Assembly (NCBI GenBank): GCA_945875545.1 | Contig: CAMCKZ010000011.1 | Location: forward strand, 1-53,711 | Source: Polyangium aurulentum | GTDB lineage: Bacteria; Myxococcota_A; Polyangia; Polyangiales; Polyangiaceae | Reading direction: 5' to 3' | DNA length: 53,711 nucleotides | Shown here: piece by piece, positions 1 through 53,711 of the stretch | Position numbering within the stretch: position 1 is the stretch's first letter | How the letters are laid out: every line of letters begins with the position of its first letter | Notes under the pieces: model-generated | The model's database searches: none | What the model saw: the letters and a program-made list of their open reading frames with translations, nothing else | What the model was told of the DNA's origin: nothing | Made by a program: the position numbers and the translations under genes

Positions 1-1369
1 CGTGGCTCGTGTTGGCGACGAACTGTTCGCGCTCCGCGCCGAGACGTTTTTCCTCCGCGAGGGCATGGTGCGACGCCTCTTGGGCAAGCTTGGCGTTGGC
101 CGTGGCGAGGGCTTGAAGCTGCTTGATGCGGTCGGCGAGGGCATAGGAAAGAAGCAGGAATTCCAGGGCGGAGCCGACCTGCTGCGCGTTGTTGGTCACC
201 GCGTTCGTGGAGACCAAGCCGACGTTCTTCGCCACGACGACAAGGGTCCCGGCGATGAACGCGCCCCACGCCAACAGGAACAGTTTCGCGACCCGGGAGC
301 CGCGCCGGGCCTCGGAGACGCCCGCGCCCACGAGGACGACGGCCCAGGGAAGGATGGTCAGCAGCGCGGTCCGCAAGGCCACGGGGTAGCCGGCGAACGT
401 TGCCCCGAAGACGAGGGACGGAAGCGCGACGGACAGCCATCCCAGGCTGCGGCCCCAACCATGGCGCGGTGAAAGGCCGAGCAGATTACCGGCGAACGCC
501 AGGGAAAAGCCGCCTGCTGCGCCGATCGACCAGGGCGTTGCGAAGTTCAGGAGAGCCAGTTTCGCCGGGTGAGCAAAGACAAGCATACCACCGATAGCCA
601 TAGCACAGACACAGTATGACAGCAAATATCCGACGTAATAGGCGTAGGCGGCGGAACGGGTCGCGAGGGCGACGAGGGCGTTGTACGCCGCCATGATGAG
701 GAGGGCGCCGAAGAACAGGCTTTGCGCGAGAACGTCGGAACGGCGATGAGCTTCGTCGACGGTGCGGGTGCGCAGGGCAAATGGGAGCTGGTGCGAATGG
801 GTGCCGAAGGATTTGACGTAGAAATAACTGCGACCCGGCGCGACGGAAAAGCGAGGAAATCGCCCGGGCGTTTCCCATTCTGCGAGGGGCACTTGGTCCC
901 CGGAAAGCCGGAGCCTTGGGGCCGAGGTCGCCGCGTCTGCCTGCGCGAAGTCGAAGACCTCGAGCCGATCAGCCTGCCCGTAGCCGTGTTCCAAGACGAG
1001 AACTTCCGCCTCGGGGGACCGTCGATCATCGATCGCAAAGCGCGCCCACGTGGCACCGGTGCGGTACCCGAAGCTCGGCACGTCTTTGGCACTGGGTGCA
1101 AACTGCACCTTTCCGGAACGCACCTCGTCGAAGGTAAGAAGGCCCGTGGGGTCGTAGGCAACTTCGAGGCGCTTGCCGAGGCCTAGCTCCGTGAAGCCCG
1201 GTTCGACGACCACCGTGTCGGCAACCGCGGGCCTCGGCCACAGAAACAGCAGCGCGAGGGCAAACAGCGCAAATCCCCGACGAAGAAGCCAGTTATCCCC
1301 CGGCGCAAAATGCGCGGCAGACGCCGCGGCTCTCGGGTGCTCGCGCGCGGTCACGTGTGCGGTCCCCAT
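1..1369 (-). CDS. 7TM-DISM sensor histidine kinase (3' end outside window)
   Basis: The visible part is an N-terminal hydrophobic signal-like segment ending AVA-D, an extracytoplasmic sensor region of about 200 residues, then a run of hydrophobic helices as in 7TMR-DISM proteins. A coiled-coil linker rich in Ala, Gln and Glu follows. The last readable residues are QFVANTSH, which match the start of a HisKA H-box (F.AN.SHELRTPL), so the phosphoacceptor His is the last whole codon and the kinase catalytic domain lies beyond the left edge. Likely role: membrane sensor kinase reading a periplasmic ligand, possibly a carbohydrate as known for DISM domains. Start ATG at 1369 was read from the reverse strand; the frame stays open upstream and no clear Shine-Dalgarno is visible, so the start is uncertain. 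Partner regulator is not in view. Confidence 0.8.
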   Translation of the reverse strand, partial: MGTAHVTAREHPRAAASAAHFAPGDNWLLRRGFALFALALLFLWPRPAVADTVVVEPGFTELGLGKRLEVAYDPTGLLTFDEVRSGKVQFAPSAKDVPSFGYRTGATWARFAIDDRRSPEAEVLVLEHGYGQADRLEVFDFAQADAATSAPRLRLSGDQVPLAEWETPGRFPRFSVAPGRSYFYVKSFGTHSHQLPFALRTRTVDEAHRRSDVLAQSLFFGALLIMAAYNALVALATRSAAYAYYVGYLLSYCVCAMAIGGMLVFAHPAKLALLNFATPWSIGAAGGFSLAFAGNLLGLSPRHGWGRSLGWLSVALPSLVFGATFAGYPVALRTALLTILPWAVVLVGAGVSEARRGSRVAKLFLLAWGAFIAGTLVVVAKNVGLVSTNAVTNNAQQVGSALEFLLLSYALADRIKQLQALATANAKLAQEASHHALAEEKRLGAEREQFVANTSH

Positions 1370-1526
1370 CCGCAGCAGTTTCGCGGCGAACGGGACCGGT
1401 GTCAACCTGTTCGGGGCCTCACGGGCGAAACGTGCGCACGGTGGATCTTCGTCGCGGGCAAAAGCGGCGCGGCACTGTCGGACCACGCGGGCAAGGCACG
1501 CGATGACCGTGCAGACTACACGCGTA

Positions 1527-2552
1527 TTACGACGGCGTTAGGGGACGAAAGAGCGCCGCTTCGATGCAGTTTCCGCCGCGATCTTGAGCGCGTTCGAGAG
1601 CCTGGAGGGCGTCGGCGCGAAGCTCGGCGCACGTGCGCCGGTGGCCATCGAGGCTCGCGATGCCGACGCTCAAAGTGATGCGAATTTGCTGGTGGGAGTC
1701 GTCTGTAAAGGTTGCGTCGCGAACGGTTCGCCACAACTTGTCGGCGATGGTCAGCGCCCCCAAGCCGTCGGCTTCGGGTACCAAGACGCCGAAGCGTTCG
1801 CCGTCGAGGCGGCAGAAGACGTCGTCGCGGCGAAACTGGCCCAGCAAAAGTTCCGCGAGCTGCATGAGGACGGCCTCGCCCGCTTGCCCGCCGAAGGACC
1901 GAACGACCTCGGCGAAGCGATCGACCTCGAAGGTGATGAGCGTGAGGGGCCGACGATAGCGCTCGGAGCGGCGCACTTCGCGCTCGAGGGCGTCGGTCAA
2001 GACGCGCTCGTTTGTGAGGCCCGTGAGGCCATCGGAGCGCATTAGTTCGTAGATTTCGTCGTGGTACGCGGCCTCGACGTCTGTGGCGGCACGGAAGCGC
2101 AGCACGACGCGATCGATGCGAAGGCGATCGCGATCGCGCAGGGGTTCGTTCGTGATGCGCGACTCGTTCAGGAAGGTGCCGTTGCGCGAGTCGCCGTCGG
2201 TGATGCGCCACTCTCCATCTTCGAAGGAGAGCGTGGCGTGTTGCCGGCTCACGCGGTCGTCGTTGATGATCAGATTCGCTTCCGGCGACCGGCCGATGAC
2301 GAAAGGGGCCGATTCGAGAAGGAACCTGCGGCCTCGTTCGGGGCCATGAATGACGACCACAAATCCGTTCAGCTTCAGGGACGGCGCCGATGACAAGCGC
2401 TGCCTGGATGGACGAGGGGCAGGGGGATTTTTAGACGACACCAGGGCACCGTACCGGACCTGGGGCTCCGACTCAAATGCCTCGACGCTTTGGGAGTTGA
2501 AGAGGGAAGCCGCCGTTGAAAATGCGCTCGCGGCCGAGGCGATCTTCTCCAT
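1527..2552 (-). CDS. FHA-GGDEF protein with degenerate active site
   Basis: 341 aa. Disordered N-terminus (1-60), FHA domain about 67-150 (GRS with R88, RVSRQH, N124 of SRNGT), then a GGDEF fold about 171-335 starting RSDGLTGL. The signature reads DGERF (250-254) instead of GG(D/E)EF, so the residue that should be the catalytic Glu is Arg, and diguanylate cyclase activity is doubtful. The inhibitory-site RxxD is intact: RRDD at 241-244, exactly five residues before the signature. FHA domains bind phosphothreonine; degenerate GGDEF domains with an I-site can act as c-di-GMP receptors. I infer a protein joining Ser/Thr-kinase signalling to c-di-GMP. The ATG at 2552 overlaps the end of pgi by 80 nt in another frame; an in-frame GTG near 2442 is an alternative start that loses only disordered sequence. 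Confidence 0.88.
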   Translation of the reverse strand: MEKIASAASAFSTAASLFNSQSVEAFESEPQVRYGALVSSKNPPAPRPSRQRLSSAPSLKLNGFVVVIHGPERGRRFLLESAPFVIGRSPEANLIINDDRVSRQHATLSFEDGEWRITDGDSRNGTFLNESRITNEPLRDRDRLRIDRVVLRFRAATDVEAAYHDEIYELMRSDGLTGLTNERVLTDALEREVRRSERYRRPLTLITFEVDRFAEVVRSFGGQAGEAVLMQLAELLLGQFRRDDVFCRLDGERFGVLVPEADGLGALTIADKLWRTVRDATFTDDSHQQIRITLSVGIASLDGHRRTCAELRADALQALERAQDRGGNCIEAALFRPLTPS

Positions 2553-3897
2553 GGGTTCCGTCGCCGACGCCGGCTTCCAAGCCCTCTTTGATGTGGGTTT
2601 TGATAAGCTGCACGCCGGGCTGATCGTAGGGCTCGATGCCGTACATTGCCGCGGCGATGTAGGTCACGGTTTCGAAAAATACGAGGAGAGCGCCGAGGCT
2701 CGAGGCGTCGAGGGTTTGCGTGAAACGAATGGCCGCCGTGGGGCGACCTTCGCCCGCGAGCGCGAGTTCCGTAGCGAAACATTCGAGCGACAAAATCTCT
2801 CCGAGCGAGCGACCTCGCATCGACTCGAGGCCATCGCCGAAAGAGCGATGAGGCTCGATGACCGTGCTTGCATCGCGACCGAGGGCATCGATGAAGATCA
2901 CCAACTTATCGCGGCGGCCCGCCAAAAGAAGTTGCGCGAACGAGTGCTGATCGGTGGGGCCCACGCCCGCCACCGGCCCCGCAGGCCCGGCGTCTTTTGC
3001 TCCTGTAAGTGAGGTTTTTCCCAGGCTTTCGGCCCATAGCTGCACAAACCACGCACCGACGCGGCCAAGTTTTTGCGCGTAAGGCAAGAGCACTTGCGTG
3101 CCGATGTGCATCTCCAAATCGAGGCCGACAATCACGCTCGCCAGCTCCAGTGCGGCGTTGCCGATGGGGTCTGAATCGGTGGCATCGATGCGCGACAACT
3201 CTTCGGCCATCGCGCGCCCACCGTCGACCAAGGCCTGCATATCGTAACCCAAAAGGGCCGCGGGAAGGAGGCCCACGGCGGAGAGAACGGAGAACCGCCC
3301 GCCGAGCTGGAAGGGCATATCGATGACCGTGGCCTCGATGCCGCGAGCCCATTTGCGAATGGCTGTTTGCGCGTTGGAGCGGTCGGCGGTGATCTCGTTG
3401 GTCACCACGGTCACACGCTCGCGGCCGTACAGCGCACCGACCTCGGGCCGCGCCAAACGGTCCAAAATCGACGCGAGGGCCATCGTTTCGGTGGTGTCGC
3501 CGGACTTGGAAATAACCAGGAAATGCGCGCCTCTGGCAAAGCCTTCTTCCAAAATAGCTTGACAGCGGTCTGGATCCATGTGGTCCAAAACATGAAGGCG
3601 CTTGCCCTTCCACGGCGACGCGGGGCGAAGGGCTTCGTGAATCGTCGAGGCACCGAGGGCCGAACCACCGATGCCCAAGAGAATGATGTCGTCGGCGGTG
3701 ACCTCGGCGACCCGATGGCGAATCGCCTCAAGGGGCGCATCTGCAAGAAACCGCGCGAAGGGTTGGTCGTAGAGGCGATTGACCGTGCCGTGATGGGCCT
3801 GAGCCCGCGCATGAACACTCTCTTCGTGGAGGGCGTAGTCACCCTCAAGTCCGCGGGTTGTGGATCGCTGCGTGTCGACGAAGAAAAAGGAGCTCAT
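2473..3897 (-). CDS. pgi: glucose-6-phosphate isomerase
   Basis: 474 aa cytoplasmic enzyme interconverting glucose-6-phosphate and fructose-6-phosphate. Family landmarks in order: GIGGSALG (75-82), the phosphate-binding SKSGDTTET (130-138), catalytic Glu in LWAESLGK (E290), GPTDQHSF (313-320) and the C-terminal QPGVQLIK with the active-site Lys (433). The length fits the short bacterial Pgi type. About 40 residues follow QPGVQLIK, rich in Gly and charged residues and without similarity I recognise; this tail overlaps the start of the FHA-GGDEF gene. No clear operon partner upstream. Confidence 0.95.
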   Translation of the reverse strand: MSSFFFVDTQRSTTRGLEGDYALHEESVHARAQAHHGTVNRLYDQPFARFLADAPLEAIRHRVAEVTADDIILLGIGGSALGASTIHEALRPASPWKGKRLHVLDHMDPDRCQAILEEGFARGAHFLVISKSGDTTETMALASILDRLARPEVGALYGRERVTVVTNEITADRSNAQTAIRKWARGIEATVIDMPFQLGGRFSVLSAVGLLPAALLGYDMQALVDGGRAMAEELSRIDATDSDPIGNAALELASVIVGLDLEMHIGTQVLLPYAQKLGRVGAWFVQLWAESLGKTSLTGAKDAGPAGPVAGVGPTDQHSFAQLLLAGRRDKLVIFIDALGRDASTVIEPHRSFGDGLESMRGRSLGEILSLECFATELALAGEGRPTAAIRFTQTLDASSLGALLVFFETVTYIAAAMYGIEPYDQPGVQLIKTHIKEGLEAGVGDGTHGEDRLGRERIFNGGFPLQLPKRRGI

Positions 3898-4012
3898 TGT
3901 ACGGCGATGTTACCCATGTTGCCGACGCTGGCGAACTTCTAACGACCGGAATCGACGGGCGATTTTAGGCAATTGCATCTGTGCGATCCGAGGGCGGAGG
4001 GCCGTTCTGGGG

Positions 4013-6529
4013 CTAACCGTCGATCGATACGAGGTGCAGAAAAGCTGCTGCGTTTGCGTCGATCACCAACGGATCAACTTCGAAGTGCACGACCATCAGT
4101 CCTTCGCCCTCGTCGTCCACCAGGGTGTGGTGCACGAGCCAGCGCGCCTGCGTGCGATCGACTTCTATAAACGATGGATTGCGCGCCTGCGTCACCGTGG
4201 CGAAGGGCACCGCGATGATGGCCTCGAGGTGGGCGCTGAGAGAATCTGTGAGGACTGCACCCATTCCTGATTCGTCGCAGAGACGTTCGAGGGCCGCATC
4301 GCGGTCGCCGCGCGCAATGGCCATGAGCACGCGCCACACATCGCTGCGCAAACGAACGAGGCGCGCTTTCTCAAGGCGTTCCGCTTGCTCGGTGTCTTCT
4401 TTGGCGGGCTTGGCCGCGGGCGTTTCGCCGCTTCGTAGACGCTCCCACTCATCGAAAAGACTGCCGTCCACGCTGCGCACAAGAACCTCGAGGTCGCGCT
4501 CGTAGGCGAATAGTTCGGCCGTCTTTGCGGCATCGGGAACGCCTTGCGCCAAGGTTTTGTAGACCTCCGCCAAGTAGCGAAGCAGGAGGCCCTCGGACCG
4601 CTGCGCCTCAAGCCAACGCACGTAACTCGAAAAAGTGTGAAACTCCTCGAGGACTTGCCGCGCCAAATGTTTCGGTCGCAGCTCTTCACCTTTTGCCCAT
4701 GGCTGGCGCAAAACGAAGTCGGCGTAGGCCTCTTCAAGAAACGCGAGGTTCGGTGGATCGGCCCGCACGTCGTCGAGGGCGGCCATGCGTTCGTCGTATG
4801 GAACGCCGGCCTGTTTCAGCTCCGCAATTTTTTCGCCGCGAGCCTTGTCGAGGCGTCTGTCCAGGAGAGAACCAGGGTTTTCGATCACCGACTCTACGAT
4901 CGAGATCGCGTCGAGGGCGTAAGTCATGCTCTCGCGATCGAGTTTGCCAAGGGCATCCACGACGAACATTCCGAGATTTTGGAGGAGTCCGAAGTCGTCT
5001 TGGAAGGAGCGATCCACCGCGAGGGTCAAGGTGCCGTCGATATGTGTAAACTGCACAATGCCCGACTGTTTCAGTCCGCGCACGAGGGCCATGGTGTGTT
5101 TGCGATGCCGCCTGCGAGAGCCGCTGGTCTCGTGGCACGTGCGCAAAGCGCGGCGCAGAGAGGCCGTGCCGCTGTGGCCGCGGAGAGCGGTCACGATCAT
5201 CGGAACGCTAGGGCGAAAGCGGCTCACGAGAGGTTCTGGGCGTGCGGCCATGAGCTTCTCAAACGTGGTGCGATCCCAGTGCGCGTAGCCGAAGTCCGGC
5301 GCCTTCTTGCGAACGATGCGCTTCTTCTTGATGGCGTCGCCGCCGGCTTTGAGTTCGAGGCGAAGATTTTCGATCATGTGCTCGGGTGCCTGCACCACGA
5401 CGGACCCTCGAACGTCGTGCCCACGGCGCCCCGCGCGGCCGGCGATCTGATGAAATTCGCGCGCGGTCAAGATGCGCACTTTGGTGCCGTCGTATTTGCA
5501 AAGTTGCGTGAAGACGACGGAACGAATCGGTACGTTGACCCCGACGCCGAGGGTGTCGGTGCCACAAATCACTGCCAATAGCCCCTCTTGCGCGAGTTTC
5601 TCGACCAGCAACCGGTACTTCGGAAGGAGGCCCGCGTGGTGCATGCCGACCCCTTGACGAAGAATGCGCGAAAGCTCTTTTCCGTAAGGGCTATCGAAAC
5701 GAACAGTCTCCAAATGCTCCGCGATGCGCTTGCGCGTGTCTTTGGCCACGAGGTCGAGGGAGAGAAGTTTTTGTGCCTGCTCGGCGCACGCGCGCTGCGT
5801 GAAGCAGACGAGGTACACGGGCGTACCGCCGCTTCGGCCGAGGTCAAGAATGGTTTCGTGGAGGGGAAGTTCCGCGTAATGCCAGTCGAGAGGCACGGGC
5901 CGTGCTGTGCCAATCACGTGGGAAACAGCACGTGTTCCGCGCGCTTCAAGGTCTTTGGCGAGGGTCGTGGTGTCGCCCAAAGTTGCGCTCATCAGCAGGT
6001 ACTGAATGTTCGGCGCAATCAGCAGTGGAAGCTGCCACGCCACCCCGCGCTCTCGGTCTCCGTAATAGTGAAACTCGTCCATGCAGACTGCATCGACTTC
6101 TGCGCGCAAGCCGTCGGCGAGGAGCATGTTCGACAAGACCTCTGCGGTGCACACGGTGATCGGCGCGTCGCGATTGACCGAGCCATCGCCGGTGGCAAGG
6201 CCGACTTTGTCGGGCCCAAAGAGGCGACAGAGATCAAAAAACTTTTCGCTGACGAGCGCTTTTATAGGACATGTCCACACAAACCGCTTGCCCTCCGCGA
6301 GAGCCTTGAACGCAAGCCCGACCGCGACAAGGGATTTTCCCGACCCCGTTGGCGTCTCAAGAACCACAGAGGCATCGCTGTAGAGTGCAAGTAGTGCATC
6401 TTCTTGTGCAGAATACAGAGACCCGTGGGCCTGGTTTGCCCACGCAAGAAAGAGGTCCAGCGCCTCGTCGGCGGGAATGGGCCGCGGCGGAAGTCGCTCT
6501 TCAAGAGGCCAGGAAGGTGGGAGTTCCAT
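4013..6529 (-). CDS. Ski2-like DEAD/DEAH-box helicase
   Basis: About 838 aa. Superfamily 2 helicase: Walker A TPTGSGKS (Lys about 65), motif Ia/Ib CPIKALV, motif II DEFHYY (about 150-155), motif III SATL, CGTDTLGVGVN (motif V) and motif VI QIAGRAGRRG. The order and the DEFH form resemble Ski2/Mtr4-like RNA helicases. The C-terminal half (about 450-838) is alpha-helical and looks like the DUF3516-type extension of bacterial Ski2-like proteins; function there is unknown. Likely an ATP-driven RNA or DNA unwinding enzyme. I chose the ATG at 6529, preceded by GGGAG. A TTG six codons upstream (6547) is also in frame. Confidence 0.88.
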   Translation of the reverse strand: MELPPSWPLEERLPPRPIPADEALDLFLAWANQAHGSLYSAQEDALLALYSDASVVLETPTGSGKSLVAVGLAFKALAEGKRFVWTCPIKALVSEKFFDLCRLFGPDKVGLATGDGSVNRDAPITVCTAEVLSNMLLADGLRAEVDAVCMDEFHYYGDRERGVAWQLPLLIAPNIQYLLMSATLGDTTTLAKDLEARGTRAVSHVIGTARPVPLDWHYAELPLHETILDLGRSGGTPVYLVCFTQRACAEQAQKLLSLDLVAKDTRKRIAEHLETVRFDSPYGKELSRILRQGVGMHHAGLLPKYRLLVEKLAQEGLLAVICGTDTLGVGVNVPIRSVVFTQLCKYDGTKVRILTAREFHQIAGRAGRRGHDVRGSVVVQAPEHMIENLRLELKAGGDAIKKKRIVRKKAPDFGYAHWDRTTFEKLMAARPEPLVSRFRPSVPMIVTALRGHSGTASLRRALRTCHETSGSRRRHRKHTMALVRGLKQSGIVQFTHIDGTLTLAVDRSFQDDFGLLQNLGMFVVDALGKLDRESMTYALDAISIVESVIENPGSLLDRRLDKARGEKIAELKQAGVPYDERMAALDDVRADPPNLAFLEEAYADFVLRQPWAKGEELRPKHLARQVLEEFHTFSSYVRWLEAQRSEGLLLRYLAEVYKTLAQGVPDAAKTAELFAYERDLEVLVRSVDGSLFDEWERLRSGETPAAKPAKEDTEQAERLEKARLVRLRSDVWRVLMAIARGDRDAALERLCDESGMGAVLTDSLSAHLEAIIAVPFATVTQARNPSFIEVDRTQARWLVHHTLVDDEGEGLMVVHFEVDPLVIDANAAAFLHLVSIDG

Positions 6530-6617
6530 GGCTCCCGCAGCTAACAAGAAAAGCGTCGCAGATTTTGGCGAAAACCCGATTTCGGTCCACCGGGCCAGCT
6601 GCCCCTCGAACGCTCAC

Positions 6618-8267
6618 TTACTGGAGCGGAACGACGTGGCCCGCGGGGCTTTCCAGTAGGAAAAAACCTTGCGAAGCGCCTCGCAGACTCTGGTTGTATT
6701 CCTTGATGGTGTACCCCCAAGCCTCTGCCGCCATCACCTCGCGGGCCATCGTTCGGTAACTCTCGTCGCCGGTTCGCTGCCACCCGAGACCGAGAGCGAA
6801 GGCAAACATCGGATTCAGTCCCGGGAGAGCCGTGCGGTTGTCGCGCGCGCGGCATACGTAACGGAAGCTTGCAGTATGCAAGGATGGTTCGTCGTCCGTG
6901 GCGGGGTCCGGATCCGCGGTGAAGCTTGTGCTTCGATCGCTCGCGGGAACAAAGCAGCCCTCCTTCAGCCAACGCACGGCTTTCGTGGCCGATTGCAGGT
7001 AAATCGCGTCTCCCGACGCCCGGTATAGGCGGTACAAGGCCTCGACGAGAAGCGTCGTCATGAAGGGCGAACCGGCGCCCAGTCCGGTCGATTCATTCAC
7101 GTCAAACCAAGCCCCTCGGCGATCTTGGATGAACGCGCCCGTGAGCCCCGAGACGCCCGCCTGGGACGGGTACTTTGCCGCCATCGCGTCTTGATGGCTC
7201 ACGGAAAGCGAGCCCACGGTGCGGGCGGCCGCAAGGTAACTCGCGTTGCCGGTGACTTCGTAGACGGGAATGAGGCTCAAGATCGTCCACGCGGGAACGC
7301 GCTCGGTCCACGGGTACGACGGCGTTTGGCGCGCAACATCGGCGACGAATGCGTCGGCAATTTCCTGGGCAACCGCGAGGGAGCGCGCGTCGCCGTTGAC
7401 CAGGTAGTCTTCGACAAGACCAAGGGCGTACATGCGGCGCACGATGTTGAAATCAATGGGAGTCGTGGTCTCCGTGTCGGGCCTTGCGGAGTAGGTTCCG
7501 CGCCGCGATCCACCGTGTTGAATTTCGCCCTCGCGGTACGTCGTGACCTCGTCGTTGATGCGCGCGAGGAGGTCCGCGGAAATGCCAACCGACATCATAT
7601 GGCTGTAGAGTGCATGCACATGGTCGTAGTAGTTGCGCACGTGGGGCTCCGCATCGCTTCCTCGCGGCGGATTGGAAACATCCTGAAAAACAGCGGCTGC
7701 GCGGCGAAAAAAGGCCGGGGCCAGACTTCCGGTCTGTGCATTCTGCACAGGTAGTCCCAAGGCTCCCGTGCTGGCCCACCGCTGCGCCGGGGCCGACGCG
7801 CGCACGAGCGACGAGCGCACCATCGTCGCGTCGCCGGGCAACACGCGAGGACTCACCCCGCGAAGCCTGAGGGACACGGGCGTGGCCACCGGAGCGGGCG
7901 CGGTAAACTCGACGAGCACACTTCGCAGTGACTTGTCGGGCCAGCGCGCCAGGACGCGCACGCGTCGCGCGAGTTCCGTTGAGCCTTGGAAAACCTGTAG
8001 AAAGCCTGGCTCCGCGAGCTCTCCGACGGAAAACGGGATTCCGGCGGAGAGGGTGTCGGGCAAGGTGCCAGCGCCCAAAACGACGACCGAAATGGTGACG
8101 TCGCCGGTGACCGGGTCGGTAACGGGGTTGGGCGCGGGGTTGGGCGCGGGGTTGGGCGCGGAACCGCCGTCCGCGGGGCTTGGCGCGGGGCTGGAGGGGC
8201 TCGATGGGCACGCGGGAAGGCACGACGCGGACAGCCAGGCGGCAACAAAGAGGGTCTGTCGGCGCAT
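6618..8267 (-). CDS. lipoprotein with YetA/PcRGLX-like N-terminal domain
   Basis: 549 aa. Signal peptide with a lipobox ending LPAC (C20), so probably a lipid-anchored envelope protein. A Pro/Ser/Ala linker with NPAP repeats follows. Residues about 58-130 (AGTLPDTLSAGIPF... then W.DKSLRSVLVEF) resemble the N-terminal barrel of PcRGLX/YetA-type proteins associated with rhamnogalacturonan lyases. The rest is helix-rich with repeated Tyr/Trp/Ala patterns, compatible with an alpha/alpha-barrel of carbohydrate-active enzymes. I infer a surface polysaccharide-binding or degrading protein; the catalytic class is not provable from sequence alone. The gene stands alone, divergent from msrA across a 72-bp gap. 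Confidence 0.6.
   Translation of the reverse strand: MRRQTLFVAAWLSASCLPACPSSPSSPAPSPADGGSAPNPAPNPAPNPVTDPVTGDVTISVVVLGAGTLPDTLSAGIPFSVGELAEPGFLQVFQGSTELARRVRVLARWPDKSLRSVLVEFTAPAPVATPVSLRLRGVSPRVLPGDATMVRSSLVRASAPAQRWASTGALGLPVQNAQTGSLAPAFFRRAAAVFQDVSNPPRGSDAEPHVRNYYDHVHALYSHMMSVGISADLLARINDEVTTYREGEIQHGGSRRGTYSARPDTETTTPIDFNIVRRMYALGLVEDYLVNGDARSLAVAQEIADAFVADVARQTPSYPWTERVPAWTILSLIPVYEVTGNASYLAAARTVGSLSVSHQDAMAAKYPSQAGVSGLTGAFIQDRRGAWFDVNESTGLGAGSPFMTTLLVEALYRLYRASGDAIYLQSATKAVRWLKEGCFVPASDRSTSFTADPDPATDDEPSLHTASFRYVCRARDNRTALPGLNPMFAFALGLGWQRTGDESYRTMAREVMAAEAWGYTIKEYNQSLRGASQGFFLLESPAGHVVPLQ
8124..8161. repeat. 12-bp tandem repeat coding NPAP units
   Basis: Three perfect copies of GGGGTTGGGCGC (8124-8159) plus two bases lie inside the lipoprotein gene and encode the Asn-Pro-Ala-Pro linker on the minus strand. 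Because the unit is a multiple of three, copy-number slippage would only change linker length. Confidence 0.9.
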
Positions 8268-8339
8268 CGGCCAAGTATGCGCCGCCTTCGCGACGCGCGC
8301 CCATTGCTATTGTTGGACCGCGGCTCCATTGTCTGAAGA

Positions 8340-8969
8340 ATGTTCACCAAGTCCACCGGCGAAAAACTTCCCGCGTCGCACGATAATCTTCCCGGTCGCT
8401 CGCTGCCGATGCCCATTCCCGAGACGCACGAAGTCCTTGGAACTCCCTTGGATTTGGCCGGCCAAGGCACAACCCTGGCCGTGTTTGGCCTCGGATGTTT
8501 TTGGGGTGCGGAACGCCTTTTCTGGCGCATGAAAGGCGTGCGTTCAACGGCCGTTGGCTATGCGGCCGGCTCGACACCGAACCCGACTTACGAAGAGGTT
8601 TGCAGCGGCGGCACCGGGCATTCGGAGGTTGTGCGCGTGGCCTTCGATGAGGCCGTCGTGAGCTTCGAAAACTTGCTCGTTGCCTTTTGGGAGAGCCACG
8701 ATCCAACGCAAGGCATGAGGCAAGGAAACGACGTGGGAACGCAGTACCGCTCGTGCATTCTCACGACCACCGAGGCTCATCTCGCGGCGGCCAAGGCCAG
8801 TGCGGAGCGCTACGAAAAACAGTTGACCGCGGCGGCGCGCGGGGCCGTAACAACCGAGATCGAGTCTCTACGCGTTTTCTATTTTGCGGAGGGCTATCAC
8901 CAGCAGTATCTACACAAAAACCCTAATGGTTACTGCTCGTTGCGTGGAACAGGCGTACACTGTATGTGA
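8340..8969 (+). CDS. msrA: peptide methionine sulfoxide reductase MsrA
   Basis: 209 aa, close to the length of E. coli MsrA. It reduces methionine-S-sulfoxide in proteins. The catalytic motif GCFWG is present (C53) and the C-terminal recycling cysteines occur in [13 protein letters not shown] (C199 and C208). Family landmarks VGYAGG-like (AVGYAAGS), HSEVV and [10 protein letters not shown] are all visible. A second ATG at 8409 is possible; neither start has a strong Shine-Dalgarno. Monocistronic by appearance. Confidence 0.95.
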
Positions 8970-8983
8970 TACGTTTAGCGGGC

Positions 8984-9021
8984 AAAAAAAAGAGAGACGA
9001 CGGCAAATGCGGTCGCCTCTC
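8984..9021 (-). terminator. Rho-independent terminator after the 89-aa ORF
   Basis: On the minus strand a 10-bp stem (GAGAGGCGAC with GTCGTCTCTC, one G-T pair) encloses a 10-nt loop and is followed by eight Ts. It lies 47 bp past the stop of the minus-strand small ORF and faces the msrA end. Confidence 0.85.
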
Positions 9022-9067
9022 GTGAGACCGAGAACCTTGCGGCTCGCGCTCTCTTGCCGATCCAATG

Positions 9068-9337
9068 TTATGGCGTGCGCTTGACGCGTGGTGCTACTGG
9101 GATCTTCGCAGCCTTGGCGCGCGCGCTGTCGAGTTTACGACCCTTGGAGTCGCGATCGATGAGCCAGCGCAGGTACGACGAAGCGGTGACGTCGATGCGT
9201 TCGCCGCTGGATTCTTCGATCTCCCGTGAGCGATCGATGACGCAAGCCAGAAGGGTTTCTTTCTCGCTCTTCGAAAGCTTGAGGGTGATGAGAATGTCGC
9301 GGAGGGTCGTGCGGTCGGTCTTTGGTGGGCGTGGCAT
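9068..9337 (-). CDS. small hypothetical protein, possible ribbon-helix-helix type
   Basis: 89 aa, basic at both ends. The centre (LKLSKSEKETLLACVIDRS, then SSYLRWLIDRD) has the beta-strand/helix/helix look of small Arc/CopG-like DNA-binding proteins, with a Lys/Arg-rich C-terminal tail. I do not recognise a named family, so the DNA-binding idea is a guess. The ATG at 9337 is preferred over an upstream one because homology-like character begins at MPRPPK. A convincing terminator follows it, which supports a real transcription unit. Confidence 0.5.
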   Translation of the reverse strand: MPRPPKTDRTTLRDILITLKLSKSEKETLLACVIDRSREIEESSGERIDVTASSYLRWLIDRDSKGRKLDSARAKAAKIPVAPRVKRTP

Positions 9338-9495
9338 GGTTGCGGTCTTACCGCGTGTGCATGACCAATGCAAGCTAACGAGTCGCAAACTGTCGTTCGT
9401 CTATGGGCCGTGAGACGACACACGGATGCTGACGTGTTTTGGGCGTTTGCTGTGCAGCACCCGTGCGGGCGTTGGCTTGGTCCAAACAGCGGACG

Positions 9496-9651
9496 TCACG
9501 CGTTCTTCGCGACGAGCCGACGGACCGGGGCCTTGCCCGAGAGGAGATGCAGCATTTCCACGACAAAAAGACCGACCAACGAGGCAAATACCCCGCCGAA
9601 AAGGGTGAGCGTGCCAACGTGACCAAGGGTGCTGAAGATATTGTCGAACAT
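9496..9651 (-). CDS. 51-aa single-pass membrane miniprotein
   Basis: Starts at ATG 9651 with an excellent Shine-Dalgarno (GAGGAG, 6 nt upstream). The protein has one hydrophobic segment (about residues 9-30, TLTLFGGVFASLVGLFVVEM) and a basic C-terminus (VRRLVAKNA), so it should insert with the tail inside the cell. No known family recognised. The strong ribosome site and a TTGACA box upstream argue that it is translated. Confidence 0.55.
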   Translation of the reverse strand: MFDNIFSTLGHVGTLTLFGGVFASLVGLFVVEMLHLLSGKAPVRRLVAKNA

Positions 9652-9964
9652 GGTGGTCTCCTCGTGAATGGCCAAAACAATCTGGTCGTACAGAATGTTG
9701 CCACATGCTGCTCCCATGTCAACGGACGATCGGCCAGTTTTGTGTTAAGATGTTGATAATGCAGAGGATCTTTTTTTTGCCTGGCCGGTTTCGATGCGTC
9801 GATTGCCGCGGCCCGGCGTCGCTTTCCTTGTGGTCGCCTATTCGGGTGACGCGACAGTCGGCTATTTTCTTGCAAGATTCACCTTGTTCGCAGCGTCCAA
9901 GTTTGTGAATCGTATCGCGGCGCGCACCGCTGCCTCCACCCCATCACTCGTTAGGAAACTCCTC
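9652..9964. other. intergenic region between divergent small genes
   Basis: 313 bp between the start of the 51-aa ORF and the LPP20-like lipoprotein. It holds the candidate minus-strand promoter, a T-rich patch near 9770-9780, and no ORF I can support. The open frame running through it upstream of the lipoprotein has no signal-peptide logic and is treated as non-coding. Confidence 0.5.
9694..9722 (-). promoter_or_regulatory. possible sigma-70 promoter of the 51-aa ORF
   Basis: On the minus strand a perfect TTGACA (9717-9722) stands 17 nt before AACATT, a poor -10. Only the -35 is good, so this is tentative. Confidence 0.3.
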
Positions 9965-10582
9965 ATGCTCCGGTCTATCGTCCGTTCCGCCGCCATCTCA
10001 ATCGCTCTCTCCATCGGTGTCGTCGCCTGCGGCGGTGGCAATCCAGCGCAGGCCCCAGCTCCTTCGGGCAACGCCGCGATGGACGACTTCAACGCGGCCC
10101 CCACGTGGGTTCGTCAGTCGTGCAAATCTTACTGGGGCGACGCCGGCAAGGGCCGCATTTGCGCCGTGGGCTCCATGGGCGGGTCGGGCAACATCGGGCT
10201 CCTTCGCAGCGGCGCGACGGGCCGCGCACGCACCGAAATCGCGCGGTCGCTCCAGACCAAGGTCACAGCCTTGCTTAAGGATTACCAGCGCACCGTGACC
10301 GGCGGCGAGAACTTCGGCACGGCGGCCGCCGACGAACAACTCGTGCAGGATACATCGAAGCAGCTGACCGACACGACCCTCTCCGGGACGGAGCAAGTTG
10401 ACTCGTGGGTCGGCCCAAAGAGCGGCACCATGTACGTTCTTGTGCAGCTCAATACCGAGGCATTTTCCGATGCAATAGGCAAGATGAAGAACCTCGATGC
10501 GAAGACCCGCGAGTACGTCGTGAAGAATTCTCAGAAGGCCTTCGACGACTTGCAGGGCGAGCTCGACAAGGCTCGTCAGTAA
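9965..10582 (+). CDS. LPP20-like lipoprotein
   Basis: 205 aa. Lipoprotein signal: basic start MLRSIVR, a hydrophobic stretch and Cys at about residue 23 followed by GGG. The mature part begins PTWVRQSC, then KGRICAVGS and GATGRARTEIARSL, the order seen in LPP20-family lipoproteins (an N-terminal 'P.W..' strand followed by a long Ala-rich helix). The C-terminal strand GTMYVLVQLN also fits. Likely an outer-membrane or periplasmic-face lipoprotein of unknown role. I chose ATG 9965 because it gives a proper signal peptide and has AGGA upstream. A terminator follows at 10620. Confidence 0.72.
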   Translation: MLRSIVRSAAISIALSIGVVACGGGNPAQAPAPSGNAAMDDFNAAPTWVRQSCKSYWGDAGKGRICAVGSMGGSGNIGLLRSGATGRARTEIARSLQTKVTALLKDYQRTVTGGENFGTAAADEQLVQDTSKQLTDTTLSGTEQVDSWVGPKSGTMYVLVQLNTEAFSDAIGKMKNLDAKTREYVVKNSQKAFDDLQGELDKARQ

Positions 10583-10619
10583 GCACGCGCCGCGCATCTC
10601 GCCCGCACACGCACCACAG

Positions 10620-10649
10620 CAGGCGACCCTTTCCGGGGTCGTCTGTTTT
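10620..10649 (+). terminator. Rho-independent terminator after the LPP20-like gene
   Basis: A 10-bp stem (CAGGCGACCC with GGGTCGTCTG, one G-T pair), 6-nt loop and TTTT, 37 bp beyond the stop codon. Confidence 0.8.
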
Positions 10650-10702
10650 GTCATTTCTGCCTCCAGTGCGCTAAGAAGAACGCGCGAAAGCAAGCGAGAA
10701 CC

Positions 10703-11371
10703 ATGGCACCGCGCACCCGTTACAAGAAGAGCGAAGCAAGCCGTGAGCACGTGCTCCAAGCCGCCATTGATACGCTGGCTGCGAAGGGCTACGCGCGCAC
10801 GAGCGTCGGCGATATTGCGGAGCGGGCGGCCATGAGCAAGGGGTCGGTCCACTACCACTTCGAGTCGAAAGAAGACCTCGTCACCCACGTGCTGCACACG
10901 TGCCTTGCGCGCATTGGCCGGCCTGTGCGTCTTGCCTGGGAAGAGCCTGGTGGATCGTCGACCACGCGCATTGCGGGAGCGGTTGCGGCCTTGCGAAAAA
11001 CCCGCGACGACATGGGCCCCGAAATGCGCGTGCTCATCGATCTCATGGCCCAAGCTGTGCACGACGAATCGCTGCGCGCGCCCATCGCCGCGGCCATGAA
11101 GGCTGAACGCGAGGCGCTGCATGTGGCCCTTCAAGATTCGCTTCAGGAGCTTGGCCTCGTGCCCGTGGTGGCGCCCGATCTGATCTTGCGATTGCTCATG
11201 GCGCTGCTCGATGGCTTTGTTCTCCATCGCCTTTTCGATCCACCGACCCCCGAGGAGTCCGATGCCCTCGACGAAGCGCTCACGCATCTCGCGCGCGGGC
11301 TCTTTGCCGCCACGGCAGCCCAAAATGAGGCAGCCATGCGCACCTCAGAAGCGCCGCGGCTGCGATCTTAG
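10703..11371 (+). CDS. TetR/AcrR-family transcriptional regulator
   Basis: 222 aa. N-terminal TetR helix-turn-helix at about 17-63: AKGYARTSVGDIAERAAMS then KGSVHYHFESKEDL, matching the family's Y-F..KE.L ending. The C-terminal ligand domain is helical. Probably a repressor sensing a small hydrophobic ligand. Its target is unknown; the convergent membrane protein next door is the only close neighbour and shares its stop region, so co-regulation is not implied. Confidence 0.92.
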   Translation: MAPRTRYKKSEASREHVLQAAIDTLAAKGYARTSVGDIAERAAMSKGSVHYHFESKEDLVTHVLHTCLARIGRPVRLAWEEPGGSSTTRIAGAVAALRKTRDDMGPEMRVLIDLMAQAVHDESLRAPIAAAMKAEREALHVALQDSLQELGLVPVVAPDLILRLLMALLDGFVLHRLFDPPTPEESDALDEALTHLARGLFAATAAQNEAAMRTSEAPRLRS

Positions 11372-11991
11372 AAAAGCTTGGGAAAAAGCAGGCCGCTGCG
11401 CATTCGGTACGGCCCAAAAGCGGCGTAGCGCGAGAGCGATTTCTCTTTGCGAAGCATGTTCGGAATCCACTCGACGGCGATGACGCTTCCAAAAAAGACG
11501 AACGGCAGCCAGTGGAGCGACAGCATCGCGAAAGACAAATAGATGCAGAGTTCACCCAAATAATTCGGGTTGCGCGTGCGCGACCACAGGCCCGTTTGCA
11601 GCAGGTGCCCCTTTTTGAGTTCGAGCCACATGTGCTTTTGCATGTCGCTTGCGAAGTGCAGAAAGACGCCAAAACCGAAGAGGCTTACCGCAACGGCGAG
11701 AAGGGCGGGTGGGGCCTCTCGGTAAGACAGCGCCAATAGAACGGGCGCTGCCCAGTACGCCGAGAGACCTCCGACGAGCATCACGAAGCGGCCCGGCGTG
11801 CAGCGTTTTTCCCAGGTTTTATCGCCAAAAATGCGGCTTTTGAGCATCCACAGGACGCCGTAGGTTCCGTGAATGGCCAAGTAGATCCAGCACGTGAGAC
11901 TCGTGAGACGCCCCGTTACCGCCATGGTCGCAAGAACAAATAGGGCGGTGACGCCCTTGAAGGTATCGATGACGTGGCGTTCGCGAAGCAT
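11368..11991 (-). CDS. isoprenylcysteine methyltransferase/DUF1295-like membrane protein
   Basis: 207 aa with about five hydrophobic segments. The C-terminal part carries RTRNPNYLGEL followed by a hydrophobic helix and EWIPNMLRKEKSLSRYAAFGPYR, the pattern shared by ICMT-like methyltransferases and steroid-5-alpha-reductase C-terminal (DUF1295) proteins, where the RNPNY and late Tyr/Arg residues bind the cofactor. The exact substrate is unknown. ATG 11991 lies 32 nt after the truB stop, so the two are probably co-transcribed; an earlier in-frame start would overlap truB. Its TAA overlaps the TAG of the convergent TetR gene. Confidence 0.75.
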   Translation of the reverse strand: MLRERHVIDTFKGVTALFVLATMAVTGRLTSLTCWIYLAIHGTYGVLWMLKSRIFGDKTWEKRCTPGRFVMLVGGLSAYWAAPVLLALSYREAPPALLAVAVSLFGFGVFLHFASDMQKHMWLELKKGHLLQTGLWSRTRNPNYLGELCIYLSFAMLSLHWLPFVFFGSVIAVEWIPNMLRKEKSLSRYAAFGPYRMRSGLLFPKLF

Positions 11992-12022
11992 GCGGTCAAT
12001 CGAGCGAAGGACTCCCTCAGCG

Positions 12023-12991
12023 TCAATCGCCTTGCGACGGTGGGGCGAAAAAGCCGCGGACCACGCAGGCCAATCCGTCGCGCGCCTCGCCCACGGCCAC
12101 GAGTTTTCCGCCGTCGTCGAGCCACGCGTGGACCACCGGCTCGCGAAAATCGGGCCACGGAAACCGCTTGCCCTGCCGCGCAAAAGCGGTTTTCTCCGTG
12201 TCAAGGATTATCGTCGGAAGGGCCATTTGTGCAGCAGATTCGCAGGAAATAAGTGCCGCAAGTGCCACATCGCGGGTGAGGTCGTCGAGGGTCAAAGCGT
12301 GGCTCAACGTGAAGGGCCCGCTTTGCGAACGGCGAAGGGCCGTGAGATGCGCGACGGTACCGAGAGACGCCGCGAGATCTCGGGCGAACGCGCGGACGTA
12401 ATATCCTTTGGATACGTGAAGCGACACCGTGAGCCGCGCGTCGGCCGCTTGCACCTCCTCCAGGGTCAGTCGCTCCGTTGCCACCGCGCGGCTCTCGAGG
12501 ACGACCTCTTCGCCGCGACGTGCCCGCTCGTACGCCCGCACACCATCGACGTGAATCGCCGAAATCACCGGCGGCACTTGTTGCGTGCGGCCGCGCTCTA
12601 CCTGCAACGCCTGCTCCAAAACATCGGAAATTGCCCCGGATTCCGCCAGCCGGAGCGCGTGTTGGAGCTCGGGACCAATCGGCTCGCGCCGCCCTTCGAG
12701 GCCGTCTGCATCGCCGCTCGTGGTTTCAACACCTAGCTGCAAAGTACACGTATAAGATTTCGCGTTGGCCGTGAGCCACGGGGTGAGCTTTGTGGCCTCG
12801 CCGAGGAGCACGACGAGAACGCCCGTCGCCATCGGGTCGAGGGTGCCCGCGTGGCCGACGCTTTTCTGGCCCACCACGCGCCGCACCCGCGCGACCACAT
12901 CGTGGCTCGTGAGCCCGCGCGGCTTGTCGACAACCAAGACGCCGTGCACGTCGTTTCTCCCGGTTGCCATGGGTACGTGCGTAGTGTGCAT
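12023..12991 (-). CDS. truB: tRNA pseudouridine(55) synthase TruB
   Basis: 322 aa. Makes pseudouridine 55 in the T-loop of tRNAs. VLVVDKPRGLTSHDVV and the catalytic motif GHAGTLDPMATG (D52) are diagnostic, as is KGYYVRAFARDLA. The C-terminal about 80 residues form a PUA-like RNA-binding extension. An internal ATG at 12970 is an alternative start. Unlike many bacteria it is not beside infB, rbfA or rpsO here. Confidence 0.95.
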   Translation of the reverse strand: MHTTHVPMATGRNDVHGVLVVDKPRGLTSHDVVARVRRVVGQKSVGHAGTLDPMATGVLVVLLGEATKLTPWLTANAKSYTCTLQLGVETTSGDADGLEGRREPIGPELQHALRLAESGAISDVLEQALQVERGRTQQVPPVISAIHVDGVRAYERARRGEEVVLESRAVATERLTLEEVQAADARLTVSLHVSKGYYVRAFARDLAASLGTVAHLTALRRSQSGPFTLSHALTLDDLTRDVALAALISCESAAQMALPTIILDTEKTAFARQGKRFPWPDFREPVVHAWLDDGGKLVAVGEARDGLACVVRGFFAPPSQGD

Positions 12992-13042
12992 GCGACCAGT
13001 GCACGGGAAAAAGCAGCGCGATGTGCGCTGTTTCTCAGGGCG

Positions 13043-13070
13043 AAAAAAAAGCCCCTCCGCAAAGAGGGGC
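13043..13070 (-). terminator. Rho-independent terminator of the pilin operon
   Basis: Perfect 7-bp stem GAGGGGC/GCCCCTC with a 6-nt loop, flanked by A and T runs on both sides; read on the minus strand it ends in eight Ts, 25 bp after the second pilin's stop. Confidence 0.93.
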
Positions 13071-13094
13071 TTTTTTGGAAATACGAGCGGACGA

Positions 13095-13682
13095 CTATTC
13101 GTCGGGGTCCTTCTCTTGGATCGTTGCCTGCACCTTGGCTACGCCGTTGGTGGCGGCACCGCCCAGGGTAAAGACGCTCGGGGTGCCGTCACCGTTGAGG
13201 TCGCCGGTGGCCGTGGCCGTGAACGTTCCGCCGGCCGCCGCCACCGTGTTGTTCGTGTAGTTGTACTGGTAGGCGATGGGCGAGTCCATCGAGAACTTAA
13301 GGCATTTCCAGCCGGTCACAGCGTCGCCAGCTTGAAAGTCTGCGGTGCCGAGGGTCGAGGGAGTCCACTTTGCCGCCTTTGGCACGGCGGCTGGAACGGG
13401 GGCAAGTGCGCTGAGACAAAAGGCCTTGCTTCCGGTGACGACGGCTCCGCCGCCGGCCACGTTGACCGCGGTCGCTGCGCCGGCCATCTTTTCGGTGTCG
13501 TAGGAGATGACAGCGGCTTTGGCGATGGCACCGAGAGCGTTGCGCGCTTCGGCGGTTTTTGCGTTGGCCAGGTACTTGCGGACGCCGTTGATCGCGAGGG
13601 TTGAGAGTACGCCAATGATCGCGACGACGATCATGAGTTCGACGAGGCTGAATGCTCGATTTCCGAGTCTTCTGAGTTTCAT
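13095..13682 (-). CDS. pilA: type IV major pilin-like protein
   Basis: 195 aa. Start at ATG 13682 has GGAG 8 nt upstream and gives the short basic leader MKLRRLGNRA, cut before FSLVELMIVVAIIGVL by prepilin peptidase PilD; the conserved Glu at mature position 5 is present. Two Cys in the globular part could form a disulfide. Residues about 170-180 contain GDLNGDGTPS, a D-x-N-x-D-G loop like calcium-binding loops. Myxococcal PilA proteins are the closest pattern I know. Second of two pilins in an apparent operon with a strong terminator. The symbol pilA is a best guess; either pilin could be the major one. Confidence 0.8.
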   Translation of the reverse strand: MKLRRLGNRAFSLVELMIVVAIIGVLSTLAINGVRKYLANAKTAEARNALGAIAKAAVISYDTEKMAGAATAVNVAGGGAVVTGSKAFCLSALAPVPAAVPKAAKWTPSTLGTADFQAGDAVTGWKCLKFSMDSPIAYQYNYTNNTVAAAGGTFTATATGDLNGDGTPSVFTLGGAATNGVAKVQATIQEKDPDE

Positions 13683-13784
13683 ACTTGATGTCTCCTGTGG
13701 TTTGTGCATGACAAGGTTTGGATGGGGGGTGAACACGCGGTGAACGCGAAAAGAACGCGAAAAAGAGAATGAAGCAAAGAGCGA

Positions 13785-14369
13785 TTAATCGCGGTCGTCG
13801 AGCAGGGTCTGGTTCGTCCACGACGACGTGAGAACGAGCGCCCATTCGCCATCGCCATCGGTGTCGGCGGCGGCGGTGACGACGTACCAATCGCGTGTGA
13901 GAGTGGCACCGGCGGGCCACGCGACGTTGCCCCCAAGAGACACGGGAATGGTGTCGGCGGGAACCGCCCCAGCGAGCCCCGCGGTGGTGCTGTAGCCGTA
14001 GGACACGCTGCCGACGTTTTGCACCGCGAGGGCCGTCCACGAGGCTCCGCCCACGCATGCCGCAGGTGCCCACCCGTGTTTGGTGGAGGCCACGGGTGCC
14101 GGGCAGAGAGGGCCTTGGTTGCCCTTGTGACCGAGCGTATTCGATACGTTAAGGTAGGTGCCGAACTCGCCGCGGTACCGTTCTTGTGAAGCCGCGATCG
14201 CGGCGCACATGCTTGTGGCCTCGCTGAGGCGCGCGGTCGTCATGATTTTCCGGTAGCCGACCATCGCGAGCGTGGAGAGGATGCCCACGATGGCAATGGT
14301 GATTAGCAATTCTATGAGGCTAAAAGCTCGCTGCGCGGCCGTGCGGCCATTGAGGCACTTGAGGCCCAT
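13785..14369 (-). CDS. type IV pilin-like protein
   Basis: About 194 aa. Prepilin motif QRA-FSLIELLITIAIVGIL with Glu at +5, then a soluble domain with three Cys and a C-terminal loop DTDGDGEW resembling a calcium loop. Start is uncertain: the frame is open from 14453, but a sigma-54 promoter would start transcription near 14460, leaving almost no leader, so I prefer ATG 14369 (leader MGLKCLNGRTAAQRA). No good Shine-Dalgarno for either. Likely co-transcribed with the next pilin, 102 bp away. Confidence 0.75.
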   Translation of the reverse strand: MGLKCLNGRTAAQRAFSLIELLITIAIVGILSTLAMVGYRKIMTTARLSEATSMCAAIAASQERYRGEFGTYLNVSNTLGHKGNQGPLCPAPVASTKHGWAPAACVGGASWTALAVQNVGSVSYGYSTTAGLAGAVPADTIPVSLGGNVAWPAGATLTRDWYVVTAAADTDGDGEWALVLTSSWTNQTLLDDRD

Positions 14370-14470
14370 GAGACCGGCGCGACGGTTGACGCCGGTGCGA
14401 CCGTGGCAAGAGAACGGACGAAATCCAATTGTGCGCCTGTTCCCCATGTGCATCGCGATAGTACCGACAA

Positions 14471-14486
14471 TGCAAACGCCGTGCTA
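14471..14486 (-). promoter_or_regulatory. sigma-54 (-24/-12) promoter of the pilin operon
   Basis: Minus strand reads TAGCACGGCGTTTGCA. The consensus is TGGCACG-N4-TTGCW; all defined positions match except A for the first G of the -24 element, and spacing is exact. It lies between the PilR-like activator and the first pilin, the classic pilA arrangement. Confidence 0.8.
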
Positions 14487-14549
14487 AAAGAAAGGCACTC
14501 TTTTTTTCGACACATGGCAGCGAACGCCGCGCCAAAGTGACAAAAAATG

Positions 14550-15998
14550 TCAGTCTTGGTCGTCGCCGGGTGACCCATTTGGGCCCATGTCGTCGTCGGA
14601 GGCCTGCGCCAACCCGTGCTTCTTCAGCCGGTAGCGCATACTACGAAAGGTGACTTGTAAGAGCTTGGCGGCTTCTGTGCGATGCCCGGCAGTGCGGTCC
14701 AGCGCCTGAAGGAGGAGCCGACGTTCGAGTTCGTTCAGCACGTCGTCGAGGGCGAGGCCGGCCTCGGGAAGGGTCGATAGCGCGCCGCTGGGAAGGGCTG
14801 CCGCGCCGGCTACCGCAACGGGCAAGTCGCCGAGGCCTACGACGGGCCCGGAACCAAGAGCTACAGCCCGCTCCATGATGTTTTCTAGCTCACGTATGTT
14901 GCCAGGATAGGTGTAGCGATCGAGGGCGCGCTGGGCGTCCGGGGCGATGGCGCGCACGACGCGGCCCTGTTCGCGGGACGTTTGGTCCATGAAGTGACGG
15001 GCGAGGGGCGCGATGTCGTCCGGGCGCGATCGCAGCGGCGGCACCTCAATGCGCAGCACGTTCAGGCGGTAGTAAAGGTCTTGGCGCAAACGCCCATTCG
15101 CGACGTCTTCTTCGACGGGCCTGTTGGTGGCTGCGAGCACGCGTACGTCGATTTCGTCGTCGGTCGAGGCGCCCACCGCGCGCACCCGCTTGTCTTGGAG
15201 GACGCGCAGAAGTTTGACCTGCATGACGAGCGGAAGTTCGCCGATTTCATCGAAAAAGATGGTGCCGCCCGCGGCCTCGCGCACAAGTCCCTTGGTCTTG
15301 CTGGTGGCCCCGGTGAATGCGCCCTTTTCGTGGCCGAAGAGTTCGCTCTCCAAAAGCGCGTCGGGGATGGCCCCGCAATGCACGACGACAAACGGCGCGT
15401 TCGCGCGAGGCGAAGCTTGATGAATTGCGCGCGCCACGGCCTCTTTGCCCGTGCCACTTTCCCCGGTGACGAGGACGTTGGACCTCGCCCGAGCCACGCG
15501 CATCACGAGTTCGCGCAGTTGATTCATCTGGGCGGAATGGCCCACAAGTGTGGGAATTTGCTGCCGTTCGAGAGATGCTTGCAGCCGGATGTTGTCGAGG
15601 CGCAAGCGGCGTTTGTCTGCCGCGCGATCCACGAGGGCGCGCAGCTCGCTCGTGCGCACGGGCTTCGTCAGAAAATCGTAAGCCCCCGCCCGCATGGCCC
15701 GAATGGCTTCGTCCACCGACGCGTAGGCCGTCATGAGAAGCACCTCGGGGGCCATCGGGAGGGCCACCGCGATGCCCAGCAAGTCAAGCCCGGAACCGTC
15801 GGGCATCATGAGGTCTGTGACCAGGACATCGAAGCCATCGGGCGCCTGCCGCAAGCGCTCCGCGCCCTCCACGAACCCCGCGGCCAGGGTTGCCGCGTAG
15901 TCAGGCGATGGAAACAGCGCATGGAGCATGGTTCGCTGCCCCGCGTCGTCGTCGACGATGAGAAGGCGAACCGCAGTCCGCGCCTCGGAAATGGTCAC
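14550..15998 (-). CDS. pilR: PilR-like sigma-54-dependent response regulator
   Basis: 482 aa, complete three-domain NtrC-type activator. Receiver 11-125 with acidic pocket D16-D18, phosphoacceptor D62 (VTDLMMPDG) and K112. AAA+ domain with Walker A GESGTGKE (179-186), the sigma-54 contact loop GAFTGA (226-231), and FFDEIGELP. The C-terminal Fis-type helix-turn-helix (AGHRTEAAKLLQVTFRSMRYRL) is close in wording to PilR. It should activate the adjacent -24/-12 promoter and so the pilins. It starts with GTG overlapping the kinase gene's TGA (GTGA), so it is translated with a Ser/Thr kinase; no PilS-like histidine kinase is next to it. The symbol is inferred from context and the HTH. Confidence 0.88.
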   Translation of the reverse strand: MTISEARTAVRLLIVDDDAGQRTMLHALFPSPDYAATLAAGFVEGAERLRQAPDGFDVLVTDLMMPDGSGLDLLGIAVALPMAPEVLLMTAYASVDEAIRAMRAGAYDFLTKPVRTSELRALVDRAADKRRLRLDNIRLQASLERQQIPTLVGHSAQMNQLRELVMRVARARSNVLVTGESGTGKEAVARAIHQASPRANAPFVVVHCGAIPDALLESELFGHEKGAFTGATSKTKGLVREAAGGTIFFDEIGELPLVMQVKLLRVLQDKRVRAVGASTDDEIDVRVLAATNRPVEEDVANGRLRQDLYYRLNVLRIEVPPLRSRPDDIAPLARHFMDQTSREQGRVVRAIAPDAQRALDRYTYPGNIRELENIMERAVALGSGPVVGLGDLPVAVAGAAALPSGALSTLPEAGLALDDVLNELERRLLLQALDRTAGHRTEAAKLLQVTFRSMRYRLKKHGLAQASDDDMGPNGSPGDDQD

Positions 15999-18589
15999 TC
16001 GCTGCGAAGCCTCGCGATGGCTCGCTTCGTCTCGCCGGGGGCGACGTCAACGTCGATAGTTTTAGTAAGGCCTTCGTCTGCGTTCTCGAATGTTATGGTA
16101 TGCTTGCCGGCTTTGATCGAGAAGTTGGAAATCGGCGTGGCCCCAATGACCCTTCCGTCGATCTTCACGGACGATGGCGGCACCGAATTGATGATGAGCA
16201 GCCCCATACCCGCGAGCGCACCCGGCGGCGGTGGCGCGGCGACGACGGCGGGCCGTGGTGGCGGAGCTGGAAGGGATGAAGCGGGCGGGGCCCCCACAAA
16301 TGCAGGCTTCGGCGCGACGGGCGCAGCGGGCGGGGCGGCCCAGGTAGGCTTCGGCGCGACGGGCGCAGCGGGGACGGGCGGGGCGGCCACAAATGCAGGC
16401 TTCGGCGCGACGGGCGCAGGTGCCGCGATGACCGCCACCGGCGCGGGCGCAATCGATGGAGCGGCAGCGAGCGCCAACGGGGCCAAGGCAGGAGGGGCGA
16501 CCGCCGCGGCAGGGGCAACCGCAGGCACGGCTGGAGGCGGAGCCGTCACGACCTCGGGCGACAGAGAAAAATCGACGATGGACGACTTGCTGGTCTCGAT
16601 GCTCACGGTCTTCGGTGCGGGATTTCCGAAGCCTGTAGAATGCACGGATACTGTTTTGGTTCCGATGGGGAGCTTGTCGCGCACGCAGGGCAGGCTGGTG
16701 CAAATCGTTACGCCGTCGAGTTGCACATCGAAGGCGGCAAGGGCGGCCCCGCGATGGTCGGAAATATTGACCACAAGCTTGCCGGTTTTCGGCATGAAAA
16801 GGAAAATCGCACCGCCCAGCGCGGCGGCGGCGACAGCACCGATGGTTGTCCAATTCGTGGCTTTTTGCTGGGCTCCCGACGGCGGATGGCTCAGAACCTT
16901 TTGCGGCGCCGGGGCGGCGGGCGGAGAAACCGATGGGGAGGCCGCGGTTGACAAGAGCGCGTTGGGAGGTTGGAGCGCAACGCTCGCCGACTGGATCAGC
17001 GCGTAGGAACTCGGGGCCGCCAAATCTTTGGGGCCGTCGGCATGGGCAGGTGCCGGGGCGAGGGCAGGGACCGGCACTGCGGCTGCTGGCGCGGCTGGGG
17101 CGGCGGGTGAAAGGCCCGCGATGATGGCGGGTGGGCTGACACCAAAGAGGGTTTTGGCTGCGGCGGGGGACGGCGTTGCGGCCGATGGTGCCGCAACATT
17201 TTTTGGCGCTTGGGGAGCAAAAGCCATCGCCATCATGGCCGCGGCGCCGCCCTTGTCGAAGACCTGTGTAGCCTCGTCTTCGTCTTCGGCCCAGTCGACG
17301 GCCGGTGCCGCGGGCGGCGCGGCCAGGGCGGGAGGTGGCGACGGCGGCGCGGGCTCGAACGACGGAGATTCCAGAGAAACTGCTGGCAAATGAGCGGCGG
17401 CAACGACCTCGGCTGGGGCTGGAGCCAGGGGGGCGATCGGACTCGCCATGCCAAACATGGTGCCCTTGAGGCTCATGGCGGACGGGGCCGGGGGAGGCAG
17501 CGAACGACGTTTCTTACTCAACGCCTCGAAGACGTCGAGCTCTTCCGACTGCTTTCCATCTTGCTTTTCGTTGCCCGACATCGTTCGCTTCTCCAGAGAA
17601 ACTGCTTGTTCAAGTTCTAGTTGGGGGGTTGGCAGTGGGCCCATATACGATGCGTTGTCGCCGAAAACGCGGTCCATCAGGGCGGCAAAGTCGGCCTCGT
17701 AGGCCGCAGCGGTCGCTACACCACTCGCGGTTCGGAGCGCATCGCGAAATGCACCCATTGTTGGGGGCCGAAGGTCGCGGTCTTTGCTCAGCGCGCCCGC
17801 GATAACATCGGAAATGGCGATCGAAAAGTCTGGGCGGAGGCTGGCGAGACGCCCCGGCACGTGATTGGTCAGGCGCTGAAGCGAAAGAAATTCGTTTTGG
17901 GCGTGAAACAATCGCTGCCCGGAAAACAGTTCCCAGGCGACGACGGCGAGCGCAAAAACATCGGTTCGAGCATCGACGGTGCTGCCATCGACTTGCTCCG
18001 GTGCCAAGTAGCCGAACTTGCCCTGAACGGCCCCGACCTGGCTGCGGCCTGGTGCGCTATCGACGTCTTTGGCCACCCCAAAATCGATGAGCTTGAGCGA
18101 TCCGCTTTTGCTGACGAGGATGTTTTGTGGGCTGACGTCGCGGTGAATGACCGGGCGCAAGGTGCCGTCTGCGTCCCGCCTCGCGTGGGCGTATTCGAGG
18201 GCGTCGGCGATGGCGATGACCAGCGCGCAGACGAGGGGCGTGGCGAGCAGTTCGTTTCGTGCGGTGAGCTTGGCCTGGAGCGCGGAAACGTCGCGACCGT
18301 CTATAAATTCAAACGTAATGTAGAAGAATTCGCTCACCCGACCGAAGTCCAAAAGTTGAGCAATATGCCTGTGTTTTAGCGTTGCGCCGATGCGAGCTTC
18401 TGCCTGAAAGAGCTCGGTGAGGTCTTGGATCTCTTCGTCGTCTTCGAAGCTTGGAAGCATGCGTTTGAGGGCAACGATTTCCTGGCTGCGGGAGTCGAAG
18501 GCCTTGAAGACTTCTGCCATGCCGCCACTACCGACGCGCGCGCGGAGTTCAAAGCGGCCGAAGGTCTTTGCGCGAAACGGAATTGCCAC
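15995..18589 (-). CDS. Ser/Thr protein kinase with two PEGA domains
   Basis: 864 aa. Cytoplasmic Hanks-type kinase domain about 11-285: glycine loop GSGGMAEV (20-27), Lys42, catalytic HRDVSPQN (D152), DFG (D170) and APE (197-199), all intact. Residues about 290-575 are a low-complexity Ala/Pro linker. One transmembrane helix at about 580-603 (GAVAAAALGGAIFLF) is followed by an extracytoplasmic PEGA domain (604-680, two Cys), another Ala/Pro linker with repeated VAPKPAFV units, and a C-terminal PEGA domain (about 796-864). PEGA domains are thought to bind surface or cell-wall components. GTG start. The 4-nt overlap with the PilR-like gene suggests it controls, or works with, that activator. 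Confidence 0.92.
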   Translation of the reverse strand: MAIPFRAKTFGRFELRARVGSGGMAEVFKAFDSRSQEIVALKRMLPSFEDDEEIQDLTELFQAEARIGATLKHRHIAQLLDFGRVSEFFYITFEFIDGRDVSALQAKLTARNELLATPLVCALVIAIADALEYAHARRDADGTLRPVIHRDVSPQNILVSKSGSLKLIDFGVAKDVDSAPGRSQVGAVQGKFGYLAPEQVDGSTVDARTDVFALAVVAWELFSGQRLFHAQNEFLSLQRLTNHVPGRLASLRPDFSIAISDVIAGALSKDRDLRPPTMGAFRDALRTASGVATAAAYEADFAALMDRVFGDNASYMGPLPTPQLELEQAVSLEKRTMSGNEKQDGKQSEELDVFEALSKKRRSLPPPAPSAMSLKGTMFGMASPIAPLAPAPAEVVAAAHLPAVSLESPSFEPAPPSPPPALAAPPAAPAVDWAEDEDEATQVFDKGGAAAMMAMAFAPQAPKNVAAPSAATPSPAAAKTLFGVSPPAIIAGLSPAAPAAPAAAVPVPALAPAPAHADGPKDLAAPSSYALIQSASVALQPPNALLSTAASPSVSPPAAPAPQKVLSHPPSGAQQKATNWTTIGAVAAAALGGAIFLFMPKTGKLVVNISDHRGAALAAFDVQLDGVTICTSLPCVRDKLPIGTKTVSVHSTGFGNPAPKTVSIETSKSSIVDFSLSPEVVTAPPPAVPAVAPAAAVAPPALAPLALAAAPSIAPAPVAVIAAPAPVAPKPAFVAAPPVPAAPVAPKPTWAAPPAAPVAPKPAFVGAPPASSLPAPPPRPAVVAAPPPPGALAGMGLLIINSVPPSSVKIDGRVIGATPISNFSIKAGKHTITFENADEGLTKTIDVDVAPGETKRAIARLRSE

Positions 18590-18664
18590 AGCGGGAGTCT
18601 AGCATTGACGCCCACCTATCCGTGCGTTCTCGAACGCTTTTCAGTCCGAACGCCGTGGGACGAG

Positions 18665-21286
18665 TTACGGCGTGCTCGCGGGCGCCGGCTCGGTCGCTGA
18701 TGCCCTCGGGGCGGTCGGTGCCGGTGGGGTCTTCGCGGGCTCTTTTTTTGGCCGAAAATAGCGAACGCGCTGCGCCTGAAGGGGCTGCCAGATTTGCGGG
18801 CCAACGACGGGTGTGTGCGGAAAATAACGCTGCGAAGACGGCGGCTTAGCGTAGCGAAATGAGGTGGCCCCGCCGCCCTCTCCCTTGAAAGCGCCGATGC
18901 GAATCTTGGTGGTCGGCCCGGGCCAAATCCAATCGGTCACGCCAAGCGCCACGCCCACTTGGCGGACCCAAAGACCGAGGGCTGCGGGCTTCAAAAGCGA
19001 CTTGCCCGCGTCGACGACGACGAGGTGGCCTTGGGCCCCAACGAGGCCAACAGCCAGGGTTTCGTCGCCGTTTGGCTGCGTTGCGCGACGCCCGCTTAGG
19101 AGCACCGGTTCGTCTGCGCGGGCCTCGCGATCGACCAGCGAGACCGTTCGTTTTGCGCCGAGCAGCAATTGCGTTGCGCCTCGGTTCGGCACCGCTCCCC
19201 GCGAAAAAGTCAAGAGAGTCGCGGTCGAGGGGGTCGGTTGGAGTTCGAGCGAACGCGGATCGATGCGGTGCACTTCGAGCGTGCCGCCATACTCATCTTG
19301 CACCGAGGAACGCACGACCGCGTAGGGAAATGGCTGCTGTTCTGCGAGAGGCGTTGCCCATTTGGCCGACTCGTGATTGGGCCCCGCGACGCTCGGAGGC
19401 ATGACGGGCCCCGGCAACAGCGACCGCAGCGTGAGGTAGAAAAAATCGCGGCCGTAACGCTGAACGTAAAGGGGAAAGTTCATGTGTTGCATGCTGCGGA
19501 TCATGCGGCGTGATCGGTATCGCCACCCGGGCAGATCTTTGAACGTTCCTTCGCGCTCCCACTCGCGGACGATGGGGCGCGCGAGCGGCGCAAATTCGCC
19601 ATCGGGACGCACGTTGTAAAACTCAAAACCCGCAAGCCCCGGGTTCATGTCGAGGTGAATTCCGAAGTCGCAGCGCAAGCTCGTCATGGCCGTCGCGATC
19701 GATGTGGGCGTCGCTTGGTGGCCCCAAAAGTACGCGACGTTTCCGTCGGCGGTGAGGCAAATAGCACTACGTGTAGTATGCAGGTTGTCGGCCCAGCCCG
19801 GCGGGGTGCCACCCCACCACGTGCGCTTCCAAGGATTAAACACGCCGTTTTCCACGATGGCCGTCATGTTCTGCCGAAAACTCTTGACGTCAGGCGGGAT
19901 TTCTGCCTGCGCTGGCCATGTTCCGAAGGCAGTGGAGCCGTCTTCGAGCTCAAAGACGGTGGCGGCGTAGGGCTTGGGCGGAAGGTACAAAACATGCTGG
20001 GCCTGCATGCCGAATTCGCCGTGAATTGCCTGGAATCCGCCGTTGAAACCCGCGACCAATCGGCCCATCGTTTCGGGCGACCGTGGAATGAGGCCTGGCC
20101 CCGCCGCTCCCGTGGCGCTGATCGGTTCGCTTGTTCCGGCCTCCATGTGCAGCTCGACTTGACGAGGATCCCAGGCGGTGACGAAAATGCGATTTTGTTC
20201 GCGCCCCTCGTCGGCGCGAATCCACGCGGTGACGAACGCTGCGGGCAGGCCCGGATTCGTTCGCACGAACGGATCGTTGTCGAGGGCGATCCACGCTCCC
20301 TCGCCGGGCAGTGGGGTCTCAAAAACCGGAGTGAGGGGGGGCGGGGGCCACCCGGAAACATGCGGCGCGCTGGCACTCACTGGCATTTCGCTGGGAAGGC
20401 CCAAGTCTTCTTGCGCGTCGGCGACGGTGCTCTTTCGCTCGAACCGCGCGGTGAGCGAGCCAATGCCGTCAAGGGCGCCGAAGACCGCGCCTTTGAGCCA
20501 CTGCATTTTCACATCGCCAAACCAGGAAGTGGCACGCAGGCGATCGACCAGCCACGGGACCAGGCCGGCCGGGCGCGCGGTTTCTTCGACGTCGAGAGAG
20601 GCCACCGAAGCGAGGAGCGCGGTGCTGCCATGGGCACCATGCAAGGCGAGCAACAGTTTCTCGCGGTCGATGCCGCACTCGAGCTCGCCGTTGCCGGCCC
20701 AAGAAATCGTGGCGTGTTCGACGGGTCGGTCGAACGTGCGGTGAGAGCGCGCCCAACCAGCAAAAGAGCCTGTTTCCTGCCACCGTCCGACGGCAAGTTG
20801 GAGGCTCTCGATGAACGACAAATCCGGGTCGTCGTCGGCCATCGCCCCCGCCAAGTCGACGACCGTCACACTCTCAACGAACGAGCCGCTGCTGCCCAGA
20901 AATGCGAGCCGCGTGCCCCATCGAATGGGCTGCGTTTCGTCGACGGCACTGGTTTGCGTGAGCGGGTGCAACGCATGAAGACCCGCGGCACGGGCACCCA
21001 TCATCCACTCTTCGACGATGAGAAGATCGGCCCGATCGTCGTCTGCGGGGCGACCCCGGACCACGTAGCGGCTGATGCCAACGGGGCCCGTAGCCGCATC
21101 GATCAGTTGAACGGGGTCTTTATCGGCACAGCGAAATTCCGTGGAATTATACAGTTGCGTGCAGAGTGCACTGTTAATTTCTGTCGACAGTTCGAGGGTC
21201 GAGGCGGCGACGACCGCGAGCACCATCGTCGTACCGCATGCGAGGGCTCGAGCAAAAAGCGATTCATCGCGGGTGAGGTGCCGCAT
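18665..21286 (-). CDS. phosphodiester glycosidase (NAGPA-type) domain protein
   Basis: 873 aa with one N-terminal hydrophobic helix (about 12-32, signal anchor or signal peptide). The region about 390-590 has AGFNGGFQAIHGEFGM, a long gap, then ENGVFNPWKR, RSAICLTADGNVAYFW and HLDMNPGLAGFEFYN; FNGGF and the late D-N/G pattern fit the NAGPA (phosphodiester alpha-GlcNAcase-like) fold that cleaves sugar phosphodiesters. The first 370 and last 230 residues match nothing I recognise; the tail is rich in Pro, Thr and Ala. Probably an envelope enzyme acting on glycopolymers. Its ATG overlaps the TGA of the YdjM-like gene by one base. Confidence 0.65.
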   Translation of the reverse strand: MRHLTRDESLFARALACGTTMVLAVVAASTLELSTEINSALCTQLYNSTEFRCADKDPVQLIDAATGPVGISRYVVRGRPADDDRADLLIVEEWMMGARAAGLHALHPLTQTSAVDETQPIRWGTRLAFLGSSGSFVESVTVVDLAGAMADDDPDLSFIESLQLAVGRWQETGSFAGWARSHRTFDRPVEHATISWAGNGELECGIDREKLLLALHGAHGSTALLASVASLDVEETARPAGLVPWLVDRLRATSWFGDVKMQWLKGAVFGALDGIGSLTARFERKSTVADAQEDLGLPSEMPVSASAPHVSGWPPPPLTPVFETPLPGEGAWIALDNDPFVRTNPGLPAAFVTAWIRADEGREQNRIFVTAWDPRQVELHMEAGTSEPISATGAAGPGLIPRSPETMGRLVAGFNGGFQAIHGEFGMQAQHVLYLPPKPYAATVFELEDGSTAFGTWPAQAEIPPDVKSFRQNMTAIVENGVFNPWKRTWWGGTPPGWADNLHTTRSAICLTADGNVAYFWGHQATPTSIATAMTSLRCDFGIHLDMNPGLAGFEFYNVRPDGEFAPLARPIVREWEREGTFKDLPGWRYRSRRMIRSMQHMNFPLYVQRYGRDFFYLTLRSLLPGPVMPPSVAGPNHESAKWATPLAEQQPFPYAVVRSSVQDEYGGTLEVHRIDPRSLELQPTPSTATLLTFSRGAVPNRGATQLLLGAKRTVSLVDREARADEPVLLSGRRATQPNGDETLAVGLVGAQGHLVVVDAGKSLLKPAALGLWVRQVGVALGVTDWIWPGPTTKIRIGAFKGEGGGATSFRYAKPPSSQRYFPHTPVVGPQIWQPLQAQRVRYFRPKKEPAKTPPAPTAPRASATEPAPASTP

Positions 21287-21882
21287 CAGTTTCCCGCGCC
21301 GGAACGAGAGAGTTGCTCTGCGTCGATCGCGTGCGCATCACGCGGACGAGACCGGGCCCGGAGGTGCCATGCGAGGCCCGCCAAAATGGCTGCGCCGAGG
21401 GCCTCGGAGGGCAGGTGGCTGACAAAGTTCGCCCACGCATGCTCAAGGAAATTGGGCGTACGGGTGGCCGGTGTAAATTCACCAAAGAAAGGGAAAAATG
21501 CGGCTCTCCAGGCCCCCGAGCCCTGGGTTGTGAACGGCACGCGGGCATGCCAGCAGAGGGCGACGTCTGACGCAATATCGAGAAAAATGTGGGTCACGAG
21601 GCCCACCGAAATCGCCGGCCAGATGGCACGCGACGGCACCCGGATGAACGTCGGCATAAGCAAGAGGAGCGCCGCCGCCAAAGTATGGCCAATCGTGCGT
21701 GTTCCTGGAACCAGTAACCGTACGTACGACGGTAATACGTCCGTTTGCACGAGGCCGTAATAGAGCGGCTTGTCGATGAGGTCTGGAAGAAGCGTGCCGA
21801 AGAGCACGCCCGCGAGGGGCCATTCGCGCCTCACCAAGTACACGAGACCGCCGCCGATACCGAGATGACCAAACACAAACAT
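21286..21882 (-). CDS. YdjM/DUF457-like membrane metal-dependent hydrolase
   Basis: 198 aa with four or five hydrophobic helices. GHLGIGGG near the start, GTLLPDLIDKP, GTRTIGHTLAAA and THIFLDI are the His/Asp pattern of the LexA-binding, inner-membrane-associated putative hydrolase family (YdjM). Biochemical function is unknown in the family. ATG 21882 has AAGGG upstream and begins exactly where similarity starts. Translated just ahead of the NAGPA-type protein (TGATG), so they likely act on the same envelope process. Confidence 0.72.
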   Translation of the reverse strand: MFVFGHLGIGGGLVYLVRREWPLAGVLFGTLLPDLIDKPLYYGLVQTDVLPSYVRLLVPGTRTIGHTLAAALLLLMPTFIRVPSRAIWPAISVGLVTHIFLDIASDVALCWHARVPFTTQGSGAWRAAFFPFFGEFTPATRTPNFLEHAWANFVSHLPSEALGAAILAGLAWHLRARSRPRDAHAIDAEQLSRSGAGN

Positions 21883-21925
21883 GGGCGTCCGGACCCTTAA
21901 CGTGGATTCGCCGCCGACCGGCCGT

Positions 21926-23179
21926 CTAAAGTACCGCGGTGACGTATTCGCGAATGAGCCGATGGCTGCCGTCGTCGATCGCCAAGAAGGAAAGTCCGAG
22001 GGCCACTTTGTTGTGGGCTCGCTCCACAACCCAGCGCACTTGCGAGGGAAGCGTGACGATGGCCCCGCTCACCGGAAGGGCGAACCGCACGTCGATTCGG
22101 GCGCCTTTCTCAATGGGGCACGACGCGATGACGAAGATTCCACCCTCGGAAATGTCTTCGCTGCGCCCATCGAAAGTGAGGCCGGCGTCGGTCTTCAAAC
22201 GCACGGTGGTCAAGTACGGGGCTCGCTCGGCACGCTCCCGCTGACCCGAGGGAAGGGGAGGCGGCGCGCCCGTCTTGGGAGGTGCAGGCACGGGAACGGC
22301 AACGTAGTCAAGAAGATTCGTAAAGCCGCGGTCAGGGATGCATTTGGCGAGGGCATCGGCCATCTGCGTGGCGGCTGAAAAACGCTGCCCGGGCTCGCGG
22401 CTCATGGCCTTAAACGCGATATCGCACAGGGCCTCGGGCACGTCTTCGCGCTCGTGGCGGACCCGCGGTGTGGGGCTCGTGGCGAGCTGCACAAGGACCT
22501 CTTGAAAGGAACCTTCGAAGGGAACTCGCCCCGTAAGGCATTCGAAAATGGTGACGCCGAGGGCGTAGATGTCGACGCGCGGACCGACGTCGTCGCGGAG
22601 CATCAGTTGCTCGAACGCCATGTATTCCGCGGTGCCTACAAGGGATTGTGCGCCGGTGAGTCGCGGCCCCTGGGGGGCCGGAATGGCGGACCGAACGAGT
22701 CCAAAATCGACAAGCTTTACCTGGATATTTGCTGATGAATTTCGAACAACAAAAATGTTGCCCGGCTTCACATCGCGGTGAATCGACTTGCTCGCGTGCA
22801 CCGCTGCCAACCCGTTTGCGACGTAACGCGTGACGAAGACGGTGTCTGCGACGCTGAGGCGCCGGCGCGCAACGAGGAGGCCCTCGAGGGACCGACCGCG
22901 AAGCATTTCCATCACCAAAAACGGCTGGCCGTCACTCGTTGTTCCTGCGTCGAGAACGTCGACGATGCACGGGTGCCGAACGCCGCCGAGAGCCCGCGCC
23001 TCGCTGAGCACACGCTCGCGCGCCTCATCGCTGGCGGCCATTTCTGGGAGCAAGAGTTTCACGGCTACGGTGCGGCCCGTGAGCAGGTGCTCGGCTTCGT
23101 AGACCGCGGAAACGCCGCCGCGCCCGACCTCGCGGCGGAGGATATAGCGGCCGTCGATGATGGTTCCGATCTCGCTCAC
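21926..23179 (-). CDS. Ser/Thr protein kinase with C-terminal PilZ-like domain
   Basis: 417 aa, no transmembrane segment. Kinase domain 12-285: GRGGVSAV loop (19-26), Lys41, HRDVKPGN (D136), DFG (158-160). The APE motif reads AFE (188-190): Glu kept, Pro replaced by Phe. After a Pro-rich linker (about 297-311) comes a PilZ-like domain (312-417) with DISEGG (342-347), a clean (D/N)xSxxG motif. The arginine motif is not canonical: R314, R316 and R319 give no exact RxxxR pair, so c-di-GMP binding is plausible but not assured. I infer a kinase whose activity or location responds to c-di-GMP. GTG start. Spaced 43 bp before the YdjM-like gene on the same strand, so possibly one transcript. Confidence 0.88.
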   Translation of the reverse strand: MSEIGTIIDGRYILRREVGRGGVSAVYEAEHLLTGRTVAVKLLLPEMAASDEARERVLSEARALGGVRHPCIVDVLDAGTTSDGQPFLVMEMLRGRSLEGLLVARRRLSVADTVFVTRYVANGLAAVHASKSIHRDVKPGNIFVVRNSSANIQVKLVDFGLVRSAIPAPQGPRLTGAQSLVGTAEYMAFEQLMLRDDVGPRVDIYALGVTIFECLTGRVPFEGSFQEVLVQLATSPTPRVRHEREDVPEALCDIAFKAMSREPGQRFSAATQMADALAKCIPDRGFTNLLDYVAVPVPAPPKTGAPPPLPSGQRERAERAPYLTTVRLKTDAGLTFDGRSEDISEGGIFVIASCPIEKGARIDVRFALPVSGAIVTLPSQVRWVVERAHNKVALGLSFLAIDDGSHRLIREYVTAVL

Positions 23180-23283
23180 ACCGCGAAGACTATACAGGCG
23201 ACGGGCGCGGGGAAAGGGGGCTCCGCGAAAGATGTGCTATTCTCGCGCCTCGGAACTTGCAGCGAAATACCCGTGCGCGGCGT

Positions 23284-23958
23284 TCAAGCGCTCAAATGTT
23301 GGCGCAGGAACGAAACCGTTTCGGCCCATGCGTTGGCCGCGCACGAGGCGTTGTAGACCTCCGGGCGCGACATGTTCATGAACGCGTGATCGGCTTCGTA
23401 ATACACGATGCGCACGTCTCTTTCGAAGCCGCGAAGTGAGGCCTCGATGGCTTGTATTTTCTCTGGCGTGGCCCACGTATCGCTGGAAGAAAAATGACCA
23501 AGGATCGGCGCCTCGACGGCGGACGCATCGAAAGCACCGGGAATTCCATAAAATGGAACGGCCGCTTGGATGCCTCTGAGCTGGTTCGCCGCCGCGAGGG
23601 TCAAGGCGCCGCCCATGCAAAATCCGGTCACGCCGACGCGCCCATTCGACCGGGAATGGGCGCGTAGCAACGCCAGCGCTCCCTCGATGTGGTCGAGAGC
23701 GCGGTTCCAATCGAGGCCATCCATGCGGTGCGAGGCTTCGTCCGCATTGAGCGCCACGGAGCCATCGTAGAGGTCGACCGCGAGGGTCAAAAAGCCCTCG
23801 GACGCGTAACGATCGGCGTACGCGCGAATGTTATCGTTCACGCCCCACCACTCTTGAATGAGCACCAGGCCCGGTGCTGCACCGTCACCCACGGGCACCG
23901 CCAGTTCGCCCTCAACGCTCCGACCCGAGCCGCTGCTGTATCGAATACGATTGGTCAT
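23284..23958 (-). CDS. dienelactone hydrolase family protein
   Basis: 224 aa alpha/beta hydrolase. The nucleophile elbow is GFCMGG (Cys nucleophile), followed by the acid in HFSSSDTWATP and the His in EADHAFMN, the Cys-Asp-His triad of dienelactone hydrolases. EWWGVNDNIR near the N-terminus is a family signature. It hydrolyses dienelactone or related esters; the real substrate cannot be told. ATG 23958 is preferred because GGGAG stands 8 nt upstream; two earlier ATGs lack this. Confidence 0.9.
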   Translation of the reverse strand: MTNRIRYSSGSGRSVEGELAVPVGDGAAPGLVLIQEWWGVNDNIRAYADRYASEGFLTLAVDLYDGSVALNADEASHRMDGLDWNRALDHIEGALALLRAHSRSNGRVGVTGFCMGGALTLAAANQLRGIQAAVPFYGIPGAFDASAVEAPILGHFSSSDTWATPEKIQAIEASLRGFERDVRIVYYEADHAFMNMSRPEVYNASCAANAWAETVSFLRQHLSA

Positions 23959-24075
23959 CGCCTGTCTCCCAGGTGCCATGATGCGACCATCTCGCGCCAC
24001 GCTGCAAGCGATCTCGAAGGTAACCGCGCCCGCATTCGTAGCCCTCGGAGTGCGCCGCCGGGCTACAGAGAAATC

Positions 24076-24441
24076 ATGATCTCACGCGCCCTGGTTACCG
24101 CCCTTGCCTTCGTCGTCACGGGGGCCGTTGCCTGCAAAAAAAAAGCGCCGGCCGCCGAGTCGCCGGCTCCATGCGCCACATGCGTGATCGTTACGGATCA
24201 CGGTTTCAATCCTTCGCTAGTCACCTTGCGGGCGGGCCTTCCCGGCGCAAAAACGACGCTGACGTTTACCCGCGAGACGGAAGACACGTGCGCCCTCGAC
24301 ATCGTCTTTCCTGAGCTGCACGTGAAAAAGCCGCTGCCCCTCAATCAGGCGGTATCTGTGGAGCTGCCGACCGACGAAGCGCACACCTTCGTGTTTCAGT
24401 GCGGAATGGGCATGTACAAAAGCTCCGTCGTCGTGCGCTGA
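24076..24441 (+). CDS. cupredoxin-like lipoprotein
   Basis: 121 aa. Hydrophobic signal ending GAVAC (C20), then Lys-rich start of the mature lipoprotein. The rest has the cupredoxin_1 pattern: GFNPSLVTLRAG, DTCALDIVFPELHVKKPLPLN and FVFQCGMGMYKSSVVV. The Cys of DTCALD and the Cys/Met residues of QCGMGM are the probable copper ligands. A CATC near the N-terminus adds two Cys. Likely a periplasmic copper-binding or electron-transfer protein. Start chosen for the signal peptide. Confidence 0.75.
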   Translation: MISRALVTALAFVVTGAVACKKKAPAAESPAPCATCVIVTDHGFNPSLVTLRAGLPGAKTTLTFTRETEDTCALDIVFPELHVKKPLPLNQAVSVELPTDEAHTFVFQCGMGMYKSSVVVR

Positions 24442-24458
24442 GTTGCCCGCGAGGACGC

Positions 24459-25766
24459 TTACCCGCGCGATGAGGTCAGTGCAGACTGCACGCTTTCTTC
24501 CATGGCCTCGAAAAGGAAGGTCACGTCCGATGCGCCGGTGTTCAGCGGAGGGCACGCATACACCGTATTACCTAGTGGTCGCAGGAAAATACCGCGTTTG
24601 AGAGCCTCGGCGAAGACGCGCCAGCCGATGGTTCCTCCGTAGCCCTCGCTGCCCGATGGATCGGCGAGGTCGGCGGCGACGACGAATCCAAGACTCCGCG
24701 TGCGCAAGACCCCGGGGATGGCAGCGAGGCGAGCCGCGCAGCTGGCAAAAAGATCGGCATCTTTGGCGACCCGCGCCACGATGTTTTCGTCGCGGTAAAT
24801 GGCGAGCACTTCGCGTGCTATCGCCGCGGCGAAAGGGTTGCCGTTGAACGTGTGACCGTAGGGCAGCGCCGAGGCCTCCGGTGCCGCAAATGGGGCAAAA
24901 ATCCGCTCGTGCACAAGCACGGCGCCCATGGGAATAAACTGGGCAAAGGCCTTTGCGGTGCACAGCAGGTCTGGGACAACCCCCGCTTTGTCGCAGGCCC
25001 AGAAAGTGCCCGTTCGGCCGTAACCCGCGAAGACTTCGTCGAGCACGAGCAGTACGCCGTGCGCCTCGGTCAGCTCCCTCACCGCACGCAAAAAAGATGC
25101 ACTCTGCATCTTCATTCCCGCGGCACCTTGGAGCATAGGTTCGAGAAATACCGCGGCTATACGTGGGCCATTCGCATGCAGCTCGCGTGCAAGGGCGGCG
25201 AGCGCTTCGTCTTCGCGCCAGGGGCACGGGAGGCGGGTGCACGGGAAGGTGATGCTGGCAAACGCTGCGACGAAACTTTCGACGCCGCCGAGGCTTGTGG
25301 CACCGGCCGTGTCGCCGTGAAACGCGCCATCAAACGTGAGAAATCCCGTGCGCTGCGCGTCGCCAATGCGCTGAAAATACTCGAGGCATGTCTTCAGCGC
25401 GAACTCGATGGCCGTCGAACCATTGTCGACAAAAAAGACCCGCGTCAGTCCGGCGGGGGCGAGCTCACACAGCTCTTCGGCGAGGCGCGCCGCGGGCTCG
25501 TGGGTGATGCCCGCAAAGGCCACGTGGTCCAGCTGACGGAGCTGATCGGCGGCGGCCCGTAGAAGGCGTGGGTGCCGATGGCCGAGGCTCATGGTCCACC
25601 AGGAAGAATTCGCGTCGAGGTAGCGTTTCCCGTCGGCGTCCGTGAGCCAAGAACCGTCGGCCTCTCGAATGACAAGAGTCGAACCGCTCTCTCTCCACGC
25701 CCCCATTGCGGTGTACGGGTGCCAGACATGAGCGTGGTCCAGAGCGATAACCTGCGCACGATTCAT
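24459..25766 (-). CDS. bioA: adenosylmethionine-8-amino-7-oxononanoate aminotransferase
   Basis: About 435 aa, PLP-dependent class III aminotransferase of biotin synthesis, converting KAPA to DAPA with S-adenosylmethionine as amino donor. HVWHPYTAMG, SSWWTMSLGH, GSTAIEFALK, GAFHGDTAGA, DEVFAGYGRTG and the PLP lysine in LCTAKAFAQF are typical of BioA. The frame is open to 25805, but the extra residues MCKFTGF are unlike BioA and overlie a perfect AT-rich palindrome, so I prefer ATG 25766; ATG 25784 is the other choice. No other bio genes are near. Confidence 0.92.
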   Translation of the reverse strand: MNRAQVIALDHAHVWHPYTAMGAWRESGSTLVIREADGSWLTDADGKRYLDANSSWWTMSLGHRHPRLLRAAADQLRQLDHVAFAGITHEPAARLAEELCELAPAGLTRVFFVDNGSTAIEFALKTCLEYFQRIGDAQRTGFLTFDGAFHGDTAGATSLGGVESFVAAFASITFPCTRLPCPWREDEALAALARELHANGPRIAAVFLEPMLQGAAGMKMQSASFLRAVRELTEAHGVLLVLDEVFAGYGRTGTFWACDKAGVVPDLLCTAKAFAQFIPMGAVLVHERIFAPFAAPEASALPYGHTFNGNPFAAAIAREVLAIYRDENIVARVAKDADLFASCAARLAAIPGVLRTRSLGFVVAADLADPSGSEGYGGTIGWRVFAEALKRGIFLRPLGNTVYACPPLNTGASDVTFLFEAMEESVQSALTSSRG

Positions 25767-25790
25767 GGGAGCGTTGTCTTTCATAAACCC

Positions 25791-25802
25791 TGTAAATTTA
25801 CA
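25791..25802. promoter_or_regulatory. perfect 12-bp palindrome upstream of bioA
   Basis: TGTAAATTTACA, exactly self-complementary, in otherwise GC-rich sequence, 25 nt upstream of the preferred bioA start. Position suits an operator. It is not a BirA box, which needs its TGTAAAC/GTTTACA arms about 15 nt apart. Confidence 0.4.
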
Positions 25803-25828
25803 CATCGTTCGTGTACTGTCGGGTCACA

Positions 25829-27097
25829 TCACAGGGGGGAGGGAAGGCGCAATTCGGCGACGGTCTGCGCGCCCTCGCGCCGCAGGCAAAACGTGCCCCC
25901 CATGACCGATGCGAATCGAGCCGTCACGGAAGCCCCAAGTCCCATCCGTCCCGCCCGGGTGGTGAAAAAAGGAATCGTTGCAGAATGCAAGCTTTCGGTT
26001 GCGGGTTCCGGCCCAAGATCGATGACGCGTACGACAAATCTGGCCGCCGCATCGTCGCGCGAAGTCTCCACGCGCACGGGTCCGCCCGGGTCCGCATCGC
26101 GGGCGTTGGCAATCAATGCACTGAGCGCCTGGCCGAATTGAGCAGGGTCCACCGCGAGGGTGCCGATTGATGCACCATGCATGCATTCGATTCCGTCCAA
26201 GTGACCGCCGAGCGCTACGTCGACCGCGTCGTTCGGGGGCAACGGAAAGGGATCGCCTGCGTTTACGCCGCAAAACTGCGCAAGAACGCCGAGCTGGTTC
26301 ACAGCCCCTTGGAGCTCGCTCCTGGCGAGAGAGAGCATCTCCGCGGAGGTCGCGGCGTCCGTCGAGGGAAGCGCCGCTGCCGCAAGGCCGTTCAACGCCG
26401 CACCCACGGGTTGGCGAAGTTCGTGAACGATGCGCTCGAGGGCATCGGTGAGCGGGGCCTGCGGGTCGTCCGTGGACAACGGCGGCAACGTTGACAGCGG
26501 CGACAACGGGCCGGCGAATAGCGCGAGGGCAGGGGTTGTGCGTCGCGAATGCCGAGTGTACGCGAGGCCAAGTCGTTTCGAAAAAAGGGCCGCGCGTCGA
26601 TGCTCCAGCGCCCACACCGCGAGCACGCCAAGGGTGCCCGCGAGGGTCGCCGCCGACGTGCCGACAAGCGCCGCCAGGCGCGGGTCCAACAGCTTTGGCG
26701 CGATGGGCAACATGAGCGGCAAGAGCGCGATTGCGAGCGCCACAGACGCCGATTGTTCCGCGAGTAGGCCGGGCCACAGCGACGAAGTTCCGTGGAAAAT
26801 GGCTACAGTTTTGATCAACACGGCGACCCCGATGGCCAACGAGAGCACGGGCACCGCGCCTGGAAACGCGAGCGCCGCGAGGCCCGCTGTGGCGGCAGCA
26901 AGGAGAGGCACCGCGGACGGCACGGGCACACTCTCAAGGGCAACGAGTACGGCCGCAGAAAGCGTGCAGGGTGCACTCATCGGCAATGCGTGGGCCAGGG
27001 CGAGAAGGGCCGCGGCGGCGGCGATGAGTCTTCGGCGCGGCACGGTGATGTGCGCGGCAAGGGCCAAGACGGCGAAGAGAGATGCGGTAAGGATCAC
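25829..27097 (-). CDS. membrane sensor histidine kinase
   Basis: 422 aa. About six hydrophobic helices in residues 1-165, without a large periplasmic domain. H-box ERIVHELRQPVG (H225), N-box LIANARDAD (N331), a G1 region reading DLGPEP (360-365) instead of DxGxG, a short F-box TIPFFTTRAG, and G2 GRMGLG (383-388). ATP binding looks possible but the G1 change is notable. GTG start overlaps the TGA of the upstream lipoprotein (GTGA), so the lipoprotein may be its signal partner. No response regulator is adjacent. Confidence 0.85.
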   Translation of the reverse strand: MILTASLFAVLALAAHITVPRRRLIAAAAALLALAHALPMSAPCTLSAAVLVALESVPVPSAVPLLAAATAGLAALAFPGAVPVLSLAIGVAVLIKTVAIFHGTSSLWPGLLAEQSASVALAIALLPLMLPIAPKLLDPRLAALVGTSAATLAGTLGVLAVWALEHRRAALFSKRLGLAYTRHSRRTTPALALFAGPLSPLSTLPPLSTDDPQAPLTDALERIVHELRQPVGAALNGLAAAALPSTDAATSAEMLSLARSELQGAVNQLGVLAQFCGVNAGDPFPLPPNDAVDVALGGHLDGIECMHGASIGTLAVDPAQFGQALSALIANARDADPGGPVRVETSRDDAAARFVVRVIDLGPEPATESLHSATIPFFTTRAGRMGLGASVTARFASVMGGTFCLRREGAQTVAELRLPSPL

Positions 27098-28101
27098 GGC
27101 TTGATCGCGGGGCCGACGGAGCGGTCGACCACGATGGTGCGCACGGTCTTGTTCCACGCACCAGGCACCGGGCGGCCCGCATGATCCAGCAAGTTCAGCT
27201 CCATCTCGTAGGTGCCCGAGGGCAAATTTTCGACGTAGTAAGGGCGACCAAATTGAGACGTGCTGGCGCGAAGCGGTACCGAAAGTTTGCTGCCGCGCAC
27301 CTCGATGGATACGCTCGCGGTTTTTTCGCCAAGAACGATGTTAACTAGCTGAAAATCAACGAGAATATGATTGGCTTGGGCGCCCGCGTAAGTGCCCTTT
27401 GGTCGGCTGTACACAAGAAAAAATGGGGGGCTCTCCGCGGGGCTTGAGGTCGGGCCAACGGAAAAAGCGGCAACGGAAAGTGCGCCCGCTTCTTTCACCG
27501 ATTCATGGTTCGCGCGGCTCGCAAACGCGACGACAACATGCGGCCCCGCGCTCAGTTCTTTTCCCCCGTTGAGGTCGCGAAGGTTCACGGGCGCACCCGT
27601 GTTGTAAATGGGTTTGTAGGGCTGGTTGTCCAAGATGAGGTGCACGTGCGCGCCGCCCTCCATCGTGGGCCAATTGGTGACCGTTAGCGTGACCGCGCCA
27701 TCGGCGGCCCACGTCTGTCCGCTCGACGGAAGCGCGATGCGCACGGAGGGAACAACTGCCGGCGCGGGACTTGCGTCGCCGCGCACGAGGAGCGCGGGCG
27801 GCAGCGTTTCTGCAGGCGATGAAGGGCTCGAGGCGTCGCCGTTTCCCGCGGCATTCGTGGGCCCGGAGAGCGCAAGTGGTCCTGGCGCAAGGGGTGAAAC
27901 TGCTGCCGGCGCAAGTGGCGCGGGCGAGTCTTCACCGCACCCCGCGTGACCCGCAGGAGAGGGCGACAGCGGGCCCTGCGGCGTCTGCGGCGTCTGGGAG
28001 AGCTTCGCGACGGGGGCTGCACACGAAGGCAGCGCTGCCAAGGTTGCTGCGCTCAGCGAGATCGAAAACAGGGTCGTCCAACGCATGCGAACACCATTCA
28101 C
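27094..28101 (-). CDS. lipoprotein of unknown function
   Basis: 335 aa. Signal peptide with lipobox LPSC (about residue 27), then a Pro/Ser/Ala linker to about residue 115. The folded part (VRIALPSSGQTW, GGAHVHLILDNQPYKPIYN, AGPHVVVAFASRANHES, then YYVENLPSGTYEMELNLLDHAG) looks like two beta-sandwich domains; the HVHL...D.QPY strand resembles DUF4399/FN3-like surface domains. GTG start with GAAGG upstream. It is co-translated with the following histidine kinase, so I infer a periplasmic or outer-membrane input for that sensor. Confidence 0.6.
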   Translation of the reverse strand: MNGVRMRWTTLFSISLSAATLAALPSCAAPVAKLSQTPQTPQGPLSPSPAGHAGCGEDSPAPLAPAAVSPLAPGPLALSGPTNAAGNGDASSPSSPAETLPPALLVRGDASPAPAVVPSVRIALPSSGQTWAADGAVTLTVTNWPTMEGGAHVHLILDNQPYKPIYNTGAPVNLRDLNGGKELSAGPHVVVAFASRANHESVKEAGALSVAAFSVGPTSSPAESPPFFLVYSRPKGTYAGAQANHILVDFQLVNIVLGEKTASVSIEVRGSKLSVPLRASTSQFGRPYYVENLPSGTYEMELNLLDHAGRPVPGAWNKTVRTIVVDRSVGPAIKP

Positions 28102-28188
28102 GGAACCGCCTTCGCATGCAACCGGTCTTGAGCGGCTCCGTTCGCCAAAGCCTTGACCATGCGGGCGGTCTAAGCGACGATCGCGCCC

Positions 28189-28506
28189 ATGCCGTCGCGT
28201 GAGCGCTTTCTTTTCGTCTGCACCAACCGCCGTTCCGACGACAACCCCAAGGGCTCGTGCGCCGCGCGGGGCTCAGAAGATTTGCTGAAAGAAATCAAAA
28301 GGGAACTCGTCGCGCGCAATCTCGTGGGGCGCTTTCGCGCTTGCGCGAGTACGTGCCTCGACGCGTGCGAGTCCGGTGCCGCGGTGCTCCTCGAACCCGA
28401 TCACGTTGTTCTCGAGGGCGTGACTATCGCCGACGTAGCGGCCATCGTTGATGGCCTCGAGCAGGGCGAAATGTCGTCGATGAAACGGGTTTCGAGACCC
28501 TGTTGA
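28189..28506 (+). CDS. thioredoxin-like [2Fe-2S] ferredoxin
   Basis: 105 aa. Starts FLFVCTNRR, with Cys at about 11, GSC at about 24, and CASTCLDAC later: the C-x(12)-C...C-x3-C spacing of thioredoxin-fold ferredoxins related to NuoE. Binds a [2Fe-2S] cluster for electron transfer; partner unknown. First gene of the plus-strand run leading into the type II secretion operon. Its TGA overlaps the TTG start of the next gene. Confidence 0.8.
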   Translation: MPSRERFLFVCTNRRSDDNPKGSCAARGSEDLLKEIKRELVARNLVGRFRACASTCLDACESGAAVLLEPDHVVLEGVTIADVAAIVDGLEQGEMSSMKRVSRPC

Positions 28507-28973
28507 TCACGCCCGCGATTCACTGGAGTGAGACCCTCGAAGGCCTGGCGTGGACGCTAACTGAGCCCGAATTTACACGTGCACTCTACATCAATATTGC
28601 GGCGACGCTCACGTTGGCGTCGCTTCGATCGCCCACGGGGCCGGTGGTTATTCCCTTCGAGGGAACGCTGCACGCGTCGAACATTGCGGAGGGCGCCTCC
28701 CTGACAGGCCGCCTTGTGGCGAGACCTCCGAGTCGTCTTGTGTACGACGGTATTTTTGCCTCCGGAGTGCATTCCAGTTGCAGGCTAGCGGGCGAAAAAC
28801 ACATTTTTTGGCTGGCGCCATTCGCCACGTTCACGGAGCTGCAGCTGTCGTTCTACGACGATTCGAATCGGGAATTCGGCCGCGGGTTCGTGCGTTCCAC
28901 CTTCGCCACCGACCCGCGTCATCTGCTCCGAACCCTGCGAATAAGCGGGGTTCCTCTCTTTTCCTACCTTTAA
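28503..28973 (+). CDS. hypothetical protein coupled to ferredoxin
   Basis: 156 aa, no signal peptide or transmembrane helix evident, no family recognised. Beta-rich with two halves: an acidic N-terminus (WSETLEGLAWTLTEPEF) and a C-terminus with ELQLSFYDD and RHLLRTLRISGVPLF. TTG start, overlapping the ferredoxin stop as TTGA, which supports translational coupling. The gene ends 53 bp before gspC, so it may share the secretion transcript by position alone. Confidence 0.55.
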   Translation: MITPAIHWSETLEGLAWTLTEPEFTRALYINIAATLTLASLRSPTGPVVIPFEGTLHASNIAEGASLTGRLVARPPSRLVYDGIFASGVHSSCRLAGEKHIFWLAPFATFTELQLSFYDDSNREFGRGFVRSTFATDPRHLLRTLRISGVPLFSYL

Positions 28974-29026
28974 ACAGTGGCGCTTCAATAAGTCCTGTTG
29001 GTGCGGAATGCTGTTTCCGTGCCCCG

Positions 29027-30037
29027 ATGGATGCTCTTCTGCACAATCCGCATCTCGAACTGACAAACTCTATGGGTCTCGACCAGGCGCTTCGTTCAAA
29101 CTTTTGGCTCATCGTCCTCTCTTTCCTGGGGGGCGCTGCCTATTTTGGCGCGCAGGGGGTCAGTCACCTGGCGGCGGCGGGGGTGCTCGTCGACGAAGAC
29201 CTGTTGGCCATGCCCGGGCCCACCGAAAAACATGCGACTACGCCGGTGACTTCGTCGGTTCGCAATCTGTCGGCGTTGCCGATTCTTGACCGAAATCCCT
29301 TCGATTCGGTGAAGGGCTCGCTTCACGAGCGACCCCAAGACGACACCCAGGCGGCCGCCCCCACGGGCCCCGTCAATCCCGTCGACGCGCCGGATTGCGA
29401 GGGCGTGAAGGTGCTCATCATCACGTCATCGAACGATCCCGATTGGAGCTTCGCGGCGTTGCAACTGGGCGGTGACCCGAAGATTCACGTGCGCCATCGC
29501 GGAGACGAAATAGGCGGCAAGCGCGTGGCGTATGTCGGCCTCAACACCGTGTGGCTCGAGTCCCCAAATATATGTAAAATACAGATGTTTAAGCCGCCAG
29601 GTAACGGTGCCCCACCGCCGCCTGCAGCGGTTGCGCAAGTGGCACCCGTCGCAGCGCCGGCCGGTGGTCCAGGGTCTGTGCCGCCCGAGATTGCCAAGGG
29701 CATACAGCGTCTGAGCGCCAATGAGTTCAACATCGACCGCAGCGTCATCGACAAAGTCCTGGAAAATCAGGCAGATCTCATGCGAAATGCGCGCATCGTT
29801 CCCGAGCAAGAAAACGGCAAGACCGTCGGCATTCGCATGTTCGGAATTCGCCCCGACACCCTGCTCGGCGTTCTTGGCTTTGAAAACGGTGACCGCATTC
29901 AGTCCCTCAATGGCTTCGAACTCGCCAATCCCGAGAAGGCCTTGGAGGCTTACGCGCGGGTCCGAACGGCCGAACATCTATCGGTGAGCATTTTTCGTCG
30001 CGGTACCGCCATGAACGTCGACTACAACATCAAATGA
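29027..30037 (+). CDS. gspC: type II secretion system protein GspC
   Basis: 336 aa. Short cytoplasmic N-terminus, one transmembrane helix (FWLIVLSFLGGAAYFGA), then a periplasmic homology region about 75-190 (LPILDRNPFD, then VLIITSSNDPDWSFA) that would contact the secretin, a Pro/Ala linker, and a C-terminal PDZ-like domain (RIMFGIRPD-type: GIRMFGIRPDTLLGVLGFENGDRIQSLNGF). This architecture defines PDZ-type GspC, which links the inner-membrane platform to GspD. ATG 29072 is an alternative start. First core gene of the operon. Confidence 0.88.
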   Translation: MDALLHNPHLELTNSMGLDQALRSNFWLIVLSFLGGAAYFGAQGVSHLAAAGVLVDEDLLAMPGPTEKHATTPVTSSVRNLSALPILDRNPFDSVKGSLHERPQDDTQAAAPTGPVNPVDAPDCEGVKVLIITSSNDPDWSFAALQLGGDPKIHVRHRGDEIGGKRVAYVGLNTVWLESPNICKIQMFKPPGNGAPPPPAAVAQVAPVAAPAGGPGSVPPEIAKGIQRLSANEFNIDRSVIDKVLENQADLMRNARIVPEQENGKTVGIRMFGIRPDTLLGVLGFENGDRIQSLNGFELANPEKALEAYARVRTAEHLSVSIFRRGTAMNVDYNIK

Positions 30038-30137
30038 TGCACTCTACACATATCTGTTGTTCCACGCCTGTCCATGCCCGGGCACGCGGTCACGCGTCTG
30101 TCCGCGTCGGGCTCCGCGCGCCGGGAGTCGCGAATTC

Positions 30138-30353
30138 ATGAGTGACGACAACACGGCTGCCGACGCAATTCGGGCCGGGCTGACCATGACCGCGGCCGCG
30201 GCGGTCTTCCTCGGTGCCCTCGGATTTCTTGGTTTTTACCTTACCGACAAAGCATTTCACGGAGAGAGCACTTCGCTCTCTGCTGGGGCCACGTCCTCGA
30301 AAGAGGGCAAAGCGGCGGTCAAGAAGCCGTCCCGCGAACCCAAGCCGAACTGA
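30138..30353 (+). CDS. 71-aa membrane protein between gspC and gspD
   Basis: Acidic N-terminus (MSDDNTAAD), one hydrophobic helix (TAAAAVFLGALGFLGFYL, about 18-35), then a Ser/Lys-rich basic tail (KEGKAAVKKPSREPKPN). No Gsp family recognised. GGGAG lies about 10 nt upstream of the ATG, and the stop is 12 bp from gspD, so it belongs to the operon. It could be an assembly or pilotin-like helper, but it has no lipobox. Confidence 0.6.
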   Translation: MSDDNTAADAIRAGLTMTAAAAVFLGALGFLGFYLTDKAFHGESTSLSAGATSSKEGKAAVKKPSREPKPN

Positions 30354-30365
30354 CGAGACGATCGC

Positions 30366-32897
30366 ATGCGCACCAAGCTCGCTCCAACCGCCCCCACTCT
30401 CCTGGCTATCCTCCTCGTGGCGTCTCTCGCCGAAGGGCAGCGCCTCGGCGTTCGGCCCGATGGTGGTCGCGTTGGTCGCGCGATGGAGGCCCTCGGAAAG
30501 ATGGATCCGCCCGCGCCCCTCGCGAACGCCACGGCGCGCGCCCAGGCCGACACGAGCGGGCTCGCTCAATACGAAAGCGTCGTCGAATTTCAGCCGCGAA
30601 GTCCCAACTACAAGGTGAGCTTCTCCCTCGAAGACGCAGACCTGAGCGAACTCGTGCGGGTTATCGGGCAAATTACCGGCAAACGCTTCATCTTCGGCGG
30701 CAAGGTTCGCAACATCAAGACCTCGGTCCTGTGCCCCGAGAAGGTAACTGTCGCCGAGGCGTACCAAGCGTTTCTCTCCATCCTCGAGACGAACGGGCTC
30801 ACGATCGTGCCCCAGGGGCGCTTTTTTAAGATCATCGATTCGGCCGGAGTTGGCACACAGCTAACGCCTATTTACCGTATGGGTGAGAACGTCCCGTCGG
30901 AAGACCGTTTCGTTACGCGTTTGCATCGCCTTTCGCACGTGGGTGCCGATGAAGTCGCCGGTGTGCTCGGGCACTTTAAGTCGAAAGATGCCGACCTCAC
31001 GGTTCATGGTCCGGGCAACCTCCTGATCATCACCGACACAGGTTCAAATATTCGGCGCATGATGCAAATCGTCGAGGAAATCGACGTCGGAGGCGCGGGC
31101 GATCAAATATGGATCGAGCCCGTCCACTACGGTGCCGCCGCCGAACTCGCCACACGCATCACCGACCTCTTCGACCTGAAAGCAGCACCTGCGCCGGGCG
31201 GGGTCAAAATCGCCGGGCCATCTTCCGATTTGCATGTCGGAAAAGTCGTTGCCGACGATCGGTCGAACTCGCTCATCATCGTGTCGACCGAGCGCGGGTA
31301 CTTGCGCATTCTCGAGTTTCTCAAGCGCATGGATGTTCCGCCTACGGGCGAGGGCGAAATTCACGTCGTGCCGTTGCAGCACGCCGATGCGATGGAAATT
31401 GTCAAGACCCTCCAAGATGTTATTCAAGGTGCCGGCGGCGGCGCACCATCGGCACCCGGCCAAAAGCCTGGGCAAGCGGGGGTTTTCGAGGGTGCCCTCA
31501 AGATTTCCGCCGACAAAGCGACAAACTCGCTGGTCATCACGTCTTCACCGCGCGACTACGCAAACATTCGAGCCGTCCTTGACAAACTCGATCGCTCGCG
31601 CCGCCAAGTTTTCATCGAGCTGGTCATCATGGACCTCACCCTAAGTCGTAAAGATACGCTAGGCGTGAAGTATCATGGTGGTGATATTGTATCCATGACC
31701 CAGGGAGACGGCATTGCTCTCGGCGGCTTCGATATGGGCAAGAGTCTTTCCCTCGATCCGAACCAGCTTCAAGGCCTTGCCCTGGGCCTTCGTGGGCCAG
31801 ATATTCCAGGCAGTGCGAACCGTCTGCTCCCCGGTGTGAGCATTCCCGCCTTCGGTGCGGCCTTGAATGCCATCGCCCAAACGACCGACGCCGACATCCT
31901 CTCGACGCCTCACATTCTCGCGACCGACAACATTCCCGCGGAGATCAACGTCGGCTCGAACATCCCGCTCCAGCAAAATATCATTCCGGCATTTGGCGGT
32001 ATGGGTGCGGCTGGTGGTGCCGGCGGCGCTGCGGGCGGTCTTGGTGCGCTCGGAGCCATGGGCGGTATGGGTATGATGGGCATGGGCATGGGCGGCATGG
32101 GCGGCGGAGGCCTTCGCCAAGACGTCGGCACGAAGATCAAGATCATTCCGCACTTGAACGAGTCCGACGAAGTTCGTCTCGAACTCACCGAAGAAATCAG
32201 CGACGTCGCGGGCGAGGCCGTCGGCAACGCGGGCCAGGTGCCTCTGTCGAAGCGCACCGCCAACACCACGCTCGTCGTCAAAGATCAGCAAACGGTGGTC
32301 ATCGGCGGCCTAATGCGAAATCGCGTTAGCCGCAGCGAATCCAAGGTGCCGTTGCTCGGCGATCTTCCCGTCATTGGTGGTCTCTTTCGCACCTCCACGA
32401 AGGGCATCGAAAAGACAAATCTCGTGCTGGTTCTCACGCCGTATGTCATTCGCCAACAGAGCGATTTGCGTGCGGTCTTTGAGCGCAAAATGCACGAACG
32501 GCAAGAGTTTCTCGACCGCTTTTTCGTCTTCTCGCCCGACAGCCAATACGATCCCCCGCGCGATTACTCGCGCACGAGCGGGCTCATCGACGACATGAGA
32601 CTCCGCGATCGCGAGCTCGAACAAAAAGCGAAACTCGACGATCTGTTGAAGCCCAAGGAGACGAAAGTTCATCGGCCGGGCACGCCGCTCGAACCCGTGG
32701 GTAACCCGGTTCGTTCTTCCGGCCAGCACGGGGCCGCCCCAGATGGCCCGCGCGCGGTTCCTTCGGCGAGCGCGGTGAGTCCGGCACCCGAAGGTCCGGC
32801 CAATGCAGGAATGCCGCCAGTGCGCATGCCGCGCGTGGAAATGGGACCTGCGATGCGCGCGATTCGCGACGCGCAGATAAACCTCCCAAAGGAATGA
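30366..32897 (+). CDS. gspD: type II secretion system secretin GspD
   Basis: 843 aa outer-membrane pore. Sec signal peptide (ends about residue 24), N0 domain about 75-155 (VSFSLEDADLSELVRVIGQ), N1-N3 domains to about 430 with repeated DxxSN.LI/TNSLVI motifs, then the secretin beta-barrel domain with VGSNIPLQQ, KIKIIPHLNESDEVRLEL and VVIGGLMRNR, ending LVLVLTPYVI. A Gly/Met/Ala-rich insertion lies at about 541-580, in the barrel between VGSNIPLQ and the conserved core. A Pro-rich tail (about 745-843) follows. The size is large for GspD. Confidence 0.96.
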   Translation: MRTKLAPTAPTLLAILLVASLAEGQRLGVRPDGGRVGRAMEALGKMDPPAPLANATARAQADTSGLAQYESVVEFQPRSPNYKVSFSLEDADLSELVRVIGQITGKRFIFGGKVRNIKTSVLCPEKVTVAEAYQAFLSILETNGLTIVPQGRFFKIIDSAGVGTQLTPIYRMGENVPSEDRFVTRLHRLSHVGADEVAGVLGHFKSKDADLTVHGPGNLLIITDTGSNIRRMMQIVEEIDVGGAGDQIWIEPVHYGAAAELATRITDLFDLKAAPAPGGVKIAGPSSDLHVGKVVADDRSNSLIIVSTERGYLRILEFLKRMDVPPTGEGEIHVVPLQHADAMEIVKTLQDVIQGAGGGAPSAPGQKPGQAGVFEGALKISADKATNSLVITSSPRDYANIRAVLDKLDRSRRQVFIELVIMDLTLSRKDTLGVKYHGGDIVSMTQGDGIALGGFDMGKSLSLDPNQLQGLALGLRGPDIPGSANRLLPGVSIPAFGAALNAIAQTTDADILSTPHILATDNIPAEINVGSNIPLQQNIIPAFGGMGAAGGAGGAAGGLGALGAMGGMGMMGMGMGGMGGGGLRQDVGTKIKIIPHLNESDEVRLELTEEISDVAGEAVGNAGQVPLSKRTANTTLVVKDQQTVVIGGLMRNRVSRSESKVPLLGDLPVIGGLFRTSTKGIEKTNLVLVLTPYVIRQQSDLRAVFERKMHERQEFLDRFFVFSPDSQYDPPRDYSRTSGLIDDMRLRDRELEQKAKLDDLLKPKETKVHRPGTPLEPVGNPVRSSGQHGAAPDGPRAVPSASAVSPAPEGPANAGMPPVRMPRVEMGPAMRAIRDAQINLPKE

Positions 32898-32904
32898 CCT
32901 CCTC

Positions 32905-34755
32905 ATGAGCGAGGCACGCTTTCTTGCTGATATTCTGGTGGCGCGCGGCGTCCTCGACGAGCTGCGCAAAGACGCCCTCGTGGAGGCCAACGTAGGCAAC
33001 GGCGGCGACTTTCTTGAGACCCTCGTCACCAACCAGGTCGTCGATGAAGTGGAGGTCGCGAAAGCCCTCGCCGCCGAGGCGTGTGTCGATTGTGTTGAGA
33101 CGATCGATCACGCGGCGATTGCCACCGAACTCGCGACGCAAGTGCCGATTTCTTTCGCCAAGCAGCATCATCTGCTCGCGGCCAGAGAAGATGAGCGTGC
33201 GGTCTATGTACTCTGCGCCGATCCTTTCAACACGACGGCCGTCGACGAAGTCCGCATGGTTTACGGCAAGCCGATCGAGGTTGTCGTGGCGGGTGCCGAG
33301 CGCATCACGGACGCCATCAACCGCGTGTACGAACGCGACGCCAAAGGTGGCGAACTCGACGGCGGAAAAAAAGAAGAGGCTGAAGACGAGCTCTCCGATG
33401 ACATCCTCGACTCCGACGACGAAGCTCCGGTAATTCGCTGGGTAAACTCGCTATTTCTTCAGGCCATGAAGGAGCGAGCCAGCGACATCCACATTGAGCC
33501 CGAAGAGCGCGAGGTCATTGTGCGCTACCGCATCGACGGCGAACTTTACGTCGTTCGTCGCGCGCCGCGAGCCTTCATGAGCGCCATTGTGTCGCGCCTA
33601 AAAATTGAAAGCTCGCTCAACATCGCCGAGAAGCGTCTCCCCCAAGACGGCCGCATCGCGAAAAAGATCGCCGGCAAGGCCTTCGATATTCGCGTTTCCA
33701 CGATGCCCACGAGCCGCGGCTACGAGCGCATCGTCATGCGTCTTCTCAACAAATCAACGGTCCTCCTCGACCTCCCTGATTTGGGCTTCAGCGTGCGCGA
33801 TTACCACACGATCGACGGCCTCGTTCGACGCCCCGACGGCATCGTGCTCGTCACGGGCCCCACGGGTTCCGGCAAGACGACCACGCTTTACGCGTGCGTC
33901 AACCGCATCAACAAACCGAACGTGAATATCCTCACGGCAGAAGATCCCGTCGAATACGAAATCGGCGGAATTCACCAGCTCCACGTGCAGCCCAAGATCG
34001 GCCTCACGTTCGCAAGCGCGCTTCGATCATTCCTGCGTCAAGACCCCGACGTGATCATGGTCGGTGAAATTCGCGACAAAGAAACCGTTGACATCGCGAT
34101 CAACGCCTCGCTTACGGGTCACCTGGTTCTTTCAACGCTGCACACAAACGATGCAGCCGGTGCCATCACGCGCATGGTCGATATGGGCGTTGAGCCGTTT
34201 CTCATTCGGTCATCGGTCATCGGCATTCTGGCGCAGCGTCTGGTCCGTGTATTGTGCCCGCATTGCAAAGCGCCGTACGAGGCGAAGCCCTACGAGCTCG
34301 AGCAACTTGGCCTGACGGTCGAACGCATCGATCACCGTCGCCGGCGCCGCGACATCCCCGGCACGCGGTACTTTCCGGTCGACGCACCACTCGTCGACGC
34401 CCTCGACATCGACCTGTCAAAACCCATCACTTTCTACAAAACCGTGGGCTGCGACAAGTGCGGTCAAACGGGTTTTTCGGGCCGCCGCGGCATCTACGAG
34501 CTCTTGCTCATGGACGACGCCATTAGCCCCCTCGTGCTCCAGAATGCCGACGCGCAAACGCTTAAGCGCGCGGCTTGGGAGCAGGGCATGGATTCGCTCC
34601 GCGACGACGGTGCGCGCAAGGTGCTCTCGGGGCTCACCACCGCCGACGAAGTGTTGGCGGCAACCCAAGAAGACTTCGACATAAACGCGGCGCAGGCCAT
34701 GCCTCCGTCGGGTCACGGCGTCGCGACGGTCGTCGGTCACGGCTCCGCGGCGTGA
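32905..34755 (+). CDS. gspE: type II secretion ATPase GspE
   Basis: 616 aa cytoplasmic hexameric ATPase powering the pseudopilus. N1E-type N-terminal domain to about 150, Walker A GPTGSGKT (K324), Asp box and Walker B (DPDVIMVGEIRD), His box (LVLSTLHTNDA). The tetracysteine zinc motif is present as CPHC and CDKC, about 60 residues apart. ATPase and zinc sites are complete. It starts 8 nt after gspD. Confidence 0.96.
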   Translation: MSEARFLADILVARGVLDELRKDALVEANVGNGGDFLETLVTNQVVDEVEVAKALAAEACVDCVETIDHAAIATELATQVPISFAKQHHLLAAREDERAVYVLCADPFNTTAVDEVRMVYGKPIEVVVAGAERITDAINRVYERDAKGGELDGGKKEEAEDELSDDILDSDDEAPVIRWVNSLFLQAMKERASDIHIEPEEREVIVRYRIDGELYVVRRAPRAFMSAIVSRLKIESSLNIAEKRLPQDGRIAKKIAGKAFDIRVSTMPTSRGYERIVMRLLNKSTVLLDLPDLGFSVRDYHTIDGLVRRPDGIVLVTGPTGSGKTTTLYACVNRINKPNVNILTAEDPVEYEIGGIHQLHVQPKIGLTFASALRSFLRQDPDVIMVGEIRDKETVDIAINASLTGHLVLSTLHTNDAAGAITRMVDMGVEPFLIRSSVIGILAQRLVRVLCPHCKAPYEAKPYELEQLGLTVERIDHRRRRRDIPGTRYFPVDAPLVDALDIDLSKPITFYKTVGCDKCGQTGFSGRRGIYELLLMDDAISPLVLQNADAQTLKRAAWEQGMDSLRDDGARKVLSGLTTADEVLAATQEDFDINAAQAMPPSGHGVATVVGHGSAA

Positions 34756-34762
34756 GGGGCTA

Positions 34763-36160
34763 ATGCCGGTTTTTGAATACAAAGGCGTGAACGTCTTCAC
34801 CGGGAAACCGGTGGCGGGGATCAAAGACGCCGACAACGCGAAGGTTCTTCGAACCCTTCTGAAGCGCGAGGGAATTCTTCTCACGAGCGCCAAAGAGGAG
34901 TTGCTCGAAAAGTTTGGCGCGTCCGGGTCTGGTGGTGGGCTTTTCGGCGGCGTTAGTTTGGCCGATGTTTCGCTGACAACGAGGCAACTCGCAACCCTCG
35001 TCGGTGCTGGAATTCCCCTGGTGGAAGCCATGACCGCGCTCATCGATCAGTCCGAAAAGATGCAGCTAAAAAAGGTGCTCACGAGCGTTCGTGATCGCCT
35101 TAACGAGGGCTGGGCTCTCGGGCGGGCTCTTGAACCGCACCCGCATGTTTTTTCAAATCTCTATGTATCGATGGTGGCGGCGGGCGAGGCCTCGGGAACT
35201 CTCGAAGGCGTTCTCGAACGTCTTGCAGACTACATCGAAGGGCAGTCGAAGCTGCGCGGTAAAGTGGCTGCGGCCCTGGCGTACCCCGCTCTGATGCTCA
35301 TGATTGGCAGTGTGCTGATCGGCATCATGATGATTGTCATCGTGCCAAAAGTGACGAGCATCTTCGCGAGCCTGGATCGTGCGCTCCCTTGGTACACGGA
35401 GGTCTTGATTGCGACGTCGCAGGGCCTTGGCTCGGCGCAAATGGGTGGTTTTGTTCTGTCGATTGTGGCTTTCATTCTTTTTCGACGCCGCTTCAGCGAG
35501 GCTCTCGGCGCTGCCCAGGCCACCGATGGAGCCTCCACCGCCATGGCGCTCGGCTCGCTAAGTCTTATGGGTTTGGCAAGCCTCGCGGCGGACTCTCCGT
35601 TTCGCTACGGCATGGGGTGCATCGTGGGTGTCGTGGCGGGCTTTGCGGCCACGAAGTTCATGGCGTACATTTCGACGCCCGATGGGCAGGTGTGGTTCGA
35701 CACAAAAAAATTGCAGCTGCCGGTCTTTGGTCCGCTGCTTCGCATGCTCGCCGTCGCTCGTTTTTCGCGCACCCTCTCCACGCTTCTGAGGAGCGGCGTT
35801 CCTCTTCTCAAGGCCATCGACATCGTCAAAAATGTTCTCGACAACGCCAAACTTGAGCGGGTCGTGAAGGAGCTCGCAACGTCGGTCCGCGAGGGCGAGT
35901 CCATAGCGGGACCCCTGAAAAAATCCGGGGATTTCCCCCCCCTCGTGACCCACATGATTGCCGTTGGCGAGAAGAGCGGCCAGCTTGAACAGATGCTCGA
36001 GACCGTCGCAAAAAACTACGACACGCAGGTCGAGACACGGGTGCAAGCCCTCACAAGTCTCTTGGAGCCGCTCATGATTGTTTTCATGGGTGGGTCCGTC
36101 GGTTTCATTGCTTTCGCGATCTTGATGCCGCTCATTCAGATGAACGATTTCGGGCCCTAA
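34763..36160 (+). CDS. gspF: type II secretion platform protein GspF
   Basis: 465 aa polytopic inner-membrane protein. Two T2SSF repeats: TRQLATLVGAGIPLVEAM (about 74-91) with PALMLMIGSVLIGIMMIV, and ARFSRTLSTLLRSGVPLLKAI with LEPLMIVFMGGSVGF. About 60 residues longer than usual GspF: the extra part (about 235-300) lies between the repeats and carries two added hydrophobic stretches. GAGGGG stands just before the ATG. The next gene's ATG overlaps its TAA by one base. Confidence 0.93.
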   Translation: MPVFEYKGVNVFTGKPVAGIKDADNAKVLRTLLKREGILLTSAKEELLEKFGASGSGGGLFGGVSLADVSLTTRQLATLVGAGIPLVEAMTALIDQSEKMQLKKVLTSVRDRLNEGWALGRALEPHPHVFSNLYVSMVAAGEASGTLEGVLERLADYIEGQSKLRGKVAAALAYPALMLMIGSVLIGIMMIVIVPKVTSIFASLDRALPWYTEVLIATSQGLGSAQMGGFVLSIVAFILFRRRFSEALGAAQATDGASTAMALGSLSLMGLASLAADSPFRYGMGCIVGVVAGFAATKFMAYISTPDGQVWFDTKKLQLPVFGPLLRMLAVARFSRTLSTLLRSGVPLLKAIDIVKNVLDNAKLERVVKELATSVREGESIAGPLKKSGDFPPLVTHMIAVGEKSGQLEQMLETVAKNYDTQVETRVQALTSLLEPLMIVFMGGSVGFIAFAILMPLIQMNDFGP

Positions 36161-36558
36161 TGAAGTTCGCGAGTCGTTCCTTGTTTACGGCCTCGGAGGC
36201 ACCTCTCGCGGGCTTCGAGAGGGTCCGCGGCCTCCTCAAAGGCTTCGTGATTGTCGTGGCCACGTGCGGGGTTTACGCCCTCGGGTGCGCCGACGAAGGG
36301 CGCGCAACGACCATCGCCGCGCGCGAGTCCGTGAGCCAGATGGTTTACCGGTACCGCATCCGTCACGGTGGCCGTTGCCCACGCGATCTCACCGTGGTGG
36401 CCCGCGAAGCCTCCCGCTCCTCGCTCCCCCCGGACGGGTGGGGTACGGCCTTCACCCTTCAATGCCCGTCTGTGCGGTCAGAGCGGGAATTACGTGATTT
36501 TGACTTGGTAAGCGCGGGCCCCGACCGCGTGCCTGGCGGCCTTGATGCGTTGGACTAA
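36160..36558 (+). CDS. GspG-like orphan domain protein without prepilin motif
   Basis: 132 aa. One hydrophobic helix at about 28-43 (GFVIVVATCGVYALG), then a soluble part where HGGRCPRDL, PDGWGTAFTLQCP and FDLVSAGPDR closely follow the C-terminal domain of the major pseudopilin GspG (PDGWGTPF...FDLWSYGADG). It lacks the G-FTLIE prepilin site, so it cannot be processed and packed as a pseudopilin. It may be an anchored pseudopilus-tip or assembly factor, or a degraded gspG copy. It sits between gspF and gspG with a one-base overlap to gspF. Confidence 0.6.
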   Translation: MKFASRSLFTASEAPLAGFERVRGLLKGFVIVVATCGVYALGCADEGRATTIAARESVSQMVYRYRIRHGGRCPRDLTVVAREASRSSLPPDGWGTAFTLQCPSVRSERELRDFDLVSAGPDRVPGGLDALD

Positions 36559-36724
36559 CCCGCTCGAATGCGAGACAATGATCGCCCCACCTTCCCCCAT
36601 GCCGATCATGCCGATCATGCTGCGCAGTGCCGCGGCACCGGCCCCGTCGGAAGGGCCATACGGCTACCCATTCAATCCTAGAAAACAGTGCGATAGTGTT
36701 TCTACTTTCCTCCGCGAGTCCCTC
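36559..36724. other. 166-bp gap inside the secretion operon
   Basis: The largest gap in the gsp run. It holds direct 9-bp copies of ATGCCGATC near 36600 and no terminator. A second promoter for gspG onward is possible but I see no clear box. Confidence 0.4.
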
Positions 36725-37129
36725 ATGAACCAGCGAACCCCAGTTTCCGTTCGTCGTGCTTTCGAGCGCGGCATGTCTCTCGTCGAAGTCATGATCGTCG
36801 TCGTGATCATCGGACTCATTGCCTCGGGCGCGGCCCTAAGCGTGTTTCCCAAGCTGAAACAGGCTCAGGTCGACACCACCAAGACCGGTGCCCGCACGAT
36901 TCGCCAAGCGGCCGAGACGTGGCGCGGGGGTCACGGGTCCGACGAATGCCCGACGCCAAAGCAGCTGATCGACGACAAACAACTGGATACCGCCTCCAAG
37001 ATTTCGGACGCGTGGGACAAGCCCTACAAGATTTTCTGCGAGGAAGAAGACACCTTCGTGACGAGCGGCGGGCCCGATAAAAAAGAGGGCACCGCCGACG
37101 ATATTAAGATTCCAGAGCCGCAGAAGTGA
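36725..37129 (+). CDS. gspG: type II secretion major pseudopilin GspG
   Basis: 134 aa. Prepilin leader ending ERG, cut before MSLVEVMIVVVIIGLIASG with Glu at mature +5. Soluble domain has ECPTPKQLIDDKQL, DAWDKPYKIFC and SGGPDKKEGTADDI, the usual GspG order with the acidic calcium-binding C-terminus. Two Cys are present. ATG chosen to give a 16-residue leader. Its TGA overlaps the gspH GTG. Confidence 0.93.
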   Translation: MNQRTPVSVRRAFERGMSLVEVMIVVVIIGLIASGAALSVFPKLKQAQVDTTKTGARTIRQAAETWRGGHGSDECPTPKQLIDDKQLDTASKISDAWDKPYKIFCEEEDTFVTSGGPDKKEGTADDIKIPEPQK

Positions 37130-37845
37130 AGGCCTGCGGGCACCTTCACTGCGTGCGTCCGATGCCTCGTAAAACCCGAGGAATGACGCTCGTCGAGGTG
37201 CTCGTCGTGGTCGTGATTATCGCCCTCGTGAGCGGCAGTCTTCTTGCAGGTTCGGGCCAGCTCGGAAGTGCCCGATTGAAGCGAGCCTCGGCCATGTTGG
37301 TGGCGGCAGTGCGGGCCGCATTTACGCGAGCGACGGCCGTTTCGAAAAGCGTTCGGTTGGTCCTCGACTTGGACAAGGCGACGGTCAATCTCGAAGAGTC
37401 CCAACAGCCAATGCTGGTGCAACGGAGCGACGACTCGCTCGGTGCCGATCCGGTGACCGAGGCTCAAAAACATGCCTACGAAGAAGGGCAGCGCGTGCTC
37501 GGAGGGCTGGTTATCCCCAGGCCAAAGTTTCGTTCCGCCAAGGCCGCCGGCTTCGATCGGTCGGGGGATGGCTCGGGTCGATCGCTTGGCCGCGGGGTCA
37601 TTTTTAAACAAGTGCAGAGTGCACACGACGACGCGCCGAAAACCGAGGGCCTCGCCTACCTCCACTTTTGGCCCGGGGGCCAGACCGAGCGTTCCACGAT
37701 CGTGATCAAGATGGAGAAGAGCGACGATGGTGCGGGGCTTACGCTGATGGTTTCTCCGCTTACGGGTCGCGTTACCGTTGCGAGCGGCACGACCGAATCA
37801 CCCTGGGACAAGCTTGAATCGGAGCGCGAAGATGGGGATTTCTAG
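37126..37845 (+). CDS. gspH: type II secretion pseudopilin GspH-like
   Basis: 239 aa. Prepilin motif KTRG-MTLVEVLVVVVIIALVSG with Glu at +5, then the GspH-type soluble domain (SARLKRASAMLVAAVRAAFTRA; TGRVTVASG near the end). A charged insert lies at about 90-180. GTG at 37126 overlaps the gspG stop as GTGA; ATG 37162 would give the shorter classic leader MPRKTRG. Minor pseudopilin. Confidence 0.85.
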   Translation: MKACGHLHCVRPMPRKTRGMTLVEVLVVVVIIALVSGSLLAGSGQLGSARLKRASAMLVAAVRAAFTRATAVSKSVRLVLDLDKATVNLEESQQPMLVQRSDDSLGADPVTEAQKHAYEEGQRVLGGLVIPRPKFRSAKAAGFDRSGDGSGRSLGRGVIFKQVQSAHDDAPKTEGLAYLHFWPGGQTERSTIVIKMEKSDDGAGLTLMVSPLTGRVTVASGTTESPWDKLESEREDGDF

Positions 37846-38650
37846 GATGGTGCCCAAGCCCCGAAGAGCCTCAGATCGCGCCTTTTCGCTGCTCGAGATC
37901 ATGGTCGCCGTCGCCATTCTTGGCCTGACGCTCACGGTGATTCTGTCGGCCCAGGGAGGTCTCGCGGCAGGCAATCGTATTGCGGCCCACGAGGGCATGG
38001 CGGTCACGTTGGCACGTTGCAAAATGACGGCAGTCGAAGAAGATCTTCTCAAACGGGGTTACCCGGTTCTCGATGAAGTGAACGGAGACGAGAGCTGCTG
38101 CGAGGGAATTGATACGCCACTTTTTACCTGCGACACCGCGGTGGAACGCGTCGAACTGCCGGAGATGAGCACGGGAAACGAGGGTGACGGCGGTCTGAGC
38201 GGTGCCATCTCCGACGCGGTGAAGGCGGGCCAGCCCGCCAAGGCCGGCGAGACCGCGCCTCCGGTTTTGCCCCCCGGGCTCTCCAAAGAGAGCTCCATCG
38301 CGAGCGCCGTTGGCGACGGAGGCCTGCGAGAAATTGCGGCCACCATGTCGCGCCAAACCGAAGGTGCCTCGGGCGGAGGCGGCGCGTCCGGCCTCGTGGC
38401 GCAGGTTCTCGGCATAGTGTACCCCACGCTTCGGCCGCTCCTGTCGCAGAGTGTACGGCGTATTACGATATCTGCGCACTGGAACGAGGGCGCTAACGAA
38501 CGCGAGTTCAAGCTCGTGCAGTTTGTCACGAACCCCAACATCGCGGCCAAAGCGATGGGCGGCGCGGGTGCGGGCGGCGCAGCTCCCCCGGGCGGCCCCG
38601 GCGGATTGGGGGCACCCGGCCAACCAACCCCCCTGGGCGGCGCCAGGTGA
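37832..38650 (+). CDS. gspI: type II secretion pseudopilin GspI-like, oversized
   Basis: 272 aa. Prepilin motif SDRA-FSLLEIMVAVAILGLTL with Glu at +5. After ARCKMTAVEEDLLKRG a long Gly/Ser/Ala-rich insert (about 85-190) precedes the usual C-terminal strand VRRITISAHWNEGANEREFKLV. Typical GspI is about half this length. A Gly/Pro/Ala tail ends it. ATG 37832 has GGAG 7 nt upstream; it overlaps gspH by 14 nt. ATG 37847 is an alternative. Confidence 0.85.
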   Translation: MGISRMVPKPRRASDRAFSLLEIMVAVAILGLTLTVILSAQGGLAAGNRIAAHEGMAVTLARCKMTAVEEDLLKRGYPVLDEVNGDESCCEGIDTPLFTCDTAVERVELPEMSTGNEGDGGLSGAISDAVKAGQPAKAGETAPPVLPPGLSKESSIASAVGDGGLREIAATMSRQTEGASGGGGASGLVAQVLGIVYPTLRPLLSQSVRRITISAHWNEGANEREFKLVQFVTNPNIAAKAMGGAGAGGAAPPGGPGGLGAPGQPTPLGGAR

Positions 38651-39336
38651 CGTCTTTGCGGCATGGGCAGCGTGGCATGACCATTCTTGAGATCATGGTC
38701 TCCATGGCCATCCTCGCGATGATGTCGCTGTTGATCTACGGGGCGTTCGATTCGGTCACCCGCGGCAAAACCATCGAGTGCGCGCGCATGGCGCGTTACC
38801 GCGAAGGCCGCGGCGCTATATTGCGTATGAGCCGCGAGATCCCGTCGGCTTACCTGTCGGACCACGGAACCAAGAGTGTATCCACGGCGGCGAGGCTCAC
38901 AAGCTTTGTGGGATCGAGCGGGTCTACTTACCAGCGCCTCGACTTCAACGCCTTCGTCCATCGCCGCACCGAACGCGACGCGAAGGAATCCGACCAGGCG
39001 GAAGTTGGGTATTTTGTGGTCAAGAGTCCGGGCGATTCGCAGGCCAAAGATCTGGTGCGCCGCGAGCAACCGGTTCCCGACAACGACCCACGCCACGGCG
39101 GTCACGTCGATGTCATGGCCCACGATGTTGAAGAGTTTACGCTCAAGTTTTTGGACCCTATGACGGGCAACTGGCTTGAGAGCTGGGACAGCATGTCGGC
39201 CAACGGTCAGCCCAATCGTTTGCCGATGGAAGTACGAATTACGCTGAGGCTCGTGGGCACGCAGAACTCCCCCCCAACGTCGTACGGTGCCCGCGTTCTT
39301 ATTGCCGTTATTCAACCTTTGGGTTTCGGAAACTGA
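38647..39336 (+). CDS. gspJ: type II secretion pseudopilin GspJ
   Basis: 229 aa. Leader HGQRG, then MTILEIMVSMAILAMMSLLIYGAF with Glu at +5. The rest fits GspJ (GAILRMSREIPSAYLS, QRLDFNAFVH, DVMAHDVEEFTLKFLDP...W). GTG start overlaps the gspI stop (GTGA). Forms the tip complex with GspI and GspK. Confidence 0.9.
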   Translation: MTSLRHGQRGMTILEIMVSMAILAMMSLLIYGAFDSVTRGKTIECARMARYREGRGAILRMSREIPSAYLSDHGTKSVSTAARLTSFVGSSGSTYQRLDFNAFVHRRTERDAKESDQAEVGYFVVKSPGDSQAKDLVRREQPVPDNDPRHGGHVDVMAHDVEEFTLKFLDPMTGNWLESWDSMSANGQPNRLPMEVRITLRLVGTQNSPPTSYGARVLIAVIQPLGFGN

Positions 39337-40736
39337 TGGCCTTTCCCAAGAAATACGTGCACATCAAGCGCCGCTCGCAGCGAGGAATCGCGCTCATAAT
39401 GGTGCTTGGGGCGGTCAGCGTTCTAACGGTGGTCCTCGCGGAATTTCAAGATGAGGCGGGCTCAGAAGTGGCCGCGTCGAATGCGGATCGCGACACCGTT
39501 CAAGCGGAGTATTTGGCGAGAAGCGCCATCAACCTCACGCGCCTACTCATCGCGACGGAGCCCGTCGTTCGCCGCACGGTGGCTCCGCTGTTTCAGTTGA
39601 TGAGACGCACCCCGCCCCAGCTGCCGATATGGGAATACGCAGACCGAATTCTTGCGGCATTCAACGACTCTTCGGCCACCAAAGAGTTCGCGGCCATGGT
39701 GGGAATCGATCTTTCGCAAGCAAAAAACCTGGGCTTGGAGGGCGGGCACTTTGAGGTCAAGGTCGTCGATGAAGACGCGAAGATCTGCGCGAACCTTGGA
39801 GGCTCCAATCAAATCGCGCATATTCGCCTTGCGCGCGAGCTCCTCGGCCTCATGAACGGCATGCAGTACGACCGCCTTTTTGAGCGCGCCGACGCCGACG
39901 GCCAGACTCACGATCGTTTCCAGATCTGCAGCTCGCTCATCGACTGGGCCGACCTCGACGAGCAGCGCTTCGACTGCAATATCACCGAGACCAACAGCGG
40001 AGGCGGCACGGGCGAAGACGGATTTTACTCGAGCTTGAAGAAGCCGCTGCGCCGAAAAAATGGTCCCTTCGACAGCCTCGATGAACTGCATATGGTGCGC
40101 GGCTTCACCGACGATTTCTGGGCCACGTTCATCGAGCCCGATGCGACCAAGCCTGACAAGCGCACGATGACGGTGTGGGGGCAGGGCGCGGTCAACGTGA
40201 ATACGGCGAACGCGCAGGCGCTCGTGGCGGTCATTTGCAGCGACGCTCGCGAGGCTGATCTCTGCAAAGATCCGCAACAAGCCGCACTGTTCACCATGGG
40301 GATGAATATGGCTCGCGGGGTAGCCATGGGCGTGCCGATTTTTGCCAGCACCGACGAGTTTCTTGCGATGATGAAGGGTGAAGGCCTGTTGGGCCCGCTT
40401 CTCGCAAATCTGGGCCTCAAGAAAGTCACGTTCAAGTCTCCGAACGAGTTCAAGAAAACGATCTCCACAGAGAGCAAAGTGTTCTCGATTTATGCAGTTG
40501 GCGTCGTGAAGGGCTACAAGCGCGAGACCCGCTCGCTGGTTCATTCCGTCGTCGATTACCGCGACGCCCCAAGCCTCGGCGGCCCCGCGTCAGGCCCCGC
40601 GTCAGGCTCGTCGGCCCCCACTCCGACCGGCGGTGCGGGCATGGGCTCGACGGCTCCTCTTCGTGGCAACGAAGCCTTCATGGCGGTGCTTGCGCCAAAC
40701 CCCGGTGGCCGACTCCTTTACTTCCGCATCGAATAG
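39336..40736 (+). CDS. gspK: type II secretion pseudopilin GspK
   Basis: 466 aa. Prepilin-like start SQRG-IALIMVLGAVSVL without Glu at +5, which is the hallmark of GspK. SAM-like domains follow (FEVKVVDEDAKICANL, LIDWADLDEQ, FDSLDELHMVRGF, WGQGAVNVNTANAQ). Long C-terminal Gly/Ser/Ala linker then a short strand. ATG overlaps the gspJ TGA. Caps the pseudopilus tip. Confidence 0.93.
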   Translation: MAFPKKYVHIKRRSQRGIALIMVLGAVSVLTVVLAEFQDEAGSEVAASNADRDTVQAEYLARSAINLTRLLIATEPVVRRTVAPLFQLMRRTPPQLPIWEYADRILAAFNDSSATKEFAAMVGIDLSQAKNLGLEGGHFEVKVVDEDAKICANLGGSNQIAHIRLARELLGLMNGMQYDRLFERADADGQTHDRFQICSSLIDWADLDEQRFDCNITETNSGGGTGEDGFYSSLKKPLRRKNGPFDSLDELHMVRGFTDDFWATFIEPDATKPDKRTMTVWGQGAVNVNTANAQALVAVICSDAREADLCKDPQQAALFTMGMNMARGVAMGVPIFASTDEFLAMMKGEGLLGPLLANLGLKKVTFKSPNEFKKTISTESKVFSIYAVGVVKGYKRETRSLVHSVVDYRDAPSLGGPASGPASGSSAPTPTGGAGMGSTAPLRGNEAFMAVLAPNPGGRLLYFRIE

Positions 40737-40760
40737 ACGTTTACGTAGAGAAAGAACCTC

Positions 40761-42278
40761 ATGAGTCTCTGGCTCGGCATCGATATCGGCTCCTCCTCCG
40801 TGAAGGCGGCACTTGTGCGTTCCCAACGTCAGCGAACGATGTTGGAGGCGATTTCCGTCGCTGAACTCGCAGACTGGGGCTCCGTAGAAGACTGCGTTCG
40901 CATGGCGGCAGAAGGCTGCTGCGGCGAAAATCTCAAGCGCGTCGAGGGCATCTCGGTGGGCCTCGAGGGCACGCGCACGGCGGTGCACATCCTCACGGTT
41001 CCCGGCGACGTCGAGAAACAAATGGGCGACGTTCTCATGTTCGAGCTGGAGGCTCAGCTTCCGTTTGCGCTCATGGGGAACGCAGTATTCGACTACCGAA
41101 TTTTGAAGGTTGTACCGCCCTCAGACACGGACGAAGGCAGCGTTACCGCGATAACGGCCATTGCCCGCATCGACGAGGTCACGGCTCAAATCGAGCTTGT
41201 CAAAAGTGCTCTTGGCGTCGAGCCCGAGCGCGTCGGTGCCGGCCCGTTTTCGATCGCATCGCTCGTCGCGCACGTGCCCGAGCTTGCAGTCGACGGGCCC
41301 GTCGGGGTCATCGATATTGGAGGGCACTCGTCGGATTTTATCGTCTTCGAAAAGGGCAACGTGACGTTTGCGCGCACGTTGACGAGCGGCATCGCGAAGG
41401 AGAGCGGCGGCCCTCATCGCCTCGCGCGCGATGTGAAAAATACCATCGCGTCGCTCAAGTCGCGCGGCGGGTCGCCTCCCAAAATCATCTACATTTGCGG
41501 AGGCGGTTCCTACGTCAGCGGCGTACACGTCGCCCTCTCCGACGACCTCGATTTGCTCGTGGAGCTGCTGCCCACACCCACCCAAGATTTCTCCAACACG
41601 TCGCCCTTTGAAGATTACGAACTGACGCGCTACGCCAAGGCGTTGAGCCTCGCGGTCAGTCTTTACGGGCGCACGGCGGGCATGAATCTGCGCCGCGGCG
41701 AACTACGGTTTTCGCGTGGCTTCGACTGGATTCGTGAGCGAGTCCCTCAGATTGCGGGGCTCGCGGCGCTCTTTATCGTGAGCTTTTTGTTTGCGGGCTG
41801 GTCCCAAATTTTTCTGTTCAACCGCGAGCTTGTGGGGCTGCAGGGTGCCCTCCAAAAAGTCAGTGCCGAGGTCATCGGTGAGGCCACCACAGACCCCGAC
41901 AAGGCACGCCAAGCGCTTGCGGCGCAGCAGGGCGGCACCGACGAAAACCCCATGCCCCACGCCGACGCCTTCGACGTGATGGTGCGCTTGTCCGAGGTCG
42001 TTCCGTCGTCCATGACCCACGACGTGGAGGAACTCGACGTGCAAAAGTCTCACGTGACCATTCACGGCATCGTCGACACCATCCCGGATGCTCAGTCGAT
42101 TGCCCAATCGCTGCGTAGCGAGCCATGCTTTTCGGACGTACGTATTTCGCGAACGAGCGCCGTCGTTGGCGGCGAACGACAGAAGTACATGATGGAGTTC
42201 GACCTGCGCTGTCCCGAAGATCAGAAGCAGAAAAAGGTGGCAAAGAAGCCAAGCGCCAGTGAAGGAGACGACAAGTAA
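40761..42278 (+). CDS. gspL: type II secretion protein GspL, PilM-like actin fold plus transmembrane domain
   Basis: 505 aa. Residues 1-300 are an actin-like fold with complete ATP-binding phrases (GIDIGSSSVKAALV, GVIDIGGHSSDFIVF, YICGGGSYVSGV), as in PilM and more canonical than in enterobacterial GspL. One transmembrane helix (AALFIVSFLFAGWSQIFLF, about 332-350) leads to a coiled coil and a ferredoxin-like periplasmic domain (HVTIHGIVDTIPDAQSIAQSL). So it combines PilM and PilN roles. It links GspE to the platform. The stop TAA overlaps the gspM ATG by one base. Confidence 0.88.
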   Translation: MSLWLGIDIGSSSVKAALVRSQRQRTMLEAISVAELADWGSVEDCVRMAAEGCCGENLKRVEGISVGLEGTRTAVHILTVPGDVEKQMGDVLMFELEAQLPFALMGNAVFDYRILKVVPPSDTDEGSVTAITAIARIDEVTAQIELVKSALGVEPERVGAGPFSIASLVAHVPELAVDGPVGVIDIGGHSSDFIVFEKGNVTFARTLTSGIAKESGGPHRLARDVKNTIASLKSRGGSPPKIIYICGGGSYVSGVHVALSDDLDLLVELLPTPTQDFSNTSPFEDYELTRYAKALSLAVSLYGRTAGMNLRRGELRFSRGFDWIRERVPQIAGLAALFIVSFLFAGWSQIFLFNRELVGLQGALQKVSAEVIGEATTDPDKARQALAAQQGGTDENPMPHADAFDVMVRLSEVVPSSMTHDVEELDVQKSHVTIHGIVDTIPDAQSIAQSLRSEPCFSDVRISRTSAVVGGERQKYMMEFDLRCPEDQKQKKVAKKPSASEGDDK

Positions 42279-42907
42279 TGGGACTCGCATCTTGGTGGGC
42301 CAATCTTGACCTCAATCGCCGCGAGCAGCGCAACGTGCTCGTTGGCGTTTCCGCCCTGGGTATTCTCCTGTTTCTCTCGCTTCCGGTGGCCGTTGTTTGG
42401 TACACAGCAAAGCTTCGCGACGAAACGACCGAACTCCGCGACGCCCTCGACAAGGTGCAGAATGCACGCGCATCGGTTTTGGAGCGCAAGCAAAAGCGCG
42501 AGGCCATTACGGCGCGCTACCGAGACAAGGTTCCCGCCCTCGACAGCTTCCTCGAGGAGCGGGCCCGCGAGCAAAAGCTCGAACTCTCCGATGCCGTTGG
42601 TCGCCCAGAAATCGCGATCGGCAAGCGCTACATTGAGCGCACGACCGTGGTCCACTTGAAGAAGGCGGGCATGGGTCCCATCGCGCGCTGGCTCGAAGCC
42701 ATCGTAACAAGCGGCAAGCCCATTCTCGTGAGCCGTTTGAACGTGCGGCGCCGCGTCGGCGAGCCCGATGCCTACGACGTCGAAGTCGGTGTCGCCGCCT
42801 ACGACCGCAGCGAGCAGGCGCGCCCGGAAAAGGGCGAGAAAAGCGACAAGAGCGACAAGAGCGAGAAAAGCGACAAGAGCGAGAAAAAGGACGACCGTTC
42901 GCGATGA
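42278..42907 (+). CDS. gspM: type II secretion protein GspM
   Basis: 209 aa. One transmembrane helix (about 22-43), coiled coil (KLRDETTELRDALDKVQ), then a periplasmic ferredoxin-like domain. C-terminal tail of Lys-Ser-Asp/Glu repeats from GEKSDKSDK to the end, encoded by near-identical hexamers. Its TGA overlaps gspN ATG (ATGA). Stabilises GspL and the pseudopilus base. Confidence 0.82.
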   Translation: MGLASWWANLDLNRREQRNVLVGVSALGILLFLSLPVAVVWYTAKLRDETTELRDALDKVQNARASVLERKQKREAITARYRDKVPALDSFLEERAREQKLELSDAVGRPEIAIGKRYIERTTVVHLKKAGMGPIARWLEAIVTSGKPILVSRLNVRRRVGEPDAYDVEVGVAAYDRSEQARPEKGEKSDKSDKSEKSDKSEKKDDRSR

Positions 42908-43890
42908 AACTCACCCACCTGTTTGAGCGGTTTCGCGGCCAGATTCCATACGTCGGCTATACAGCGTTTTACTTCGCCGCGTTTTCCGGATTCCTCTTTC
43001 TCTCCTTCCCGTACCGAATTCTCCGAGACCGAATCGTCTTGGATTTCGAGCGGGACCAGGCAAAAAGTCCGCACCCCAAGACGCTCTCGATCGAAGCAAT
43101 CAGCGCGGCCTGGGGCGGCGTTCGCGCGACCGGCGTGCGCATCGTAACGCCCGGCGAAAAAGCAGGAGAAAAGCCCTCGGCGCTGGCCATCACCGACCTG
43201 GTCGTGAAGCCGTCGCTCACGGCCTTGCTTGGCGGCGGCACCGACGTGGCGTTTTACGCAAATCTGTTGGGCGGCCACGTCGACGGCCGCTTCATCTCGT
43301 CCCCGAGCGAGAAGTCCATTCATGTCAAAATGACTAAAATCGATCTGCGGCAGTCGGAGAGCGCCGCGAGCCTGATCGGCTTGCCGGTCGAGGGAATCGT
43401 CGACGGGACCCTTCGGTTGGAGATACCCGAGGGCAAGGGCGCAAAGGCGAACGGCGCGGTGCAAATGGAGATCACCGAGCTGGCGCTTGGAGATGGCAAG
43501 TCAAAATTCCGCGACCAGCTCGCCATGCCAAAATTGTCCGTCGGAACGCTTTACGTCTCCGCCGAGGCCAAAGAGGGTAGCCTCAAGATCGCCAAGCTCG
43601 GTGCCGCCGGAAAAGATCTTGATTTTCTGGGCGAAGGCCGCATCAAGGTTAACGATTTTCTCGGTGACTCCGCTGTCGAGAGCACTTTTCGGTTTCGGGT
43701 ATCCGACGCCTACCGAGGCAAGAGCGAGGTCACGACGAGTCTTTTCGGCAAGCCCGGGTCATCGATTCCGGGCATTGTCGAGATCGCGGAGCCACGGCTG
43801 CGCGCTGCAAGGCGCCTCGACGGCTTCTATTCTTTCCGCGTTCGCGGCACGATCGACAGGCTCGAATTTACGCCCGACCCGGGAACGTGA
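42904..43890 (+). CDS. gspN: type II secretion protein GspN
   Basis: 328 aa. N-terminal hydrophobic helix (YTAFYFAAFSGFLFLSF) and a periplasmic beta-rich part with alternating Gly/Asp strands (VKPSLTALLGGGTDVAFYANLLGG; VEGIVDGTLRLEI), the AsmA-like character of the long delta-proteobacterial GspN. Last gene of the operon; its stop lies in a 13-bp tandem repeat. Confidence 0.85.
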   Translation: MKLTHLFERFRGQIPYVGYTAFYFAAFSGFLFLSFPYRILRDRIVLDFERDQAKSPHPKTLSIEAISAAWGGVRATGVRIVTPGEKAGEKPSALAITDLVVKPSLTALLGGGTDVAFYANLLGGHVDGRFISSPSEKSIHVKMTKIDLRQSESAASLIGLPVEGIVDGTLRLEIPEGKGAKANGAVQMEITELALGDGKSKFRDQLAMPKLSVGTLYVSAEAKEGSLKIAKLGAAGKDLDFLGEGRIKVNDFLGDSAVESTFRFRVSDAYRGKSEVTTSLFGKPGSSIPGIVEIAEPRLRAARRLDGFYSFRVRGTIDRLEFTPDPGT

Positions 43891-43932
43891 GCCGGGAACG
43901 TGAGCCGGGAACGTGAGCCGGGAACGTGAGCC
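43881..43932. repeat. four tandem copies of a 13-bp unit at a convergent gene end
   Basis: GGGAACGTGAGCC repeated four times without mismatch. The first copy contains the gspN stop (43888-43890); the last ends 2 bp before the stop of the convergent zinc-ribbon gene. Because the unit is not a multiple of three and the first copy holds the stop, changes in copy number would not alter GspN. Confidence 0.95.
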
Positions 43933-43934
43933 GG

Positions 43935-44423
43935 TCAGCGTCGCCGAAGATCGTCGGCCATCCACGCCGCGATGAGGTCTTCTTGAACGAAGAGCGCATG
44001 AAAAAAAGGTAGCGCGTAGCACTCCCGTCGCACGCTGGGCCTCAACACGCCGGCGCGCGATTGCACCTCTTCGACGAGCGGTGCCAGCACGAGAGGTCGC
44101 CAAAAAATTCCCACGAGGCCGAAGGTAAAAAGCGACAGCCACGGGAGGGCCAACGCCGAGATACCGACGTCGCGCTTCAAGAAGGCACTGCACTCGGTGC
44201 GCACCCGCGAGAGCCAAAGGCTGCCGCCGATGGGGCCCATAAAAATGAGCATGAATAAAGGAAAAATGCTCGAAAAACGCGAGCCGCTACGCCCATTTGC
44301 CGCGGCGAGAACCGCATCCACCGACGACGGAGCCGATGGGGTTTCAGAAAAGGGAAGCCCGCACACGGGGCACGTCGGCCCTTGGGCAGAGGTCGCTGGG
44401 ATTCCACACGCGCGGCAAAACAT
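43935..44423 (-). CDS. zinc-ribbon membrane protein of unknown function
   Basis: 162 aa. N-terminal zinc ribbon CRAC...CPVC (Cys at about 3, 6, 18, 21), a short linker, then three hydrophobic helices (FPLFMLIFMGPIGGSLWL; ISALALPWLSLFTFGLVGIFW). No named family recognised. Convergent to gspN, separated only by the 13-bp repeats. Confidence 0.65.
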   Translation of the reverse strand: MFCRACGIPATSAQGPTCPVCGLPFSETPSAPSSVDAVLAAANGRSGSRFSSIFPLFMLIFMGPIGGSLWLSRVRTECSAFLKRDVGISALALPWLSLFTFGLVGIFWRPLVLAPLVEEVQSRAGVLRPSVRRECYALPFFHALFVQEDLIAAWMADDLRRR

Positions 44424-44639
44424 CCGGCAAGGCTAGCGCCCTTCCGTCGGGGCATCGCGATCGATCCTTCCAGCCCTCGGCGAATCGATCATGGCGCGAC
44501 CGACGCACGTCATCGACACGCATGCGGAACCACGGCTTGACACCGCGTTTGCCTCGCATCTAGTTTCGCGGTGACCGACTGCTGGTGGCGCTGTCGTGCC
44601 AGTGCCAGGTCCGGTCGCCGTTTAGCCCAGCGAGACACC

Positions 44640-45119
44640 ATGCCTTTCCGCCTTTCAGACGAACGCGAGCGAGAACTCGACGTCATTCTCCGCCGCTACC
44701 CCACGCGCATCGCAGCGCTTATTCCCGCGCTTCATTTGATCCAAGATCAAGAAGGCTGGATCAGCGACGAAACCATCCACTGGATTTCGCAGCGCCTTGA
44801 TGTCGCGCCGGCCCACGTGAAAGGGGTCGTTACTTTCTACTCGCTGTTCAACCAAAAGCCCGTTGGCAAGCATCAGGTTTGGGTGTGCCGCACCCTGCCT
44901 TGTGCCCTGCGCGGAGCGGGCGATGTGCTTGCGCAATGCGAAAAGAAACTGGGCATTCACTCGGGTGAAACCACGGCCAACGGCCAGGTCACGTTGCGCA
45001 CCGCCGAGTGCCTCGCGAGCTGCGGAACAGCGCCCATGATGCAGATCAATAAAGAGTATCACGAGAACCTGACGTCCGAAAAAATCGACCGACTTTTGTC
45101 GAAACTCATGGAGTCCTAA
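44640..45119 (+). CDS. nuoE: NADH-quinone oxidoreductase subunit E
   Basis: 159 aa thioredoxin-like [2Fe-2S] subunit carrying cluster N1a. Cluster ligands CRTLPC and ECLASCG are visible, with ALHLIQDQEGWIS and VKGVVTFYSLF typical of NuoE. ATG 44640 gives the normal N-terminus; an upstream in-frame ATG adds Trp/Arg-rich sequence not seen in NuoE. First gene of the nuo run, 3 bp before nuoF. Confidence 0.95.
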   Translation: MPFRLSDERERELDVILRRYPTRIAALIPALHLIQDQEGWISDETIHWISQRLDVAPAHVKGVVTFYSLFNQKPVGKHQVWVCRTLPCALRGAGDVLAQCEKKLGIHSGETTANGQVTLRTAECLASCGTAPMMQINKEYHENLTSEKIDRLLSKLMES

Positions 45120-45122
45120 TCG

Positions 45123-46478
45123 ATGCTTCAACGTACGAGCTACCTCACCACGAATTACGATAAGCCCGAATGCTGGGCGCTATCGCTCTACGAATCGACG
45201 GGAGGTTATACGCAGGCGAAACGCGTTCTCACCTCGATGACAAAAGAGCAGGTGATCGACGAAGCCAAGAAGGCCAACGTTCGCGGGCGCGGCGGCGCAG
45301 GCTTCCCGATGGGGCTCAAATGGAGCTTCATGCGGCCCCACGCCACGAAGCCTTCGTACCTCGTGCTGAACGCCGACGAAGGCGAGCCCGGCACGCACAA
45401 AGACCGCACCATAATGGAGCTAAATCCGCATTCGGTGGTCGAGGGCTGCATCATCGCGTGCTTCGCCATTGGCGCACACGTGGCTTACATTTACGTTCGC
45501 GATGAGCTCCACCTTTCGAAGGCGCGCCTCTGGGGTGCCATCGAAGAGGCGAAGAAAAAGGGCTACATCGGCCTCGCTCCATTTGGCGTTGACTACGAGG
45601 TGCAAGTTCATGTGCACACGGGTGCGGGCGCCTACATTTGCGGCGAAGAAACAGCCCTCCTCAACAGCCTCGAAGGCAAGCGCGGCGAGCCTCGATTGAA
45701 GCCTCCGTTCCCCGCCCAGGTCGGCGCTTTCGGCTGCCCCACCACGGTCAATAATCTCGAAACCATCGCCATCGTTCCTACGGTCATGGCCCTTGGTGGT
45801 GAGGCGTTTTCCAAGCTTTCCGGTCTTCACGCGTTCAACGACGGCGGCGTTCGTCTCTATGGCGTCAACGGCCACGTGAAGACCCCCGGAGTCATCGAAC
45901 TGGCCTGCGGCCCCACGCTCAACGAACTCATTTTCGACGTCGGCGGCGGCGTGCTCGGCGACCGAAAAATCCTCTGCGCGATTCCCGGCGGTTCGAGCAC
46001 GCCGATCCTGCTGCCGAGCGAAACCATCAACGCCCCAGACCCCGCGCACCCGATGCACGCCTTCCACGGAAAGTCGGTTTTCGACGTTCCGCTCGGGGTC
46101 GACACCGCTCGCCACATGGGCACCATGCTCGGCACCTGCTGCGTGACGGTGCTCGCAGAAGGCACGTGCCCCGTGCTCGCCATGCACAACCTGATGCAAT
46201 TTTATCGGCACGAGAGTTGCGGCCAGTGCACGCCGTGCCGCGAGGGCGGCTCGTGGCTTTTGCGCACCGTTGACCGAATTCTTGACGGCCACGGAACGAT
46301 GGAAGATGTCAACAATCTTTCGGATATTGCCTCAAATATGATGGGCAATACGATCTGCGCATTCGGCGAAGGAACGGCGATGCCTGCCTTGGGCTTCATC
46401 GGAAAATTTCGCGAACACTTTGAGGCATATGTGCGCGGAGAACGCAGGCGGGCCGATGCGCGCTTGACCGTTGCCTAA
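45123..46478 (+). CDS. nuoF: NADH-quinone oxidoreductase subunit F
   Basis: 451 aa. NADH- and FMN-binding subunit where electrons enter complex I. RGRGGAGFPMGLKW (NADH loop), NADEGEPGTHKDR (FMN site) and the N3 [4Fe-4S] ligands in ESCGQCTPCREG plus NTICAFGEG are intact. GGAG lies 9 nt upstream of the ATG. Followed by nuoJ, not nuoG, so the usual E-F-G order is broken. Confidence 0.97.
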   Translation: MLQRTSYLTTNYDKPECWALSLYESTGGYTQAKRVLTSMTKEQVIDEAKKANVRGRGGAGFPMGLKWSFMRPHATKPSYLVLNADEGEPGTHKDRTIMELNPHSVVEGCIIACFAIGAHVAYIYVRDELHLSKARLWGAIEEAKKKGYIGLAPFGVDYEVQVHVHTGAGAYICGEETALLNSLEGKRGEPRLKPPFPAQVGAFGCPTTVNNLETIAIVPTVMALGGEAFSKLSGLHAFNDGGVRLYGVNGHVKTPGVIELACGPTLNELIFDVGGGVLGDRKILCAIPGGSSTPILLPSETINAPDPAHPMHAFHGKSVFDVPLGVDTARHMGTMLGTCCVTVLAEGTCPVLAMHNLMQFYRHESCGQCTPCREGGSWLLRTVDRILDGHGTMEDVNNLSDIASNMMGNTICAFGEGTAMPALGFIGKFREHFEAYVRGERRRADARLTVA

Positions 46479-46502
46479 GCGAGACGGCATAAGGCAACTG
46501 CG

Positions 46503-47078
46503 ATGACCATTGGCCAAGTCTATTTTTATCTCTGCGCGGCAGTGGCTCTTTTTGGAGCACTCGCGGCGGTGTGTGCAAAGAGTCCGGTGCGAGCAGCGCT
46601 GGGCCTCCTGATGATGGTCTTGGCCGTCGCAGGTTTGTACCTCTCCCTCGACGCGCAATTTCTCGCCGCAATCCAGCTCATTGTTTACGCGGGCGCGATC
46701 GTCGTGCTCTTCGTTTTCGTGCTGATGCTGCTCGGGCACACGCCGCTCGTGGGCGTCGGAGATGGGTCGCCTGCGGCGCGTATTTTGGGTGCCACGGGGT
46801 TCGGTGCCGTAGCGCTTGCCGCCATGATTCTCAGCGCGCGCAATGCCGAACCCACCAACTTTCCCGCGGCGCTGCCCGCAGGCTTCGGTTCCGTCGGCGA
46901 AATTGGTCGCCTGATGTTCACGCAAACGCTTGTTCCGTTTGAACTTTCGAGCGCGCTGCTGATGGTGGCCGTTGTCGGTGCCGTCGCCGTGAGCAAGGGC
47001 GAAAAACCCGTCATCGTCGCCGCCGCGTCCGTGCTGGCTCCGCCCGGTGCCGCGCCAAAACCAGGAGAATCCCAATGA
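46503..47078 (+). CDS. nuoJ: NADH-quinone oxidoreductase subunit J
   Basis: 191 aa, five membrane helices. [47 protein letters not shown] is the conserved NuoJ core with the pi-bulge helix region (quoted as scattered family phrases: [20 protein letters not shown]). Membrane-arm subunit. Stop overlaps nuoK start (ATGA). Confidence 0.95.
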
Positions 47079-47380
47079 TTCCCGTCGAGCATTACATCGC
47101 CCTCAGCTCGATCCTTTTCACCATCGGCGGCATCGGATTTCTCGCGCGCCGCAACATGATTCTGCTCCTCGTAAGCATTGAGGTCATGTTGAACGCCGTC
47201 AACCTCGCCCTCGTCGCGTTCAACCGAGCGCGCCCCGAAACGCATGCGGGCCAAATGTTGTCGTTCTTTCTCATCGCCGCAGAAGCCGCCGAGTTGGCCA
47301 TCGGTCTCGCGATCGTTCTCGCTGTGTACCGCCTCAAAAAAACCGTGCGCGTCGACGACGCCAACCTCCTCCGTCACTGA
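47075..47380 (+). CDS. nuoK: NADH-quinone oxidoreductase subunit K
   Basis: 101 aa, three helices, the usual NuoK length. The two conserved membrane Glu residues are present in [11 protein letters not shown] and [12 protein letters not shown]. Proton-pathway subunit of complex I. Confidence 0.96.
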
Positions 47381-47437
47381 CGCCCGGCCCCGCAGCCATC
47401 GCTCGGGCCACCACGCACCTTCCGGAACATCTGCCGC

Positions 47438-49966
47438 ATGCCAGCTCTCGAAAGCCTGTTCCCCAGAGACGAATTCGGCCTCCTTGGCCTTATTATCGCG
47501 CTCCCGCTCCTCGGTGCCATTGTCAATGGAATTTGGGGGCGACGCCTAGGCCGCTCCGCAGTTTCGGCGATGGCGCTCACGGTGATGGGCCTCGCGTTTG
47601 CCCTCTCGCTCGTCACCGTCTGCCACCTCCACAGCCTCTTCACCGAGTCGCTGCACGGCGGCGGGGGTGCAGGTCACGGGGAGCGCGTTCGCCTCGCCTG
47701 GACGGCCTGGGAGTGGTTCCACACCACGGGCGGGCGGTCCGGGGCCAACATCCCGATCGACTTGAAGTTCAGCGTCGATCAGTTGAGCGGCATCATGATG
47801 CTGGTCATCACGGGCATCGGCTTTCTGATCCACTTGTACAGCACCGCGTACATGGCCGAAGATGCCTCGTACGCTAGGTTTTTTGCCTACCTAAACCTCT
47901 TCATCACGGCGATGCTGGTGCTGGTCTTGGGCGACAACCTGGTGGTGCTCTTCATCGGCTGGGAGGGCGTCGGTCTGTGCAGCTACCTGCTCATCGGTTT
48001 TTGGTTCGGCAAGGCTGAAAATGCAGCGGCCGGCCGCAAGGCATTTCTCGCCAACCGCATCGGCGACTTCGGTCTCCTCATTGGCATGTTTTTGCTTGCA
48101 CAATACACGGGTGCCCTCGACTGGGACGGCATCGCGCGAAATGCTCACCTGCTGCTGTCGCCGTCCCCCGCCGCGCGCGTGCATGTGTGGCCCGTAGGTG
48201 GAGGAATTTACCAGGGAATGTGGGCCTTCCTGCAGCCCGCCAACGTCGTCACCATCTCCGGTGCCACGGCGGTTTCGCTGGCGCTGTTTTTGGGTTGCAC
48301 GGGCAAGAGCGCGCAGCTCCCGCTGTACGTTTGGCTTCCCGATGCGATGGCGGGGCCAACGCCCGTGTCGGCACTCATTCACGCGGCCACTATGGTGACA
48401 GCCGGCGTGTACCTCGTGTGCCGACTGAGTTTCGTCTTCGTGCTTTCGCCCTTCACCATGACCGTGATCGCCGTCGTCGGAGCGCTCACAGCTCTCTTCG
48501 CCGCCACGATCGCGCTCGTGCAAAACGACGTGAAAAAAGTGCTCGCTTACTCCACGGTAAGCCAGCTTGGTTTCATGTTTCTCGGCGTGGGCGTAGGCGC
48601 ATTTACGGCTGGTTTTTTCCACGTATTCACCCACGCCTTCTTCAAGGCTTGTCTCTTTCTTGGAGCGGGCAGTGTCATCCACTCGATGCACGCGCACATC
48701 CACGACGACGCCGCGAGCCAAGACATGCGCAACATGGGCGGGCTCCGCAAATACATGCCCGTCACGTTCGCGACCTTCGCGATCAGCACGCTGGCGATCA
48801 TAGGCACGCCTTTCACGAGCGGGTTCTTCTCGAAAGACGAGATCCTCTTCAAGGCGTTCACCAACCACGTCGTGCACCCCATGAAAGACAAGTTCGCTCA
48901 GCGCGGCCTTGGCGTCTGGGAGCAGCCTACGTGGGTAGGTCCGGCCCTTTACGTTGTTGGCGTGCTCGCCGCCACAATGACTGCATTCTACATGTGTCGC
49001 GCGCTCTACCTCACGTTCTTTGGCGACTTCAAAGGCTGGGCGATCGGTGAGCCGAGCGCAGCGAAAACCCACGCGGATCACGACCACGCGGATCATGGCC
49101 ACGGCCACGGCGGGCCCGCTCCCGCACCCCACGAATCGCCATGGCAAATGACCCTTCCTCTCGTGGTGCTCGCTTTCGGCGCGCTCTTCGGAGGGTGGCT
49201 CAACGCGGCACCTCTGCACATCGAGCCCCTCGGGCACTGGCTTGATCCAGTCTTCGCGCAGGCTGTTTCGCAGGGCGTTCAAATCGTTGGCGGCGAAGAG
49301 CACGCACACCACCTCGTGTGGCCGCTGGCGGCAGGCGGCGTTGCAGCGTTCGCAATTGGTTCGGCCATCGCCTACTGGATGTATATTGCAAGCAACGGGG
49401 CGCCCGCAAAGGCTCTCGCGGAACGCAACAAAAAGCTGCACCAGCTGGCGCTCGAAAAGTGGCGTGTCGACGAGTTCTACGGGGTCGCGGTCGTGGGCGT
49501 TGCGGAGGCCACTGCTGAAACGTGTGCGGCGATCGATCACGGCATCGTCGACGGCCTTTTCGCCAAGGCAACTTCGTCGGTGGTGGCGGCGGCGGGCTTC
49601 GTTCTGCGGGCCCTGCACACAGGTATTTTCCACGCTTACAGCGCCGCGATGGTGGTCGGATTGGCGGGCTTCGGTTGGTTCTTCATCGCCCCCCACGCGG
49701 AGGCCTCGGTGAACCAAGCGGGCGGCTCGTATGCCATTCATGCGGCCCCGGGCATGGGCTATTCCTTCCGCTGGGATGCGGACGGCGATGGCAAATTCGA
49801 CAGCGAACGTTTTGGCCCCACGCGAGACCTCAGCGTCAGCGTCGAGCCAGGCAAAACCAAGCAGGTCCGCCTTGAAGTCAAGAACGCCTTCGGCCTCACG
49901 GGATCGACCACGATCACGCTGGGCACCGAAGCCAAGAAGGGCGCGGCCGTTGTCGGTCTTCGCTGA
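47438..49966 (+). CDS. nuoL: NADH-quinone oxidoreductase subunit L with C-terminal extension
   Basis: 842 aa; typical NuoL is about 610-700. The antiporter-like core is normal (GWEGVGLCSYLLIGFW, GKSAQLPLYVWLPDAMAGPTPVSALIHAATMV, FTHAFFKACLFLGAGSV given as separate landmarks). A His/Asp-rich loop lies at about 544-560. After the lateral helix and last transmembrane helix a soluble domain (about 755-842) with FRWDADGDGKFD and VSVEPGKTKQVRLEVKN looks like a PKD/Ig-like beta-sandwich. Such a domain is unusual in NuoL. Distal proton-pumping subunit. Confidence 0.95.
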   Translation: MPALESLFPRDEFGLLGLIIALPLLGAIVNGIWGRRLGRSAVSAMALTVMGLAFALSLVTVCHLHSLFTESLHGGGGAGHGERVRLAWTAWEWFHTTGGRSGANIPIDLKFSVDQLSGIMMLVITGIGFLIHLYSTAYMAEDASYARFFAYLNLFITAMLVLVLGDNLVVLFIGWEGVGLCSYLLIGFWFGKAENAAAGRKAFLANRIGDFGLLIGMFLLAQYTGALDWDGIARNAHLLLSPSPAARVHVWPVGGGIYQGMWAFLQPANVVTISGATAVSLALFLGCTGKSAQLPLYVWLPDAMAGPTPVSALIHAATMVTAGVYLVCRLSFVFVLSPFTMTVIAVVGALTALFAATIALVQNDVKKVLAYSTVSQLGFMFLGVGVGAFTAGFFHVFTHAFFKACLFLGAGSVIHSMHAHIHDDAASQDMRNMGGLRKYMPVTFATFAISTLAIIGTPFTSGFFSKDEILFKAFTNHVVHPMKDKFAQRGLGVWEQPTWVGPALYVVGVLAATMTAFYMCRALYLTFFGDFKGWAIGEPSAAKTHADHDHADHGHGHGGPAPAPHESPWQMTLPLVVLAFGALFGGWLNAAPLHIEPLGHWLDPVFAQAVSQGVQIVGGEEHAHHLVWPLAAGGVAAFAIGSAIAYWMYIASNGAPAKALAERNKKLHQLALEKWRVDEFYGVAVVGVAEATAETCAAIDHGIVDGLFAKATSSVVAAAGFVLRALHTGIFHAYSAAMVVGLAGFGWFFIAPHAEASVNQAGGSYAIHAAPGMGYSFRWDADGDGKFDSERFGPTRDLSVSVEPGKTKQVRLEVKNAFGLTGSTTITLGTEAKKGAAVVGLR

Positions 49967-49990
49967 ACGAAAGAACGAGACGACCTCACC

Positions 49991-51937
49991 ATGAGCGCCC
50001 ACGCCCATACGAGTGACGAAACCGCCGGCGATGTCACGGCGCGCCCCGGCGCGTTCGTTGTCGGCATCCACGAGATTGCCACCACTGCGCTTGCCGTCGT
50101 GGCCATCGCCCTCCTCGGGCACTACGCGGATTCCGCGTGGATTCCCGCAGGAATCGCTGCCATGCTGGCCTTCGCCGCGGTCCACGCCTTCGACCGCCAG
50201 ACGCGCCTCACGGTCGGCGCGATGGGCGGCTTGGCGGCGCTCTTCGTCGTCAAGATGTGGCCAACGGCTCATGCTTTGGCCGCCGGTGAGCCCTTTGTGG
50301 AGTCGCCCACCGTGCTGTCGTGGCTCGTGGCATTGCCCTTGGGCGGAGCCGTTCTGATGCTCTTCATGCCGCGCCAAGCGCACGGTCTTTTGAAGAATCT
50401 GACCCTCGCCATCATGGGGCTCACGTTTGCCGCGAGCCTGCCACTCCTCAGCGCCACGATGGGCGCCGGGTACCACTTCGACCAGAACGTGGCCTGGGTT
50501 CCGCAGTTCGGAATTCGTTACCACGTGGCGATAGACGGCGTGAGCTTGTGGCTCGTCCTCCTCACAACGTTCTCCGTGCCCCTCGCAACCTATGTGTCCT
50601 ACGGCTCGATCAAGCATCGCTTGAAAGACTGGGTCTTTTCGCTGCTCCTGCTCGAAGCCGGAATGATCGGGGCGTTTATCTCCTTCGATTTGTTCTTGTT
50701 TTACGTGTTCTGGGAACTGATGCTCGTCCCGATGTACGTCATCATTGGCGTATGGGGCGGCCAAGATCGCATTCGTGCGGCGATCAAATTCTTCCTCTAC
50801 ACCATGTTCGGCTCGGTGCTCATGCTCGCAGCCATACTCTACATGGCGTATGCGTATGGGCAGGTAGCCGGTGTCCCGTCGTTCGATTACTTTGAGCTGC
50901 AGCGTCTCGTCCTCCCGCGCAGCACCCAGGTATGGCTGTGGGCTGCTTTTGCGCTCTCGTTTCTCATCAAGGTTCCCATGTGGCCGTTCCATACATGGCT
51001 ACCCGATGCCCACACCGAGGCCCCCACGGCCGGCTCGATGATCCTCGCGGCGGTGATGCTCAAGCTCGGCACTTACGGGTACATGCGTTTTTGCCTCGGG
51101 CTCTTTCCCGAAGCTTCCATTGAGTGGGGCATCAATCTCGCGGCCGTGGCTGTATGCGGCGGCATCTTGTACGCGGCATTGTGCGCCTGGCAACAGACCG
51201 ACTTGAAGCGACTCGTCGCGTATTCGTCTGTGGCGCACCTGGGTTACGTGATGCTCGGCACGTTTTCCATGACGCCTTCTGGGCTTGAAGGCGCGGTCCT
51301 TCAGATGGTGAATCACGGCATGTCGACCGGGGCGCTCTTTCTCCTCGTCGGCGTTCTCTACGACCGCCGTCATACGCGGGAGCTCGCAGACTTCGGCGGC
51401 ATCGCAAGCAAAATGCCCATCTACGCCACGATGTTCGTCATCGCCACGATGGCCAGCGTGGGCCTCCCAGGCACCAACGGTTTCATCGGCGAGTTCATGG
51501 TCATCACCGGCACGAACGCAAGCCTTCGCCTCGGCCATTTTGCTGGAATTCAAGCCATTGGCGCGGCCCTTGGTGTCGTTCTAGGTGCACTCTACATGCT
51601 TACTGCGGTGCAAAAAGTTTTCTTAGGCCCCGTCACCAAGAAGGAAAACGAGGGTCTCGCCGACATGAACAGCCGCGAGATCATCGGCATCGCTCCGATG
51701 ATCGCCATGATTTTTGTCGTCGGTCTCGCGCCCAACCTCCTGCTCCAGTCCATCTCGGGTGCCACCACACGAATCATTCGCGATGTCAACGAGCGAATTG
51801 ATGCCAGCCCGCCTCCCGAGTTCCACCGCGGCGAGCCCAAACTCTTGAACCGGCGTCCGGAGGCGCCAGTTCTGCCGGTTGCTCCGGTGGGTACTGGCAC
51901 GCCTGGCGCACCCGTCCGAGCGGAGATTCGCGGATGA
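49991..51937 (+). CDS. nuoM: NADH-quinone oxidoreductase subunit M with N-terminal extension
   Basis: 648 aa; typical NuoM is about 500. Residues 1-105 add a His-containing start and three hydrophobic helices before the usual LSWLVALPLGGAVLM. The core is standard: DGVSLWLVLLTTF, FYVFWELMLVPMY, WPFHTWLPDAHTEAPT, AYSSVAHLGYVMLG. A Pro-rich tail of about 45 residues follows. Stop overlaps nuoN (ATGA). Confidence 0.95.
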   Translation: MSAHAHTSDETAGDVTARPGAFVVGIHEIATTALAVVAIALLGHYADSAWIPAGIAAMLAFAAVHAFDRQTRLTVGAMGGLAALFVVKMWPTAHALAAGEPFVESPTVLSWLVALPLGGAVLMLFMPRQAHGLLKNLTLAIMGLTFAASLPLLSATMGAGYHFDQNVAWVPQFGIRYHVAIDGVSLWLVLLTTFSVPLATYVSYGSIKHRLKDWVFSLLLLEAGMIGAFISFDLFLFYVFWELMLVPMYVIIGVWGGQDRIRAAIKFFLYTMFGSVLMLAAILYMAYAYGQVAGVPSFDYFELQRLVLPRSTQVWLWAAFALSFLIKVPMWPFHTWLPDAHTEAPTAGSMILAAVMLKLGTYGYMRFCLGLFPEASIEWGINLAAVAVCGGILYAALCAWQQTDLKRLVAYSSVAHLGYVMLGTFSMTPSGLEGAVLQMVNHGMSTGALFLLVGVLYDRRHTRELADFGGIASKMPIYATMFVIATMASVGLPGTNGFIGEFMVITGTNASLRLGHFAGIQAIGAALGVVLGALYMLTAVQKVFLGPVTKKENEGLADMNSREIIGIAPMIAMIFVVGLAPNLLLQSISGATTRIIRDVNERIDASPPPEFHRGEPKLLNRRPEAPVLPVAPVGTGTPGAPVRAEIRG

Positions 51938-53409
51938 TGCCATCTATTCTTGCTCTGATGCCGATGTTGGTCATCGGCTTTGGGGCTCTCGCGCTCATGC
52001 TCGCCGAGGTTCTAACCGACGCCAAAACAGGCCTTGCCGTCGGCACCGCCGTCGTGCTTTTCACGGCTGCGGCGTTCGCCTGCGCCGGGTGGATGGTGGG
52101 CCCTGAAAATCTGGGAGACGCCGCGGTTTTCGCGCCGTGGCTCGTGTTCGATAGGTTCACGCTCTTCTTCGAGGTTTTGCTCGCGCTTTCTGGTGCGCTC
52201 GCGGCTCTCGTGGCCGGGGGTTACCTTCGCGAGCACGGCATCGATCGCGGCGAGTTCTACGCGATTCTGAGCTTTTCCACGCTCGGCGCCATGATGTTGG
52301 CCGCCGCCGGAGACGTGCTGATGCTTTTTGTGGGCCTCGAAACCATGTCCATCGGCGCGTACGCCCTCGCGGGTTTTCGTCGCGGGTCACCAAAATCGGC
52401 GGAGGGTGCGCTTAAGTATTTTCTCCTCGGCAGCTTTGCTGCGGCGCTCATGATGTTTGGTTTTGCGCTCCTTTACGGGGCCACCGGTCATACCGATTTG
52501 GCGGGGCTGCACAACGCCTTGGCCTCCGAAAGTTTGCGCTCCCCGAGCATCGTGATCGCTTTGGCTCTCGTTCTCGCGGGCCTCGCGTTCAAGGTCAGTG
52601 CCGTGCCGTTCCACATGTGGACCCCGGACGCCTACGAGGGCGCGCCCACACCCGCGACCGCGTTCATGGCGGCCTCGGTCAAAGCTGGCGGTTTCGCGGT
52701 GCTTCTTCGGGTGCTGCTCACGGTTTTCGGCGACGAACGATCCGCCTCGTGGGCAACGGGGTGGCCGCCGGTGGTGGCGCTTCTCGCGGTCCTCACCATG
52801 ACGGTGGCCAATCTTGTTGCCGGTCGCCAAGAAAGCATCAAGCGGATGCTGGCGTACTCAAGCATCGCTCATGCTGGGTATTTGCTGGTGGGCGTAGTGG
52901 CTGCGATCCGCGCTCCGGCGCAAGCCCAGTCGGCGGTTCTCTTTTACCTTGCCACGTACAGCGTTTCGACCATCGGCGCCTTTGCGGCCCTCGTTCTATG
53001 CGGCAGCCGTGGTGCCGAGGTGGTGTCGTACGAAGACCTCGCGGGGCTCGGGCGGCGGCATCCGGCCGTGGCGTTGCCCTTCGCATTCTTCATACTTTCC
53101 CTTGCTGGAATGCCGCCAATGGCGGGCTTCTTTGGCAAGTGGTTTGTCTTCAAGGCGGCGATGGATGCGGGGCTTCATGGCCTCACGGTCATCGCGTTTA
53201 TTAACAGCGTCATAGCCGCGTATTACTACCTCAAGGTATTCGTATTTCTGTATATGCGCGAGCCGGCGGCCGGCGCGCCGATTGCGAAGCCGATGTGGAG
53301 CGGCGAGGTCGTGACGGCCATTGCCCTCTGTGCGTTTTTTGTCTTGCTTCTTGGCCTGGCACCCGGGGCCGTTTTGGATGCGGCCCTGGCTGTAGGCGGG
53401 GCCGGTTAA
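51934..53409 (+). CDS. nuoN: NADH-quinone oxidoreductase subunit N
   Basis: 491 aa, about 14 helices. VGLETMSIGAYALAGF, KYFLLGSFAAALMMFG, VPFHMWTPDAYEGAPTP and AYSSIAHAGYLLVG are NuoN signatures. Last nuo gene here; the next feature is a tRNA about 95 bp on. Confidence 0.96.
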   Translation: MMPSILALMPMLVIGFGALALMLAEVLTDAKTGLAVGTAVVLFTAAAFACAGWMVGPENLGDAAVFAPWLVFDRFTLFFEVLLALSGALAALVAGGYLREHGIDRGEFYAILSFSTLGAMMLAAAGDVLMLFVGLETMSIGAYALAGFRRGSPKSAEGALKYFLLGSFAAALMMFGFALLYGATGHTDLAGLHNALASESLRSPSIVIALALVLAGLAFKVSAVPFHMWTPDAYEGAPTPATAFMAASVKAGGFAVLLRVLLTVFGDERSASWATGWPPVVALLAVLTMTVANLVAGRQESIKRMLAYSSIAHAGYLLVGVVAAIRAPAQAQSAVLFYLATYSVSTIGAFAALVLCGSRGAEVVSYEDLAGLGRRHPAVALPFAFFILSLAGMPPMAGFFGKWFVFKAAMDAGLHGLTVIAFINSVIAAYYYLKVFVFLYMREPAAGAPIAKPMWSGEVVTAIALCAFFVLLLGLAPGAVLDAALAVGGAG

Positions 53410-53503
53410 GGAGCGAAAAGGGGGTGGCGCAAAAGAGTGCAACCCCGCGTGTTTTGTCTTGCCAATTGGGGGCCCACCGAAGTAACTAGCGGGCCTCTCA
53501 GTT

Positions 53504-53575
53504 GGGCGAGTAGCTCAGCGGTAGAGCGCTGGCCTTACAAGCCGGATGTCGCAGGTTCAAAACCTGTCTCGCCCA
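53504..53575 (+). tRNA. tRNA-Val (UAC anticodon)
   Basis: 72 nt. Acceptor stem GGGCGAG with CTCGCCC (7 bp), D-arm GCTCAGCGGTAGAGC, anticodon stem CTGGC/GCCGG with loop CTTACAA (anticodon TAC), T-arm GCAGGTTCAAAACCTGT. Discriminator base A. The 3' CCA is not encoded (CAAAT follows). Confidence 0.95.
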
Positions 53576-53587
53576 CAAATCGGTCGA

Positions 53588-53602
53588 TGCAGAGAATCTG
53601 CA
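53588..53602. repeat. hairpin downstream of tRNA-Val
   Basis: TGCAGA-GAA-TCTGCA, 6-bp perfect inverted repeat with a 3-nt loop, enclosed by a second pair AATCGG/CCGATT (53578-53583 and 53608-53613). No T run follows, so it is not a clear terminator; it may be a tRNA-precursor processing structure. Confidence 0.5.
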
Positions 53603-53711
53603 AAAAGCCGATTGGCCGTAAAAAGCCAAGCCAAGTAGAGAGCAGTCGGTGGCGTAGGTGCAGCACGAGGCACGCAAAAAAAACGCCACCAAGAATGCCA
53701 ATAGCAGCAGC

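Follow-up and report, generated by a model that had tools for sequence, protein, structure and literature searches.

A PKD-like domain fused behind the last transmembrane helix of NuoL in the complex I of Polyangia

Results

An unbroken nuoL frame with a C-terminal extension

The window (the whole stretch of DNA analysed here, 53,711 nucleotides) carries the cluster nuoE-F-J-K-L-M-N at 44571-53409, in which nuoL sits between nuoK and nuoM (Pfam; Table 1); the NuoH and NuoD families are found on another contig of the same genome (C113), and its nuo genes are therefore split. The NuoL protein matches both Proton_antipo_M (PF00361; 267.6 bits, E = 1.6e-79) and Proton_antipo_N (PF00662; 66.7 bits, E = 1.7e-18) above the Pfam cut-offs, the latter being the single Proton_antipo_N match in the genome (G000). 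Among solved structures, 44 distinct sequences match it at E <= 1e-20, most of them NuoL/ND5, and a fold search also retrieves NuoL chains. Like NuoL, Nqo12 and ND5, it has an antiporter-like core followed by a lateral helix and then TM16, these last two being modelled with modest pLDDT. It differs in going on past TM16 into a folded domain of 91 residues; in other classes of the phylum, NuoL stops 0-30 residues past TM16 (among the matches listed). The alignment to the C-terminus of chain 6hum_F stops at residue 749, and the E. coli NuoL is reported to have 613 aa (PMC8357420).

Table 1. Positions of NuoL and its parts in the window.
Feature	Position	Strand	Basis
nuoL, 842 aa, stop codon included in the span	47438..49966	+	ORF and Pfam
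His-rich loop of NuoL, residues 544-560	49067..49117	+	alignments; pLDDT <50 for 541-556
Long amphipathic (lateral/HL) helix of NuoL, residues 675-726	49460..49615	+	AlphaFold2 model, pLDDT about 54-77
TM16 (last transmembrane helix), residues 731-750	49628..49687	+	model, pLDDT about 54-69; alignment to 6hum_F
PKD-like C-terminal tail, residues 752-842 (91 residues)	49691..49963	+	
Six strands of the tail, residues 755-829	49700-49924	+	AlphaFold2 model
Acidic loop (DADGDGKFD) in the PKD-like tail, residues 780-788, possible Ca2+ site	49775..49801	+	

The frame runs from TM16 into the tail without a stop. A first-pass annotation, made from the DNA letters alone, had proposed that a PKD/Ig-like domain begins at 49690 in the NuoL frame and had quoted FRWDADGDGKFD and VRLEVKNAFG from it; both peptides are found in the tail and the shared frame holds, but the position given is one base out of frame (49691). 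No repeats were found around the tail. The same annotation had singled out a His-rich loop at about residues 544-560, which exists but is no special feature: at least four His occur there in 29/37 aligned NuoLs, similar loops are seen in the alignments to chains 6hum_F and 8qby_L, and the loop is a common NuoL trait.

Assignment of the tail to the PKD type

Taken alone, the window tail reaches only 15.2 bits against PF00801 (E = 0.021), under the curated cut-off of 23.5, and PKD is matched by 7/30 relatives' tails (best E = 2.6e-4; Pfam). We collected the tails of 17 of the 22 class siblings read (alignment A5), leaving out L103 and the four rows of family f16 (L104, L108, L110 and L114), which have no clear PKD signature; 13/17 of these tails match PF18911 and 13/17 match PF00801 (best E = 4.6e-14), and the tail of sibling L101 exceeds both cut-offs (PF18911, 52.7 vs. 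27 bits; PF00801, 42.9 vs. 23.5 bits). The A5 profile matches ColH and other PKD chains (best E = 3.4e-12), and it is matched in turn by the profile of order tails (A2) with E = 2.9e-10 and a probability of 96.8% (hhalign). The A2 profile itself gave no significant match against the PDB (best E = 0.1).

The first-pass annotation had suggested a structure prediction, and we obtained two AlphaFold2 models. That of the whole NuoL, built with 36 named relatives, yields the long helix, TM16 and the six strands at the residues given in Table 1, with pLDDT of ~76-85 over residues 751-830 and of only ~54-77 in the long helix and in TM16. That of the tail only, built from 30 sequences (the long-insert rows L063 and L066-L071 being excluded from the 36), is all-beta with the same six strands and a mean pLDDT of 87. 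A Foldseek search with the tail model returned first the PKD chain 6aem_A (E = 2.2e-3, 28% identity) and second another PKD chain, 4l9d_A (E = 8.3e-3), no match falling under 0.001; 6aem and 4l9d are PKD domains (PKD1) of Vibrio proteases. In VIA-align the tail scored Z = 7.5 to the PKD chain 4l9d_B, tied with an FN3-like receptor and other Ig-like folds, so structure alone gives an Ig-like sandwich, and it is the sequence bridge through the siblings' Pfam matches, the A5 profile and hhalign that decides the PKD assignment. Together the Pfam matches of sibling tails, hhalign, the model and Foldseek bear out the domain that had been proposed after the last NuoL helix, and they support the view that the tail is a PKD-type beta-sandwich.

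Like known PKD domains (PF00801/PF18911; Vibrio 6aem and 4l9d; the collagenase PKD), the tail is modelled as a beta-sandwich and has a W-D-x-D-G-D-G region; unlike them, it occurs once, and on a respiratory proton pump rather than a secreted enzyme, and it bears a PGxGYxYxW patch, which is conserved as PGxGYx[YF]xW in 37/37 rows of the NuoL alignment A4. The acidic loop is kept only in part, a loose DxDGDG-like pattern occurring in 32/37 rows of A4 and a stricter one in 18/30 rows of A2, which makes obligatory Ca2+ binding unlikely as judged from these residues. We also considered, and rejected, an EF-hand reading: the four PDB matches of the single tail (two polcalcins, E = 0.48 and 0.74, ribosomal protein L4 and calcineurin B) are at chance level only, and the model is all-beta.

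Distribution of the tail

Two peptide patterns, run against 84,980 species, returned 65 stretches, 40 of them coding for relatives, whose records carry Myxococcota labels or are labelled 'Deltaproteobacteria' (4) or 'Pseudomonadota' (1). The named relatives include Polyangiaceae, Sandaracinaceae and others, mostly Myxococcota, and from them we read the order as Polyangiales and the class as Polyangia, a large group of bacteria from soil and water, related to the myxobacteria.

A search with the single tail matched 51/59 relatives, with tail identities of 76% and 73% in the two genomes of the same genus. Within the window's own family 36/37 genomes matched, one of them (G011) doubtfully; its match, in a 1524-aa frame with 30% identity, was discarded as a NuoL. 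The tail profile A2 matched 54/237 genomes of the phylum and 49/55 of the order, and these matches across the order led us to reject the possibility that the tail is unique to the window's genus. For three of the 49 order matches (G018, G256 and G051) the frame is short, 130-300 aa, and these we take to be contig fragments. In the five matches outside the order, whose frames have 666-1934 aa, no more than the second part of the domain is aligned, and we therefore read them as unrelated PKD proteins. Of the six order genomes missed by the profile, five (G027, G041, G055, G263 and G047) encode a NuoL whose diverged extension runs 101-217 aa past TM16, with a GYxYxW-type motif in four and YSYEW in the other (G027); the sixth, G045, showed nothing beyond a weak match, in a frame of 556 aa. 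No frameshift or stop separating the tail from NuoL was found inside any tail match, whether in the 59 relatives or in the 237 phylum genomes; in one record (L005/L036) the frame is broken within NuoL, at a point far upstream of the tail.

The NuoL loci of the class and of the phylum were the best listed per search, of 49 and 52 rows. Among these, 22/22 class siblings (L100-L121) extend 59-151 aa past TM16 and are mostly PKD-like, vs. 0/18 NuoLs of other phylum classes (L125-L142) with more than 30 aa past TM16. The second NuoL copies found in the window's own family (L079, L081 and L085) end 1-3 residues past TM16 in 3/3 cases.

The length of the tail in A4 spans 88-287 aa. In some families of the order (L075, L082-L084 and L096-L099) the PKD-like tail has a long insert, reaching 188-210 aa past TM16, and finishes in a similar VxVxNxFGN strand. 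The four class siblings of family f16 have an extension of 59-84 aa, partly proline-rich, with no visible PKD signature.

Origin of the tail and selection on it

To place the tail on a phylogeny we built a tree of the NuoL core from 63 rows with the tail columns removed, having dropped L086 and L087 as Mrp-type, L088-L092 and L095 as duplicates and L080 as lying at a contig edge. Presence of the tail requires three changes on this tree vs. 17.7 in shuffles, and two once the long-branch rows L077, L078, L085 and L141 are excluded; an AU test on this reduced set did not reject one clade for all tailed NuoLs (p-AU = 0.489). Most simply read, the tail was gained once, at the base of the class, and diverged afterwards. 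Two separate gains, a less simple reading, could also account for a quick tree that splits the tailed rows into two groups and a long-branch pair, but the topology test just given does not demand them.

Comparisons of the window with two relatives, and of these with each other, gave dN/dS in the tail of 0.265 (window vs. L032), 0.327 (window vs. L033) and 0.267 (L032 vs. L033), as against 0.097, 0.115 and 0.100, respectively, over residues 1-720. The tail is under purifying selection, weaker than that on the NuoL core. Given same-genus identities of 73-76%, dN/dS of 0.27-0.33 and matches in 49/55 order genomes, the tail is not a product of chance, and we reject a frame error or readthrough, since the frames of relatives are unbroken and dN/dS is constrained.

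These data also bear on whether a PKD domain could have been captured by fusion and then retained by drift or weak stabilisation, with no strong function. Such a lineage-specific accretion would sit well with a tail that evolves faster than the core, varies greatly in length and has no visible PKD signature in some siblings; we nevertheless consider it improbable, given the purifying selection on the tail and an extension that, on the tree, is kept in 20/20 order rows with a main NuoL and in 22/22 class-sibling rows. We regard the NuoL-PKD fusion as real, conserved, selected and moderately surprising, and the mechanism that we propose for it below is one that we infer.

Discussion

Predicted position of the tail

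In E. coli NuoL the long helix is reported to lie on the N-side, in the cytoplasm (PMC3274701), so with the helix order of our model the chain would emerge from TM16 into the periplasm. TMH4 of ND6 (NuoJ) is described, for Paracoccus as for other bacteria, as lying towards ND5-TMH16, and the arm as stabilised by periplasmic beta-hairpins, NDUFA8 and NDUFS5 being absent (PMC11522691). From this topology of homologues we expect the tail to lie under NuoJ/K/N, on the periplasmic face of the assembled complex I. The knob pictured in the first-pass annotation was placed in the periplasm, in agreement with this predicted topology, and at the distal end of complex I, a site that we rejected on the published topology (PMC3274701).

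A possible periplasmic clamp on TM16

We reasoned that the tail could clamp TM16 from the periplasm, as a built-in part of NuoL, and so stabilise the membrane arm, which is our best explanation and one to which we give an even chance. A single PKD beta-sandwich, fused right behind TM16, would have been gained in the ancestry of Polyangia and retained in their main complex I; there it would pack on the periplasmic loops and beta-hairpins of its neighbours and clamp the TM16 end of the lateral helix. The tail would then act as a built-in accessory subunit that steadies the membrane arm and may in addition shield the arm on its periplasmic side, in a role that may parallel that of the mitochondrial accessory subunits on the intermembrane-space side.

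Published work draws attention to this part of the enzyme. Weak or no density is reported for ND5-HL, TMH16 and NDUFA11 in some maps, something that the authors connect with early dissociation (PMC10036122); in eukaryotes NDUFA11 is described as binding at the corner of ND5 TMH16, where the Yarrowia ND5 has an extra TMH17, and NDUFS5 as spanning the P-side of ND6, ND4L and ND2 (PMC8762328). E. coli strains with a truncated NuoL, including one with TMH16 deleted, are reported to grow very slowly on malate (PMC3274701). A clamp acting in cis most simply explains the tail in view of the labile TMH16 and lateral helix, the site used by accessory subunits and the growth of the E. coli truncations. 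Shielding would be a second possible benefit, following the argument of a 2023 review that the periplasmic side, the NuoL exit excepted, needs shielding from solvent (PMC10212512). A rigid, tightly constrained contact is disfavoured by the faster evolution of the tail, its lengths of 88-287 aa and the four f16 siblings without a PKD signature.

The same E. coli phenotype could be read in another way. TM16 is the last helix and an isolated one, and a domain that folds in the periplasm after insertion of TM16 would make that insertion irreversible; the tail might thus fix the topology of TM16 or the assembly of NuoL and have a minor role in the mature enzyme. We think this assembly handle unlikely, however, as the NuoLs of other classes insert TM16 with no tail at all.

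The main rival to the clamp is a docking module, in which the PKD tail would link complex I to a periplasmic partner, the candidates being complex III or alternative complex III, cytochrome c, an oxidase or the cell wall, through contact with protein or glycan. PKD domains are mainly extracellular interaction modules, the conserved PGxGYx[YF]xW patch could be a binding face, and the second complex I of the family has an N-terminal, probably periplasmic, extension on NuoM (described below). However, the patch is equally explicable as the core of the fold, and we hold docking to be possible but rather doubtful.

Comparison with accessory subunits and extensions of NuoM

Few membrane proteins are as conserved as the core subunits of complex I, whose bacterial forms are regarded as minimal. 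A selected, class-wide PKD domain at the periplasmic end of TM16 would mean that bacteria too add mass in the labile region where eukaryotes place accessory subunits. The likeness would be to NDUFA11, the Yarrowia TMH17 and NDUFS5/NDUFA8, in which mass is added near the end of TMH16 or on the P-side of ND2, ND4L and ND6 (PMC8762328). Unlike NDUFA11, NDUFS5 and NDUFA8, which are helical or CX9C proteins, the tail is a covalent PKD domain. We know of no sequence relation between it and these three subunits. We found no report of a NuoL-PKD fusion in the open-licence literature, and the main text of a 2025 genome survey of complex I does not contain 'PKD', 'extension' or 'Myxococc' (PMC12361115).

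A second extension came to light in the family's other complex I. Next after the tail-less second NuoL of G020 comes a NuoM (L143:13669-15933; 754 aa) with ~195 extra N-terminal residues, also seen in L144-L156. By eye these first 195 residues comprise a signal-like segment and a beta-rich stretch that is possibly Ig-like; Pfam gives only sub-threshold Ig-like and DUF4232 matches. The stretch was matched in 41/144 order genomes and is in frame with the NuoM core in 12/12 of the loci opened among these 41 matches; no match to it was found in the window's genome or in its congener G002. We tentatively suggest that the complex I of Polyangia may carry covalent periplasmic beta-sandwich modules of its own in place of the mitochondrial intermembrane-space subunits, a step that would have been taken twice in Polyangiaceae, as a PKD domain at the C-terminus of NuoL in the main enzyme and as a different, beta-rich domain, headed by a signal peptide, at the N-terminus of the second-complex NuoM, and that such modules may clamp the arm or dock complex I to partners in the periplasm. 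If the fold of the NuoM stretch is confirmed, both complex I forms of the family would have gained a periplasmic module, on different subunits.

The NuoM of the window itself (49991-51937, 648 aa) has ~105 extra N-terminal residues of another kind, which resemble two or three added hydrophobic helices. This type of extension, which was not seen in the class siblings and other classes read, is also present in several genomes of the window's own family.
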